Shown in pieces: positions 1-64,000 of a stretch of 64,000 nt of DNA. This DNA is from Meghimatium bilineatum (taxonomy: Eukaryota > Mollusca > Gastropoda > Stylommatophora > Philomycidae). Position numbers and translations under genes: made by a program. The notes beneath the pieces are model-generated. The model saw only the letters and a program-made list of their open reading frames with translations, was not told the DNA's origin and did no database searches. The stretch lies in assembly GCA_034231615.1 (NCBI GenBank), contig CM067315.1:31401407-31465406 (forward strand), given 5' to 3'. Numbering within the stretch: position 1 is the stretch's first letter; each line of letters starts with the position of its first letter.

Positions 1-159
1 AAGAACCCTAAGAGAATACAACTGTGTCACTTTTGTTCTCTGTGCCAGATTGGTGTTTTTTAAGCTTCATTTTTTTAAATCTTTATTATTAAGTTTCCAA
101 AAGCTATTAAATTTTCAGAAATGTATTTTACTAATTGTGGATGTATGATGTAATGCCAT

Positions 160-448
160 TAAAAACACTTAATGTGAAGAAAGAATTACTAATATAAATA
201 AAGATTAAGCAAATAATATATTTTAGACACATTAAAAGACATGACACCTTATTGAAGACCTTACTTGAGGGTAAAGTCAAAGTAAGCGAGCAAGAGGTAG
301 GCAGAGATACAAGTGGGAGAGTAACATCACACAATGGACAGGTTACAGTCTAGCAGAGTGCACCACAAAGACAAGAGACAGGAGATGTTGGAGATACATT
401 GCAGCCAACCTTCGTTGCGGAGACAGCACTTAATGATGATGATGATGT
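160..448 (+). mobile_element. LINE-A 3' end fragment
   Basis: Decayed 3' terminus of the LINE-A family. It matches the better copy at 29950-30358 almost base for base, through the stretch encoding the 'FGHIKRHDTLLKTLL' type C-terminal block and the tail ending in a (GAT)n run near 435-448. The coding frame is broken, so this is a fossil copy. It lies beyond the last KAT6 exon I can place, so it may be intronic. Confidence 0.75.
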
Positions 449-499
449 AATGCCATCATCTGCACAGTTTTCTACTTCAGGAAGAACTGTGCCATGAAT

Positions 500-725
500 C
501 TCTTGCAATAACGAGGTTCAGAATGCTTTGTGTCATGATTTACAGCTCAGTTATGATATCTGTACCTTTCGGCCTGTCACATTTGACTTAATCATGGCTT
601 CTGTGTCACTGTGACCCTACATCGGATAGGCCAGCTAACTCCACCTTATTAGTCGTTAGTCTCCTCTTACGACATGCATGGAAGGTAAACAGTATTGTTA
701 TTCTGTGTTCAATATTTCAGACCCT
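500..725 (-). mobile_element. SINE-1 copy (partial)
   Basis: Matches the complete SINE-1 at 45907-46192 in the same orientation. The blocks 'tgtcatgatttacagct', 'gatatctg' and 'cttacgacatgcatgg' are all present. The (GAA)n tail end is degraded near 470-500. True orientation is minus, because the GAA tail of intact copies defines the 3' end. Confidence 0.7.
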
Positions 726-939
726 GGCCACACTGACAAATAAGATGTATTGAAATTTATCTTGCAACCAACACAGAAATCATTTAAAAAACTAATAACT
801 TTCATTAAGAAAATAAGAAATATACCATCAATTATGAAATATAACATCAATAAAGTTGTGTATTCTCACATGCCATGATAATAATGTATGCAGTAGATTC
901 TCCCATATTCCTGTATATTATCTCTCTGGTAGTTACCGT

Positions 940-1510
940 ACTAATAGCTCACAAAATGACGGCAGATGTGAAACAGAAGTTAAAAGTAGAATAGGAATAG
1001 CTAAAAGTACTTTCAATGACATGAGAAAAATTTTGACATCAAAACAAATTACAAAAAAGCTAAAAATGAGAATGATACAATGCTACATCTATTCTATATT
1101 AATGTGTGGCTCAGAAACATGGACAATAGATAAACAACTAGAAGATGATAATGAAGATGATGCCTTTGAGATGCAGATATATATAGAAGAATATGGAGAA
1201 CATCATGGAAAGAGAAAAAAACAAACAAAGAGTTCTGACAACACTTGGTATGAAGAAAGAATTATTGAAGGAAATAAAGATCAAACAAATAAAATATTTT
1301 GGATATATTAAAAGACATGTTGGAAGACATTACTTGAAGGAACAGTTGAGGGGAGGCGAGTAATAGGTAAGTAAAGATACAAATGGGAGAGTAACATCAC
1401 GAGATGGACAGATTTAGTCTAACAGAGTGCACCACCATGGTAAGAGACAGGGGATGTTGGAGGTCTGTTGCGGTCAACCTTCATGCGGAGACTGCTTTTA
1501 ATGATGAATA
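940..1510 (+). mobile_element. LINE-A fragment, RT C-terminus to 3' end
   Basis: A partly open frame (856-1311) encodes the family's hallmark 'GRCETEVKSRIGIAKSTF', 'YIYSILMCGSETWT' and 'EEYGEHHGKRK' segments. These are the region after the reverse transcriptase palm and thumb in RTE/CR1-type LINEs. The frame then breaks, but the nucleotide match runs on through the 3' region to a TGATGA end near 1500. LINE-A copies at 12240, 29950 and 63185 carry the same order. It is a decayed fragment with no function expected. Confidence 0.8.
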
Positions 1511-1638
1511 GTTCACAATATTACTATATATTAAATGACCAAACATGCCCCAGCCCAAAAAATGATCATAATTCAATCCTGCAATGCCTAACAGTAGAGA
1601 AATGACAATAGATAGATAACTACGGTATATGCTCATAC

Positions 1639-1677
1639 CTTGCTCTTCTTATCAAATAATCTATGAATCTTGACTGT
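1639..1677 (-). CDS. possible KAT6 exon 7 (weak candidate)
   Basis: A 39-nt interval on the minus strand lies between an AG (after 'tttgagtcag') and a reasonable donor (AAG|GTATGAG). Exon 6 ends in phase 2. Joined to it, this interval stays open and would add about 13 residues reading R-QSRFIDYLIRRA. KAT6 proteins do have a linker here before the MYST domain. The interval is too short and the match too vague to assert; transcript data would decide. Confidence 0.15.
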
Positions 1678-2061
1678 CTGACTCAAATTTTCTAGTAAAC
1701 TCATAAATCAATAATGAAATAAATGTATTAAATGTTTAGGTTCAATATGAGGAGAAGTGGCCAGATTTATAAAGTTTTTAATATTATGTGTAGTTTCATT
1801 CAGGGTTCATAACATCGCTTATCTCAGATTAAAAAGTAGTTAGATCTGCAATGATCTCGTACTACACACGGAGAGCCCCAGTCCCCCAGAGTCAACAGGG
1901 GGGAAGAGCTTTCATTATGTGGCGGTCAAATCACTGGATATGGCAGTAGTATTTTGTTATTGTTATTACAACTTCAGAGCATAGCTGAAAATATTATGTC
2001 ACAAGGAAAACTTTGCAAGTTGGAAGTTCTTGCATTAGGACAATAATGTTGTTATTTTTAA

Positions 2062-2189
2062 TATCAATGTTATTAGAAGGTTTGTGGGGTGGGGTTGATT
2101 GCTCAATCCAATAGAGGGTCAAAGTGAACCAGAAGTCATGCTTAAGTCAGATATGTTAGGCTGAAAGTCACAGATATCACATCCAAGCT
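2062..2189 (+). mobile_element. SINE-1, 5' half, split by a transposon
   Basis: The 5' part of a SINE-1 in plus orientation: 'gggtcaaagtgaaccagaagtcatgct' equivalents and 'cacagatatcacatccaagct'. It stops at 2189 exactly where the 1,334-bp transposon starts and resumes at 3524. Intact copies (60270-60540) read straight across this point as 'gatatcacagccaagctgcaag', which proves the interruption. Confidence 0.8.
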
Positions 2190-3523
2190 CATACCTGTCA
2201 ACTGCCCGTAAATTCCCGTAATTTTTACGGTTTCTTCCAAGCTGTATGGTTTTACGGGCATACACCGGCATTTATGGGTTTTTACGTTAATTAGTGCAGT
2301 TCTGTACGTTTTGGGATTTTTACTAAATTTAGTGGTGACACTGATATTTTAGTATATATTTTAGTGGCAACAGTGATTTGTGCACAATAGTGTCGTTTGC
2401 GGGTTTCATTTGATCTGGTCTTGGGGCGAAGTATTGTTGCAAACAATGCTTTTAACACACTACCCAGTACTTTAATTATTCTCTGTGCTGGGGACGTTGT
2501 CTTTATACCGAACTTAGGGAATTTTTGTCCACGTGAATTGACAGTGTTACTCAGTGTATCTACAGTACACAAATACTAGTAACACATGTATTTTGTTTCT
2601 AGGCCTACTATAATATACATCGTTTAATTTATATTATAAGTTTTTGTTTTCCTCCTAGACCTAGGTAGTGTAGGTAGGCCTATAGTTAAATAATAGAATA
2701 TGTTATTTGTTTATGTAGGCCTAAATCTGATCTTTAGACTTATCTTAAACCAATATTTTGTTGTCACGTTATGTTTCTTTTTAGTAATTACAAATGGAAA
2801 ATGAGAAAATGATGCCTCTGACTGAAAATGAAGCCGTCGCTGCTATAGATGCACGATCCCTTCCGATCACAGGTGCACAATCTCCACAAGTCATAGTTGT
2901 ACGGTCTCCATCGATAATAGATGCACATTCTCCGCTATTCACAGATGCACGATCTCCGCTATTCATAGATGCACGATCCCTGCCGGTTAGAGCTGCACAA
3001 TCTCCATGGGTCATAGTTGTATGACCTCCGCCGATAGCCGATGCACAATCTCCGCTATTCATAGATGCACTTTTTCTGCCGGTCATAGGTGCACATTCTC
3101 CGCCGGTCATAGATGCACGATCGATGCCGGTCATAGTTGTACGATCTCCGCTGATCATAAATGCATGATGTGCGCTATTCATAGACAGTTGAAATTATAG
3201 TCAAACGCTTTATAGAGCACTCCAACAAGTTGTTATAGTTTCAAACGGATCTAAAACATCCATTCTCTGCGTAATTTTCTTTTTTCGTAATAAAGTTACA
3301 TAAAGATACATAGGCCTAGTCTTTGTGTTTTATAATTTTCCCACAATATGACTGCCTATATTAAACAAAGGCAAACTACCCGTAAAAAAACCCAAATGAC
3401 CTTTTTTTTGCGCGGATGGAGCCCCCCCTCACCATTGTGTATGATTTTACGGTATTTCATGCTCAATTACAGTTTTTCATAACTTTTTTTATGGTTTTCG
3501 GTCTCAACAGGTTGACAGGTATG
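2190..3523. mobile_element. 1,334-bp DNA transposon with 13-bp TIRs
   Basis: The ends are perfect inverted repeats: CATACCTGTCAAC at 2190-2202 and its complement at 3511-3523. The flanks are an exact 6-bp direct repeat, CAAGCT (2184-2189 and 3524-3529), and removing the element restores an uninterrupted SINE-1. Subterminal 'cgtaatttttacgg'-like motifs occur at both ends. There is no transposase, so it is non-autonomous. The interior holds a 24-bp minisatellite (2840-3185) that is largely open on both strands. A 6-bp target duplication is uncommon (reported for IS3EU or Dada-type elements); superfamily is not assigned. Confidence 0.85.
2794..3185 (+). repeat. 24-bp minisatellite with 8-residue coding periodicity
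   Basis: About fourteen degenerate 24-bp units of the form 'cgatctccgctattcatagatgca'. From an ATG at 2794 a 76-residue frame reads MENEKMMPLTENEAVAAIDA and then octamers such as IDARSLPI, TGAQSPQV and IVVRSPSI. It ends at a stop (3022-3024) inside the array, and a further frame continues. A pyrimidine run plus AG (about 2780) precedes the ATG. Because 24 is a multiple of 3, an open frame on either strand is expected from periodicity alone, so I do not call a protein. Confidence 0.6.
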
Positions 3524-3617
3524 CAAGCTGTAAATCATGACATAACATATTCTTCTGTCTGAACTATATTCTGTTAATCTGCAGGAGTTTAGGAATGAAT
3601 GTAGCAGAAGGTTATCT
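3524..3617 (+). mobile_element. SINE-1, 3' half, after the nested transposon
   Basis: Continues the SINE-1 from 2189: 'caagctgtaaatcatgaca', then 'ttaatctgcaggagttt' and the terminal 'gaatgaatgtagcagaag', which corresponds to the GAACGCAGAAGAAG tail of intact copies. Confidence 0.8.
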
Positions 3618-3734
3618 ATATCAGTGAACTTATGTATTTTTAAGTCTTAAGAACTGAATTTAGTTTGAAGTCTGTGTAATCTATTGTCTATTGTAATTCC
3701 CTAGATGAATGATTGTTATTCACATTCACACTTG

Positions 3735-3965
3735 CCATTAAGCATAGAGGTGGGAGCTTAAGCTTTCGTTCCAAGGTCAGATGTGTTGCCGCAGTTGCAT
3801 TTAGTCCATGTTTGTTCAAGGCTATCTTGATGTTTTCTATCCACCGTTTTCTTGGTCTACCTTTGGCCTTACGCCCAGATATTCTTGTATTATATCCTCT
3901 TATTGGTATTTAGTTTGGCTTCATTCTCATAAGGTGACAGAACCATTTTACTTGCTGTGTAATCT
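3735..3965 (-). mobile_element. LINE-D 3' fragment beside the exon 6 donor
   Basis: On the minus strand this matches the copy at 28240-28490, whose frame reads 'WFGHLMRMNPNQILIRAY', 'KGRPRKWWIENIKITLNKHG'. The reading frame is broken here. The fragment ends about 20 bp from the splice donor of KAT6 exon 6, so a retrotransposon has inserted almost at the exon edge inside intron 6. Confidence 0.75.
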
Positions 3966-3986
3966 ACATCCCAAAACTAAACTTAC

Positions 3987-4038
3987 CTGACCAGATTAGA
4001 TGGTACAGGTGACTCTGCAGGAGTAGGAGGGGCAGATT
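3987..4038 (-). CDS. KAT6: KAT6 exon 6 (linker after PHD2)
   Basis: A 52-nt exon with strong splice signals: acceptor 'gttttctttcttcag|AATC' and donor 'GTCAG|GTAAGTTTAG'. It begins in phase 1, matching the end of exon 5 (G+AA gives Glu), stays open, and ends in phase 2. It encodes ESAPPTPAESPVPSNLV(R), a Pro/Ser-rich linker. In KAT6 proteins a variable linker separates the double PHD finger from the MYST acetyltransferase domain, so low conservation is expected. Support rests on splice signals and phase rather than on homology. The next exon should lie toward or beyond position 1. Confidence 0.65.
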
Positions 4039-4149
4039 CTGAAGAAAGAAAACAATCGCTTAATTTTTAACAGATTTACATCAAGTATTTTACTGCTTGA
4101 AGAAAAAAAGTTTAAAATGCATAGAGGATTAATTTATTCCTTTTGTACT

Positions 4150-4350
4150 CAGGCTATCCCATATGGGCTCTATCCCTCTCAACATAGCAGCATGCCACCT
4201 TCCAAGAGTACCACTCACAGACCATAATTCTTTAGTTTCAAATAATAATACCCAGGAATCTCTGAAAAAAATTCCACTGTGTAAACAAGACAAGTAGGGG
4301 GGGGGGGGGGTTTAAACTGACAACCTTTTTGTTTAACATCTGCAACAGGG
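4150..4350 (-). mobile_element. SINE-4 copy (tRNA-related), decayed
   Basis: Shares 'cagcatgcca', 'aagagtaccactca' and 'gatctctgaaaaa' blocks, in the same order, with 57500-57745. That copy ends in a recognisable tRNA-like head. In this copy the tRNA region is eroded and contains a G-homopolymer at about 4297-4309. It lies within KAT6 intron 6. Confidence 0.6.
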
Positions 4351-5310
4351 AGACCTTTGTTTTAAAAGAAGAGAAGAACATTTTTGTTAAATTTTAGAAT
4401 CATAAGATGCCGGGAACACGTGAACCAGGTCCAATCTGCTGATAATATTTTACCTTGCATCTCAAGATGACATGCTTTTCATTTCTGCTACTCAGTACCC
4501 CTAAACAGATGCAATCTAAGAACAAGGCATCAAATGTGTGTATAGCCTATTCTCTGGTCACTAATGGCAGGTATGGCCTATAGACAGGTAGATCCAGACA
4601 CAGATAACAACAAATTTCACAGGTATTAAAATTTCTCAAGGAACATAAACATTTATGTATAAACCAATAGGCTTTCATGCTGTACTGACCACTAAATCCT
4701 CATGCTCGAGTTTGCAGACATAAATAAAATATAAACAGAAACATTGTTGCCACAGATGTATCATATTAAAGGAATTAGCTTCCGAGTTGTATCATTCCTT
4801 TACAAATTGAAAGATAAACTGTATTGATATTTAATTTTACTGCAGTGTGCACGATATAAATTCATCTATTCTGCATACAGAAGATCTGAAAATCTCATAA
4901 TTGAACACCAGCCCAATAACCATGCAACAACATCTAGTAGATGACATCTTTAGGCCTATATAGTGAGATTTAATTTTGTGGAAAAACTACAGCCATGCAG
5001 CCCTACACATAAATAATTACATTAACCCCATCTGAATAAAATGTTTCATCTCAACACATTGCACGCAGCTGACTGTTGTAGTTTTATAGATATTACACTC
5101 TGAAGAATATACAACTTACTTTTTCTCAAAATGCACAAAAGAGATCCACTGTGTCCTCCCTGCTTTTGGTGTTGGACTTTGCAGGATTTTTGCCACATGA
5201 TAGGCCTATAAGTAATATTTTGATGTTTCAGAAAATTGGTACTTCTTCAAATCACCTTTTTCTTGATCTACCACTGCTTATTGCTGTTTTATTTCTCATA
5301 TTGTATCTTC

Positions 5311-6542
5311 TTGCTGCTGTAAATATGGCTTTATTTTTATTAAGGATGTGAGCTGTCAAGGATGTCAAGGATGTGGGCTGTCAAGGATGTTGGCTGTCAA
5401 GGATGTGGGCTGTCAAGGATGTGAGCTGTCAAGGATGTGGGCTGTCAAGGATGTGGGATGTCAAGGATGTGAGCTGTCAAGGATGTGAGCTGTCAAGGAT
5501 GTGAGCTGTCAAGGATGTCAAGGATGTTGGCTGTCAAGGATGTGAGCTGTCAAGGATGTGAGCTGTCAAGGATGTGAGCTGTCAAGGATGTCAAGGATGT
5601 GGGCTGTCAAGGATGTTGGCTGTCAAGGATGTGAGCTGTCAAGGATGTGAGCTGTCAAGGATGTGAGCTGTCAAGGATGTGAGCTGTCAAGGATGTGGGC
5701 TGTCAAGGATGTGAGCTGTCAAGGATGTGGGCTGTCAAGGATGTTGGCTGTCAAGGATGTGGGCTGTCAAGGATGTGGGCTGTCAAGGATGTGGGCTGTC
5801 AAGGATGTGAGCTGTCAAGGATGTGGGCTGTCAAGGATATTGGCTGTCAAGGATGTTGGCTGTCAAGGATGTGGGCTGTCAAGGATGTGGGCTGTCAAGG
5901 ATGTGAGCTGTCAAGGATGTGAGCTGTCAAGGATGTGAGCTGTCAAGGATGTGGGCTATCAAGGATGTGGGCTGTAAAGGATGTGGGCTGTCAAGGATGT
6001 TGGATGTCAAGGATGTGGGCTGTCAAGGATGTGGGATGTCAAGGATGTGGGACTTCAAGGATGTGGGATGTCAAGGATGTGGGACTTCAAGGATGTGGGA
6101 TGTCAAGGATGTGGGACTTCAAGGATGTTGGACTTCAAGGATGTGGGATGTCAAGGATGTGGGACTTCAAGGATGTGAGATGTCAAGGATGTAGGACTTC
6201 AAGGATGTGGGATGTCAAGGATGTGGGACTTCAAGGATGTTGGACTTCAAGGATGTGAGCTGTCAAGGATGTCAAGGATGTGAGCTGTCAAGGATGTTGG
6301 CTGTCAAGGATGTGGGCTGTCAAGGATGTTGGCTGTCAAGGATGTGGGATGTCAAGGATGTGGGCTGTCAAGGATGTGGGCTGTCAAGGATGTTCGCTGT
6401 CAAGGATGTTGGCTGTCAAGGATGTTGGCTGTCAAGGATGTGGGCTGTCAAGGATGTGGGCTGTCAAGGATGTGGGCTGTCAAGGATGTGGGCTGTCAAG
6501 GATATATTTGCTGCTGTAAATATGGCTTTATTTTTTATTAAG
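5311..6542. repeat. 16-bp minisatellite bracketed by a direct repeat
   Basis: About seventy copies of a 16-bp unit, 'ggatgtgggctgtcaa', fill 5344-6503. Variants are GAGCTG, TTGGCTG and GGACTTC. A block at about 6045-6250 alternates 'gggatgtcaag' and 'gggacttcaag' forms, giving a 32-bp higher-order unit. Some boundaries lose seven bases ('ggatgtcaaggatgt'). The array is bracketed by near-identical 34-bp copies of 'ttgctgctgtaaatatggct...ttattaag' at 5311-5343 and 6508-6542. It sits in KAT6 intron 5. Open frames here (CQGCGLSRMWAVKDV repeats) are artefacts of periodicity. Confidence 0.95.
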
Positions 6543-6740
6543 TGGCAAAACTAATTTGTTGCATTGTTTGATGGCAGATATTTTCTTATGTTTTGCACAA
6601 TATTCATAGCAGGTTTTTGTTAACACTCACATCCTCTACATCCCAGTTATGAAAGGATGCAAGTGTTTTATTGCTCATAATTCCTGAATATTTAAACAAA
6701 AACTCAAATTTAAAAAAAATTATCAAATTTAGGAACTAAC

Positions 6741-6836
6741 CATGAGTGACTGTGTGGTGACTTCCTTGTCGTGACATGAACTCATTTCTCTGAAGTGACA
6801 GGTTCTCCAATCTACACTGGGAGCATTCCCAAATCC
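6741..6836 (-). CDS. KAT6: KAT6 exon 5 (C-terminal half of PHD2)
   Basis: A 96-nt exon completing the second PHD finger. With the split Gly codon from exon 4 it reads G-I-W-E-C-S-Q-C-R, giving the conserved Trp and the last two zinc cysteines (about C452 and C455 of the joined protein). Human KAT6A has KG-MWICQICR at the same place. It continues with about 25 less conserved residues and ends in phase 1 at ATG|GTTAGT, matching exon 6. The acceptor is AAG (TTTCTGAAG|GG) with a modest pyrimidine tract, so the 5' edge is the least certain part. Double PHD fingers of KAT6 bind acylated lysine 14 and the N-terminus of histone H3. Confidence 0.85.
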
Positions 6837-7191
6837 CTTCAGAAACATAAATATTTCAATAAATTATTGATATTCATAATGTTTGTCTATCCAGAATTAC
6901 TAAAATCATTATCATGTTATCTGATGAAAGCAAATCTGATGAGCATAGAAACAAAAACACATGTAAAATATTGTTTCTGACTCGCAAGGTATACCATAAT
7001 AACCAGGCTTTGGCATAATAATCTGAACTGCTAACTCAATTATTTATTATAGTCCTATGTTATAATATAACTACATTTAAGTTATGTTGTCAGTTTTGGA
7101 GGGAAAGGGGGGGGGGGTCCCTTCACATAAGGATGTGAAGTTGCTTATTTAATAAGGATGTTAATAAGGTCCCTTCACATAAGGATGTTGG

Positions 7192-7452
7192 TTGCTTATT
7201 TAATGGTCCATGTGCTCATGCCCTTTCATTGTGTGATATATGTATGTATTTGTAAACTTGTTTTGTTACATATAGCATATTCCATTTATCTGGTCTTGGT
7301 GGGACAAGCATTTTACAAATATCAACCAGCTCTAGAAATTGGCAAAGGTGATGGTCAACATTTTCATAAAGGTAAGTGAACAGTCGGCACCCTGGAGTGT
7401 GTTGTGGTTGTAGTGTAATCAGGTAATCCTTAAGCTGTACATGTGTGCACAT
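7192..7452 (-). mobile_element. RNase H LINE, extreme 3' end fragment
   Basis: The open frame 7216-7452 reads 'IT LQPQHTPGC', 'NVDHHLCQFLELVDICKMLV', 'RPDKWNMLYVTKQ'. This matches the C-terminus and 3' UTR of the element at 55130-56310 ('RIQPQHTIQSADC', 'LDKWNTLFGTK', then the 'aagggcatgagcccatggac' 3' UTR). It is a 5'-truncated insertion in KAT6 intron 4. I considered its 'DKWNM' as the missing PHD exon and rejected that on this homology. Confidence 0.75.
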
Positions 7453-7984
7453 CAGAAGGTTATGCTCAGGTACATTTCCAAATCAAGCGACCAAATGTGT
7501 CATAGCCCAAAAACCGATTGTAATTCAATCCTGTGACACTTGGGATTTGGGATAGTCATATTTTTGTTGATTTCTCTCAGTGTTTCTCATGGCCCATCTG
7601 TTCAGTCAAGTCTCTTTCTCATAGCTAGGTGTGTTTGAATGGCCAGAATCCATTGTATAATAGTTCTGACTTTATACAATTACAGACTATAAGCGATAAA
7701 CTTGTTTATTTAAAATAAAAATGTAACTGGTACAAGTCTTAATAGTTATTTCTTGTTACATGTCTTTAGTTAAACAAAGCAATAGAAGAAAGGAGTTGTT
7801 TAGTCTGAGGATTTGTTATTTAGGATGATTTCAGAAAAGGGTTTTCTAAGCAGTATAATTTTGTTATATAAAATCATACACTTGTGTGCCCGCTTAACAG
7901 GGAAGTACAGAGGGGTTGCGCTATATTACTTTTAACTATATTAAGTTATGATTAATCATGTTTACTTTTAATCCTAATTCTTAC

Positions 7985-8146
7985 CTGATTTCTTCTTGAC
8001 AATGGAAGGATTATGACAGTTCATTTGATAATTCTTATGTGATGGCTTCTTGACAATGGAGGGATTATGACAGTTCATTTGATAATTCTTACCTGATGGC
8101 TTCTTGACAATGGAGGGATTGTGACAATTCATATGATAGCCTTTAT
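7985..8146 (-). repeat. 54-bp triplication spanning the exon 4 splice donor
   Basis: Three tandem 54-bp copies, each holding the last ~43 nt of KAT6 exon 4 plus the first ~11 nt of intron 4. Donors by copy, reading on the minus strand: copy 1 has TCAG|GTAAGAATTA, copy 2 has GG changed to CA so the GT is lost, and copy 3 again has TCAG|GTAAGAATTA. All copies keep one open frame, encoding repeats of Y(H/Q)MNCHNPSIVKK. Using the copy 3 donor (after 7985) instead of copy 1 (after 8093) would add 108 nt, or 36 residues, in frame inside PHD2. Confidence 0.9.
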
Positions 8147-8174
8147 CGCAACCATCACAAAATAGCATCTGATC
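8093..8174 (-). CDS. KAT6: KAT6 exon 4 (central part of PHD2)
   Basis: An 82-nt exon from acceptor 'tttctgataaaacag|GATC' to donor TCAG|GTAAGAATT. It encodes DQMLFCDGCDKGYHMNCHNP and then SIVKKPS, ending in phase 1. It supplies the middle zinc ligands of PHD2 (about C426, C429, H434, C437). Human KAT6A reads [20 protein letters not shown] here. The preferred donor is the first of three tandem copies, because exon 5 then restores normal finger spacing (KKPS-G-IWEC). The open frame does continue in frame through 7985, so a longer alternative exon with a 36-residue insert is possible. Confidence 0.92.
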
Positions 8175-8344
8175 CTGTTTTATCAGAAAAACAGTGAAAA
8201 TTAAAATAAACAGATTGCTCTACTGTATATGTACAAAGATATTTTTCAAATAAACTTTGAAAGCATTTCCACTTGATTAGCTTGTATTTTTAATTATTAA
8301 AATACAAAGCACAACACCTCTTCAAGTATCTGTCAGTTTATTTG

Positions 8345-8600
8345 TTGAGAGGATTAAAGCACTGAGTACTGATTTAGTCATACTGTTCGAGTACTGATTT
8401 AGTCAAGTTGTCTGAGTACTGATTTAGTCAAGATGTCTGATTATTGTTGTAGTCAAGTTGTCTGAGTACTGATTTAGTCGTTTTCTAAGTATGGATTTAG
8501 TCATATTGTCTGAGAACTGATTTAGTCAAGTTATTTGAATACTGATTTATTCAAGTTGTTTAAGTATGGATTTAGTCATATTGTCTGAGAACTGGTAGGT
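8345..8600. repeat. 25-bp minisatellite in KAT6 intron 3
   Basis: About nine to ten degenerate units of 'ctgagtactgatttagtcaagttgt', 24-26 bp each. It is entirely within the 753-bp intron between exons 3 and 4. Confidence 0.85.
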
Positions 8601-8639
8601 AAGAATATTTCAAATTATTCGCTAAAAATTCCCGAAACG

Positions 8640-8870
8640 CTATATCCTTATTACTATTTGACACAACACTATTTAACAATAAGACCTATACTTGACACGA
8701 CATTAATTGACAGATTACTATTTGACACACTACTTTTTGACATCAGACTATTTGACAAGACACTATTTGACATTAGTATTTGACACACTACTATTTGGCA
8801 TGACACCATTTGACATAACACTATTTGACACCATACTATTTGACACAACACTATTTGATACTACTATTAT
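8640..8870. repeat. minisatellite of 'actatttgacacaac' type
   Basis: Irregular units of about 14-18 bp built on 'actatttgacac', some reading 'tttgacatcag' or 'ttggcatgac'. It is separated from the 25-bp array by only 40 bp, so two unrelated arrays fill most of the same short intron. Short open frames on either strand reflect the repeat. Confidence 0.85.
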
Positions 8871-8927
8871 CCTAATTTATCACAATAAAAAAAAAATATT
8901 TGCATGTTAAATATGGATAAGTCTTAC

Positions 8928-9040
8928 AGGATCACCAGCATCCTGACACACGCAGCAAGTCTTGCAGTCCATGCATTGCCACGGACCTCTGTAAGCTCTG
9001 GTAGCTAGGAGATTCGAGTAACTCATACATGATGGATGGG
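8928..9040 (-). CDS. KAT6: KAT6 exon 3 (PHD1/PHD2 junction)
   Basis: A 113-nt exon with acceptor 'gtttgattgacag|CC' and donor CCT|GTAAGACTT. The phase 1 start completes Ala with exon 2. It then encodes HPSCMSYSNLLATRAYRG, PWQCMDCKTCCVCQDAGDP and ends in phase 0. It contributes the last PHD1 ligands (about H384, C387, C405, C408) and the first PHD2 ligands (C411, C414). Human KAT6A reads HPSC...LRWQCIECKTCSSCRDQG. The spacing from exon 2's second Cys pair to H384 is four residues, exactly as in the human protein, which supports the join. Confidence 0.93.
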
Positions 9041-9129
9041 CTGTCAATCAAACAAAAACAGGTAAGGAAGTTGATTAGTTATTGTATGTCTTCTTCATTC
9101 TCATACTCCTACAGATTCAATCAATCAAG

Positions 9130-9605
9130 TACCATGCCGAGTGATGTAGGCAATCATGCTTTTCTACAACTCTCTGTCTCTTGTGTTGTTAATAAGTTCA
9201 GTTGGTGACTTATTTTTCGCCACAGTGACAACCTATTCAGAAATGTATCTCATTGTCTTCCTCTGTCTCTTCTCCCTTATTTGATGGTTACTAAATGTTC
9301 AAGTTTTACTGTTCTCATCACATGCCCTAAAATACTTGATTGTCTGTTTCTACTTTTTTGTCATTTTACTCCAGCATCTCTGAGAACTTCTAAATTAGTT
9401 TTCTTGACTGTCCATGGAATTTTCATCATTCTTCTTAAAACCCACATCTCAGTTGTCTCAAGCTTATCTTGGGATCTTTTGTTTACTGTCCATGCTTCAC
9501 TTCCATAAAGAAGAATTGACTCAATATAACATCCTAGCACTTGAACTTGCTATGCATTGATATTACTCCATTGCATGTTTTTAAATATTGATTTGGCCTG
9601 TGCTA
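9130..9605 (-). mobile_element. decayed LINE 3' fragment
   Basis: Minus-strand translation gives 'EAWTVNKRSQDK', 'WVLRRMMKIPWTVKKTNLE' and 'ILGHVMRTVKLEHL', the usual post-RT order (WTxxxx...RR...ILGHVMR) of RTE/CR1/L2-type LINEs. Several frame breaks are present. It lies in KAT6 intron 2. Confidence 0.65.
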
Positions 9606-9607
9606 TC

Positions 9608-9712
9608 CTACAGATTAGCAGAATGAAATTCTGAGAATCAATGTGTTGTATCATAGTTTACAGCTTAGCTGTGATATCTGCAAGATTTTGACTGGCATAT
9701 TCCGACTGATAA
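9608..9712 (-). mobile_element. SINE-1 fragment
   Basis: Contains 'acagattagcag', 'gtatcatagtttacagcttagctgtgatatctg', the diagnostic SINE-1 core. It directly abuts the LINE fragment before it. Confidence 0.65.
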
Positions 9713-9724
9713 TGCAGGGAATTC

Positions 9725-10535
9725 AACATAGACCTACATGCATGTTTAATTGATTACACCAAGGCGTTCTATTGTGTACAACATCATCAATTTTAGAATA
9801 TTATGGACAACATGGGATTCCAAATACATCTCACACATTTAATCACAATGCTGTATAACAAACAAGAGACAGCAGCAAAAGTGGACGGAACAATATCAGA
9901 ATGGTTTAATGTACAGAAAGGCGTTAGACAAGGATGCACACTATCACAATACCTGTTCAACATCTACATTATGAACATATAATGAGAAATGTAAAAGACA
10001 ATATAACATATGCTGACTTCAAATCTTTTCCATCAGCGGTCAGCAGATCCCTGAAATCATATATGCAGACGACACAGTTCTCTTAACAAGAAATTATGAT
10101 TGCCTACAGCAAATGTTAACTGTCAACAAAAATCACATCAAAACCCAAAAACTGTTTTAAATATGAATAAAACAAAAGTTATGACAACCGATACAGTGAC
10201 ATTGTAACCAAAGATAATATTTGACAATTTCAAACTAGAGGATATAACAAATTTCAAGCATCTGGATACAAACATATATAGCTCATGAAACTGCACTGTA
10301 GAAATCATGAGAAGAATTGCAATGGCAACTTTGAAACTTTCCCAAATGAAAAATCTTTGGCAAGGTACCAGCAGCATAGCTAAACTATTTTTTATCAGAA
10401 CATGCGTATTTCTAGTGGCAATATACGGTTGTGAGGCATGGACATTAAATAAAACAGTAGTAAAGAGAATTGCTGCTTTTAAAATGAGATGCTACAAAAG
10501 AATTTCACATATACCAATAACTCTTTCATTACTGT
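9725..10535 (+). mobile_element. decayed LINE, RT domain to C-terminus
   Basis: Broken frames hold 'KGVRQGCTLS' type RT text near 9920, an 'IYADDTVLL'-like segment near 10060, and a final open stretch 'RRIAMATLKLSQMKNLW', 'RTCVFLVAIYGCEAWTLNK'. The order matches the RT palm and downstream region of RTE-like LINEs. Many stops interrupt it. Confidence 0.65.
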
Positions 10536-10569
10536 GAAGGAGTGCAGAGAGGTTTTCTATGGGCTGTGG

Positions 10570-10735
10570 AAATAAAGGTCACTTATCCATAGCAGATGCC
10601 GCAACATGTACAGGAAGAATTTGGATTGTACCTCCAAAAAGAAATTATGTTCAACCATGGACTGAACCCAGGACCTCAAGGATCTGAGAAACTGTGTTCT
10701 AACCACATGGCCATGCGCTCACTTACGTATACCAT
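10570..10735 (-). mobile_element. tRNA-derived SINE (single copy seen)
   Basis: The minus strand starts with 'gagcgcatggccatgtggtt' (box A-like TGGCCATGTGG) and about 35 nt later has 'ggtcctgggttcagtcc' (box B-like). This is the spacing of a tRNA-derived pol III promoter. Body and tail are not well bounded. Confidence 0.5.
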
Positions 10736-10794
10736 GTACAGCTAAAAAGATAAATCAAGATCAATAAACTTAATAGAGGGCTGGCTGCTTAGCA

Positions 10795-11050
10795 ACACCT
10801 CATAACAAGAAAGCTGAGTGGTTTTTTTTGGTCATATAAAGAGACATAACAGAATGGAAAGACTAATAGCTGAAGGCGCAGGTAACAGCAACAGGGGAAG
10901 AGGGGTCCCAAGACAACGATAGTGCAGTGATATATCAAATTGTTTAACATGTTTCTGGCTGCGGCAAGTCAACTCGTCCAAAATCATGAATTATTCAGAG
11001 GATCAATAAAGAAGACTATGTTCCAAAAAGAATGTCACATGATGATGTTG
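10795..11050 (+). mobile_element. LINE-C 3' end fragment
   Basis: Reads 'FGHIKRHNRMERLIAEGAG' with breaks, then 'acgtcacatgatgatg'-type tail ('gaatgtcacatgatgatgttg'). The better copy at 12710-12937 has 'FGHIKIHNCLERQIM' and 'RRKGRPRRRWTYNIKDCMN'. Decayed. Confidence 0.65.
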
Positions 11051-11439
11051 ACAGGGGAAAGGAGTTAGAAATAGGCCCAAATAATTATTGACGTAATGTA
11101 TAGACAGTCCACAAGACCACCTTGTTCATAACATTGGCTATATTGGAGATGGAAATTTCTGATAATTTTGCCACAGCGATCTTCAGATTGAACTGCTGCA
11201 TCCTGTTCACAAATGAATTTTTCAGATTATATACATAATATAATATTAATAATATAATATTTGCGAGTATTATCAATTAAGCTATTGACTTTGACGTTGG
11301 CACTGAAAGGTACAAAGCTTGTACAATAGAGCAAATGTACCAGGATCTGCCATAAATAGTGGTGTATCTGGAAATTTCAGAAAAAGATTTCGATGGCAAC
11401 CGATTGAGAACAGACCACAAGACTCTCAAACAATACATA

Positions 11440-12640
11440 TACAGGAAGTTTAGAATTGGTGACACTGATATGTGCCCTTGTAGACAATCTCCTTATAGAC
11501 ATTATCACAGAACCTTGCAGTGACATATATGAAACAGGCCACATACTCAAAGACCTAACATCATCAAAATTCATACCATTACCTAAAAAGCCCAGTGGTG
11601 TGGACTGTATAGAATATAGAACAATAAGTCTAATGAGTCATATAACTAAAATACTTCTCAAAATAATATTTTAAAGAATTAAAAACAAGATAGACACGGA
11701 AGTAGGTGAAAAACAATTCGGTTTTAGGAAAATTAAAGGAACCAGAAAAGCTATACTTAATATCTGACTAGTGATAGATAAATATATGGAAGTCCAAAAA
11801 AATATCTATAGGGCCTATTTGCTTCATAGACTACAGCAAGGCCTTTAGTAGTCCAACATGAAAAATGAATCAAATATCTTCAAGAAATAGGCATAGCTGG
11901 AAAAGACATCAGACTAATTAGACATATTTTTGGGGAACAGACTGCATCAATAAGGTGTGAAAACAGCTACTCACCATACATAGAAATAAAAAGAGGGATA
12001 AAACAAGGATGTATTTTATCACCCAGCCTATTTAATATCTACACAGAGAATATCTTTAAAAATATAGAAGAAATACCAGGACTCAAAATGAAACTGTTAT
12101 TTTATCAGAAAGTGAACATGAACTACAAAGACTAATAGATCAATAAACCATGTAAAGAATATGGACAAATATCCAAAAAGCAAAAACTATGATAATCAGC
12201 ATAGTCACAGAAGAACAAGCGCTAAACATAAACATACATGGAGAGAAAGTACAACAAGTAAAACATTATCAATATCTGGGACACATAGTCACAATTGACG
12301 GCAGATGTGAAACAGAAGTTAAAAGGAGAATAGGAATGGCCAAAAGTACCTTCAGTGACATGAGGAAAATTGTAACATCTAAACAAATTAAAAATACGAA
12401 TTATAAAATGCTACATCTATTCTATAGTAATGTATAGCTCAGAAACATGGACACTAAACAAACATTTAGAATACAGAATTGGTGCCTTTGAGATGTGGTA
12501 TATAGAAGAATAGGGAGAACATCATGGAAAGAGAAGAAAACAAAGAGATTCTAAAAACACTTAATATGAAGAAAGAATTATTAAAAGAAATAAAGATCAG
12601 TCAAATAAAATATTTTGGACACATTAAAAGACATGTATCA
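11440..12640 (+). mobile_element. LINE-A, RT domain plus C-terminus
   Basis: The longest LINE-A copy. Segments in order: 'DIYETGHILKDLTSSKFIPL', 'YRTISLMSHITKILL' (RT fingers), 'KQFGFRK', 'IDYSKAF'-like text near 11835, 'KRGIKQGCILSPSLFNIY' (RT block), then 'YLGHIVTIDGRCETEVKRRI', 'MAKSTFSDMRK' and the WT...RR...FGHIKRH block. The YADD-bearing stretch has been largely lost near 12090 compared with the copy at 53475-53705. Several stops and frameshifts make it inactive. Domain order fits RTE/CR1-type LINEs; no RNase H is seen. Confidence 0.8.
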
Positions 12641-12699
12641 TATTCTCTCATATCAGTGACCTAATTATCTCATAATAACCTACGGGAATATTGTGCCTA

Positions 12700-12945
12700 G
12701 AAATTTCCAATGGACCTGTTTGGTCATATAAAGATACACAACTGTTTAGAAAGACAAATAATGGGGGGAAGAGTATCTGGGTGGAGGAGAAAGGGCAGAC
12801 CAAGAAGACGATGGACCTACAACATTAAAGATTGCATGAATACATCGCTAGAAAATGCAATCTGCATCGTCCAAGACAGAGAGGGGTTCAGAGAGTTCAT
12901 TGGAAAGACAACGTCCTGGAAGGAATACGTCACATGACACAATTA
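12700..12945 (+). mobile_element. LINE-C 3' end fragment, open frame
   Basis: An open frame reads 'MDLFGHIKIHNCLERQIMGG', 'RRKGRPRRRWTYNIKDCMN', 'DREGFREFIGKTTSW', then stops at 'acgtcacatgaca'. This is the typical basic 3' terminal segment of LINE ORF2 (GHxxRH...GRPRRRW...DRxxFR). It is 5'-truncated at about 12700, directly after a LINE-A end. Confidence 0.75.
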
Positions 12946-13142
12946 TCTCATGTGTAGATAAGTGTCATTATGTCATATCATTGACCTTAGTTTACAAACT
13001 GAAGGAAGTGTTTTGTACCACTTAACATCCTTCTAAATTGTCACATCCATGTCTGATGGGTGTTAATCGAGAAAGCACCAAAACTTGCATCAAATGTTAT
13101 ACGTATAATAGTGTTAAATACAAAATGATGAATGAGGAGCAC

Positions 13143-13338
13143 CTTTAGCTGCACAATCTTTACAGTGCAATAGTTCTTCAGCCACACCTTTAGAGCTGCA
13201 CTGAGAAGTCAGCTTGCAAAAATCACAGATGGGTTCACTAACAGTGGAGCCTTTTCTCGTTTCCATTTTCTTTGGCATTTTCTGCTCAGCTCCATCTGAT
13301 GAGAGCCCATGACTGTCACTAGAACGTATTCTTTTCAC
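13143..13338 (-). CDS. KAT6: KAT6 exon 2 (N-terminal half of PHD1)
   Basis: A 196-nt exon from acceptor 'gttttattgttatttcag|GTG' (phase 0, matching exon 1) to donor AAAG|GTGCTC (phase 1). It encodes VKRIRSSDSHGLSSDG, a basic linker KMPKKMETRK, then EPICDFCKLT and EELLHCKDCAAK. The cysteines at about 355, 358, 376 and 379 are the first four PHD1 ligands. Human KAT6A has PICSFC...EELLSCADC. The donor is a weak GTGCTC; no better one lies nearby, and the join to exon 3 gives canonical finger spacing. It lies about 17.8 kb downstream of exon 1 and 4.1 kb upstream of exon 3. Confidence 0.92.
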
Positions 13339-13559
13339 CTGAAATAACAATAAAACAACTGTTAGTGACACTGCTCAAATTGTTTCAGTCTAGTGTATTC
13401 ACCACATAAACATCTGGAAATTAGCCGCATAACAAACATCTGGAAGTTAACAACACAACAAATATCTGGAAATCAAATACAATAAGTTGTGAGTTATGAA
13501 CCAACATCATTACACTCCGGCAGACCTATAGGTGCTCAGTCTCCCCAGAAAATGTTGAA

Positions 13560-13870
13560 GGGTCTACATGCTAACTGTTCCCGTGGCTCGTTGGTTAAAT
13601 ACACACCACACTTTATCTTGTAGGTGTCCAGTTGTACTAGTTTCACATTTAATATAAAATGCTTCTAATCTCAGCATTGATGTGTGCACATCCAACTGCT
13701 CGTGAAGCCGTTTCAGTATATCCCCCTTGACAATTATCAGCTCCGGTCTAATTGGTACATTTGATGCAAGTCTGTCTGTTGTCTCATTACCACAAACGCT
13801 GGCATGTCCCAAACAGTAAATCCATTTGATGTCATGGAGGTTGGATGTAGCTATAGTCATCAGTCGGTCA
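13560..13870 (-). mobile_element. LINE-F RNase H fragment
   Basis: Open frame with 'DIKWIYCLGHASVCGNETTD', 'RLASNVPI' and 'QDKVWCVFNQRATGT'. The WIYCxGHxxVxGNExxDxLA pattern is the His/Asp end of a LINE-encoded RNase H domain. It is only this domain's C-terminal part and the 3' end. Confidence 0.7.
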
Positions 13871-14269
13871 TATCCACATCAGTCATATTGTATCTTTCAA
13901 ATCACAAGCAAGGACTGCACGTCTGACACAATAACTGCCTAGTAAATAAAGTTTCAGAGAGCCACTTAAGTGCGACGATAACTGAACCTACTTCCATCCA
14001 CATGGTTGTCATGTATTCTCCACTCAAATTTTTTTAAATTTAGTTAGTATCTTACACCAATCTCACAATCTCAAACACAAAAGGAATGCGTAGCAAGAGA
14101 GGATTGTCTTGGATGGCAGAAGTCGAAGATAACCTACTCAGAGTTTGTGAGCTGGAGGAAGTGGGAAGAGGCTGTGAATTGGTGGCATTTAGAAAAGATA
14201 GAAAGTTATTGTGGAGAGAGTGCCGCAACTGGGCTGCCAACAGACCAGGGGAAATTATCTAAGAACTCA

Positions 14270-14895
14270 TACTGCGGCACTTGAAGAGACACGATACGAT
14301 AATTTACACAGATGGCTCAGTAACACAAGAAACAAACAGGCGTGGTTGGGGTTTCGTGGCCTACCAAAATGGCAATAAATTAGCTAAGAAGTCAACTATG
14401 TACCCCACAACAACATCGAGTATGAGAATGGAAATAGAGGCGGTGACGGCAACTCTCACGTGGTTGGCGATGCAATCATCAACAGATCACTCAGAATTAT
14501 ATCGGAATCTCAAAGTATGCTGCGCAAGATATAAAAGTGTATGATCAAAACTGAATGGGTAACTCTGTTTAAAAACGCGCAGAGTATTACATGGATCTAC
14601 TGTCCAGGTCATGCTGGGGTCAGGGGAAACAAAAGAGCCGATGTGTTGACCGGTAAAGCCTTGGTAAATGGCACAGAGATAAGAAGAAGATACATGATTG
14701 AATTAATTAGAGAAGTCTTAGATACCCTACGAAAAAGAGTAGAGGAGGTCGATCAAGACAATGTACACATTCAAAGAATGGTAGAAATTGGAAAGACTAG
14801 AGACGACGGGATAAAGCGCACCCTCTCCGGAAAGATCAGAAAAACGCGCAATCAGCAACTGACTGGGACGCTGAGCTTACACACGTGTAGATGAT
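14270..14895 (+). mobile_element. LINE-F RNase H domain and 3' end, broken
   Basis: Two open frames in tandem. The first has 'IIYTDGSVTQETNRRGWGFV' (first Asp of RNase H) and 'SSMRMEIEAVTATL' (catalytic Glu). The second has 'SITWIYCPGHAGVRGNKRAD' (terminal His/Asp). The frame shifts near 14540 and the middle Asp motif is lost. The RT domain is absent, so the copy is 5'-truncated. The preceding 14052-14270 reads on the plus strand like another retroelement tail ('RKDRKLLWRECRNWAANR') and may belong to a different family. Confidence 0.7.
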
Positions 14896-14959
14896 TGACG
14901 GAACGGCAAGCAGAGCATATATGGGAAAGCCCCCCTTGCTGTGACGCTTGTTCGCTTGT

Positions 14960-15330
14960 TCCTAATCAAGAATCAAGTGTATTCATGACTGCTCTAATTA
15001 ACTCAAACATATCTCGTTTCATTGATTTGACATCAACTAAAGCTTTACTCGCTAATGAATCAGCTCTTTCGTTGTCTCCGACTCCAGCATGACCTGCCAC
15101 ATGACCTGGACAGTAGATCCATGTTTCTATATAGAATTCCGGATTGGCGAAGCAAGTTTTTATAATCATTCTTATCATATATCACAGAAATGCATGCCGC
15201 TTGTTCCTGTTGTTCGCTTCTTATGCACACTCTTCACTTCGTGTTCCAAAGCTTTCTCCAAACCTCGCAGCGTTTGATTAACACGCTTTTCAGTTGCAAG
15301 GGACCTTGTCATTAATGCCGGCATTATTTT
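14960..15330 (-). mobile_element. LINE-F RNase H fragment, opposite strand
   Basis: Minus-strand frame with 'WIYCPGHVAGHAGVGDNERA', 'DSLASKALVDVKSMKRDMFE'. It is the same family as 14270-14895 but in the opposite orientation, so two truncated copies meet tail to tail around 14900-14960. A small insertion (VAGH) duplicates part of the PGHAG motif. Confidence 0.7.
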
Positions 15331-15559
15331 CAATGGCTAGACACCACAATAATCGTATAAGTTCAACTAATCCCCTTAGAAAAATATATCAGAACATTGA
15401 GTACTAGGAAATGGACGTCTGTGGCTATGTCAATAGTGCTACCTACAGCCAGTGATTTTTTTCTCTGGAAAAGGGTGAGTATACGCAATTTATTTTAACA
15501 AAATGGCCAATAACTTTAGCTTTAAATCCCCCCCCCTTTCCTTATTTTTCAATCGACAC

Positions 15560-15715
15560 GCATATACACACACACACACAGAGAGACACGCAGAGAGAGA
15601 GAGAGAGAGAGAGACATTATTTTCTCTACAGATCAAATGTGTGAACACACAGATAAAATGTGTGAACATACAGATACAATGTGTGAACATACAGATAAAA
15701 TGTGTGAACACAGTT
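15560..15715. repeat. (CA)n/(GA)n microsatellite and 21-bp tandem repeat
   Basis: A CA run, then an AGAG run (15590-15615), then four units of 'atgtgtgaacatacagataaa' (15640-15715). Confidence 0.85.
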
Positions 15716-15739
15716 CGGAATTATATCATCTAGATTCAA

Positions 15740-15900
15740 ATCCGCCGAAGACAATTATATCGGGCCATTGGCGCAAATAAAATAGCGACACAACTCATTT
15801 TCATTCTCTGGACTATATCCTGCAGGAAATCTAGTAGGGTCATTGTCCTGCTGCAAGAGAGATCCAATGGGAGTTTGAGAATAAACGCTGAAGAAGAAGA
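15740..15900 (+). mobile_element. SINE-2, complete, with 12-bp target duplication
   Basis: A 161-bp element flanked by a perfect 12-bp direct repeat, ATCTAGATTCAA, at 15728-15739 and 15901-15912. It runs from 'tccgccgaagac' through 'gggccattggcgcaaataaa' and 'ggactatatcctgcagg' to 'tgagaataaacgctgaagaagaaga'. The GAA-rich end matches the 3' tail of the intact LINE at 48929. The insertion broke the 5' edge of a P repeat. Confidence 0.85.
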
Positions 15901-16510
15901 ATCTAGATTCAATAAGCTTTAATCCAAGCATCAGTACAACTAGCATCAAAGGTCCTTCTCCAAAATAGTACATTATATCGATCGCACAACGTCATTTATC
16001 TTGGCTGATGAGGCTGATGACTAATCACTTTGGCTCATACTGTGATTCGCCAGCCAATGAAAAGTTGGAGCAGCAAAAATAAATAACGTTCTTGTTCCGC
16101 ACTCAATATTATTCTGGAAAAAAAAAAGGTTGGGTAAATAGCTACGCCTAATACTGCTGTTGTTGTTTGAAAATGTTTGACAATTATTTTATGACAGGTG
16201 TCAGCGTGAGATGTTACGCCTGATTTATCCGCGGGGTATTCCTGTGTTCATCACCAATATCATTACACGACTTGTGAGCAAAATTGAAATTCATCCTTCC
16301 AAAGCGATGCAATTAACTTGTATCATCATTTTTAATGGCTATTGGTACATTGTATACACAAAGTGACCAATGAAAATCATTAGAACACTCAAATGCATCA
16401 CATTGGAAAGATTATTCCAATTAGTCAGCATGACTGTATTATAACTAAAGACACAATCCATTTTCTGTCTAATGTGAAATAAATATTTCTACACGTGAGA
16501 CTAGTTTTGC
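15901..16510. repeat. P repeat, copy 1
   Basis: About 600 bp aligning in the same orientation with 22040-22880: 'tctagattcaataag', 'ttatcttggct...gatgactaatcac', 'gacaatt(a/c)ttttatga', 'acttgtgagc(a/t)aaatt' and 'gagacta'. No coding capacity. Compared with copy 2 it lacks the 37-bp tandem array. Boundaries and class are unknown. Confidence 0.75.
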
Positions 16511-16580
16511 TACAATTAGTCATTGGTGCAAATACAGCAACTGCACAACGAATTGCTGTTCCCTGGGCTACATCATGTTG
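16510..16580 (+). mobile_element. SINE-2 fragment
   Basis: Contains 'gtcattggtgcaaatacagc', 'gcacaacgaattgctgttcc', 'gggctacatcatg', a divergent SINE-2 core without a tail. Confidence 0.5.
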
Positions 16581-16831
16581 ACAATTTAGGTGTAATGTCA
16601 AGATATACAAAAATAGGTAGGTGTGTTACCAAAGTAAAACATAAAACAACTTGAACAACGAGATACAGAGACAGACGACTTTTGGACTATAAAGCCTTCA
16701 TCAGGACAAACAAATGACCACAATAAAACAAATCTTAGATATAGACAAAAAAAGGTTATAATGAGGAGGACAATAGCAGAAAGGTAATGAGGGAAGAAAA
16801 GATGTGGAGGCATGACAGGTGAGAAAAACGT

Positions 16832-17323
16832 ATGGAGAGAAGTACTCACAGCTTCCTTCTATATTCCTCTTCTCACCCTCGCTCATGCCGTGACTCCCTT
16901 CCCTTCTCTCAACTTCTTCGTCTCCGTCGCCTTTGCCAGGAGGACTCTGTCTTTCTTCAGCATGCCCATGATATGCTTGACTTCTTCCGCCGGCGTGCTT
17001 ATCCGGAGGATGTCCTTCTCTCTGCCCTAGGGCGTGTCCTTCCTATCTCCCGTGCTGATGCCTTATCACGCACTCCTCAGCTTCCTTCGACTCGTCCTAA
17101 ACTGATCCTTACTTTCCACCCTCATAATATTCCAGCCTCCTGTCTCCTTAGTCCCTATCTTCTCTGGTGCCCTTCTCTCTGGCAGCCTCTTCCTATGTCT
17201 CGCTATATCAACCCGATACCATCTCACGACATGCTTCCCCGTGATAGTCCCTTACCCTCCACTGATGTACCCTCCATGTGTCCTCTGGGCTCCCTCCCAC
17301 CCTCACTTCACTTTCTTGCGTGA
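16832..17323 (+). pseudogene. Penelope-like protein, C-terminal remnant
   Basis: A 163-residue open stretch. Its 'SQLLRLRRLCQEDSVFLQ' and 'FFRRRAYPEDVLLSALGRV' text followed by 'PKLILTFHPHNIP' matches the conserved region between the RT and the GIY-YIG endonuclease of Penelope-like proteins (leucine-rich RxxRRxC, F..RGYP, LVxTYHP). It begins immediately inside the left arm. The sequence downstream to about 18060 is pyrimidine-rich and no longer codes clearly. Confidence 0.65.
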
Positions 17324-18167
17324 CGTATCTCCGTCTAGGGGCTTTCGTCGATCCATCACGTCCCTTTTTTTTTCCTTCCCCTCTTATTTTCTACCTCTGC
17401 ATTTTTCGTTTACTCTGTCATCTTTTTCTATGGCTATTTGGGTGTAGTCATGGTTCACAACCACCCCCCTCCCATTTAGTTGTTCGACTTACGTCCCTGT
17501 ACTCTCATCAGTTGGTATGCGCTGTGACCCAACCAGGCTATAGTCTTTTCTATTGTTCTCCCTTTCGTGGGTGTGTTTTCTCTTCACTTCGGCGCCTCGG
17601 GTACCGCCTATTTCTGTGGCATATTTTTTTTTCTAACCTGTACAAATACGTGCTATCATGACCCTTGATAGAAATCTGGCTTTCACTGTCCATTTTTTTA
17701 CTTTGTTGCTATTATGCGTGTGCTCATTCATTTGGAAGGAACGTTGACTAGACGCTGCATTAGTTAAGTTATTTTACTATTTTATTCTCATATATCACCA
17801 TTATCTGCTCATATTCTCCTTCTGTTGTTCGCTCTTTCTCTTCTCTTCCTGCCTTTTTTGGCATCTTTCTCTCTCCCACCTGATACCTCGTACCATCTCA
17901 TTTTGCTCTTTCCTTACATCATGATTACTTGTCTGTAGCATTCATATTCTCTGTTGCCACTTTTGAGGTGAGTATTTTTAATGTAATTTACTTGCTACCA
18001 TATCTTATCCTTTGTTCATCTCACATTCTTCAGTCTACTTTCTCCTCCCTACTTACTACTAACTTCTCCCCATACGTTTTTCTCACCTGTCATGCCTCCA
18101 CATCTTTTCTTCCCTCATTACCTATCTGCTATTGTCCTCCTCATTATAACCATTTTTGTCTCCATCT

Positions 18168-18317
18168 TCTTCTTCTGCGTTCATTCTCAAACTCCAACTG
18201 GATCTAGCTGGATCATGGTCCTGCTAGATTTCCAGCAGGATGTAGTCCAGAAAATGGAAATGCGTTGTGTCGCCGTTTTATTTGCGCCAATGGCCCGACA
18301 CATCCGTCTTCGGCAGG
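18168..18317 (-). mobile_element. SINE-2 nested in the Penelope-like right arm
   Basis: A 150-bp element flanked by a perfect 11-bp repeat, TGTCTCCATCT (18157-18167 and 18318-18328). The left arm of the host element reads through the site uninterrupted (complement of 16735-16760), so both ends of the SINE are fixed to the base. Minus orientation, GAA tail at 18168. Confidence 0.88.
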
Positions 18318-18354
18318 TGTCTCCATCTAAGATTTGTTTTATTGTGGTCATTTG

Positions 18355-18410
18355 TTTGTCCTGATGAATGCTTTATAGTCGAAACGTCGTCTGTCTCTGT
18401 ATCTCGTTGT
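18355..18410 (+). ncRNA. hammerhead-ribozyme-like motif in the arm
   Basis: 'cctgatgaatgctttatagt' followed by 'cgaaacgtcgtctgtc' carries the CUGAUGA and GAAA boxes of hammerhead ribozymes at plausible spacing. Hammerheads are documented in terminal repeats of Penelope-like elements. Stem II here is weak. Related text recurs at 18886-18925 ('cgaagatcttagatcgaaacgtc', a good GATC/GATC stem) and at 19930-19965. Activity cannot be judged by eye. Confidence 0.4.
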
Positions 18411-18547
18411 TAAGTTGTTTTATGTTTTACTTTGGTAACACACCTACCTATTTTTGTATATCTTGACATTTTGCCCAGTGTTACCTCAGCCACCTACTTC
18501 CTGTTTAGGGTTGTTACCCTACACTGGATGATTTATCCCTCAATCTA

Positions 18548-18606
18548 GGTGGACCATTGTCCTGCTACAAGAGAAATGCGGTGTAAGTTTGAGAACGAGA
18601 AAAAAA
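18548..18606 (+). mobile_element. SINE-2 3' fragment
   Basis: 'ggaccattgtcctgctacaagagaaatg', 'gtttgagaacgagaa': the last 55 bp of SINE-2 only. Confidence 0.5.
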
Positions 18607-19289
18607 TGGACTAGGAAGTAAGCCAAAAATGCGGGTTAACATACACTTTCCCGAAATAGTTTCCCCGATAAAAATACACGAAAACCTCTATGTAAACCAA
18701 GACGAACTTTTATTAGATAAATTCCCCCCCCCCCCTTTTCAACCTTACCGAAGATATATCTATAGTTCTGTTTTCGATTCATAGTGGCACACTTAGATAC
18801 ATTGTTACGGACAATGCCGATGCAACGGTTGCGCTTATGTGGTACAGACAAGCGCATAGATATGGAGAGCGGTGAATAATCATTATTCTATATGTTTGCT
18901 CCGACGAAGATCTTAGATCGAAACGTCATCAGTTTTCATCCTTTTATTCATTTTTATTATAATTGTTTATATCATGTTTTTATTAGCAGTAGTTTATTTT
19001 TATAGCACATGCTTACCTATTTACTATATTACATAAATACGTACTCATTTTATACGATTCACATACGATTTTCTTACATGTTAACTTTTAGAAAAAAATA
19101 TGGTATCGAAAAAATTAACACGCCAAAACAACTCAAGAACAGTAATATAATCGAATGCATGTAATAATGAAAAAGGAGATATCGATGCAAACACATGAAG
19201 CATAAGAACTGTGTATTCAGTCAAAATAGAAGAAAAACAAACTCTCACTTTATGGTACAAGCTCAGTAATATGTACTCACTGCAGCAAA
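18607..19289. other. no gene seen; one hammerhead-like motif
   Basis: AT-rich sequence with a C-homopolymer (about 18726-18736). It contains 'ccgacgaagatcttagatcg' at about 18900 (see the hammerhead entry), suggesting another decayed Penelope-like terminus. No coding support. Confidence 0.5.
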
Positions 19290-19656
19290 ACTGAAATCTA
19301 ACAGGCGAAGCTTGAAACAGGGTAATGAAGTTGTTCTAACCACAGGAAACATACATAATAACACACACACACACACATATCGATGTTTCGACCAAAAGGC
19401 ATTTATTAAGACGACATACATGACACAAAGAACGACAAGTAAGAACGACACTATCAATGTTCACATTGCAGAGAAAAATATTAGATATAACCGGGATATA
19501 ATATGAAGGTCATAAGTGAAACAACACAAACAGAAATTAGACAAAACGCATAAATATCGGTGAAACTAGACAAAACAGAAAAAGAACGGAACATCACGAT
19601 ATCATACATACGACTGACAGGCGTTGATCCCAAAGGGCTCAATCGTGCCAAATGTG

Positions 19657-19701
<45 letters not shown>

Positions 19702-20060
19702 AGAGAGAGAGAGATAGCGCTATATGTAAACCCGTCAGTCATATTGATGCTTATCGTGTTGTTCCATCCTTTCTGTCTTGTTTCACCAATATTTGGGTTT
19801 GTTTTGTCTATTTTCTGTTTGTTTTGTTTCACTTTTGGCCTTCTAATTTTAACTATTCCGGTTATACTCATATTTTGCCGTGCCATGTAAACGTTAAAAG
19901 TGACGTTTTTACTTGTCGTTATTTGTTGTGTATGTAGTCTTGATAAAGGCCGTATAGTCGAAATTTCGATTTATGTGTGTTATTATGTGTGTTTCCGGTG
20001 ATTAGCACAACTTCATTACTCTGTTCAAATCGTCGCCTCTCTTTATGGTGTTGCGCAGTC
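19290..20060. mobile_element. Penelope-like terminal repeats, inverted, 770-bp unit
   Basis: 19297-19440 and 19905-20050 are inverted copies. Shared text includes 'gaagttgt(t/g)ct(a)ac', 'ggaaac(a)cacataataacacac', and the motif 'gataaaggccgtatagtcgaaa' (right) against 'aataaatgccttttggtcgaaa' (left, complement). The motif resembles the one in the 18.4-kb element. Between the arms are about 460 bp with a (TA)n run and no convincing protein. I read it as a non-autonomous or decayed Penelope-like unit. Confidence 0.6.
19664..19712. repeat. (TA)n and (GA)n microsatellite
   Basis: About 17 TA units followed by a short GAGAGA run. Open frames with YIYIYIY text over it are artefacts. Confidence 0.9.
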
Positions 20061-20194
20061 AGTTTCGGTAAACGTCAAGTAGATTTTTTGTTGAGTTCCT
20101 CAATTGACGCACACTGTTCTCGTGCGATCATAAGAACATTACATACGGTAATTTCAGACCCTAGTTGATTTAGAATATTGGGATCGGTTCAAGC

Positions 20195-20250
20195 ACGTAG
20201 ATTTTCTTCTTCTTTCCTTCACTGGAGACATGTCTATATCTGTAAAGCCG
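20195..20250 (-). mobile_element. tiny 3' end of the intact LINE family
   Basis: 'cttcttctttccttcactgg', 'agacatgtctatatctgtaa' matches the last ~50 bp of the LINE at 48929, including the stop region and GAA tail. It is a severely 5'-truncated insertion. Confidence 0.6.
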
Positions 20251-21179
20251 TTAGATCCGGGTTAGGGTTGTTGACACCTCTTATGGAATCATAAAATGGA
20301 TTTTCTTACTATAAATTTAGCCAAAATGTGGATAAGCGAAAGGTCATCACATTTTCATGAAAACGAGTGTATTACACAAGAAAATAGGAGAATGGCGTAT
20401 TATCGGTACCTCCCCCCCTTTTTTTTTCCCTAACATGACTTGTCTAAGTCCCTGGACCAGATCCAACATCTGGAATATGACAGTAGAATTGACAGATTAT
20501 GGAAACCTGGAACAAAATAGTGCCTTATCCTTATATTACGTAGTGTACCTTTGTTTTTTTTTTTTTGTTTTTTTTTTTTACAACAAACCAATTCGACTCA
20601 GATCTTGGTAATGTTGTGTTATTCACAATTTTAACGGTTGTTTCCCCTTAAAGCCATATTTTTTTATATTTCCTGGGTGGATCCTAGAAGGTTTCACGGT
20701 AATTTGTGTCTGCACGTATTCACATCTGCAAAGAAATTAATTTTTTTAAATAAAATTGTGTAAAAATTATGTGTGTGTTTTTCATGGTACTTTTTTCTTT
20801 TTACGTTACTATAGTAAGTTTACAAAAATGAAATATTCAGTACTAATATCACTTTAGTTTATTTCTGCATTCAATTTTTGTGAAAATACAAACTTCTTTT
20901 CTTCAAAAAAAATTACTAACACAGCAACTTTACCTTATTTTTTTTTTTACTGTTTATGCATACCTGAACCTAATATAATTTAACTATTCAGTAAATGTAT
21001 TTTAACATTGAACACCTTAATTCATGTAATAGTGGATACACTTCTGCCAATGTTAATTAATCATAATAAACTATATATTCCAGGACCATAGACACGTTTT
21101 CGGGTAAGAGTCAAATTAGATTTAAGTAAGCTCATGACTTCCTTGTCGTGAAATTTGTAATTTTCTTTACCTTATTTAG
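20251..21179. other. AT-rich intron, nothing assignable
   Basis: Homopolymer-rich (T runs near 20553-20580). A 17-bp stretch at 21135-21151, 'tgacttccttgtcgtga', is identical to part of KAT6 exon 5 (see findings). No gene or named repeat recognised. Confidence 0.5.
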
Positions 21180-21184
21180 AGAAC

Positions 21185-21640
21185 AACCAGTAAAGGGGGG
21201 AGGTATTTGACGGAAGTTATGTCAGTAAAATTGTTGACGTAATTTATAAACAGCTCCATTAAAAAAAGTAATTTATAAACAGCTCCATTAAAAAAGTAAT
21301 TTATAATCAACTCCATTAAAAAAGTAATTTATAATCAACTCCATTAAAAAAGTAATTTATAAACAATTCCATTAAAAAAGTAATTTATTAATAACTCCAT
21401 TAAAAGTAAATTATAAACAACTCCATTAAAAGGGTAATTTATAAACAACTCCATTAAAAAGTAATTCATAAACAACTCTCTTAAAAAGGTAATTTATAAA
21501 CAACTCCATTAAAAAGGAATTCCTAAACAACTCCATTAAAAAAGTAATTTATAAACAATTCCATTAAAAAAGTAATTTCTCCGATTTCATGACTTTGCTG
21601 ACCTTTTATTTGGGGAGGGAAGGGGGATTTACCCTCTTTT
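21185..21640. repeat. K element with 28-bp array
   Basis: Flanks carry K-element text ('gttgacgtaatttataaacagc', G-rich 'tttggggagggaagggg'). The centre (21235-21580) is about twelve units of 'gtaatttataaacaactccattaaaaaa'. Here the array seems to be built from the element's own terminal 'gtaatttatagac' sequence. Confidence 0.7.
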
Positions 21641-21818
21641 TTGGCCTGCTTCATAGTAATATTGACAATGTTAATTAAAATAAAATAAAATAAATATCAT
21701 GTTCTGACTTCCTGGGAGGGAAAGGTTGATGTTATATGATCGACATGCATAGCATTGTACGTCTTGCAGGCGGTCATTAAGCAGAAAGGAGAAGCAATAC
21801 TTAATTATATGATTAGAT

Positions 21819-22039
21819 CAGTGTTTCCAAACTTTTTTTTACCATGCCCCACCTAAGTCTTTGTAAAATTCTGACGCCCCCCCCCCCCATGTAATATGTA
21901 GGTCTATATATTTTTTATATTGAAAATTTCATTATTCCCTTAATGAAGCCTAATTAAAACTTTCAAATTGCCACCCCCCCCCCCCTGAAAAATAAAATTG
22001 CACCCATGTGGTGCGTGAGCCTCACGTTGGGAAAAACTG
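21819..22039. mobile_element. hAT-like MITE, 221 bp
   Basis: Ends CAGTGTTTCCAAAC and GTTGGGAAAAACTG form imperfect 14-bp terminal inverted repeats of the CAGTGxTTCCCAAC type seen in hAT MITEs. The interior has 'ccatgccccacc' and two long C runs. The 8-bp flanks, gattagat and atctagat, agree at their last five positions, suggesting an eroded duplication. It sits at the 5' edge of P repeat copy 2. Confidence 0.7.
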
Positions 22040-22880
22040 ATCTAGATTCAATAAGATTTAATCCAAGTATCAGCAAAATCAACCCTACAGTAATAATACT
22101 TTCTATTTTTGCATTCAATTAAGTCCAGAATCCATGCACTGAAGAAAGCAATCAATAAAGTCCAGAAATCATGCTCTGAAGAAAGCAATCAATAAAGTCC
22201 AGAATCTATGCTCTGAAGAAAGCAATCAATAAAGTCCAGAATCCATGCTCTGAAGAAAGCAATCAATAAAGTCCAGAATCCATGCTCTGAAGAAAGCAAG
22301 TCCTTCTCAATAATATCTATTCAAACCTTTCACAGAACTTCACTTATCTTGGCTCATGAGACTGATCATTGGTCACTCTGACGAATACTTTGATTTGTCA
22401 GAATGAAACCTTACAGGAAATGTTGGCTCAACAAAGATAAATGGTGTTTGAGATCCTCGTGAAGAATTATTTTGGAAAAAGATTTCGGTAAATTACCAAC
22501 TGGAACTTGATATTTGTATGAAAATGTATGACAATCATTTTATGACTATCAGTCAGCTTGAAATCGTGCCACATGATTTCTTCTAGCGGCACGGTATTAT
22601 TTGTTCCTCACCATGGACAATACAACAAGACTTGTGAGCTAAATTGGAATTCATCTTTCTGAAGTGATGTATTTGACTTTTTGGGTGATTTTCTTTGGCT
22701 GTCGATGCAAAGTGGCAAATGGAAATCACGGAAAACATCAGAAATACTTTAGAATGATGATTCCTGATTAGCCAACTTAACTGTATAAACGACGAAGACC
22801 GATTGAAATTTGTTTAGTTTTTGTCTAAGGTGAAATCAGGTATTTCTAAACGGGAGACTACTTTTGTTATAAATTTTACT
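22040..22880. repeat. P repeat, copy 2, with 37-bp array
   Basis: Full alignment partner of 15901-16510. At 22125-22298 it carries about five units of 'agtccagaatccatgctctg' + 'aagaaagcaatcaataa' (37 bp) that copy 1 lacks. Other partial copies are at 27870-28015 and 30375-30600. Confidence 0.75.
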
Positions 22881-23449
22881 ACCATCGGGAAGTGGGCTAG
22901 GTCATTTATAAATGGAGAACTCGATATTTTAGCAAGGTAGGCCTATATCGTGAGTCTATCATTTTTTATCGCGTAGCAAAAACTGACAAAAAATAGATGC
23001 GATAACCTTTCGAATGTTTCACCGTATATTTTTTTAAAGGGTTTTACCCAAAACAAAAAGGTCGTTCGCCCGTTTTCGTGTGTAATTACATCTTATTGAT
23101 AAGAAATGTGGTAATCTTTTGTGAAAAATCGTTAAGAGTTTTACCCGCATTATGGCTACATTCCTAGTACTAAAATTCATGCTTTGTATCTCCCTCCTAT
23201 ACTGTTTCTGCTACAGTATTCCCAAAAGCACCAATCTACTTTGCAAGACTTGTCAATACATATAGAAATACTTCACCAATTGTTCTGCATCCTATTTGCT
23301 CGTTCGATGAATGCAGTAATTGAAACATTCATGACAATCGATCTGGCTGTGATCAATATTAGCAGCGACGTGTTGACTAGTTTAATGTGCCAACAGTCCG
23401 ATTTCAGTTGGTTTTGTTTATATATATAATACACACACACACACACATA
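22881..23449. other. intronic, nothing assignable; (CA)n at the end
   Basis: AT-rich, with a short open frame (23184-23429) that has no recognisable domain. A (CA)n tract lies at 23431-23450. Confidence 0.5.
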
Positions 23450-23499
23450 CACTAGGGTAGTTCAAATGATAACATTAAATTATGTTATTTACTGAATAA

Positions 23500-23605
23500 A
23501 AGGCTTGGTCTGAAAAAGTAAATCTTCCTATAATATTCGACTTAACGTAAAACACAGGTTTACGTAAGTCTAATTGTTGTTACGTTTCACGCAGTTACTT
23601 TGTTT
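23500..23605 (+). repeat. M repeat half-copy
   Basis: 'cacaggtttacgtaagtc', 'aattgttgttacgtttcacgca' matches, inverted, the left part of the hairpin at 26941-26985. It is a dispersed copy of the same small element. Confidence 0.6.
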
Positions 23606-23764
23606 TGATGACTATAATATTCGGTGTAGTCACCATTGTTTTCTATACAAATCACCTATTACTTTTGACGTGCTTATATTTCTGTAGAATTGTTAATATT
23701 TTGGTCCTGTGTCCAATCATTCAGCATCACCTGTTGTATCTATATTTTCATTTACCTTCACTGC

Positions 23765-23905
23765 CTAACTCCCACCGGATCTCTTTTATGGCAAGACAAT
23801 GGTCCTACTAAATTTCCAATATTATGTAGTCCAGAGAACGGATATGCGTAGTGTCGCGGTTTTACGTGCGCCAATTATCAGACATATCCAATTTCGACGT
23901 TGGTA
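23765..23905 (-). mobile_element. SINE-2 copy, divergent
   Basis: 'caatggtcctactaaatttcc', 'tagtccagagaacgg', 'gtgtcgcggtttta', 'gcgccaat' in the SINE-2 order. The GAA tail is lost. Confidence 0.65.
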
Positions 23906-24324
23906 ACTAACACGTTCAGTGTCTTTATCACTTCCACTGAATTGTAGACGTCTGTAACCATGTTGCTAGTAGGCCAGTCGTACGGGAGAACTGGTTCACG
24001 TACTGTGCACTGGACACAATCCTGAAAATTAACCACAGTCCAGCATTCTGGACATTTTCGCCGCTGAAGCAGTGCTTTTTTTCTGGGGTTACGCCGTATC
24101 CCCACCTTTTCTTCTGTGGTTTTTTTTTTCTTGAGTACCAACCTAAGGACATTTTTTGTCCATGAAAACACAAATTCTACCGTGAAACACTCACAATGTC
24201 TTCTCATCAATTTTTTTCTCCAATTTTTATTAAACACATGCCCGTTGATAAGGGGGGTGGGTAAGAGGGGGGGGGTTATATCCGCTGGGGATCTGTTTAT
24301 CTGTTTAAAATAGGAAAGCCGTTT
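23906..24324. other. no supported gene
   Basis: A 119-residue open frame on the minus strand (23878-24237) has a CPECW...CVQC spacing but no recognisable family. It partly overlaps a SINE-2, so I do not call it. Confidence 0.4.
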
Positions 24325-24380
24325 TCTCTTTACATGCGTGTCGTAGGAGGCGACTAAGGAAAGTTTGGAGATGCTGACAG
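24325..24380 (+). mobile_element. SINE-1 5' fragment
   Basis: 'acatgcgtgtcgtaggagg', 'cgactaagg' is the conserved 5' region of SINE-1. Confidence 0.4.
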
Positions 24381-24814
24381 CCTAAAACGGAAACTGCAAT
24401 AGGCCTGCATAATTTTTCCCGTTAAAGAGCTGTATGGAGGTTGTGGGTGACTTATGTGATAAAGACTGTATGCCCCCCCCCCCCCTGCTGTCACTACGTC
24501 ATGGATAGGATGCGTTTTTTAAGTTACCCTCGGACAGAAGAAACGCAGTCTCTACCAGGAGGAGAACCCTGTATTCTCACAGGTGTAAGATCAGCCGGTA
24601 TTGCACCTTTGTCGTTTTGTGACAGATTCCACGGTAGCAGGGAATGCTAGATGTACCATCACTGCAGTTTGGTGAATATATCTTATAGAAGAATGATGAA
24701 TTAGTTGGTTCAGAAGTATATGCAATAATCCTTTCAGAACTTCATAATTCTCCGATAATGGTGCACTGGAATGCCTCACTTCTCGGACTAAACATGTATC
24801 CATTTAGTTAGTTT

Positions 24815-25360
24815 GTTCTTTTCGTGCCGCAGGCGGCACATAGTGCAGAGGTTTTGATTCGCCATGTGTTCCAGTCCGCTGCTTGTAGTTTTAGTTCTTG
24901 TATGGTCTTGCAGCCTGTTATTTCCCCTGTTTTAAGTATTGTGTTTTAGGGTTGCTTTAGTCTTCCTCGTTTTCTTTTACCCTCAGGTCTCCACATAAGG
25001 GCTTGTTGGTTTATCGAGTTTTCATCTGGTCTTAAAATGTGACCCAGGTATTTCCATCTATGTTTTCTTATGACGTTTTAAACTTATTCTTGGTGTGTTT
25101 TGTTTCTTAAATCACTATTTGTGACGAAATCTCTCCATTTCATATTCATCAGTTTCCGAAGACATTTGTTTTCGAAGCTGTTTATTTTTTGGTCTGTTGC
25201 TTGAGTTGATTTCCAGCTTCACTTCCATTTGTTAATACTTAGACAATACATGAGTTGAATATCGTTAGCGTTGTGTTTCTTCCGAGATCTTTTGATTTCC
25301 AGATATTATTTAGTTTAGTGAATGCATTAACTGCAACTGTCATAAACCCCACTAATACAA
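24815..25360 (-). mobile_element. LINE-E 3' fragment
   Basis: Minus-strand text: 'MKWRDFVTNSDLRNKTHQE', '[18 protein letters not shown]', '[15 protein letters not shown]', 'GCKTIQELKLQAADWNTWR'. It matches 61570-62260 nearly residue for residue. Broken by a few stops. Confidence 0.8.
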
Positions 25361-25434
25361 TCGTACTTTTGAGACAAAACATCTTTTTATGAGTTCGGGT
25401 GCCACATCGGTTATTCATCTGAGAAGATCCTGTG

Positions 25435-25730
25435 CATTTTGCCACCTTGTCAACAACTGTCAAGAATTCTGGGTCCCACTACTTAAATATGTACCAAAAA
25501 TACCCCCTTCCATACCCAATTTTTTTTCAGTAAAAGTACGAAACAACTACATAATTTAGTTTACATTTTTTTATTTACAAATTTTTCAAAATTCAAACAC
25601 TTGGTGTATTTCAAAAAGGTACTGTTAATGTTTGTCAAATCCATCCACCTTGTCAATAATTGTCAAACCTTTCCAGACACACACCTCCCCGAAATTGCTG
25701 TCGTAATTTATAGACATCCGCTAGGTAAAC
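25435..25730 (+). repeat. K element without expanded array
   Basis: Contains the K framework: 'ccttgtcaacaactgtcaa', 'cagtaaaagtacgaaacaac', 'ccaccttgtcaataattgtcaaacc' and 'gtcgtaatttatagac'. The interior is unique AT-rich sequence rather than a large array, so this may be near the ancestral form. Nearby, 25740-25815 has three short 'cggcgcctatgataatcatggtgac' units. Confidence 0.6.
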
Positions 25731-26071
25731 CTAGGTGACCACAGCGCCTATGATAATCATGGTGATTACGGCGCCTAGATAATCATGGTGACCAAGCGCC
25801 CATGAAGACGTATTTACGGCGGTGTCTTAAGATCAAACTATCTGGGATTTTGTTTTTCTCATTATCCCTACCTTTGCACTCCACTCCGACAATAATTTTC
25901 TTGTCATGCTGTGTTGCCTCCTCGCAGCGTTCGAAATCCTTGAGTTCTTTTGTCTTCGGAATTAGGGTTTCAAAATGTTGAGTGGTAACGCTGCCACCAT
26001 TTCATAATTTGAATAAATGCGGAAATTTCTACTCTTTTTATATATTTCTTGTTGATATCCCTCAGTATACC

Positions 26072-26345
26072 CTTCGTCTTCTTCTTCTTTCGCTCTCAAA
26101 CTCCTGTAGATTAGTAGGATGTAGTACAGAGAAATTCGTGCGATGTGTCATAGTTTACAGCTTAATTGCACTATCTGCACCTTTCGGCCTGACACATCAG
26201 AGTTCAGCAAGGTTTCTGTGTCACTGTAAGAGTGTATGGGATGGGACAGACAAATTCACCCCATAACATTCTTAGTCGTCTCTTACGACATGCATGGAAG
26301 GTAAACAGTGTTGTTATTAGTTCCCCATTCGGGTCCCAGCAACGC
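26072..26345 (-). mobile_element. SINE-1 copy, near full length
   Basis: GAA-tail complement 'cgtcttcttcttctttcgct' at one end, then 'gatgtgtcatagtttacagc', 'gtcgtctcttacgacatgcatgg', 'ttcccc(a)ttcgggtcc(c)'. All SINE-1 blocks are in order. Confidence 0.8.
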
Positions 26346-26479
26346 AGTGGCAAATCTCTCTTAAACTGTGGGATCTCAAACTGCGAAGGGTGTCTAGAGA
26401 GGCTTGATGTGATCTCAAGAAAGGGGCTGGGAGATTTGAAAATTTAGTGATGTAAGGGAATAATTGCTTTTCCGTTAAG

Positions 26480-26790
26480 AATATGTCATCATCATCAGTA
26501 AGTGCCGCCTTCGCAACGAAGGTTGGCTGCAACGGACCTCCAACATTCCATATCTCTTGTCTTGGCGATGCACGCTGTCAGACTGTAACCTGTCCATATC
26601 GTGATGTTACTCTCCCACTTGTTTCTGTGTCTACCTCTTGCTCGCCACGACCCTCAAGTAAAGTCTTCAACAAGGTGTCATGTCTTTTACTATGTCTAAA
26701 CTACTTTAAGTGTTTGATCATTATTTCCTTGAATAGTTCTTTTTTCATACGAAGTGTTGTCAGAACCTCTTTATTTGTGAATATATATAT
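26480..26790 (-). mobile_element. LINE-A 3' end fragment
   Basis: Complement of the LINE-A tail: (TCA)n at 26486, 'gcaacgaaggttggctgc', 'gttactctcccacttg', 'caaggtgtcatgtctttta'. Decayed frame. Confidence 0.75.
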
Positions 26791-26957
26791 AAAAAAAACG
26801 TAAAATAAAAACGTGTTCCACATAAAAAAAATATGTGTATAACCAAATTTGACTAGATTCTTATGTGAATCTCCGTTCACTGGCTGTATTTTATGTTGAT
26901 CCTGCATTGTTACAATACGACAATCAATATAAGGTAATACTGCGTGAAACGTAACAA

Positions 26958-27069
26958 CAATTGTACTTACGTAAAACACAGGTTTTTAGAACGTTTCACT
27001 TAGACACGACGGACTCCGTGGTGTCCAAGTGGGACGTTCTAAAAACCTGTGTTAACGTAAGTACAATTG
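26958..27069. repeat. 112-bp near-perfect hairpin
   Basis: The ends 'caattgtacttacgt' and 'acgtaagtacaattg' are exact complements, as are 'acacaggtttttagaacgt' and 'acgttctaaaaacctgtgt'. The arms are about 48 bp with few mismatches around a short loop 'gacggactccgtg', which is itself a small hairpin (CGGA/TCCG). It is a foldback element or recent inverted duplication; half of it recurs at 23500-23605. Confidence 0.9.
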
Positions 27070-27107
27070 CTACAAAAGTAATGTTAATGCAAAAATAGAA
27101 ATTGTAT

Positions 27108-27370
27108 CTCAGATATATCAAAAAAATATATCATCAGCTATTGCCCTTAAATGGATACCATCCCACTGTGGAATCATGGGCAAAGAGAAAGTGGATGCTC
27201 TGTCAAGCACAGGAAGCAAATGGAACAACACAGACATCCACTATCAGACAGAGAGGTTATGTATCACAACATGCAAGAATCACATACAGTAGCATCACAT
27301 GGCTCGAACTGAAAAGCTCGGGTTTCTGTCCTATGCACCGTATTCAGAACTGAAAGAACTTAAATTTCAG
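27108..27370 (+). mobile_element. RNase H LINE fragment (relative of 62515)
   Basis: Reads 'AIALKWIPSHCGIMGKEKVD' and 'ALSSTGSK', closely matching 'AIALQWIPSHCGIMGNEKTD' at 62515-62759. Only the end of RNase H survives. Confidence 0.75.
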
Positions 27371-27869
27371 GAAGTGTCAATTTGCAGAAATTCAGACGGA
27401 CAACTTTGAACCGGTTGAATTTCAACAATAACCTTGTTATGGTGATAACTTACGTAAGGCACACGCCGTATGGGGAAAAAAAACTGAAATATTTGTTGTT
27501 CTCGGTCATCATAATATGACAAGGGCACTAAAAAACATACAACAGATTATGAAGAAATGTTGGTAGAATGTTGAAGTTGATAGTAAATGTGTGCGGACTG
27601 GGTGTATAGAGTAGTAGGTCATAGCACCGTTTCGTCTCTATTTTTAGAGAAGAAGAGGAAATAATGAGGTCGATATTTGTATTATTATTGACTCGATTAC
27701 TTAACGCGGTACACATCTGATGTGCTAGCGCGCGGAAAGTGTGTATAAATGTTGTGCATGGATAAGTTTAAAAATGGGAGTTGGTGTCAAGATCTACTAA
27801 TTGTTAGTTTGTTGTCAACTTCACTGAAGGTATTTGCGGCGATATCATTACGGTAATTAAGTATAGGTA
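27371..27869. other. intronic, nothing assignable
   Basis: No coding, RNA or repeat signal that I can name. Confidence 0.5.
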
Positions 27870-28015
27870 TACACAGAGTGTTCTCACAATGTATACACAA
27901 AGCGACAAATGAAAATAACGGAAAAAGTTACTTAGCGTCACTTTTGAAGAATGAACTCTGACGAGTCTACATGACTATAATTGACGAGGTGGTCGATTTT
28001 ATGTTATGATTTTCA
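27870..28015. repeat. P repeat fragment
   Basis: 'gtatacacaaag(c)gacaaatgaaaata' and 'catgactataatt' match 16350-16450 of copy 1. Confidence 0.55.
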
Positions 28016-28239
28016 ATTGAGTGAGGCCCACTCAACGCTAGATTTAGACTTGATAAGGCCCTAAACTATTTGAGATATGGGGCCCTTTATAAGTCCAGAT
28101 ATTATATGTCAGTGCGAAATATGATTTTTTGGGGGGGCCTCGTGAAAATTGAGGCCTTAAGCTATAGCTTGTTTAGTTTATAGGTAAATCCTGCACAGGG
28201 CACACTGTTAAATTCCCGTTAAGGACTGTGTTTTTTTAA

Positions 28240-28880
28240 ATTGTCTATTTATGTCCGTAGGGGTGGGAGCGTAAGCTGTCGTTCCAAGGCCAGATGTGTC
28301 GTCGAGGTTGCATTTAGTCCATGTTTGTTCAAGGTTATCTTGATGTTTTCTATCCACCATTTTCTTGGTCTACCTTTGGTTCTACGCCCAGATATTCTTT
28401 TGTCATATGCTCTTATTAGTATTTGGTTTGGGTTCATTCTCATAAGGTGACCGAACCATTTTACTTGCTGTATTTCAATATGTTCAATACATAATATTAT
28501 ACCAATTCTTTTCCTAATTTTTTCGTTTCTCACTTTATATAGTTTAGTAACCATTGCAGCTTTTCTCAGACACTTATTTCACATGTAACGATTTTCCTCT
28601 GCTGTGAGGCTGTTAAAGACCATGTTTGACATTGGTAGCAGAGTGTTGGTATAAGAATTGTAGATATTATCTGTTTTTTATTTCCATCTTGAGCTTTGGG
28701 TGAAAAAGTAATGGTGAAAGTTGGTAGGTCACTATGTTTGCTTTCTGGCACCTTGATTCTATTTCTCTGTCTAGTCTTTCATTTTCGGAATAAAATGCTG
28801 CCTAGATATTTAAATTCTTTAGCCTGCTTCACTTTGGTGTTATCTATAGCTATACCCATTTTTTTTAAATATCGGGGGGT
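28240..28880 (-). mobile_element. LINE-D, C-terminal region and 3' end
   Basis: Minus-strand frames: 'KKMGIAIDNTKVKQAKEFKY', 'LPTFTITFSPKAQDGNKKQI', 'TLCYQCQTWSLTASQQRKI', then after a frameshift 'RNEKIRKRIGI', 'QQVKWFGHLMRMNPNQILI', 'RRTKGRPRKWWIENIKITLN'. The order (YLG..., L.YGxxTW, FGHLMRM, GRPRKWW) is the LINE ORF2 C-terminus. It is 5'-truncated and broken once or twice. Confidence 0.8.
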
Positions 28881-29034
28881 ATATTAAAAAGCTCACCCAG
28901 AACATGACGTGCCGACAGCATGGGCATGCGGGATTTATCACACAGCTACATGTACAACCCCCTACTAATCTCAAATAAGAAATATGCAAAATTTACATTT
29001 TATTGACAATTTTCAATTGAAAGTCAAATTTCAT

Positions 29035-29330
29035 TCATTCCTTGGTACCGTGCCTTCCGGCGAAGGTGATCATGACTCTCCACAGTCCTCTGTCTGTTAT
29101 ATTTTTAAATATAGTTTCTGATTATTCTTCATCATGCCAGGCTTTCAAGCCATCCAACATTTTCTCACGTTGTCTTCCTCTGTCTCTCGTACCCTCGATC
29201 TTTCCAGTTGTTATGATGTTCTCCAACCCTCTTCTCATGACATGACCCAGAAACTGTGATTGTCGTCTTCTAATACAGTTAATAAGTTCTCTATTTAAGT
29301 TTACCAGTTGTAGAATTATATCATTACTCT
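29035..29330 (-). mobile_element. LINE 3' fragment (LINE-C-like)
   Basis: Minus strand: 'NCIRRRQSQFLGHVMRRGLE', 'IEGTRDRGRQREKMLDGLKA', 'ITDRGLWRVMITFAGRHGT'. A typical GHVMRR...GRQRxKxLDxL...WR terminal block. Confidence 0.75.
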
Positions 29331-29529
29331 ATTTTAGTTATCAATGATATTTTCAACATTCTTCTATAAAGTCGAATAGAGTTGTTAAATGAACCAATTA
29401 TAATGTAAGAAAATGAATCATGAAGAATCAACAGAATTATAAATAATGGCGTAGAGTCAGCATAGTTATGGTTTTATAGGAAAATAATGGCAACGATCAC
29501 ATTAACTCATAGTGGCAACTATCTACTCG

Positions 29530-29700
29530 CATCGAAAAAAAGCGACATTCTTTGGACACATCAAAAGAATAGGAATATATTAGCTCATTGTGACAACTGG
29601 CAGAATGAAGAGCAACGGCCATAGAGAAGATCAAAAGAGAGGATGATGAAACAGTTCGCCCAGACCGTCGATAATATAAGACCTAGCGGCTAATGTGGAA
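29530..29700 (+). mobile_element. possible LINE 3' scrap
   Basis: 'ttctttggacacatcaaaag' and 'cagaatgaagagcaacgg' resemble the FGHIKR...GR block of LINE tails. Too short to place in a family. Confidence 0.35.
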
Positions 29701-29949
29701 CCAGCCTTCTATTGTGACTCATTTGTTTAATTTTCCCCGTGATTTTCCTTGGCCACTATGAGCATAGGCCTCCTTTTGGTGCAAATTTGGTTTCGTCCAC
29801 CGTTGTAACATTTGCAGTGTTAGATAAGTTGCATAAAATTATAGATTTTTGTAAATGGGGGTTAAAAGGATTAGAATTAGTTTATAGATTTTTTAGGAGG
29901 GGGGAGAAGGGTTAGAATCAGTGTTTAGATTTAATTATTGTCTAAGGAT

Positions 29950-30358
29950 TTAATTATTGGACACTAAATAAACAATTAGAAGACAAAATTGATGCCTTTG
30001 AGATGTGGGTATATAGAAGAATAGGGAGAACATCATGGAAAGAGAAGAAAACAAATAAAGAGGTGCTAAAGACACTTAATATGAGGAGAGAACTACTAAG
30101 AGAAATAAAGATCAGGCAAATAAAATACTTTGGACACATTAAAAGACATGACACCTTATTGAAGACCTTACTTTAGGGTAAAGTCATAGGGAAGCGAGCA
30201 AGAGGTAGGCAGAGATACAAGTGGGAGAGTAACATTACACGATGGACAGGTTACAGTCTAGCTGAGTGCACCACCAAGACAAGAGACAGGAGATGTTGGA
30301 GATACGTTGCAGCGAACCTTCGTTGCGGAGACAGCACTTGATGATGATGATGATGATT
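29950..30358 (+). mobile_element. LINE-A 3' end, well preserved
   Basis: Encodes, with few breaks, 'WTLNKQLEDKIDAFEMWVYR', 'RIGRTSWKEKKTNKEVLKTL', 'REIKIRQIKYFGHIKRHDTL', 'KRARGRQRYKWESNITRWTG' and ends in a (GAT)n tail. The best LINE-A 3' end in the window; used here as reference for the others. Confidence 0.85.
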
Positions 30359-30374
30359 GTCTAAGGCGTGAATC

Positions 30375-30600
30375 GATATGATTAATGATTACTGTCTTTT
30401 GTCAATTATACAGTACAGCAAAAACATTGGATCATCCATTTAAAGCGAGGCATTTGAAAATTCTAACGATTTTAATTGGTCACGTTGTGTATACTTTGTG
30501 TCGACAGCCAATAAAAATCACAAAAAAGCAAAATGTGTTACTTTAGAAGGATGGTTTCCAATTTAGACCACATGTCTTATAGTGTCGATGGTCATAACTG
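30375..30600. repeat. P repeat fragment
   Basis: 'aattggtcacgttgtgtatac', 'cagccaataaaaatcac', 'actttagaaggatg' follow the order of 22680-22770 of copy 2. Confidence 0.5.
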
Positions 30601-30724
30601 TAAATTTGTCGAGTGTGTAGGGACCTATCATGAGTGAGTTTGTTGTGCCCACTAGCGAGTCAATGTTCTGGCAGGAGTACGACATCCACAGATATAAGAT
30701 AAAATAATGGATAGGATACAGGAA

Positions 30725-30962
30725 GGTGTAGGGAAAAAAAAATAAGTGTAGAAAAGTTGGTATCGTATCCTATTCACGATGTAGCTATCAACCCAGAATA
30801 TTTCGCTGTACTAATTTTCTAGGCAATATAATACTTGCGGTAGTTTGCCATTGCTTTCCGAACGGTCCGAATGCACAATTGCCCGAGGCAGAATTCGAAC
30901 CCGGTACCTTGGCATTTACGGGCGAGCCGTGTACTATGCCGCCACAGAACCGGACAACGTGA
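30725..30962 (-). mobile_element. SINE-3 (tRNA-derived)
   Basis: Minus strand starts 'gtccggttctgtggcggcat' (box A region) and has 'ggtaccgggttcgaattctg' (box B GGTTCGAAT), then 'gaaagcaatggcaaactacc' and 'attgcctagaaaat...gatagctacatcgtgaataggata'. The same body follows at 42503-42690. It lies 160 bp beyond KAT6 exon 1, inside intron 1. Confidence 0.8.
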
Positions 30963-31124
30963 GAAGATGAAAGGTAAAAAAATGTAACGTAAAAGAAGGT
31001 GCACAGAAATAAAACAACTGATTATCAAAAAATAAAGATGCGAGAGGATAAAATAACGGATACGGAAAAGATCAAATGTGTAGAAAAGTGTCGTAAATTA
31101 TAAGAAAAACCATATATAGCCAAC

Positions 31125-32075
31125 CTTTGAGTGTACTGATGATCCAGTCCCTGATGGTGCTGAAGTAGTTGAGGTGGATCCTGCAGTCTGCGAAGTTGAA
31201 ACTGGAGGTCTATGCTTTGGAGGTCTCCCACGTCTTGCTGGCTGTGCTGCACTAGAAGCTGTAGCTGTGGATGTTGCAGGTGTTGGTGTAGATGTTAATT
31301 TTGTATGGTGGTCAGAACATGATGTTGAAGGCTGGTCAGTTTGTGATGAAAACTTGTGGTCATTTACAATACTATTATTGCTGTTTTCCTCACTAGCGCT
31401 CGTGCCATTGGATCCGTTATGACCGCCAATTGGCGATTCTTGCGATTTATTCTCCAACTTTTTATTGCTTTTTAGTGGTTTAATAGTTTTGTCTGATATT
31501 TCTTGCATTTGGGCAGTCGTAATAATATAATTACAGCTCATCAGTCGTTTTATGCGCCCTGCATCAATCTCCCTTTTCAAAACAACGGTCAGGGGGCTTC
31601 TCAAGCTATCAAATCCATCACAATTGTCTCTGAGCCAAACATTTATACTATCCAATGTTACACCGGTCTCTGAAGCAAATACACGTACATTGTTCTCATT
31701 TTCTGATGTATTATCCTTATTTTCTCCATCCTGCGCTTGTTTTGTATCATTCTCTTTAATATATTTTCTGGATAACTCTAAAATGGCTTCCAATATTTTT
31801 GTGGAAATAGTAGTTGAATTGAGTACAGCGCACCCCAACATACTCTTTCTCCATTTCGCTGCGTTACGGTAGCTTATACTGCCTTTATAGTCAACTTTAA
31901 TCACGATTTCAGCGTCAACTAATTTCTCCAGTTTAACTTCTGTATCAGCTGCGCAGAGACCATACCTCCTTCTTACCACATGACAAATGCGCTGCAAATC
32001 GGGACGGGCTTTCCTTCGTCTCAAATGGTCGATCGTTTCCAATATCCACTCGGTATGTTTAGAACTAGTAGCCAT
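31125..32075 (-). CDS. KAT6: KAT6 exon 1 (winged-helix domains, AT-hook)
   Basis: Encodes residues 1-317 of a KAT6/MOZ-type histone acetyltransferase. ATG at 32075 has G at -3 and +4; an AG 5 nt upstream leaves room for a 5' UTR exon. Residues 8-78 (TEWILETIDHLRRRKARPDL...KGSISYRNAAKW) match the first winged helix of KAT6A (TEWILEAIKKVKKQKQRPS...NKGLNSYKD). This domain binds unmethylated CpG DNA in vertebrate KAT6A. Residues about 85-205 (VFASETGV...SPLTVVLKREIDAGRIKRL) match the H15-like second domain. A Ser/Thr-rich linker follows, with an AT-hook-like RRGRPPK at 281-287. The donor AAG|GTTGGC is weak but phase 0 fits exon 2. Confidence 0.93.
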
Positions 32076-32219
32076 AACTTCTGTATATAAATTAAAGTAT
32101 ACTATAATTTACCATTAATAAACATATTAAAAACTCCACCGATCGCATAACTATTACACAAACAGACGAAGTGAAGGAACGCTTATCACAAAACTTGGTT
32201 GTTGGTTGCTTTCAGTTCT

Positions 32220-32345
32220 AAAAAAAACATCGCCCCCACATAGCGGTTTAGCCTTTACGCATGCGTACCAGCGCTCAATGATGCATTATGGGATATAAGA
32301 CGTGTTGCACGACCCTAGCGAGATCACATGAGTGCGGGGATGTGT
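32220..32345 (-). promoter_or_regulatory. likely KAT6 promoter region
   Basis: A locally GC- and CpG-richer stretch about 150-270 bp upstream of the KAT6 ATG, in contrast with AT-rich flanks. It contains 'acgcatgcgta', close to the NRF1 palindrome GCGCATGCGC, and 'gcattatgggata'. No TATA box is obvious. CpG-type, NRF1-bearing promoters are usual for housekeeping chromatin genes; this is inference. Confidence 0.4.
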
Positions 32346-32764
32346 CAAGCAAATGCACACATTTGGTATGTGTTGCGTGTGATTGCAACGCATTTCTTGG
32401 GAAATGCATAATCGTTTGAAGTGTGATTTAATAAATCACAGAGGCTCTTTGAAGAAATAACTCATGCTCAAAAGAAAACTGTCACAAGCAATTACTGTCT
32501 ACTAAAACCGTTTAACAGATGATTGTTGTACCTAAGCAAGATAAAATTATCAAAATATAAGTGAATGAAAGTCTACAAAATTCTAACAACAGCTAGAACA
32601 TGTTATAAGTGGGAATTATGTTGAAAATTTAAACATAAGAAACAGAACGAGGGCGGTGATAAATCATATTACTCTGAGCGTTAGCAATAGAACGAGGCTG
32701 GTGATAAACAATATTACTGTGGACATTGTCTAGGAATTAGTCAACAATTGTATCTAATTACTGA
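32346..32764. other. intergenic, nothing assignable
   Basis: AT-rich; two 25-30 bp near-repeats ('cgaggctggtgataaacaatattact' and 'cgagggcggtgataaatcatattact') at 32650-32725. No gene seen. Confidence 0.5.
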
Positions 32765-33740
32765 CACCCCAACTTCACTTTGTCAATAGCTGTCAATAAT
32801 GAAGGGATCCCCTCCTATTGTGTTAAATTATGTCTAACAAATTTCAACACACCCTCTCTCCCAATAAAGATTTTTTTTAAAGAAGTACGAAAAAATACCA
32901 AATTTCTTGCAGGTGTTTATAAAATAAATTCAATACGCACAATTTCATTAGTACTTGATGTGTAGATATGTTCAACTTGGAACGTGAAGAAGATGAAGAT
33001 TTAATGTAGGTATTTTCAAGTTGGAACGTGAAGAAGAAGAAGATTTAATGTAGGTATTTTCAACTTGGAACGTGAAGAAGAAGAAGATTTAATGTAGGTA
33101 TTTTCAACTTGGAACGTGAAGAAGAAGAAGATTTAATGTAGGTATTTTCAACTTGGAACGTGAAGAAGATGAAGATTTAATGTAGGTATTTTCAACTTGG
33201 AACGTGAAGAAGAAGAAGATTTAATGTAGGTATTTTCAACTTGGAACGTGAAGAAGATGAAGATTTAATGTAGGTATTTTCAAGTTGGAACGTGAAGAAG
33301 AAGAAGATTTAATGTAGGTATTTTCAACTTGGAACGTGAAGAAGATGAAGATTTAATATTTTCAAGTTGGAACGTGAAGAAGATGAAGATTTAATGTAGG
33401 TATTTTCAACTTGGAACGTGAAGAAGATGAAGATTTAATGTAGGTATTTTCAACTTGGAACGTGAAGAAGAAGAAGATTTAATGTAGGTATTTTCAACTT
33501 GGAACGTGAAGAAGATGAAGATTTAATGTAGGTATTTTCAACTTGGAACGTGAAGAAGATGAAGATTTAATGTAGGTATTTTCAACTTGGAACGTGAAGA
33601 AGATGAAGATTTACTGAGTATATTTTTTAAAAAACCATTATTGTTGACGGCAACTTAGACCAACCATCCCCCTACCTCCTTTGTTAACGACTGTCAAACT
33701 TGCTCAAATCCACCCCCTACCCATTAACTGTTTAGTAATT
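32765..33740 (+). repeat. K element with 44-bp array
   Basis: Left K framework 'cactttgtcaatagctgtcaa' and 'aaagaagtacgaaaaaatacc'. Right framework 'gttgacggcaacttag', 'tttgttaacgactgtcaaac', 'tagtaatttatggac'. Between them, 32985-33620 is about fourteen units of 'taggtattttcaacttggaa' + 'cgtgaagaagatgaagatttaatg', with GATGAA/GAAGAA and CAACTTGG/CAAGTTGG variants. Confidence 0.85.
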
Positions 33741-33914
33741 TATGGACTGCCTCAATGACTAAAATTACTTGAACTGAATTCGACAGTACGTGTTAAATTG
33801 TCCGTAATCATCAGGGTTATGAGAAGCTACAATTATTGATATTTTTTAATCCTGTAGCTGTTGATGCGGAACTTAGGGCATATAAGACGGCAAAAAATAA
33901 GGTTCTTTTTCATT

Positions 33915-34490
33915 ACAACAATGTAGAAGTTAGGGCTCTCATTGACTACAATATTGCAGAAATTAGGTTTTTCATTGACTACAATATTGCAGAAATTAGG
34001 ACGTTCATTGACTGAAAAGACTGCAGAAATTAGAGAGCCCATTGACTACAACAACACTGCAGAAATTATGACGTTCATTGACTGCAAAATTACAGAAATT
34101 ATAGAGCTTATTGACTACAACACTGCAGAAATTAGAGCGCTCATTTACTACAACAATGCAGCAATTAGAGAGCGCATTGATTACATCACTGCAGAATTTA
34201 GAGTTCTCTATGACTGCAACACTGCAGAAATTAGAGAGCTCATTGACTGCAACAATACAGGAATTAGGGCTCTCATTGACTGCAAACTACATAAATTAGA
34301 GCGTTTATTGACTACAACACTGCATAAATTAGGGCGCTTATTGACTACAACACTGCAGAAATTAGGGCTCTTATTGACTGCAACATTGCAGAAATTAGGT
34401 CGTTTATTGACTGCAACACTACAGTTATAGGGCCCTCATTGCTACAACACTGAAAAAATTAAGGATCTCATAAAATATAACACTGCAGAA
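33915..34490. repeat. 33-bp minisatellite, 11-residue open frame
   Basis: About seventeen degenerate units of 'attgactgcaacactgcaga' + 'aattagggcgctc'. The plus frame 33942-34430 reads repeats of TTLQKLGRLLT. A multiple-of-3 unit explains the open frame; no upstream exon or promoter supports expression. Confidence 0.85.
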
Positions 34491-34661
34491 AATAATTAAG
34501 TAATCTATAATGATGGAGCAAATATTCGTCATTAACGTAATGCTTGGTCTTTTGAAGCATGAATTGTAATAAAACTTTCAATGAGTCCATATGTGCCTTT
34601 ACCACAAGCAAACCGAATACAGAACATCTACTCATCAATGGCCTACGAAACCAACCCCCTA

Positions 34662-34663
<2 letters not shown>

Positions 34664-34735
<72 letters not shown>

Positions 34736-34908
34736 AGAGAGCGAGAGAAGGGACTTTCTTCGTGTGAAAGCTTCATAGCACTTCATCAATAAAAGTATGT
34801 TTTCCATTTTTTTGGGTGTTTTTATGCTTTGTCGTTTGTATATATGCATACACCATCTGTGATTGGAAGGGATCCAGAGATATGTTGTACAGCAATGGGG
34901 ATACTACA

Positions 34909-34940
<32 letters not shown>

Positions 34941-34942
34941 GC
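34664..34942. repeat. two (TA)n microsatellites
   Basis: TA runs at about 34664-34732 and 34912-34940. Between them 'gtgtgaaagcttcatagcac', 'ttcatcaataaaag' resembles the terminal motif of Penelope-like repeats (complement TGATGAAG...GAAAGC), but no partner arm is clear. Confidence 0.75.
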
Positions 34943-35129
34943 TACACTGTTTTCCTATGGCTGAGACCCATTAAAAAGGCATGGAAAATGTAGGACTTGA
35001 AAGCCTTTTGCCGTACACATTTCTTTACGTGCCTGGAACCATAGAGATGTTCGGAATAGTCAGTAGGTAATGGCTGGTGGAAAAGAACAGTCAAAATTAT
35101 TTTGGCTGCAATAGCTTGGAGCAGTGCAT

Positions 35130-35260
35130 AGATTAGTCATTATATATGTTTATCATCCACTTCGCACACTGGACATGTCCATAGGTGCTCTGATCTCCGC
35201 TTCAGTAAATCTCTCAGGATATAACGGCTGATGGTTCCGGTTCTATATTGGTTCACTGCT
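35130..35260 (-). pseudogene. retroelement relic with SRYxLxxLL...CPxC
   Basis: Minus strand reads 'TISRYILRDLLKRRSEHLWT' then 'CPVCEVDD'. A related copy at 47075-47200 (minus) reads 'TVSRYTLIELLKLGSEHLQN' then 'CPMCSD'. The repeat and the CPxC pair suggest a mobile-element protein of unknown family. Confidence 0.45.
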
Positions 35261-35994
35261 CTTTTTTTTGAAATATTTGTTATGTGTTCTATACGGGCCT
35301 CGCCTATCCTCACTTTCAATCCGCGTATTCTTGATATTGACCCACGCTCATTTATCTCAAAATTATCTGATCGGATACGAAACCCCTTCTCTCCGCGAGC
35401 ATGTTTCCGTTATAGGACAGCTGGACAGTAGAGTTGCGCCTGTGTTGCTTTCTTTTCCGGATGCCCATGATTGGGTCTCTGCCCGTAAGGAGAATCGGTA
35501 ACTGCAAACTTGTCTCGAGATAACAGAGGTTTTAGTTTCGATTTCCTTGGAATGTTTTCCCTTTCTGTTTGCACTTGTCGTTGCCCTCTGGCGTAGTGTT
35601 GCCCTTTCATTGTAATCAGTATGTTATCTTTTCGTTTCTCGCCATGCATCTACCTTTTCGTGTCGTTTTCATTGGCCGCCCCTCCAATGCGCAGGCTGGG
35701 CTGACTAGCCTCACTGTATGTCGACAGTGCCACTGCGTGTGTTGGCGCAGTGGTGTAGGATATATTGACTGTCTCTTTTGCAGTCAATTCTCTTTCCATC
35801 TGCTGCTTCCACGTTCACAGACAAAATCCCCAAAAGGTTCATCAGAATCAGCACGAGCATATAAATGTCTGTTTACAGGTTATACCACGAGGAGGTACTT
35901 TTGGGATCTTGGTTATCTGCTAACATTGGGTTCTCCGATAGCAATGCGGCACCCTTTTCTCCCAATCCACGATTTGAATTATAGATACATTCTC
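35261..35994. other. locally GC-richer unique stretch, function unknown
   Basis: Higher GC than surroundings, with a 149-residue open frame (35569-36018, plus). It has Cys-rich 'CRQCHCVCW' but no family I recognise. Possibly a decayed retroelement; similar texture occurs at 53740-54190. Confidence 0.35.
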
Positions 35995-36220
35995 AGACAA
36001 AAACATTTGACAACATAACCAGACAGGCCCTGGACCTACAAAGAAAACAGGATCTGGAAAACCAAGGAATTCTTGGAGAAGGATAGTGAAGGAAGAGTTT
36101 AAATCAAGTGGGACCTCGTGCGAACAGATGAAGAGGACAGGACTCTTGACTCTTGTTGCAGAGTGACTGTTGCAGCCTTATGTTCCGCAGGGAACTGGAA
36201 GAAAATAGCGTTGCGGGTGT
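35995..36220 (+). mobile_element. RTE-like LINE 3' end fragment
   Basis: Broken frames carry 'DNITRQALDLQRKQ', 'LKSSGTSWEQMKRTAQD' style text and 'LCSAGNWKK'-like end, the recurring tail of RTE-type LINEs. Only about 200 bp remain. Confidence 0.5.
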
Positions 36221-36934
36221 CTGTTATCTTTAGTACAGTAGAGACACGAACCTAGGAGCTTCTTCATAAATATTCAGTTATCAATGTAACATTCATGTTG
36301 TGCCATTTAACAAGGTCTAGTCCAGGGAACGGAATTCGTTGCGTCATAGCTGAACAAATCGTCACATTTTACTAGACGCAATCGATTTCAATATATTAAT
36401 TTTGATCTCTTTGATAATTTTAGTTATCCCCACGACCAAATCTTCCCTATTCGCCATCTTACGCTGGTCCGTAGATAGGGGTGGGGGGTTGTGTTATTAC
36501 ACCCCCCCCCCACCTTTAAACAAACAATCGTTTAAAACATCAACCTTTTATCGACTTTTAACAAAAAAGTCTTCAAATTTCCTTCAAACAGTGAAAATTT
36601 AAACAAGAAAACGGACAAATAACATTTGCCTTCAGGTAAAGCTCCCTTTTTACGGCTATCATATCTACGACCCTGGTGTTACTACGTGTATAACATGTTC
36701 AATTATTACTATTATTTATTTCCATTTCAGGTCCAGACTCTACACGGGGCAAACTATCAACAAAACCCGCATATCGATCAATACATCGTTAGCAAAGCAT
36801 AACAGCAGACACAAAGTGATAACAGACTTAAGTTCGTTTTGTATTCATATCTTTGGTGGATATATTTCCGTATTCATCATTTGATATTTCTTGGGCTACC
36901 TCTGCGTCCGTTATTCAAAATTCCGCCTGTTAGC
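36221..36934. other. mostly unassigned; SINE-1/2 scrap near 36310
   Basis: 36310-36370 ('tagtccagggaacggaattc', 'gttgcgtcatagctgaac') is a short SINE-1/2 piece on the minus strand. The rest has G and C homopolymers and nothing recognisable. Confidence 0.4.
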
Positions 36935-37150
36935 AGAAAACAGTATAGAGAACGGAATAGTTATGGGATGGTTTACAGCTTGATGTGATATCAGCGCCTT
37001 TCAGTATGACACATCTGACCAGCATCGTTTCTGTGCTACTTTGGTCCTATATATGATAGAACAGCTATCTCCATCCCAAAATAAGTTTTTGGGCCAAAAA
37101 TTTATTAGACGCTTCTTTTGACATACATTGCAGAGACGAAACTTTCTGTA
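36935..37150 (-). mobile_element. SINE-1 copy, partial
   Basis: 'gagaacggaatagttatggg', 'gtttacagcttgatgtgatatc', 'tttcagtatgacacatctg' in SINE-1 order; 5' end eroded. Confidence 0.65.
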
Positions 37151-37289
37151 TTTTGGAGTTCATCTTGTGTGCGGATATTTAGTTAGCATGGCTCCTGAGT
37201 CCTGAGTTGGTGTCGGTCACACTGATAGAGTTGACAAATTTATGGTCATCTCTCTGGGAAGTTCATTGGGCTGCTCCATGCATTCATCA

Positions 37290-37445
37290 TCTTATATATC
37301 TACACATTCATCATTTTGCATGTCTCATTATTCATCATTTTGCATGTCTCATTATTCATCATTTTGCATGTCTCATTATACATCATTTTAAATCTCGCAT
37401 TATTCATTATTTTAAATATATCATTATCCATTATATTACTTATCT
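37290..37445. repeat. 24-bp minisatellite
   Basis: About six units of 'cattattcatcattttgcatgtct', decaying at the right end. The open frame over it (HHFACLII repeats) is periodic artefact. Confidence 0.8.
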
Positions 37446-38164
37446 CCGGGTTTTTTTAAACATTAAATGCTTCTCCGTTTAACTTTTTTTTCGTACGCTC
37501 TCCAATTCCCATCCGATCTCTCTGATAGTAGTGTAGCAGTGTTGGTATTGTGGTCATTTAAAACTAACTGGTGTATTCGAAATAAATCATGGAATGTAAT
37601 CAAATAGAATTAGAATTATTGACCGGACAGGTCCAGACAGGAAATTTGAAGTCGAATGGAATGTGTTAACGAAACACGAGGATTTAAAACTTTGGCGCAA
37701 AATGGACAATCAGATTATTTAGCTCGTTCAGAAATTCTAACAAAACGAGTTAAATCTTTAGATATAATTTGTAACATGTAACCAGACAAGGTACAGGTGA
37801 ACGAAGTCAAGAGGAAACAATGCACTTTCAAGATAACCTGGTGTTGATAGTAGACAAAAATATATGTACAGGAGTTTAGTGAGGAGAATGAGTTGTTCAA
37901 TAGTAAGTAGAGAGATCAGACTATGAGAACATGGAACGCGCTCTCTGTACAATGTCCAGTGTTGTGTGAATGACTTAATGTTGCAGTTACTACAGGTGGA
38001 AAGAATTAACTTTGAGCTTGTTTTCCCGTTGGATATATAAGGTCAGTCATGTATTATAGTTGGAAAGTGTTAGATTTTGAGTTAGGAACTATCGCATTGG
38101 ATATATTGAAAACAGGCAGAGATGTGCACCATTATCATGTGCCAGTGATCTATTAATCTCTGCA
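37446..38164. other. nothing assignable
   Basis: AT-rich, no coding or repeat family recognised. Confidence 0.5.
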
Positions 38165-38605
38165 CAGTGTTGGCTTAGGGCTTTTGTGATAACCGGAGCT
38201 TTTGTAATAATTAGAGCTTTTGTGATGTTCTTTATTAGTGCAGATAACCGGAGCTTTTGTGATGTTCTTTATTGGTGCAGATAACCGGAGCTTTTGTGAT
38301 GTTCTTTATTAGTGCAGATAACCGGAGCTTTTGTGGTGTTCTTTATTAGTGCAGATAACCGGAGCTTTTGTGATGTTTTTTATTGATTCAGATAACCGGA
38401 GCTTTTGTGATGTTCTTTATTTGTGCAGGTAACCGGAGCTTTTGGAGATGTTCTTTATTGGTGCAGATAACCGGAGCTTTTGTGTTGTTTTGTATTGTGC
38501 AGATAACCGGAGCTTTTGTGATGTTCTTTATTGATGCAGATAACCGGAGCTTTTGGAGATGTTCCTTACGGATGCGGAGAACCAGAGCATTTAGGAGGCT
38601 CTTTA
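38165..38605. repeat. 37-bp minisatellite
   Basis: About eleven units of 'ataaccggagcttttgtgat' + 'gttctttattagtgcag'; the last units are more diverged. Confidence 0.88.
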
Positions 38606-38884
38606 TCAGCTGATAGAAGTTTTTCAGTTCTTTACTGCTGTTATATTAAGGTAGTCGATTTGCTGTGAAATAGCCACATCGACTTTAAAGTTATCCATAA
38701 GGGCGGAACTGTTTGACTTTGTTATTGGATACAATTATATTCGGGAGTCAGGGTCCGGACTACTCAAGATAAGGGATTGACGGACTTAGTTACATGTTGT
38801 CATGTATGTGATATTTAATTAGTGCTCTTATGATTTTAATTGCTGTGCTGACATATATATTTCGAATTGATGTGTCTGAATTTC

Positions 38885-39250
38885 CTTCTCCGTTGTCATC
38901 ATATCTCCATTGTCATCATTTTACATTATCTCCATTGTCATCATTTTATATATCTCCGTTTTTCCACATTTTACATATCTCCATTTTTCAACATTTTATA
39001 TATCTCCGATGTTCAACATTTTACGCATCTCCGTTTTTCCACATTTTACAAATCTTCGTTTTTCAACATTTTATATATCTTCGTTTTTCAACATTTAACA
39101 TATCTTCAGTTTTTGCACATTTTACGCATCTCTGTTTTACAGATTTTACATATCGAATATCTCAGTTTTTCAACATGTTAAATATATTCTTTTTCACATT
39201 TTACATATTTCCGTTTTGAAAAACTTTACATATTTTCGTTTCCATCATTT
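38885..39250. repeat. ~26-bp pyrimidine-rich minisatellite
   Basis: About thirteen degenerate units of 'tttttcaacattttatatatctccg'. It begins with a 'tccattgtcatcattttac' variant. Confidence 0.85.
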
Positions 39251-39524
39251 TTACAAGTCCCATTGTGGCTTGAACCGTGCCGCGCAGATGAGGACTTAGT
39301 TCTGCCAATAGAGGCTGAAAACTAAGAATAGCAAAGCCTTTCTACAATCTAACAAGATCACAGTCTGCCCTAGCAAGTACAAGTGCTAGATGCGGTCACA
39401 ACCAGACAAGACAAGAGGGGCACAACATCAATCACGATGCAACATACAAGCGCAATACAAGTGCTCATAGACATCAAAACGTCGGAGACCTAAAAAATAG
39501 GGACCTCACCCCAGCTTATTTATG
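39251..39524. other. unassigned; GAAxxCGTC-like text near 39478
   Basis: Unique sequence of moderate GC between two arrays. No protein or repeat family recognised. Confidence 0.4.
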
Positions 39525-39990
39525 TCAAAAAAAGTTACCCTTGCCCCCTCCCAAATCCTCTTCAGTCTAAACAAAACTTTTAGCAGAATAAGTACGAACA
39601 CACTACGTGATTTTTTCTTCAGATTTAACGAAACATATTTCATATAAATAAACAATATTTCATATAAATAAACAATCTTTCATATAAATAAACAATCTTT
39701 CATATAAATAGAAACATATTTCATATAAATAAACAATATTTCATATAAATAAACAATATTTCATATATATAAACAATATTTCATATAAATAAAAAGATAT
39801 TTCATATTAATAAACAATATTTCATATAAATAAACAATATTTCATATAAAAAAACAATATTTTATATTCAAATAATTTAAATGGCATAATAAAACACAAT
39901 TATTTTGTTGATGTCAACCCCTACTTTTCCCCCTTGTCAACAACTGCCAAACTTTAAGAGCCTCTCCCCAGGCCCGCCCCTAATAACTAA
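39525..39990 (+). repeat. K element with 20-bp array
   Basis: Left framework 'gcccctcccaaatcctctt' and 'gcagaataagtacgaacacac'. Array 39640-39875 of about eleven 'aaacaatatttcatataaat' units. Right framework 'ttgttgatgtcaaccc', 'cccccttgtcaacaactgcc'. Same skeleton as 32765-33740 with an unrelated array. Confidence 0.85.
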
Positions 39991-40687
39991 CTTGATTAAG
40001 GGACATCCCCGTACCGTTCTCTCAAGAAACCATTTAAACTTGCTAGCAACTTTTCGCCCGGTTACCAATTTCAACTTGTAGACGTGTCCGTAGATATGGG
40101 GGTGGGTTTTTAGGGTGTTCAAACTCTACCTTCGTATATCTGAATATGACTTTTAGTACCAGTAACTTCACCAAAACGTCGGTGAAAACCCCTCCCAAAG
40201 CGATTTTTCTCAAATAATGTCTCCAAATTTCCCGTCAAAACTGAAAGTTACATGTGAAAACTGCCAATAACTTTTTTTGTTTTTTCTTTTTCTTTTTTTA
40301 AATGTAAAACCTCCACCTTAAGGAATCACATCTAGGTTCCTGCTCGTCGTAGTGAAATAACACAGTCGTTCCGGTCTGAGGACGGGATACGTGTGTTCAA
40401 ATAATGCAGTTGGTGAGAATTAATATGTTAAAACACGCGCCTGCACTATATAGCTGACGGACAATGTTCTGCATTTTATGCATGGGTATGACCTAGATTT
40501 AGATGTTTCAACTGTTCTCATTGGTAGTTCGTCGGCTGAATCCATCGTCGTTACACACTGATGTTGCCATGAATTGTGCGCGCAACATCGGACTTTTTAT
40601 TTTTTAAACATATTTTTTTAATGTCATTTTTGTATTCGGATATTTATTCTTTTTAAATCGGCCATTTTACCCCTTTAAATACATCTT
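39991..40687. other. nothing assignable
   Basis: No gene or known repeat recognised; 'gtccgtagatatgggggtgg' at about 40086 is echoed near 28254 and 36469 but too short to define a family. Confidence 0.45.
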
Positions 40688-40965
40688 TTTCTGCGTTCGT
40701 TCTCACAAACTCATAAAGATCACTAGAATGTAGTCCGGAGAACGGAATGCGCTGTGTCTTGGTTTACAGCTTAGCTGCGACGTCTGTGTCTTTCGGCCTG
40801 ACACAACCGACTTCAGTACTGATTCCAGGCCACTTTGACTATACGTGTGATGCGACAGTCAACTCGATCCTAAATTTTCCTCAGTCGGCTCGTATGACAT
40901 AAATGGAAGATAGGTTATGCAGTGTTGCTATTCTTTGCTCCACTTTAACGCCCCTTACAACACAG
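40688..40965 (-). mobile_element. SINE-1 copy, near full length
   Basis: 'tttttctgcgttcgttctca', 'gtagtccggagaacggaatg', 'cttggtttacagcttagctg', 'ggtta(t)gcagtgttgctattctttgctcc' all in SINE-1 order. Confidence 0.8.
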
Positions 40966-40979
40966 GGCGAAAAATAAAT

Positions 40980-41200
40980 GATGTCAAAATTTGTTGCCAT
41001 TTTATATTCCCTCTCCCCCGTCAACAACTGTCAAAATTTCATAGACCCCCTCCCCCCACCTTCCTTGTCAAAATTTCATAGACCCCTCCCCCCACCTTCC
41101 TTGTCAAAGTTTCATAGACCCCCCTCCCCCCACCTTCCTTGTCAAAGTTTCATAGACTAAATTAAGCTGTAAGGTGGGGGGGGGGGAAATTACAGTAGAA
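40980..41200 (+). repeat. K element, compact, 36-bp array
   Basis: 'ccgtcaacaactgtcaaaatttcatagacc', then three to four units of 'gtcaaaatttcatagacccc' + 'tccccccaccttcctt' (41035-41155). The array here is built from the right-hand K framework itself. Confidence 0.7.
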
Positions 41201-41760
41201 ATTATGACCAGAATTGCTCTGGCATCAAGTGCATTCAACTGACTTTCACACATTTGGAGATTTAAAAAACTCAGCATTAATACACAGCTACGACTATTCA
41301 AAATATGTGTTATTTCGGTTTTAACATACCGATGTGAAAGCTGGAAATCAACTACATCTTTAGAAAACAAACCTTTGAAAACATATGTCTCAGGAAAATC
41401 ACAAACACAAACTGGAAAGACTTTAAGTCAAACGAGACACTAAAAGAATAGACAAAACAAGAATACATCACAGACGATATTAGAAAAATGCGTTGGGCAT
41501 ACATCGGTCACACACTCAGAATGAATGAAGAAGACAGAATTTCACCTCAAGTCTTCACATGGTCACCGAAAAAGGGAAAGACCATAAACAACACTAAAAA
41601 GATCAAAATGCAACACTGAAAAGAACTATCGAAAAAGACATCACAACAGCTGGTATGAAAATGAACGTTCTGGAACAACTGGCTGTTGATCGATAAGCAT
41701 GGAGAGCTATGACATCTGCTCTATGTGTCACGCCTGGCATAAAAGGAAAATGATGATCAA
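41195..41760 (+). mobile_element. LINE-E-like C-terminal region, decayed
   Basis: Plus-strand text with stops: 'MTRIALASSAFN'-like, 'ISVLTYRCESWKSTTSLEN', 'RKITNTNWKDFKSNETL', 'DDIRKMRWAYIGHTLRMNEE'. This parallels LINE-E at 61570 ('KLMNIKWSDFVTNSDLRK'). Confidence 0.7.
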
Positions 41761-41934
41761 GGTGGGGAGGTGGTGTCTAAGTAAAAATTATTGTTATCCG
41801 CCCCTCCCTCAAAAAAAAAACAACAACATCCGCAGTCAACATTATTTTTGTATAATTCTATACACATACAAATGTAAACTTGCAAATGTAAAAATGTAAA
41901 CTAAAAATAATACTTCGTCTATTTAAAGATAAAT

Positions 41935-42015
41935 AACCACCGAAGTCGTATTTGTTGTACCAATGGCGTGAATAAATGACAATACAACAATGCTCCGTTC
42001 CCTGGACTACATCCT
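41935..42015 (+). mobile_element. SINE-2 fragment
   Basis: 'ccgaagtcgtatttgttgta', 'ccaatggcgtgaataaatga', 'ccctggactacatcctac': the first two thirds of SINE-2, truncated. Confidence 0.55.
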
Positions 42016-42305
42016 ACTATAAATATAGTAGGCCCTGCTTTATACAAGAGATTCAGCATAAACCAACACTTATTCGACCTAGTGTTTAAATGTGGTTTTA
42101 TAAATGCTTGTATATAAATAAAGTCTTCTAGCTGTCTCCCGGGATTGCTATATTGTACATTTTTTTTGCCAAATTTCATACCGTGACCATCGGCTAAAGC
42201 CGACCTATCTGCGAAACGTAAACAGGTCATCATTCGCTACGTTTTTTTATTATTGCTACGTTTTTCATTATAATTTATTTATAATTGATTACTATTTATA
42301 TACTT

Positions 42306-42690
42306 GACTGGCACTGTGGCGGGATTCTTCTTCTTCTTCAGCGTTCATTCTCAAACTCCCGCTGGATATCTCTTGTAGCAGGACAATGGTCCTACTAGAT
42401 TTACAGCAGGATGTAGTCCATAGAATGGAAATGCGTTGTCGCCGTTTTATTTGCGTCAATGGCCCGACACATCCGTCTTCGACAGATCCACTGTGGCGGG
42501 ATGATACAGAGTGCGTCTGTGACGGCCAAGGTACCGAATTCGATCCCCGACACAAGCAATTTTGCACCGGACAGTTCAGAAAGCAATGGTAAACTACTGA
42601 ACGTATTTATATTGCCTAGAAAATCACTATAGCCAAAAATTGCTGTGTTGATGGCTACGTCCTGTATAGGATACGCTACCAACTTATAAC
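42306..42690 (+). mobile_element. SINE-3 interrupted by SINE-2
   Basis: Starts 'gactggcactgtggcgggat', is broken by a SINE-2, and resumes at 42503 with 'gatacagagtgcgtctgtga', box B-like 'ggtaccgaattcgatcccc', 'gaaagcaatggtaaactac' and 'ttgatggctacgtcctgtataggatac'. Same family as 30725-30962. Confidence 0.82.
42326..42488 (-). mobile_element. SINE-2, complete, with 14-bp target duplication
   Basis: A 163-bp element flanked by perfect CACTGTGGCGGGAT repeats at 42312-42325 and 42489-42502, inserted into the tRNA-like head of SINE-3. Tail complement 'tcttcttcttcttcagcg' lies at 42326, so it is on the minus strand. It is the best-preserved SINE-2 in the window. Confidence 0.9.
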
Positions 42691-42819
42691 CTTGGGGTAG
42701 CTTTGGCTATTATATATATATACGATTCCAAGCACATAAATATTGGTCAACGAAAAATTAATTCAGCTGAAAGGCATGTTAGTATTATGTAGATAACCAC
42801 GGTTTTACTCTGCTAGACT

Positions 42820-42935
42820 GTATCCTGTTCATTTCGTAATGATTCCCTCCCACTAGTACGTCTGTGTACCTCTTGTTCTCCTTCCCTCAACTCTACCGTA
42901 AAGTGTCCCTGCTAAGGTTGATAACAGGAGTGAGA
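42820..42935 (-). mobile_element. LINE-A 3' scrap
   Basis: 'ctgctagactgtatcctgtt', 'gtgtacctcttgttctcctt', 'gtaaagtgtccctgctaagg' is the complement of the LINE-A tail region. Confidence 0.5.
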
Positions 42936-43071
42936 TAATACAAGAATATACAAATGTTAGCGTTAACGAATATAAAACTTCGCTGAAATCAAGCGCCTTC
43001 TTGATAATTACAAAAACAACGAAGATTTACACGTAAATTTATTTCCCCTCCTTCAGCGTTCTTTCTCAAAC

Positions 43072-43203
43072 TTGATAGTTAATAAGTTTGCCTCTCTTTT
43101 GGAGAGGCGTGCCCTTTTCAACCAGTGGACAACAAAGTCCACTTAGGTTATATCAGGACACACTACCATAAAATATTAGAGGTAACAAAGACCCCAATGT
43201 TTA
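43072..43203 (+). repeat. J repeat, copy 1
   Basis: 'taataagtttgcctctcttttggagaggc', 'ccagtggac', 'gttatatcaggacaca', 'attagaggtaacaaagacccc'. Contains a small hairpin (GCCTCTCttttgGAGAGGC). Same text at 46325-46455 and, inverted, at 48610-48752. Confidence 0.75.
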
Positions 43204-43221
43204 GCCATTTAAAACTCTCTC

Positions 43222-43372
43222 ATAATTTCTCAAACTTCCGCTGGATCTCGCTCTTGTAGCAGGACAATGACCCTATTAGATCTCCAGCAGGATGTAGTCC
43301 AAATGATGGAAATGAATTGTGTCGCCGTTATATTTGCGCCAATGACCCGACACGTCCATCTTCGACGATGCA
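43222..43372 (-). mobile_element. SINE-2 copy
   Basis: 'tctcaaacttccgctggatc', 'gtagcaggacaatgacccta', 'gatgtagtccaaatgatgg', 'gcgccaatgacccgacacg' in SINE-2 order; tail missing. A separate tail-only SINE scrap lies at 43050-43071. Confidence 0.75.
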
Positions 43373-43559
43373 TGTATATTTGAAAGTAGATAATAAAGAC
43401 AGTATGTTTAATTTTTCCACCGGAATCAAAGACATATAAACTATAGTTCATAAAATTATATGTATATTTTGCTGTTTTGTTTCTGAAAATAATAAAATAA
43501 AAACTGCATTAAACATGTTTTTGAGATTTTTTAATTAAATGTGACACGAATCTCTTTTC

Positions 43560-43775
43560 AAAAATATCGTGCAGGGAATAGATGAGGGAGAAAAAAGACG
43601 AGGATGTCAGAGGACAGTATGGATTGATAATATTTCAGACTGGACAGGATGAAGATTCTCCACAATCAAACAAAGAACTGATAACAGAGAGGCATGGTGA
43701 AATTTGTGTGTCGATGTTTAGAGAGTGACATCCCTACGACCATAAAGGGTTATGGGTTTGATGATGATGAATTAT
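43560..43775 (+). mobile_element. LINE-B 3' end fragment
   Basis: 'gaaaaaagacgaggatgtcagag', 'ggattgataatatttcagactgg' and the end 'gtgacatccctacgaccataaagggttatgg' match the tail of LINE-B at 53050-53465 ('gcacccctacgaccgtgaagggttacgg'). Confidence 0.65.
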
Positions 43776-44134
43776 ATTTTGGATTGTTCATAAAAGATTC
43801 TATTTTGATTGGTAAATAATCATTTACAATTTTTTTTAAATTATACATACAAATCTATATTTTAGGCATTAAAAAAAAAAAGCTGGGAATATAAATGAGG
43901 AGAAATTAACATTTCGTGTGGCTTCTGAAATTACATGGCATGTAAGAGAAAAAAAAGGCAATTTTAAATATTCTCATTATATGATATTCAGGTCAAACGA
44001 ATACTGAATAAAACATAACAATAAGTTTGTTGGTTCTTTCCTAGTAGAAGCCAATACACTGTTTATGTTTTTAATCCACTTTTTCCATAGTCACTGCATA
44101 TGACAATTGACTGGTATTCGTTGTTACATACAAT
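43776..44134. other. nothing assignable
   Basis: AT-rich, with an 'aaaaaaaaaaagctggg' tract; no gene or repeat family recognised. Confidence 0.5.
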
Positions 44135-45825
44135 AACAAACATGGTAGTTACATACAATAACAAACATGGTAGTTACATACAATAACAAACATGGTAGTT
44201 ACATACAACAACAAACATGGTAGTTGCATACAATAACAAACATGGTAGTTACATACAATAACAAACATGGTAGTTACATACAATAACAAACATGGTAGTT
44301 ACATACAATAACAAACATGGTAGTTACATACAATAACAAACATGGTAGTTACATACAATAACAAACATGGTAGTTACATACAATAACAAACATGGTAGTT
44401 ACATACAATAACAAACATGGCAGTTACATACAATAACAAACATGGCAGTTGCATACAATAACAAACATGGTAGTTACATACAATAACAAACATGGTAGTT
44501 ACAAACAATAACAAACATGGTAGTTACATACAATAACAAACATGGTAGTTACATACAATAACAAACATGGTAGTTACATACAATAACAAACATGGTAGTT
44601 ACATACGATAACAAACATGGTAGTTACATACAATAACAAACATGGTAGTTACATACAATAACAAACATGGTAGTTACATACAATAACAAACATGGTAGTT
44701 ACATACAATAACAAACATGGTAGTTACATACAATAACAAACATGGTGGTTACATACAATAACAAACATGGCAGTTACATACAATAACAAACATGGTAGTT
44801 ACATACAATAACAAACATGGCAGTTGCATACAATAACAAACATGGTAGTTACATACAATAACAAACATGGCAGTTGCATACAATAACAAACATGGTAGTT
44901 ACATACGATAACAAACATGGTAGTTACATACGATAACAAACATGGTAGTTACATAGATAACAAACATGGTAGTTACATACGATAACAAACATGGCAGTTG
45001 CATACGATAACAAACATGGTAGTTACATACAATAACAAACATGGTAGTTACATACAATAACAAACATGGTAGTTACATACAATAACAAACATGGTAGTTA
45101 CATACAATAACAAACATGGCAGTTACATACAATAACAAACATGGCAGTTGCATACAATAACAAACATGGTAGTTACATACAATAACAAACATGGCAGTTG
45201 CATACAATAACAAACATGGCAGTTGCATACAATAACAAACATGGCAGTTGCATACAATAACAAACATGGTAGTTGCATACAATAACAAACATGGCAGTTG
45301 CATACAATAACAAACATGGTAGTTACATACAATAACAAACATGGCAGTTACATACAATAACAAACATGGTAGTTACATACAATAACAAACATGGTAGTTA
45401 CATACAATAACAAACATGGTAGTTACATACAATAACAAACATGGCAGTTGCATACAATAACAAACATGGTAGCATGGCAGTTGCATACAATAACAAACAT
45501 GGTTGTTACATACAATAACAAACATGGCAGTTGCATACAATAACAAACATGGTAGTTACATACAATAACAAACATGGCAGTTGCATACAATAACAAACAT
45601 GGTTGTTACATACAATAACAAACATGGCAGTTGCATACAATAACAAACATGGTTGTTACATACAATAACAAACATGGTAGTTACATACAATAACAAACAT
45701 GGTAGTTACATACAATAACAAACATGGTAGTTACATACAATAACAAACATGGTAGTTACATACAATAACAAACATGGTAGTTACATACAATAACAAACAT
45801 GGCAGTTGCATACAATAACAAAAAT
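44135..45825. repeat. 25-bp satellite-like array, ~67 copies
   Basis: Units of 'gttacatacaataacaaacatggta' with very low divergence over 1.7 kb. Common variants are GTTGCATAC, ATGGCA and ATACGATAA. In the right half, 'ggtagttacatac' and 'ggcagttgcatac' units tend to alternate, a nascent 50-bp higher-order unit. One partial unit occurs at 45470. Open minus frames (HVCYCMQLPCLLLYATAMF) are periodic artefacts. Confidence 0.97.
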
Positions 45826-45906
45826 GACAAACGGTCAAGTTTGAGTCTCCCCAGAAATAAGCAGGAATCGGTTGTTTCTACAAAGCAAACAATGTACTAC
45901 CTGTTG

Positions 45907-46192
45907 ATCTTCTTCTTCTTCTGCGTTCGTTCTCAAACTCCTGCAGATTAGCAGGATGTAGTACGGAGAACGGAATGCGTTGTGTCATGGTTTACAGCAT
46001 TGCTGCGATATCTGCGCCTTTAGGAATGACACATCCGACTTCAGCATGGCTTTGGGTCACATTGACCCTATATGGGATGGGACAGCCAACTCCATCCTAT
46101 AACCTTCTTAGTCGCCTTTTACGACATGCGTGTAAGGTAAACAGTGTTGCTATTCTTTGCTCCCCTTTCGGGACCCGGCAACACACAGGCAA
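45907..46192 (-). mobile_element. SINE-1, complete, with 9-bp target duplication
   Basis: A 286-bp element flanked by TACCTGTTG at 45898-45906 and 46193-46201. In true orientation it begins near 'ttgccgggtcccgaaagggg', has a possible pol III box A ('tagcaacactg') and the conserved 'catgtcgtaaaaggcgactaa', and ends 'gagtttgagaacgaacgcag' + (AAG)n. Used as the reference copy. Confidence 0.88.
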
Positions 46193-46324
46193 TACCTGTT
46201 GTTAACATATGTACTCTACATTCCTTCAGCGTGCTACACTCTGGGGTGGGGGGGGCTCTCTCAGTGTGTCGCACGCAGAAATAATGAGCGTGCAGTACAC
46301 ATTATCGAGGATTTACTATAGTTT

Positions 46325-46455
46325 GTTACGGTAGGTAGGTAGTTAATGAGTTTGCCTCTCTTTTGGAGAGGCCCTTCCAACCAGCGGACAAAGTCCAATT
46401 AGGTTATATCAGGACACATTACCATAAAATATTAGAGGTAACAAAGACCCCAAGG
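46325..46455 (+). repeat. J repeat, copy 2
   Basis: 'agttaatgagtttgcctctcttttggag', 'ccagcggacaaagtcc', 'attagaggtaacaaagacccc'. A complementary 'ggggtctttgttacctctaata' at 46973-46994 may mark the other end of a composite unit. Confidence 0.75.
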
Positions 46456-47074
46456 TTAGTTTTGTCTAGGCGTTACGGAAGCACAATGAAAATAATGACG
46501 TTCTGCACACTGCACCAGTGTGAAGTAGCTGGGAATGGGTAAAATATACACACCGTGTCACATCTCTATAGTATTTAAAAATTTATCATGTAGAATTTAT
46601 GTGGACATCAAGAACAACTACCACAGATACCACATTTCACCCAACTCTCGTTCCTATGCAAGATTACTTTTCTCAATAAAAAGCGTTGCATTATTTCTGA
46701 TTTTCTCCCTTGTATAATATCTTTTAATGTCCCTTTGCACCCTAGTTACGGGTAAACGTAATTATAGTTCGTTTCACTAAACTTTGTTTTGTTTAATGTA
46801 TTGGTTTCTACTAGGAAATAATTAACCTTATTTTTTTTATGCTTGTCAATAAATTTCAAGAATGTCTTCTACAGGCTCAATGTTCTATGTTTTTACTCTG
46901 TTTTAAGTAGTTCATACATACCACCTCTGAATATAAGGCTTCTTCACTAGACATTGCAATAATCTGAAACAGGGGTCTTTGTTACCTCTAATACGTTTTA
47001 ATCGGTTCGTACTGATTTCAGTTATTGCTTTTCACATTGGATGTTACGAGTTATGACCAGATTATAATCAGAGC
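46456..47074. other. unassigned, between inverted J ends
   Basis: About 510 bp of AT-rich sequence bounded by inverted 22-bp J-repeat ends (46431-46452 and 46973-46994). No protein recognised. Confidence 0.45.
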
Positions 47075-47200
47075 ACATCGGACAATTCTGTAAGTGCTCC
47101 GATCCAAGTTTCAATAACTCTATCAGAGTGTAGCGGCTTACAGTTGCAATTCTGTGTTAATTCATGTCTCTTCGTATAGCTTGTCTATTATGTGTCTTTT
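47075..47200 (-). pseudogene. retroelement relic with SRYxLxxLL...CPxC
   Basis: Second copy of the relic at 35130-35260; reads 'TVSRYTLIELLKLGSEHLQN' then 'CPMCSD' on the minus strand. Confidence 0.45.
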
Positions 47201-47479
47201 TACTGGATGTTTCAACGTTTACACCAATCTCTAGCAATATTTAGAACGACCATAACACAATGGAAGTCAATCGGCAATAATTGCACGGACAATAATCGAA
47301 TTTTGCTCCAGACCACAATGTTGTACAAAGATAAAGTTCAATTTATAAATATATTTGGTCAAATATAACCAAAATAGACTTCAATATTAAGAAGAATGAC
47401 TTGCCTCATCAAGTAGAGAATTTAATTCCGTAGATAACACACATATAAACGAAGAGCTTCAATGATTTACACATTTCTA

Positions 47480-48313
47480 ACATATCCTTCATTTAGACCT
47501 ACGCACCCTGTAATGCACACAACAGCGAAACGGAAAGAATTTGTTGATAACATTAATGATATGATAAGCAACAACAACACAGAAGAAAACTTATTCGTAG
47601 TATGAGATTTCAACGCACACTTGGGACCAGAAAGATATGGAATAGACGAATACGTTGGAACGTTCGAAGACAAATTAAACAAAACAAATTACAACAGCTA
47701 TAGATTAATTGAAATGTATATTCAACACAATCTATTTATAACTAACACATTTTTCAATCACAGAAAATCACAGTTTGCAAGTGAAACAATTTAAACTGCA
47801 AAAGCCAGATATAAGAACCAACAGAAGGAAAATAACAGACGCACGAGCGATACCAAACATGTGTGTAGACACCGACCCTAAAAAAATAATGGAAACTGTA
47901 AAAACAAACAGAACGAGAAAAAACATACAATAACAAAGATAATTTTTAAAAACACAAATTGGAATACATAAAATTAAGGACGACATGGAACGGGATCAAT
48001 AGACACACACAAAATAACAGAAAAATGAGAAAAACTACCAGTAGATACTACAACTATAGAAGAAGAATAGAAATTATTCATTGACGCTATCACACAAGCA
48101 GTAGAAGATCCATGCGGATACAAGAACAACAGCGTAAATAAACCAAAAATAACAGCATGGTGGAATGAAAAAGTAAAATAAGTCTTCAAAAGAAAGGAAA
48201 CATAAATATAAGAAATGGGTCAAAAATAAAAACTAAGTAGATTACATAGAATACAAGACAGCAAAAGAAATGCCAAGAAAATTATTAAAACTGCCAAAAT
48301 CTATTCATTAAAA
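47480..48313 (+). mobile_element. LINE endonuclease-domain fragment
   Basis: Plus strand reads 'APCNAHNSETERICDNI'-like text, 'VVxDFNAHLGPERYGIDEYV', 'NYNSYRLIEMxIQHNLFITN', 'TFFNHRKSQFASET'. This is the GDFNAxxG...NTxF core of the LINE apurinic-like endonuclease, in the form typical of RTE/CR1-type LINEs, probably the 5' counterpart of LINE-A. Frame breaks; downstream to 48313 there is decayed pre-RT sequence ending at a MITE. Confidence 0.7.
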
Positions 48314-48485
48314 CAGTGGCGTAGCGTGGGTCAATACGCTCGAGGCGGAATCATAATTTTCCGCCCTTGTGACATGAAAAAAATATGGCAGTGATTGTGA
48401 AAGCCTGGAAGAAAATAAATTTGCCGCCCTCCCGATGGTGCCGCCCGGGGCGGTCCGCACCTCGCCCCATCTCGTTACGCCACTG
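48314..48485. mobile_element. hAT-like MITE, 172 bp, no target duplication
   Basis: Ends CAGTGGCGTAGCG and (complement) CAGTGGCGTAACG give 13-bp near-perfect terminal inverted repeats of the CAGTGGCGTAG type characteristic of hAT MITEs. Locally GC-rich ('gccgcccggggcggtccgc'). Flanking octamers cattaaaa and gttgtggg do not match, so one flank has been replaced. Confidence 0.8.
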
Positions 48486-48609
48486 GTTGTGGGGCATCAA
48501 CTTTGGCACGGCAAAGGCACTTAAATCCCATTTCAATGTTTTCATTATTTTGAGGGGCATTTTGATGCCCGGTGCGACCGCAACGCCCATCACTCAAGGA
48601 CACGGGGAA

Positions 48610-48752
48610 GAATATGCTAACAAAGATGGCGGAAATCCCCGTGAATTATACCTTGTGTCCTGATATAGCCTAATTGGACTTTGTCCGCTGGTTGAAAGGG
48701 TCACGCCTCTCCAAAAGAGAGGCAAACTCATTAACCTACCTACCTATGAATT
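48610..48752 (-). repeat. J repeat, copy 3
   Basis: Complement of copies 1 and 2: 'gtgtcctgatatagcctaat', 'ggactttgtccgctggttga', 'cgcctctccaaaagagaggc'. It extends further (from about 48486) than the other copies. Confidence 0.7.
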
Positions 48753-48960
48753 ATAGCAATCTTTAGCTTAAAGCTGCATAATTACGTGCTATGATTGATA
48801 CTCTCGGCTGGAGAGTATCGCTTTGTTGAGAAGGATGGAATACATATGGGATAATTCAACTACAATTAAATAAATCCTCTATGTCTTGTCAACACTTTCC
48901 TCTATATAACCACATCACTGTTGCCTCTTCTTCTTCTTCTTTCGTTCACTTGAAACATGT

Positions 48961-51900
48961 CTATATCTGTAATTCTGTCTCCTTAATAAAACTCACTGTC
49001 TTTTGTAGTTCATACAATGTCCCATAGAGCTTTGATTCCAGTGTTGTTTCCTCTGGCCAATATGTCTGCCTCAGCGTTTCATGCTCAGAACACTCTTGAA
49101 GTATATGTTTGGCACTCTGTGCTGCCTGTCCACATGTACACATGGCCGTGTTGCCAATCTTGAACTTTGTATACATGTGACTGCGGAGTCGGTTGTGTCC
49201 TGTTCTGAGACGTAGAATTATAACTTGTTCTGATCTGTTCATATTGTGATAGTCATCTTGTGTTGGTGTTTGTGGCTTTCTTATTGACTTTATCATCAGT
49301 TTTTTCTGATGGTAGGTGATTGGTATATCTGGTTGGTCTTCAGCAGCACCTTCCTTAGCCAGTTGGTCTGCTTTTTCATTTCCTGGTATTCCACAGTGAG
49401 AGGGTATCCACTGCATGGTTACCCTATACTGGTAAGACAATTCGCTAAGTAGTTTTTTTAAGTCTGTTAGTTTTCCAGACTGGAGAGCTTGAAGCACTGA
49501 CCTTGCATCTGTCAGGAATACCACAGGCTGTAGGTCAGAGTTGGAGTTCAGCAGTTTTTTAGCTGCAACACTAATTGCCTGGATTTCTGCATCATAATTA
49601 TTGCAGAATTTTCCTGTCGGTGTTCTGATTGTATCTCTAGGCTTGTGTGGATATTCTATATATACACCTGCACCTCCATTCCTCACAGCATTCTGTGCTG
49701 ACCCATCTGTGTACACTCTGACCCATATATCTTGTGGATATTCCTCATCCAGGAAACTGAGGGTGACTGTCATTCGCTGCACACTGTTCTGTTCGTCCTC
49801 GCTTAGTATTCCTTTCACATGGGTCTGAATGTATATTGGCATTCCATGGCTTTCACTCCACGGGGTTTGCTCTGGTACAGACCTTAAGGGGCTGTCAACT
49901 TCAGGTAGGTCTGTAAGTTGTCTATGGAGTCGTTTAGCTTGATGGATAAAGCTGCTCCTTTTCAGTCGTCCCATTGCTAGATTTTGGAATCTTTCCTTCA
50001 TTGGATGACTTGGCATACACTGAAACTTTTCTGCTTGAATTAGTACTTTTGTGTCTCTGCGTTCGCCAAGTGTTTGCATTCTTCCCATTTTCTGCATCTC
50101 TGCTATGGGTGTTGATTTCATTGCTCCCAACATTATTCTAAGTGCCTGGTTTTGCACTTTATCTAGATCTTGTAATGTGGTGTTTGATGCAGGACACCAC
50201 GCAGCTGAACCGTATTCCAGGTGTGGTCTTATGCCTTGCTGGTAAACTTTACTGAGTATATTTCCACTGGCTCCCCATGTGGTTCCACTTAGTTTTCTCA
50301 GGATAGCTAGCTTCCTCCTGGCTTTTGTTGTTGCTTTGTTTATGTGCTGCTTCCATGTCAGCTTATCATCAAAAGTAACTCCGAGGTATGTGGGTTGTTT
50401 GTCTTCTTTCAAGAGCTCTCCATCTATCTTGATATGACCAGCTTTCTGTTTTGGTGAGAGGGTAAAGAGTGTAGTGCTGCACTTATATGTGTTAATGCTG
50501 ACGCACCATCTATTAGCCCATAAGGTTAGGGCATCAATAGCTCTTTGTATTTGTTTAGTGGCCACTGTTGCATGTTCTTCCGTGCACCAGATCACCAGGT
50601 CGTCAGCATACATTGCCACTTTGATCCCGTGTGGTAGTTCAGCAACTAGGTCATTGATGTAAACCAAGAAAAGTGTGGGTGACAGGACTCCTCCCTGGGG
50701 GACTCCATGACGCAGTAGAACTTTCTTGCTCTTGCGACCATCTAATTTTACCCTGGCTCTTCTATTATGCAGGTATGCTTTTACCCATTTGTACATTCTT
50801 GAGCTAACCCTGCAATTTCGCAATTTCTTTAGGAGCCCTTCTTTCCAGACCTTATCAAATGCTTTCCTGAGGTCTATCCATGCTGCTAGTACCAGTTTCT
50901 TTTCTTGGAAGGCATCCTCAATCACTTGGGAGAGGTAGGTTGCCTGATCTTCAGTAGAGTAGCACTGTCTGAAACCTGCTTGCTGTGATACCAGAAGGTT
51001 TTCACTTTCAAGGTACCACTGCATCCTAAGATTGATAATGCGTTCCATTGTTTTACATAGGCAGCTTGTGAGGCTGATGGGCCTGTAGTTGGAGACTGTG
51101 TTGCCATCTTTTCCTGATTTGAGGAGTGGTATCATTATTGCTCCTCCCCACGCCTGTGGTACATTACCTGTGGACCAGCTTGTGTTAAAAATCTGCAGTA
51201 GCTTTGCTCTTGCTGCACTTCCCAGGTTTCTAATCATTTCATTGGACACTCCATCAGCTCCAGGGGACTTTTTCATTTTCAATTTGGATATTGCATGCTC
51301 CAGTTCTCTCATTGTGATTGGTGCCTCCATGACTTCAGGTATAGGTTCACCTTGTCCAATGTTTTGCTGGTTCTCTCGAACCTCCTGTTGTTTGTCTGGG
51401 CTGACTTTGACGTTATTGTCTTCTGCAAAGGAATCTGCAAAGTAATCAGCTGCATGTTTACCTGTTAAAATGTTTCTATCTTTATAAAGTGTGATCCTGG
51501 TATTTCTCCCTGTACCTTCATCATTTAGTTGTTTTACAAGTTTCCATAATTTCCTAGTATCTCTTTCTAGGTTCAGCGACTCTGTTTTTTCTTTCCAGCT
51601 GCTCCGTCTGGCTTGTAACTTGGCTCTTTGAAATTTAGCCTTTGTTTGCTGATATTTGTTGTGATGTTCTTGGCTAGGTCTGTTCTCAGCCTGCTGTCTA
51701 GATGTTTCCATCTCATTTTGCAGCTTTTCCAGTTCATCATTCCAGTAGGGTTTGTAGTTTTTGCGTGCTCCCCTGGGTATGGTTTTACTAGCAGCATGTA
51801 GTATACATCTATTAAATTCACTCACTGCTCTATTGATGTCTTTGTCCAAGTTCATGTCCTTAGCTAGAACACTGGTTAAATGCTGGTACATTTTCCAGTC

Positions 51901-52812
51901 TGCCCTTTTATAGTTCCACCTAGTGAGCGTGCTGCCGTCCGTGGTAAATTCATTGTGGATTTCCAGAAATACTGGTCTGTGGTCACTACCTCCAAGCTGC
52001 TTTCCAACAACACGTGTGATGTTCCATTCCAAGCCTGGTGAGTGGAATGCTAGGTCTGGTGTAGAGGTGATGTGCCATGCTCTCGAGTAGAAGGTTGGTG
52101 AGTCTGCTGGCTGGTTAATAAGGATGAGATTATTTTCATCCTGCCAGCTCTCAAGTTCCTCACCTCTCTTATCGATATGATCGTAGCCCCAGCTCTGAGA
52201 GTGGCTGTTGAAGTCACCACACACCATAAGTCTCTCTTTGTCTGGAATTGTGTCTAGTGCCAATGGTTTATCATTTGGGCAGTAGTAGTTCAGGAGATGG
52301 AATTCTGCACTGTCTGTTTTTAGGTGGAGCATCTGGTATTCTGCCCCTTCCATATATACTTCCAGCTGACATGCGCTGATATTGTTTTTAACAAGTGTCA
52401 GAATTCCACCCTTTCGCCTGTCCTTTCTGTCAGATCGGTAGCACTGGTAGCCTCTGATTTTGAAGGCTATGTCGCTGCTGAGGTGTGTTTCTTGGATACA
52501 GCATATGTTAACTTGTTCTTCACTGAGGACATTTTCAAGTTCCAATTTTTTGCTGTATCCATCTCTTTTACTGTTGACACCCTCAGCATTCCAGTGCATT
52601 ATTTTTATTGGTCGTTTGTTTGTTTGGCCAGTAGCTCTATTCCCTTGCCTCCTGGCTCCTCTGGGCAATTGAGAAGGACTTCCAGTAACTGAGGTTGGGC
52701 CCTTTCGAGGTATAGGGCCCGGCACCGTCCCTGCCTGAACGTCCGCCACAGGGCAGGCACCATAACTATTTATAGATGTAGACATGTTTCCATTGTGTTT
52801 TGTGCGTGGCAT
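48961..52812 (-). CDS. LINE polyprotein: endonuclease, RT, RNase H
   Basis: A 1,283-residue protein for target-primed reverse transcription. Residues about 1-65 are Ser/Pro/Gly-rich. About 68-290 is an exonuclease-endonuclease-phosphatase domain: HWNAEGV, CIQETHL, VCGDFNSHSQSWG and GGSDHRPVFLE hold the expected Asn, Glu, Asp and His. About 490-800 is reverse transcriptase: KSPGADGVSNEM, YRPISLTSCLCK, AAWIDLRKAFDKVW, HGVPQGGVLSPTLF and the catalytic YADD (VAMYADDLVIW). About 1020-1150 is RNase H: VYTDGSAQNA, YDAEIQAIS, FLTDARSVL and WIPSHCGIPGNEKADQLA supply the D-E-D-H/D set. A C-terminal CTCG...HILQEC motif resembles the zinc finger of related elements. No internal stops or frameshifts, and every catalytic motif is intact. 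Confidence 0.95.
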   Translation of the reverse strand: MPRTKHNGNMSTSINSYGACPVADVQAGTVPGPIPRKGPTSVTGSPSQLPRGARRQGNRATGQTNKRPIKIMHWNAEGVNSKRDGYSKKLELENVLSEEQVNICCIQETHLSSDIAFKIRGYQCYRSDRKDRRKGGILTLVKNNISACQLEVYMEGAEYQMLHLKTDSAEFHLLNYYCPNDKPLALDTIPDKERLMVCGDFNSHSQSWGYDHIDKRGEELESWQDENNLILINQPADSPTFYSRAWHITSTPDLAFHSPGLEWNITRVVGKQLGGSDHRPVFLEIHNEFTTDGSTLTRWNYKRADWKMYQHLTSVLAKDMNLDKDINRAVSEFNRCILHAASKTIPRGARKNYKPYWNDELEKLQNEMETSRQQAENRPSQEHHNKYQQTKAKFQRAKLQARRSSWKEKTESLNLERDTRKLWKLVKQLNDEGTGRNTRITLYKDRNILTGKHAADYFADSFAEDNNVKVSPDKQQEVRENQQNIGQGEPIPEVMEAPITMRELEHAISKLKMKKSPGADGVSNEMIRNLGSAARAKLLQIFNTSWSTGNVPQAWGGAIMIPLLKSGKDGNTVSNYRPISLTSCLCKTMERIINLRMQWYLESENLLVSQQAGFRQCYSTEDQATYLSQVIEDAFQEKKLVLAAWIDLRKAFDKVWKEGLLKKLRNCRVSSRMYKWVKAYLHNRRARVKLDGRKSKKVLLRHGVPQGGVLSPTLFLVYINDLVAELPHGIKVAMYADDLVIWCTEEHATVATKQIQRAIDALTLWANRWCVSINTYKCSTTLFTLSPKQKAGHIKIDGELLKEDKQPTYLGVTFDDKLTWKQHINKATTKARRKLAILRKLSGTTWGASGNILSKVYQQGIRPHLEYGSAAWCPASNTTLQDLDKVQNQALRIMLGAMKSTPIAEMQKMGRMQTLGERRDTKVLIQAEKFQCMPSHPMKERFQNLAMGRLKRSSFIHQAKRLHRQLTDLPEVDSPLRSVPEQTPWSESHGMPIYIQTHVKGILSEDEQNSVQRMTVTLSFLDEEYPQDIWVRVYTDGSAQNAVRNGGAGVYIEYPHKPRDTIRTPTGKFCNNYDAEIQAISVAAKKLLNSNSDLQPVVFLTDARSVLQALQSGKLTDLKKLLSELSYQYRVTMQWIPSHCGIPGNEKADQLAKEGAAEDQPDIPITYHQKKLMIKSIRKPQTPTQDDYHNMNRSEQVIILRLRTGHNRLRSHMYTKFKIGNTAMCTCGQAAQSAKHILQECSEHETLRQTYWPEETTLESKLYGTLYELQKTVSFIKETELQI

Positions 52813-52981
52813 CCTGATTATCTGTGCGCCTTTTGGCTGGATGCCTCCGTCTTCAGCACTCTGCTTACTAGGGCAGGACTAGGGTCCTGCTCGAGTGGGA
52901 CTGCCCGACCAGTCTTAGTTTCCAGCCCCTGATGGCTGAACTAAGCCCCATCACCTCTGCACGGTGCTGGTCTCGATGGAG
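52813..52981 (-). promoter_or_regulatory. LINE 5' UTR, presumed internal promoter
   Basis: GC-richer than its flanks; begins CTCCATCGAGACCAGCACC immediately after the target duplication. LINEs of this group carry internal pol II promoters in this position. No specific element is identified. Confidence 0.5.
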
Positions 52982-53049
52982 ACTGTTGCCTCTAATTTTT
53001 CCACTATCCTGTTTATTTATTGCCAAACTTAGCATAAATATTTTAGTCA

Positions 53050-53465
53050 GTCAGTGGTAGGTCCCTATATAGGCCTGAGAAGATTACAGGCTTTCGAGTA
53101 CAAATGCTACAGACAAATTCTATGAATTTCCTATAGGGAACATAAGACTAATGTGTACGTAAGAAATAAAGTAGAGATGTGTGCAGGAGTTCAGGAACCA
53201 TTACTTTCAATAGTGAAACGACGAAAACTAGCATGGTTCGGACATGTATGCAGACATGATTCCTTATCAAAAACAATACTACAGGGAACTGTCGAAGGTG
53301 GAAGAAACAGAGGAGGGAAAATTAAGGCATGGACAGACAACATCAAGGAATGGACAGGACAATATACTTCCACACTCATCCGCATCGCTGAGGATATAAT
53401 ATGTTTGAGGACTCTGTGTGCTGAAGCAACCAATGTGGCACCCCTACGACCGTGAAGGGTTACGG
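53050..53465 (+). mobile_element. LINE-B C-terminal region and 3' end
   Basis: An open frame (53153-53455) reads 'MCAGVQEPLLSIVKRRKLAW', 'FGHVCRHDSLSKTILQGTVE', 'GGRNRGGKIKAWTDNIKEWT', ending 'TNVAPLRP', then a (GATT)n-type tail 'attgattgattgat'. RRKLxWFGHVxRHD...GKxxWxDNIKEWT is the widespread terminal block of RTE/CR1-like LINEs. 5'-truncated about 60 bp outside the intact LINE. Confidence 0.82.
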
Positions 53466-53474
53466 TTTATTGAT

Positions 53475-53705
53475 TGATTGATATAGGCCTAGCCATGAAA
53501 CTTTCTTCAGCGCTTCTAATGACAGTGACATTACATAGCATATTCTTCTCAACATATTGGTTTTTGTTTTTTGAATGTTTATATCCAGTCCATATTCATT
53601 ACTTGATTTATTGACTTGATCTATTAGTCTTTGTAGTTCATGTTCACTTTCTTCTAAAAGAACAGTGTCATCTGCATATCTAATGTTGTTTATTATTTTC
53701 CCTTA
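53475..53705 (-). mobile_element. LINE-A RT palm fragment with YADD
   Basis: Minus strand reads 'NNIRYADDTVLLEESEHELQ', 'RLIDQVNKSSNEYGLDINI'. The YADD catalytic motif is intact, but only about 75 codons remain. Head-to-head with LINE-B. Confidence 0.8.
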
Positions 53706-53739
53706 TTATTCTCTTATAACAACGAATAAATCGTGAGAT

Positions 53740-54190
53740 TTCCGCCGGCGAGAGCGAAGTACGTTGTGCCACAAGTTCCACGGTTGAACTCTGTTATTTG
53801 TACCTCGATTGGCTCACTTTGTGGTGTAGACATCCGAGGCCCAGCACACCCGTTTTTGTCATGCCCTTAATTCGGCTTTCCTAGCCCGTGACAGCCTGCC
53901 TATCTGTCGACAGTCACGTGGGTGCGTAGTGACTCTTCGCCAAGACGATTGTCGTTCACGTCTATCTCGCGCGAGGTGTTCCGCCGTCTGTGAACCTGCC
54001 TCGTGTAATTCGACGTTCTGTGCCTATGCCCATCGGATGCTGAACCTTTTTTCATCCGCGAGAAGAGTTGGACCATGGCTCTTTCGTCTTCTTAGCCGAG
54101 GTGTCGTTCACCGACAGCGTGAACCCCTCGCCCAATTTAGAGTCTCACACCACGACATGACCTATAATGGTACACTTGGCATACAATGGT
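53740..54190 (+). other. GC-rich open stretch of unknown origin
   Basis: Markedly GC-richer than its surroundings, with a 148-residue open frame (53929-54375) that runs into the next minisatellite. The unique part reads 'RARCSAVCEPASCNSTFCAY', 'AHRMLNLFSSARRVGPWLF'. I recognise no family. It could be a retroelement remnant with a foreign base composition. Confidence 0.35.
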
Positions 54191-54214
54191 ATCCAGCCGA
54201 ATCTTCACTTATAT

Positions 54215-54705
54215 CAGTTTCTATCTCTTTCATAGGGTTGCCATATCTTTCACAGGGCTGCCATCTCTTTCAGATTGTTGCCATCTCTTTCACAGGGTTT
54301 CCATCTCTTTCATGGGGTTTCTATCTCTTTCACATGGTTTCTATCTCTTTCACAGGGTTTCTATCTCTTTCATGAGGTTTCTATCTATTTCACAGGGTTT
54401 CTATCTCTTTCATAGGGTTGCCATCTCTTTCACATGGTTTCTATTTCTTTCACGAGGTTTCTATCTCTTTCACAGGGTTTCTATCTCTTTCACAGGGTTT
54501 CTATCTCTTTCACGAGGTTTCTATCTCTTTCACAGGGTTTCTATCTCTTTCACGAGGTTTCTATCTCTTTCACGAGGTTTCTATCTCTTTCACAGGGTTT
54601 CTATCTATTTCACATGGTTGCCATCTCTTTCATATTGTTGTCATCTCTTTCACGAGGTTTCTATCTCTTTCACAGGGTTTCCATCTCTTTCACATGGTTG
54701 CCATT
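54215..54705. repeat. 20-bp minisatellite
   Basis: About twenty-four units of 'ctatctctttcacagggttt', with CATGGG, CACGAGG and TTGCC variants. The unit is not a multiple of 3, so all three plus frames carry similar FHRVSISFTGFLSLS text; none is evidence for a protein. Confidence 0.92.
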
Positions 54706-54769
54706 TTAAATATCTGGCTCATGATTAAGTTGAATATGGCAGGCAGAATGGTGCAGATATCTCAACAAG

Positions 54770-54845
54770 GCTCTAGACCATGACACATGCAATCCTGTTA
54801 TCTAGACTACATTCTACCAATCGATTTTGAGAAAGAATGCAAAAA
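54770..54845 (+). mobile_element. SINE-1/2 3' end fragment
   Basis: 'gaccatgacacatgcaatcc', 'ctagactacattctacc', 'ttttgagaaagaatgcaaaa': a degraded shared 3' end. Confidence 0.5.
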
Positions 54846-55129
54846 ACGAAATATTTGACACATGTTTTTAGAATGGTCCACTAAGACATGACTAACTATC
54901 ACTAAAACTAGGGTGTTATGATGTAAACAAGAAAACCTACAAATTACAATACACAAAAAAATTTCAACATTTATATCAAAAGGCTGATCATGTTTTCTTG
55001 TTTGAACTATCATTATAAGCCTCCACGAAAAAAATGATACAGGAGCATCTTAATAAAACTGGTTTGTTTATTTGGGTGGTCTTTGTTCATTTTTGCTTCT
55101 TTCATAAGCCTCCATTGAAGCCATATCTC
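54846..55129. other. nothing assignable
   Basis: AT-rich; no gene or repeat family recognised. Confidence 0.45.
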
Positions 55130-56310
55130 TCCACAACTCAAGGGGTTCTACATTTGTAGAAACAACTTGTAGAAAACTGGCAACCAAACCACAGAATAAA
55201 ACAAAAGTCAGTCCTGAGCAATGTCGATGAAATAAAAGGCAGCTATAACCTCCCAGACAAGAGACAAGAACTGCAAAGAGTAGAAAAATGTTTATCACCA
55301 CATGCAGGTTTTAAATTGCCGGAAATCAAGACACAATTAAGAAATAATGCAACGAAAAATTCTCACCCAGTAAGTCTTATGAAAGCAACACAGAAAACAA
55401 TAGACACCTACTCAGAACAATGGATTCATGTCTATACTGATGTGTCTGCTTTCAAAGCCACCATCAAAGCAGGTTATGGTGTCTATATAGAATATCCAGA
55501 CAAAACATCTGATGAGTTTTTTGATGCCTGTGGGGAGATATGTTCTAACTATGAAGCCAAAATAACAGCACTAGAAGTTGCATTGTACCACCTGAAGACC
55601 ATATTTGATGCCTTTCCATCAAAAGTTCAAAACATTGTTATTTTCACAGATTCTATGTTCGCTCTTCAAGCACTAGAATGTAATGGACATTGTAAGCCTT
55701 AGCTGGTGGAAATATATCACCAGCCAACCAGCTACTTACATTGTTATGCAGTGGATATCTGGCCACTCAAACACACCTGGCAATGACAAGGCAGACAGAC
55801 TAGCAAAGATGAGAACTCAATAAGAACAGCGATATAAACAACCATGCACACAGTTAAAATGATGCGAAATATGTGACTAAAGAAAATTGGATGAACAGAT
55901 GGGCTATGGAGAACACTTGGAGGGAAATCTATAAATATATGACCAGCCCAAATCCTAAAGATAACATCAACCTTCTGGGAAGAAAAGACCAGAGTATCAT
56001 CTTCTGACTGCACACCACACAACATGTACAGCTTAACAATCACCTGAACAGAATACAACCACAACACACAATCCAGAGTGCTGACTGTGCACCCATCCCT
56101 ATGAAAATGTTGACCGCAACCTTTTTAAATGCACAGCACTGGATGACATCAGGAAAATGCTTCTCCCTCCAGGGCTAGATAAATGGAACACATTGTTTGG
56201 AACAAAATAACAGCTCACAAACATATGCATATATCACACACTGGCATTGTGTCAAAGGGCATGAGCCCATGGACCGCTGGATCAGCAACCAACCAACCAA
56301 TAAAACTTGC
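55130..56310 (+). mobile_element. RNase H LINE, C-terminal third and 3' UTR
   Basis: An open frame (55316-55702) reads 'WIHVYTDVSAFKATIKAGYG', 'VYIEYPDKTSDEFFDAC', 'NYEAKITALEVALY', 'IVIFTDSMFALQALECNG', an RNase H domain in the same order as the intact LINE. Its first motif reads TDVS instead of TDGS. The frame then breaks. Further text includes 'MQWISGHSNTPGNDKADRLA', 'IQPQHTIQSADC', 'LDKWNTLFGTK' and a tail with (AACC)n. It is a sister family of the Ingi-group LINE, 5'-truncated and decayed. Confidence 0.8.
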
Positions 56311-56699
56311 CTAGGAAAGAAATCGTGTGAAACATAGACACTATGCATTTTGGCAATTTAATTTATTTTAGGGTTTCCTTGTTCATATGAAATTTTGCAC
56401 TGGCCAGCTTTTCGACCATCTGTAAAGACGCAAAAAGCCGTAATTTTGTATTTTTTCTTCTAACTATATCAAGTCCTTGTTTTAATGTATTCGGGTAGAT
56501 GGTAACTTTGTTTCGTAAAATGGGGTCGCAGATCAGTTTGTTTCTATAAAATGGGGTCATTGCTCAAAAATATTTCAGAATCAGAGCAATTGATGTAGAA
56601 GAAATCTCTTATTTCTGAGACATGTCTCTAAATCTGGACAATCGTTCTTTGATGTAATTCTGTCATTCATTGTGGTTAAAAAAAAATGACAAAGTACTT
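56311..56699. other. unassigned; small internal duplication
   Basis: 56500-56565 holds two imperfect 'ttgtttc(g/t)(t/a)taaaatggggtc' units. Otherwise nothing recognised. Confidence 0.45.
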
Positions 56700-56890
56700 C
56701 ATATAATCTTCAACAATTTTATTTACATTAAATATCTATTCTATCTATAAACCTGCACCCATCAGGGTCATAAGGGTACCACATTGAAATCTTTAGCACA
56801 GTCCCAAGCGAGGTGAAAATTCTTGAGACTAATGGGAATCGAACCAGGCCCATTCTAGTGGCACCAAATCACCTTGAAAGGTATGGTTTT
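56700..56890 (-). mobile_element. tRNA-derived SINE
   Basis: Minus strand has 'ctagaatgggcctggttcga' continuing 'ttcccattagtctc', a good box B (GGTTCGATTCC), and further on 'accctgatgggtgcaggttt'. The box A region is less clear. One copy only. Confidence 0.55.
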
Positions 56891-56929
56891 AACAATACAT
56901 TTGCGTGAAATGAGATGTTTGAGAAAGTT

Positions 56930-57265
56930 AAAAATATCAAACATTGAGACCAACGGAGAAATGAAGATATCAGAGAAGAAATAAAAACCATCTCAAGACT
57001 ACATTGAGAGACAGCAAACAATGTGGTTTAGTCACATCATTAGAATGGAACCAAAGCAACCAGCACTTTGTGCATACAACAGCTGAAGATCGGGCTACAG
57101 GGTACAAGGATGACCAAGAATTATATGGATGGAGACAATCAAAGAAACCTTAAAGAAACACATGTTGACAATAGCCAAAGTCTGACAACTCCAACTTCAC
57201 CCACAACATTTAACAACACAATTGGAGGACCCATATAATAGGACAGCAAAGTACACCACTAAAAC
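56930..57265 (+). mobile_element. LINE-D-like 3' fragment
   Basis: 'cagcaaacaatgtggtttag' (QQTMWFSHIIRMEPKQPA) then 'ggagacaatcaaagaaacct' (WMETIKETLKKHMLTIA), following the WFGHxxRM...W.E.IK.TL order of LINE-D. Broken. Confidence 0.6.
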
Positions 57266-57499
57266 TCCCTCTTTGGTACCCAAATCATGAAGCCCTCATT
57301 GTTTCCATTCATGGGTAGTAGGGTTAGTAAAGCATCAAGAGGTTTCAGCAGCTCTAGCTAATATTTTTCTTTTTCATTCTTCATATTCCACTACTGAAGT
57401 CATTTGTTGATGCTTATCTGCAGTCTGTTCTACTTTCTGTCTTTTTTATCTCTCATCATCTGAAAATTAGAAAAGTTTTTAAAAAAAAATTGTTTAAAA

Positions 57500-57745
57500 G
57501 TTGTAGAGGATTGACTTCACTGTATTTGGTTTCCCATATATACTTATCACTCTCAACAAAGTGGCATGCCGCCTGCCAAGAGTACCACTCATAGCACGTA
57601 ACTCCATAGCTTCAAGTGATAACCCACAGGGATCTCTGAAAAAATTCACTTTATACACATAATGACATGAGCCAGATTCGAACTCATGACCTCTTAAACT
57701 CAAGGCGAACAGCTTAACCCCATTACACTAGGGAGATCCCCCTGA
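57500..57745 (-). mobile_element. SINE-4 (tRNA-derived), complete head
   Basis: Minus strand begins 'ggggatctccctagtgtaat', 'ggggttaagctgttcgcc', with 'catgagttcgaatctggctc' (box B GAGTTCGAATC) at tRNA-like spacing. The body runs 'cagagatccctgtgggttatc' and 'ggtactcttggcaggcgg'. Second copy at 4150-4350. Confidence 0.72.
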
Positions 57746-57849
57746 AAATTATAAAGTTGTGACAAATCTTCAAATTAATAATATAGACTTTAATTAATGT
57801 TTTATTTGGGTCAATACACATCACAGCCAGCCCCTTGTCATGGATATGA

Positions 57850-58083
57850 AGATTTAGTCGCCCCCAGTATGTTGACGGGATCTTAAAGTGTTGCACAGAA
57901 TAGCAAAACTATGACCTGTCATGTATGTTGTTAAAGATAAATAAGGAAATTTGGGGTTGGCTTGACCCATCCCATAGAATACTAAAGTAACCTAGAAGTC
58001 ATTCTGAAGTTGGAATGTGTCGCAGAAAGATGAGATATCGCAGATAAGCTGTAAACCACACATAATGAACTCAGTTCTCTAGA
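57850..58083 (+). mobile_element. SINE-1 copy, plus half of an inverted pair
   Basis: 'acctgtcatgtatgttgtta', 'gacccatcccatagaatac', 'ggaatgtgtcgcagaaag', 'gatatcgcagataagctg', 'ctcagttctctagactc' in SINE-1 order. Confidence 0.7.
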
Positions 58084-58225
58084 CTCATTCTTTGACATGG
58101 CTTTATGGTCACTTTGACCCATGTGATAGGATAGAAAAAGTACACCCCTAAGATCCTTAGCTGTCTCTTACAACATGCATAGCAGGTCACAAGGTTGCTA
58201 TACTTTGATCCCCTTTTGGGCATCA
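58084..58225 (-). mobile_element. SINE-1 copy, minus half of an inverted pair
   Basis: 'gacatggctttatggtcact', 'gacccatgtgataggatag', 'ctgtctcttacaacatgcat', 'gctatactttgatcccctt': the 5' half of a SINE-1 in reverse, directly joined to the preceding plus copy. Confidence 0.65.
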
Positions 58226-58504
58226 GCAAATCAATAAAATAATGTCACATCTGTCCTTGTCTGGAACGCGTGGCTATGTAATAGTTCGTCTATAAGCAGA
58301 AAATAGAACGAAGTCAGAAATTATGTACAGGTTCATTGAAAGTTTGTTATGGTGTACACAGTTTTCATGTAGTCAATAATTTTACATCACTTACAGAGCG
58401 TGTCGCCACAAATTACAAAAATGGCTAATGTTAGTGAAATTATGCCATGATTTCATGAGAAGGGATAATGCTAGAGTTTGGAAGGGAGAGGTGTTAGGCG
58501 CAGT

Positions 58505-58805
58505 GTTAAAACTAATTCTGAGAAGCACAGTAGCCTAGTTGATAGTGAGCTTGCTTGCTATCACTGGATGACAGCATACCAGGTTCAAAACCTTGTCCAG
58601 ACAAAAATAAATTTCCGTTGTGATTTCTCGCTGGACACTGCCACTCCTCCTGTCGACTCAGCTGTAATAGGGTACCTGATGCATGAGTTAGGGGAGGTAA
58701 AGACAGTAAGAAAGGGAACTGGCCACCCCAATTAATAGCTGCTGTGGCTTATTGCATGAAGTTATATTCATCCGTGACATCAGGTGGCTGCCATGGGGCC
58801 TACCT
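58505..58805 (+). mobile_element. tRNA-derived SINE
   Basis: 'cacagtagcctagttgatag' (box A-like TAGCCTAGTTGATAG) and 'agcataccaggttcaaaacc' (box B GGTTCAAAACC) at tRNA spacing. The body has 'ctgatgcatgagttaggggaggtaaag' and 'aagggaactggccacccc'. Single copy here. Confidence 0.65.
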
Positions 58806-59021
58806 TTACCTACAACTAATTCTAATTCTATCCCTACCCCCTCCTACTGTGTTTCAAAAACTGTGTTCTTCCTATTTTCGTTAATTATTTCCCTGGCTTC
58901 AAACTACTAAACAATTGCATTCTCCAATGTCACAAACTATTAAAAAATTATGACCAGACAATTCCTTAAAAACTATGAGCGCTGTAAACATTGGTAGGCA
59001 CACGTTCCAGACATGAACTGT

Positions 59022-59185
59022 TACTTCTTCTTCTGCATTCATTCTCAAACTCTTGTAAACTAGCAAGATGTATTCTGGAGAACAGAATCTGCCAAATCAA
59101 GGTTTACAGCTGTCTGAGATATCTGCTCCTTTCAGCACAACAAACCAAATTTAGTACAGCTTTGTGGGTCACATGGGTCCATTCA
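59022..59185 (-). mobile_element. SINE-1 partial copy
   Basis: GAA-tail complement 'cttcttcttctgcattcatt' then 'aacagaatctgccaaatcaa', 'ggtttacagctgtctgagatatctg', 'gtgggtcacatgggtcc'. Confidence 0.7.
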
Positions 59186-59324
59186 TTATTCGTGGTTTAA
59201 ATAAAAATTACTCCCATGGTTAAACCAGACATGAGAAAGTTGGACACCAGGGCTCAAACTCTGGGAAGGTGCCATATTAATTTAGCAAGTGTTGTCGAGG
59301 ACCCTCTTCAGGTGGTTTCTGGTC

Positions 59325-59490
59325 TTTTTCTTCAGCATTCATTCCAAAACTCCCAATGGATATCTCTTGCAGCAGAACAATGGCCCTACTAGATTTCCAG
59401 CAGAATTTAGTCCAGAGAATGGAAATTCTCTGCGTTGAGTCGCCATTTTACTTACACAAATAATATGACAACTCCATCTTCGATGGGGGT
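59325..59490 (-). mobile_element. SINE-2 copy, near complete
   Basis: 'tttttcttcagcattcattc', 'cagcagaacaatggccctac', 'cagaatttagtccagagaatgg', 'gagtcgccattttacttaca', 'ccatcttcga' in SINE-2 order. Confidence 0.75.
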
Positions 59491-59634
59491 TTCTGGTCAA
59501 CCACTGACTAGACAGCTGAGCACTTATGGGAAACCGTGTGTTATGACACTGGTTCATAACTCATATTACCTTTACCTTTTATAGTTGCTCCCAAATTGTC
59601 TTTATCGACTATGACGGACGAACATGACAGGATG

Positions 59635-59705
59635 ATCATGCAGTCTCCGGATTACATCCTGCTAATATGCAGGAGTTTAAGAACGAACACAGAAGAAGAG
59701 CGCCC
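59635..59705 (+). mobile_element. SINE-1 3' end fragment
   Basis: 'ctccggattacatcctgcta', 'atatgcaggagtttaagaac', 'gaacacagaagaagagc': shared 3' end with its GAA tail. Confidence 0.6.
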
Positions 59706-59794
59706 AAAGAGCACTAGAAAATACTCCAAGCGAATGGATTCATCAAACTCTGTGGTCTGTATCAAAAGGTGAAAAAAAAACATCTGCCAGCTCA

Positions 59795-59975
59795 GTCAGA
59801 TGGTCTGCCAAAATTAATTAACATCTTTCTGTAGATATCCGTCTCTATAGGCCAGCGTTCCACCTTTAACTGATTTAGTGAAATGCAGTCTTGCAGGATA
59901 TGTTCCATTGTCTGCCCACATGGACACAGAGGTAATGTTACCAGTCTTGGATGAATATATAGTATAAGAAATATA
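59795..59975 (-). mobile_element. RNase H LINE, C-terminal Cys motif fragment
   Basis: Minus strand reads 'RLVTLPLCPCGQTMEHILQD', 'CISLNQLKVERWPIETDIYR'. The CPCGxxxxxxHILxxC pattern matches the intact LINE's CTCG...HILQEC and the CPCG...HILQDC at 62980. A related scrap lies at 62440-62525 (minus). Confidence 0.75.
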
Positions 59976-60269
59976 ACAAAATAGAGAACGACAAATACAC
60001 TGATATTGTTACTACCTTGAATTTGAGCTTCTACGACCTCCAATAAACTCCTCTTTGTACTTTTTACTTGTGGACTTTTGTCTGTGGATTGATGATTTAT
60101 TCATTGCAGATATTTAACATTTACTTTAATGATACAAAAAGGGGCATAGAATAGAAGAGATAAAACATTTCAAAAGATGTAGAGTTTCAGTTTTACTTAC
60201 ATCAAATATTGACAGTTAATCCATTGTAATAAATTAATAGGCAAAAAAGATTCTGGCAAGGACCTTCTT

Positions 60270-60540
60270 CGCCCTTGTTGCCTGGCCTGAAAGGGGAGAA
60301 AATAATAGTGAAACTTTTACATGTCATGCATGTTGTAAGAGGTGACTCAGGCTTTTCGGGGTGGAGTTACTGTCACATCCCTTACATGGTCAAATGACAC
60401 AGAAACCATGCTAAAGTCAAATGTGTCAGGACCAATGGCCAAGATATCACAGCCAAGCTGCAAGCCATGACACTGTGCATTTAATTCTCCAGACTACATC
60501 CTGTTAATCTGAAGGAGTTTGAAAAAGAACGCAGATGAAA
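60270..60540 (+). mobile_element. SINE-1 copy, near full length
   Basis: 'catgcatgttgtaagaggtg', 'gtcaaatgacacagaaaccatgc', 'gatatcacagccaagctgcaag', 'ccatgacac', 'tccagactacatcctgttaatctg', 'aagaacgcagatgaa'. The uninterrupted reference for the transposon insertion site at 2189/3524. Confidence 0.82.
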
Positions 60541-60564
60541 AGGGCCTCCTTAATATGACACTGA

Positions 60565-60655
60565 AGAAATGATGATGGTTGCACAGAACAGAGAATAGCA
60601 GTGCTTGATGATGGTTGCACAGAACAGAGAGTAGCAGTGCTTGATGATGTTCTGC
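60565..60655. repeat. two tandem 41-bp copies
   Basis: 'gatgatggttgcacagaacagag' followed by 'a(a/g)tagcagtgctt', repeated twice. Confidence 0.8.
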
Positions 60656-60869
60656 TAAATAAACATCACATTAAAGAAGCTATTGGTTAATCCATGTTAT
60701 TGTACTTCAAGGCAAACCCACAATTCTCCATCTCCCTGAGAAGATGTCAAAGAATATGCATGCTGGTAGTCCCCATGGCTAGCTAGCTGGATAAACACTC
60801 TTAATTCTACTCAACGTGTTCTCAGTTCTATTTATACCATAAATAATATTGAATTGCCGCCCATGTGTT

Positions 60870-61135
60870 ACCGAGGTCTGAGAGGGAAGTAAAGAACAGC
60901 AACACTGTTTACCTTCCATGCATGTCGTAAGAGGCGACTAAGGAGGTTATGGGATGGAGTTGGCTGCCCCATTCCATATAGGGTCAACATGACCCAAAGC
61001 TATGCTAAAGTCATATGTGTCAGACAGAAAGGCGCAGATATTGCATCATTGCTGTAAACCATGACACAAGACATTCCGTTCTATGGACTAAATCCTACTA
61101 ATTTGGAGAAGTTTGAGAATGAACGAAGAAGAAGA
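60870..61135 (+). mobile_element. SINE-1 copy, near full length
   Basis: 'ggtctgagagggaagtaaag', 'catgcatgtcgtaagaggcgactaagg', 'gggtcaacatgacccaaagctatgc', 'gtgtcagacagaaaggcgcagatattgc', then 'gtttgagaatgaacgaag' + (AAG)n. Confidence 0.85.
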
Positions 61136-61164
61136 AGATACTGAATTGCCGTGGATGCAGCATG

Positions 61165-61440
61165 GATACCTTCTGGATACTTCATCTATCCCAGTGTCCA
61201 CTCCAGCAAGTGACCACAAACTTCAGTACATCACCAGTGTTTATCTTAAATTCACAGATACAAGTCTGTCTGCTCTCTTATTACTACAAATATCAGCACA
61301 CCCAGGGCAATAGATCAATGTGATATCCAGAAGTTTAGAAATAGTTATAGTTTTGACAATGGATGTACTGAATATTTTGTTCATTTGCATATTGTCAAAA
61401 GGAGCAGCTATCACAGACAAGTTGTAAACCATGAAGCATT
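61165..61440 (-). mobile_element. LINE-F RNase H fragment with SINE-1 scrap
   Basis: Minus frame with 'LLDITLIYCPGCADICSNKR', 'ADRLVSVNLR' matches the IYCPGHAGVRGNERADxL end of LINE-F, with His lost. 61395-61440 resembles a short SINE-1 core on the plus strand. Confidence 0.6.
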
Positions 61441-61569
61441 AAAGACGTATAGTATTGACTTTAACCCCAATCATCATAATTGAAGCAATTATTCTGTATT
61501 TCCCATTGTACTCCATGAGAACTCTCAATATCAATAGTTATAATAAACCCCAAGCCTGATTTTTCTCAT

Positions 61570-62260
61570 ATTTTCAGATAAATCAAAAATCACAGGACTT
61601 ACCAGTTCAACAAATAACATCTCAGTAAACAACCAAATACTGGAAAAAGTCTCAAACTTTAATTACTTGGGTAACCACATGTTTGTTTATGGAGACTCAA
61701 TCAATAAATACACGCATAGAAGGTGCAGCTAGCACATTTACCAAACTAACTAATATCTGAAAGTCAAAAGATCTAGGAAGAAACACCAAGCTAAAGCTAT
61801 TCAACTCCTATATTGTCTCAGTATTAACATATGAAAGAGAAAGCTGGAAATCAACAGATCAAAAATTAAACAGCTTTGAAAACAAATGTCTCCGGAAACT
61901 GATGAACATAAAATGGAGCGATTTCGTCACAAATAGTGATTTAAGAAAGAAAGCACACCAAGAATATGTTTCAAATGTCATAAGAAAACGCACATGGAAA
62001 TAGCTCAGTTATATTTTAAGACTAGATGAAAAGAGAATGAACCAACAAGCCCTTACATGGATGCCTGAGGGTAAAATAAAACGAGAAAGGCGTAAAGCAA
62101 ACCTAAAAAACACCATGCTTAAAGAAGGGGAAATAACAGGCTGCCGGACCATACAAGAACTAAAACTGCAGGCAGCGGACCGCAACACATGGAGAATCAA
62201 AACCTCTGTCCTATGTGCCCACTGTGGCATGAAAGGAACATATTTCTCACCACCACTGAG
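61570..62260 (+). mobile_element. LINE-E C-terminal region and 3' end
   Basis: Text in order: 'DKSKITGLTSSTNNISVNNQ', 'FNYLGNHM', 'STFTKLT', 'YIVSVLTYERESWKSTDQKL', 'KLMNIKWSDFVTNSDLRKKA', 'LRLDEKRMNQQALTWMPEGK', 'GCRTIQELKLQAADRNTWRI'. The last part (62037-62315) is open. 5'-truncated with few breaks; the best LINE-E copy. Confidence 0.82.
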
Positions 62261-62514
62261 AGATCTATCTGGGAACACAATATCATCCTTCCCGGCTTTA
62301 TTTGATATCAGTTGATTCATTTAAAGGTCTGCTTTTCCATTGTTCCATTTTCTCCATTATTTGTCAAGATTCTGTCTGTATTCATCAATCATGTATGTGT
62401 AGTACCTTCAGAACAATCTGCAATCTACATATAGTGGGTACAATGATAGGTCTGTCAACTAGGTCAGATGGTCTGCCAAATTAATTAACAGCTTTCTGTG
62501 AATATCCATCTCTG

Positions 62515-63182
62515 TGGGCCAGTGTTCCTCTGAACCAGAACTGCCAAGACCAAAGAAGATAGCCATATTCACAGATTGCAGATCCCTACTGGAATCAATC
62601 CAGAGCAACAGAAACGAAAGCCTTCTGTACAACATCAGACATGAGCTAAGACAGATCCAAAAATCAACAGCTATTGCCCTTCAGTGGATACCATCACACT
62701 GTGGAATCATGGGAAATGAGAAAACGGATGCTCTGTCAAAAGCAGGAAGCGAAATATAGCAACACAGACACCCACTGTCTTACGGAGAAGTAAAAGCAAT
62801 AATCCGCAACACATACACAGCAAAGTGGAAGAAAGAAATGGAAGGGGAATACGAACATGATGCAATACATCTGCTCCAAAGATATCAACATACCACAATA
62901 TTTCGCCTTAGAACATGCCACTGCAGACTGTTGGGTCACCTTTATCGATTTAGGATCTCATACACAGATGAATGTCCATGTGGATCAGGAACCCAGACTC
63001 CAGAACACATACTTCAGGACTGCCCAACATACAAAGAGCAGAGACAGCAGACCTGGTCAGAGGATACATACTTGAGGCAAAAGCTATGGGACAACCGCTC
63101 TGACCTGGAGAAGACAGTGTACTTCGTCTTGACAACAGGTCTGACGGTATAGCATGACCACATGTTGAACGCAGAAGAAGAA
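62515..63182 (+). mobile_element. RNase H LINE 3' end, with GAACGC(AGA)n tail
   Basis: Frame 1 reads 'KKIAIFTDCRSLLESIQSNR', 'STAIALQWIPSHCGIMGNEK', 'TDALSKAGSEI' and stops. After a frameshift, 62838-63152 reads 'LRTCHCRLLGHLYRFRISYT', 'DECPCGSGTQTPEHILQDCP', 'DLEKTVYFVLTTGLTV'. The 3' UTR is about 30 bp and ends 'catgttgaacgcagaagaag', the same tail as SINE-1 and SINE-2. It is a close relative of the intact LINE and a candidate mobiliser of those SINEs. Confidence 0.85.
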
Positions 63183-63184
63183 GT

Positions 63185-64000
63185 GTTTTAGCACCTCTTT
63201 ATTTGTTTTTCTTCCCTTTCCATGATGTTCTCCATATTCTTCTATATACCCACAACTCAAAGGCATCAATTATGTCTTCTAATTGTTTATTTTTTAAATT
63301 GTTTATTAGTCCATGTTTCAGATGCATACATTAATATATAATAGATATAACATTTTATAATTCTCATTTTTAACTTGTTTGTAATTTGTTTATATGTTAC
63401 TATTTTTCTCATATCATTAAAGGTACTTTTGGCCATTCCAATTCTCCTTTTAACTTCTGTTTCACATCTGCCATCATTTGTGACTATGTGTCCAAGATAT
63501 TGATACTGTTTTACTTGTAGTTTATCTCCCTGTATGTTTATCTCCTGTTCTTCTGTGTCGTTGCTGATTATCATGGTTTTTTTTTTTAGATATACTTATC
63601 CAGGCCGCAGTCATTACTTGATTTATTAGTCTTTGTAGTTCATGTTCACTTCTGCTAAAAAATTAGTGTCCGAATTGTTCTTCACCGACCTCCGTGTCTA
63701 TCTTGTTTTTAATTCTTTCATGTATTATCTTGAGGAGTATGACTCGTTAGACTTATTTATCTACATTCTGTACAGTCCACAGCCCTGGGCTTCTTGGGTA
63801 ATGGTATGAATATTGATGATATTTAGGTCTTTAGGTATGTAATCTGTTTCATATATGTCATTGCAAAGTTCTGTGATAATATTCACACCAAATTCATTTA
63901 GATGAATTTGATGAATGGAATCTGTACTCTAACCAAATGTAAGATGAAAGTTCACGTTGAGTAACATCCCTTATTACAAGAACAACATGGCTTCCAGATA
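63185..64000 (-). mobile_element. LINE-A, RT to 3' region, running off the window
   Basis: Minus strand: the open frame 63287-63574 reads 'IISNDTEEQEINIQGDKLQV', 'KQYQYLGHIVTNDGRCETEV', 'GMAKSTFNDMRKIVTYKQI', 'YILMYASETWTNKQ'. Upstream (63590-64000) are RT segments matching 11440-11680 in reverse, with breaks. The (GAT) tail is missing because the copy abuts the RNase H LINE end at 63185. Confidence 0.8.

Follow-up and report, generated by a model that had tools for sequence, protein, structure and literature searches.

What becomes of a gene when a tandem duplication copies one of its splice donors? In the window, a 64,000-nucleotide stretch of the Meghimatium bilineatum genome analysed here as a whole, a 54-bp unit is repeated across the end of exon 4 of a gene with a double PHD finger (DPF), and two of the three copies carry a putative live donor. 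We analysed which gene is affected, how the repeat could have arisen, which donor would be used, and what the longer product would mean for the second PHD finger (PHD2). The coordinates of all features are collected in Table 1.

Identity of the gene

The winged helix encoded by exon 1 matched the Pfam profile SAMD1_WH (PF21524) with an E-value of 5.3e-29 at profile positions 1-63 of 63. Among solved structures its best match was atherin/SAMD1 (E-value 9.3e-23), while KAT6A scored 3.5e-8. The double PHD finger (exons 2-5, with the long form as the query) had KAT6A as its best solved match (1.9e-27) and also matched d4 (1.8e-24) and PHF10 (3.5e-22). A SAM domain is encoded by two exons, found by protein search 7.6-9.2 kb downstream of exon 5 on the same strand, beyond the window, and ending with a TAA stop codon. 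When joined, these exons matched PF00536 (2.2e-8), and SAMD1 was the best of the solved matches (1.9e-20).

The MYST catalytic domain gave at least 10 MOZ_SAS matches genome-wide among the 24 best candidates scored, and none of these 10 was on contig C18, which carries the window gene. Contig C24 contained, in order and on one strand, a winged helix (4.7e-4), two DPF exons with KAT6A as the best solved match (2.5e-27), and at least three MYST matches. Since these elements follow one another there, we take the C24 locus to be the KAT6 gene of this genome. Its winged-helix exon is 24% identical to the winged helix of exon 1. About seven 7-residue repeats (SQTKSLS-like) are located past the winged helix in that exon (C24:34160530-34160817 region).

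The initial annotation had assigned the window gene to KAT6. This identity was rejected on the basis of the SAMD1-type winged helix, the downstream SAM domain, the lack of C18 among the locations of the MYST matches listed, and the location of KAT6 on C24. The window gene looks like a winged helix-DPF-SAM gene, the order and strand of the exons suggesting that its PHD and SAM parts belong to one transcript. The phases do not match, exon 5 ending in phase 1 and the SAM exon apparently beginning in phase 2, which implies at least one further exon between the two; in the interval between the DPF and SAM exons, open frames of at least 45 codons were inspected by eye. Among the literature matches listed for SAMD1 with PHD fingers, from which the fly protein Lint-O surfaced, no title or opening part of an abstract named a winged helix-DPF-SAM protein. 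On another contig, a 360-aa open frame contains a further SAMD1-type winged helix (42% identity; C19:16677526-16677804); the DPF and SAM protein searches of the genome listed no match on C19.

Table 1. Coordinates of the repeat, exons, and splice donors (window positions, except for the SAM exons; a slash marks the exon end)
Feature	Position	Strand	Description
Tandem array	7977-8138	minus	three 54-bp copies, head to tail, straddling the exon 4/intron 4 border
Repeat copy 1	8085-8138	minus	zinc-ligand His retained (YHMNC), live donor
Repeat copy 2	8031-8084	minus	His to Gln, donor destroyed (AGGT to ACAT)
Repeat copy 3	7977-8030	minus	His to Gln, live donor identical to donor 1
Exon 1, from first ATG	31125-32075	minus	SAMD1-type winged helix; donor AAAG/GTTGGC, phase 0
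Exon 2	13143-13338	minus	PHD1, first half; 3' end CTAAAG/GTGCTC
Exon 3	8928-9040	minus	PHD1, second half, and PHD2 start; 3' end GATCCT/GTAAGA
Exon 4, short form	8093-8174	minus	donor 1; intron position apparently ancestral
Exon 4, possible long form	7985-8174	minus	donor 3; 36 additional codons
Exon 5	6741-6836	minus	PHD2, last CxxC; acceptor CTGAAG/GG, donor CATG/GTTAGT
Donor 1 GT	8091-8092	minus	in copy 1
AT at would-be donor 2	8037-8038	minus	in copy 2
Donor 3 GT	7983-7984	minus	in copy 3
SAM exons	C18:31400404-31400517 and 31398939-31399082	same as window gene	protein search

Structure of the tandem array

TRF reported a single array at 7975-8138 with a period of 54, 3.0 copies, and 90% matches. 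A repeat finder likewise returned three copies, spaced by 54 and 54 bases, whose identities to the reference copy were 91% and 89% (56 bases compared). A 39-base degenerate pattern made from the copies, with up to 3 mismatches allowed, had 3 matches in the window and a mean of 0.00 in 100 shuffles, which rules out a chance origin of the repeat. Of the 54 bases in each copy, 46 correspond to exon 4 and 8 to the start of intron 4. The presence of three copies across this border, as initially annotated, was confirmed by both programs and by the pattern search, although the range of 7985-8174 given for it corresponds to the long form of exon 4 and not to the extent of the array.

The copies differ from each other at 5 (copies 1 and 2), 6 (copies 1 and 3), and 5 (copies 2 and 3) of 54 bases. 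The 401-bp array region had only itself as a match in the 1.61-Gb assembly, in a search that ignores simple repeats and very common words. The sequence is known from a single assembly, and an artefact that turned one copy in the animal into three could be imagined; it is most improbable, since mis-joining of identical copies would not produce differences at 5-6 of 54 bases in each direction. The ends of the unit have TA alone in common (TATCA at the start and TAGGA after the end), which is what slippage or end-joining would leave. The Jukes-Cantor distances between the copies were 0.099-0.120, suggesting an age of about 25-30 million years at an assumed rate of 2e-9 substitutions per site per year.

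Splice donors and reading frame

The sequence TCAG/GTAAGAATTA is present after 8093 and after 7985, and the corresponding site of copy 2 reads TCACAT. Donors 1 and 3 are identical across 14 bases (TCAGGTAAGAATTA), are located 108 nt apart, and share the acceptor of exon 5 and the reading frame. The frame is open into exon 5 from either of them, giving 479 aa (donor 1) or 515 aa (donor 3) up to the end of this exon. In calculations of pairing with the U1 5' end, donors 1 and 3 had energies of -11.1 kcal/mol each and were the top two of the 55 GT sites between 8174 and 6837. The next-best GT site of exon 4 and intron 4 had -5.0 kcal/mol, the dead donor 2 had -1.4 kcal/mol, and the donors of exons 1, 2, 3, and 5 ranged from -4.3 to -5.4 kcal/mol. 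Accessibility, predicted without a shuffle control, was higher for donor 3 than for donor 1 in all three settings, both for the 9-mer (0.225 versus 0.021, 0.105 versus 0.010, and 0.040 versus 0.010) and for the GTAA 4-mer alone.

These data agree with most of what had been initially proposed for the donors. The identity of donors 1 and 3 and the loss of donor 2 were borne out by the sequences of the three copies, the phase of both live donors relative to exon 5 by the open frames, and the 36-residue insert and the placement of C437 and C452 by the translation.

Order of the duplications

The intron position was compared with that in three other DPF-type genes of the genome, labelled by their best solved matches: KAT6 on C24, d4 on C23 (DPF3, 4.9e-34), and a PHF10-type gene on C25 (PHF10, 1.1e-13). 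The apparent donors of KAT6 (CCAAAAG/GTAAGA) and d4 (CCTGAAG/GTCAGT) correspond to donor 1 in both codon and phase, and their U1 pairing energies were -9.5 and -7.6 kcal/mol. The PHF10-type exon is uninterrupted here and has no intron. An intron at this position in two of the three relatives makes donor 1, in the simplest view, the original site; copies 2 and 3 look derived and were presumably added towards the intron. The unit's second codon encodes the zinc-ligand His in copy 1, KAT6, and d4, and Gln in copies 2 and 3; because His occupies the ligand position in both relatives, Gln is a derived and shared state. Together with two more changes common to copies 2 and 3 relative to copy 1, it fits a scenario of duplication, divergence, and a second duplication. 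Gene conversion among the copies could mimic such a two-step pattern.

We propose that in this SAMD1/Lint-O-type chromatin gene a 54-bp piece comprising the last part of exon 4 and the first eight bases of the following intron was tandemly duplicated, probably in two steps, from one to two and then to three copies, so that the donor was copied with it. The donor of copy 2 would then have died, leaving two identical strong donors. A different process, intron gain by tandem duplication, in which a duplicated AG/GT yields a new intron with its own acceptor (described in PMC2891723), was ruled out because no new acceptor is involved: the donor alone is new, KAT6 and d4 have their intron at this position too, and both forms would use the acceptor of exon 5.

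Effect of the insert on PHD2

Splicing from donor 3 instead of donor 1 would increase the number of residues from C437 to the next ligand from 14 to 50. The insert consists of two more 18-residue repeats, each with Gln at the position of the His ligand. It is located in the linker ahead of the last CxxC and removes no zinc ligand, and the segment just N-terminal to IWECSQC is nearly unchanged, with KKKSG in the long form for KKPSG. In PHD fingers the spacing ahead of the last CxxC is generally 12-46 residues. The Pfam PHD score was 55.0 bits for the short form and 54.1 bits for the long form, in which the best PHD match covers the profile up to position 41 of 47 and does not reach the last CxxC. 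On PHD1, a weak PHD_4 match that scored under Pfam's cut-off was reported for the short form only.

Given the longer spacing and the match ending at position 41, the last CxxC would have to close over a long loop. Because the insert leaves every zinc ligand in place, a loss of function cannot be deduced from it, and PHD2 can probably accommodate it as a loop; we consider tolerance at least as likely as damage. The expectation of the initial annotation that the insert would disturb the finger was not supported, as all the ligands are kept and the added residues fall within the linker. Its wording that this is the finger reading acylated H3 was imprecise and does not hold for PHD2 alone: PMC3902925 reports no enhanced H3K14ac binding by the PHD2 of MOZ alone, both fingers being required.

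Selection on the copies and tandem arrays in the genome

In a neutral simulation, the observed changes (three shared, two and three private) were placed randomly in 100,000 trials, with two assumed ancestors. The 36 codons remained open and the 8-base core of donor 3 remained intact in 26-28% of the trials for each ancestor. With such a probability (P = 0.26-0.28) obtained without any use of donor 3, the open frame and the intact donor do not show selection. The share of synonymous base changes was 3 of 8, with 18.5% expected (P = 0.17), or 3 of 6 if counted as events (P = 0.08). Selection on copies 2 and 3 was supported neither by the simulation nor by the synonymous share, and neither showed clear constraint.

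Tandem arrays made up 10.1% of 214,000 bases, and those with periods of 20-200 made up 8.5%, in a non-random sample consisting of the window and 15 10-kb stretches near the studied genes. With arrays covering about a tenth of this sample, donors caught in repeats would be expected to be not uncommon here.

Several other repetitive elements were recorded. Intron 3 contains, just before exon 4, arrays at 8362-8594 (25 bp x 9.4) and 8653-8858 (15 bp x 13.6) with other consensus units, and long minisatellites are present in the window at 5363-6503 (16 bp x 72.6) and 44123-45826 (25 bp x 67.9). Near the d4 PHD exon, an array at L043:3869-4120 (three overlapping TRF rows) includes several MAGGTRAG motifs that resemble donors and lie antisense to the gene. 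A 1305-codon open frame at 48964-52878 (minus strand) with endonuclease, reverse transcriptase, and RNase H domains is probably a non-LTR retrotransposon.

Choice between the donors

We favour, with a probability of roughly 0.55, the reading that the repeat has created two competing donors which are both used, donor 3 to a substantial extent, and that the insert is tolerated. The spliceosome would most likely use both sites, and the intron-proximal donor 3 would account for a substantial, perhaps the major, part of splicing, so that PHD2 would be made with either spacing after C437. Regulation of this choice is probably absent. When 5' sites are duplicated, the intron-proximal one is reportedly favoured, a result attributed to Reed and Maniatis and to Eperon. 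In DOK7 minigenes, the distal 5' site was less strongly suppressed once a copy of the stronger proximal site had been placed there, as reported in PMC5585400. In a set of 1,816 alternative 5' exons described in PMC2423196 the usage split was bimodal, which makes one-sided use of the donors quite possible.

Donor 3 could have become the main or only donor, so that the protein normally has a 36-residue repeat-encoded linker inside PHD2, a tentative possibility; repeats on the intron side would in that case have given rise to a fixed extension of the exon, and the copied His ligands would already have been lost, the full ligand set coming from copy 1 only. Almost exclusive use of donor 1, with copies 2 and 3 being plain intron and donor 3 a silent decoy, seems somewhat unlikely. 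This agrees with the position of donor 1, common to KAT6 and d4, with the 82 nt of the short-form exon 4, an ordinary size, and with the simulation, in which an intact donor 3 and an open frame needed no selection; however, donor 3 matches donor 1 over 14 bases, is nearer to the acceptor, and is predicted to be more accessible. A regulated switch, in which the choice between donors 1 and 3 depends on tissue or stage and adjusts how the double PHD finger reads histones, is improbable. Related double-PHD genes are altered by splicing, for example in DPF3a and vertebrate d4 isoforms (reported in PMC11678306), but no significant sign of selection was found in copies 2 and 3, and fly Lint-O with eight PHD cysteines changed still represses its targets (PMC9535798). 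Moreover, the donors are identical and the sequences upstream of them are similar, which leaves little for a regulator to distinguish.

The locus is a clean natural test of 5' splice-site choice, in which identical donors with one acceptor and the same frame are separated by a dead copy. The effect of donor position could be read from junction counts alone, without engineering.

Comparison with known systems

Repeats that extend over an exon border are a familiar type of accident, and alternative splicing driven by them is documented in human genes. Exon-intron boundary repeats in human segmental duplications gave 27 intron modifications, 66% of which had support from repeat-retaining transcripts (PMC2812944). 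The array analysed here is likewise a tandem repeat across an exon border, in this case copying a splice site. The human boundary repeats vary among recent paralogs and have transcript support, whereas this array has no second match in the assembly, has copies diverged by 9-11%, and is known from genomic sequence alone. The arrangement of two nearby donors and one acceptor resembles intron 4 of DOK7, but the DOK7 donors are 11 nt apart, unequal, and frameshifting (PMC5585400), while those of the window gene are identical, in frame, and 108 nt apart.

Splicing may alter the zinc-finger region of the window gene as it does in DPF3a/DPF3b and other d4 isoforms: DPF3a lacks the D4 domain apart from one half of PHD1, and in certain vertebrate d4 isoforms a C2H2 finger contains a 14-residue insertion (PMC11678306). 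According to the same source, the d4 isoforms arise through alternative last exons or acceptors, exons that are extended and terminate early, and exons that are skipped or included, whereas here a repeat-copied donor would be responsible.

As regards domain layout, the window gene combines a winged helix with a double PHD finger, as KAT6A/B (MOZ/MORF) do, but apparently has SAM instead of MYST. Its winged helix and SAM domain resemble those of SAMD1/atherin, their best match among solved structures. The SAMD1 of vertebrates is not known to have PHD fingers. In mammals, the winged helix enables SAMD1 to bind unmethylated CpG islands, and its SAM contacts L3MBTL3 (PMC11343471). The nearest known layout is that of fly Lint-O (CG2662), which has two PHD fingers and SAM and represses genes together with L(3)mbt via SAM. 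Vasa and aub remained repressed when eight PHD cysteines of Lint-O were changed, and deletion of the PHD region abolished the binding of L(3)mbt (PMC9535798). The window gene differs in having a winged helix; the passages on Lint-O considered here describe none, and the term 'WH domain' is absent from PMC9535798. BLAST gave SAMD13 as the human ortholog of Lint-O, an assignment doubted by its authors (PMC9535798). The winged helix-DPF-SAM architecture, compared at the level of layouts alone, points to SAMD1 as the human relative of Lint-O. If the exons indeed form one gene, it would unite a winged helix and a SAM domain of the SAMD1 type with a double PHD finger and thereby connect SAMD1 to fly Lint-O. 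This architecture is arguably more useful than the repeat itself, and the corrected identity of the gene is of wider import.
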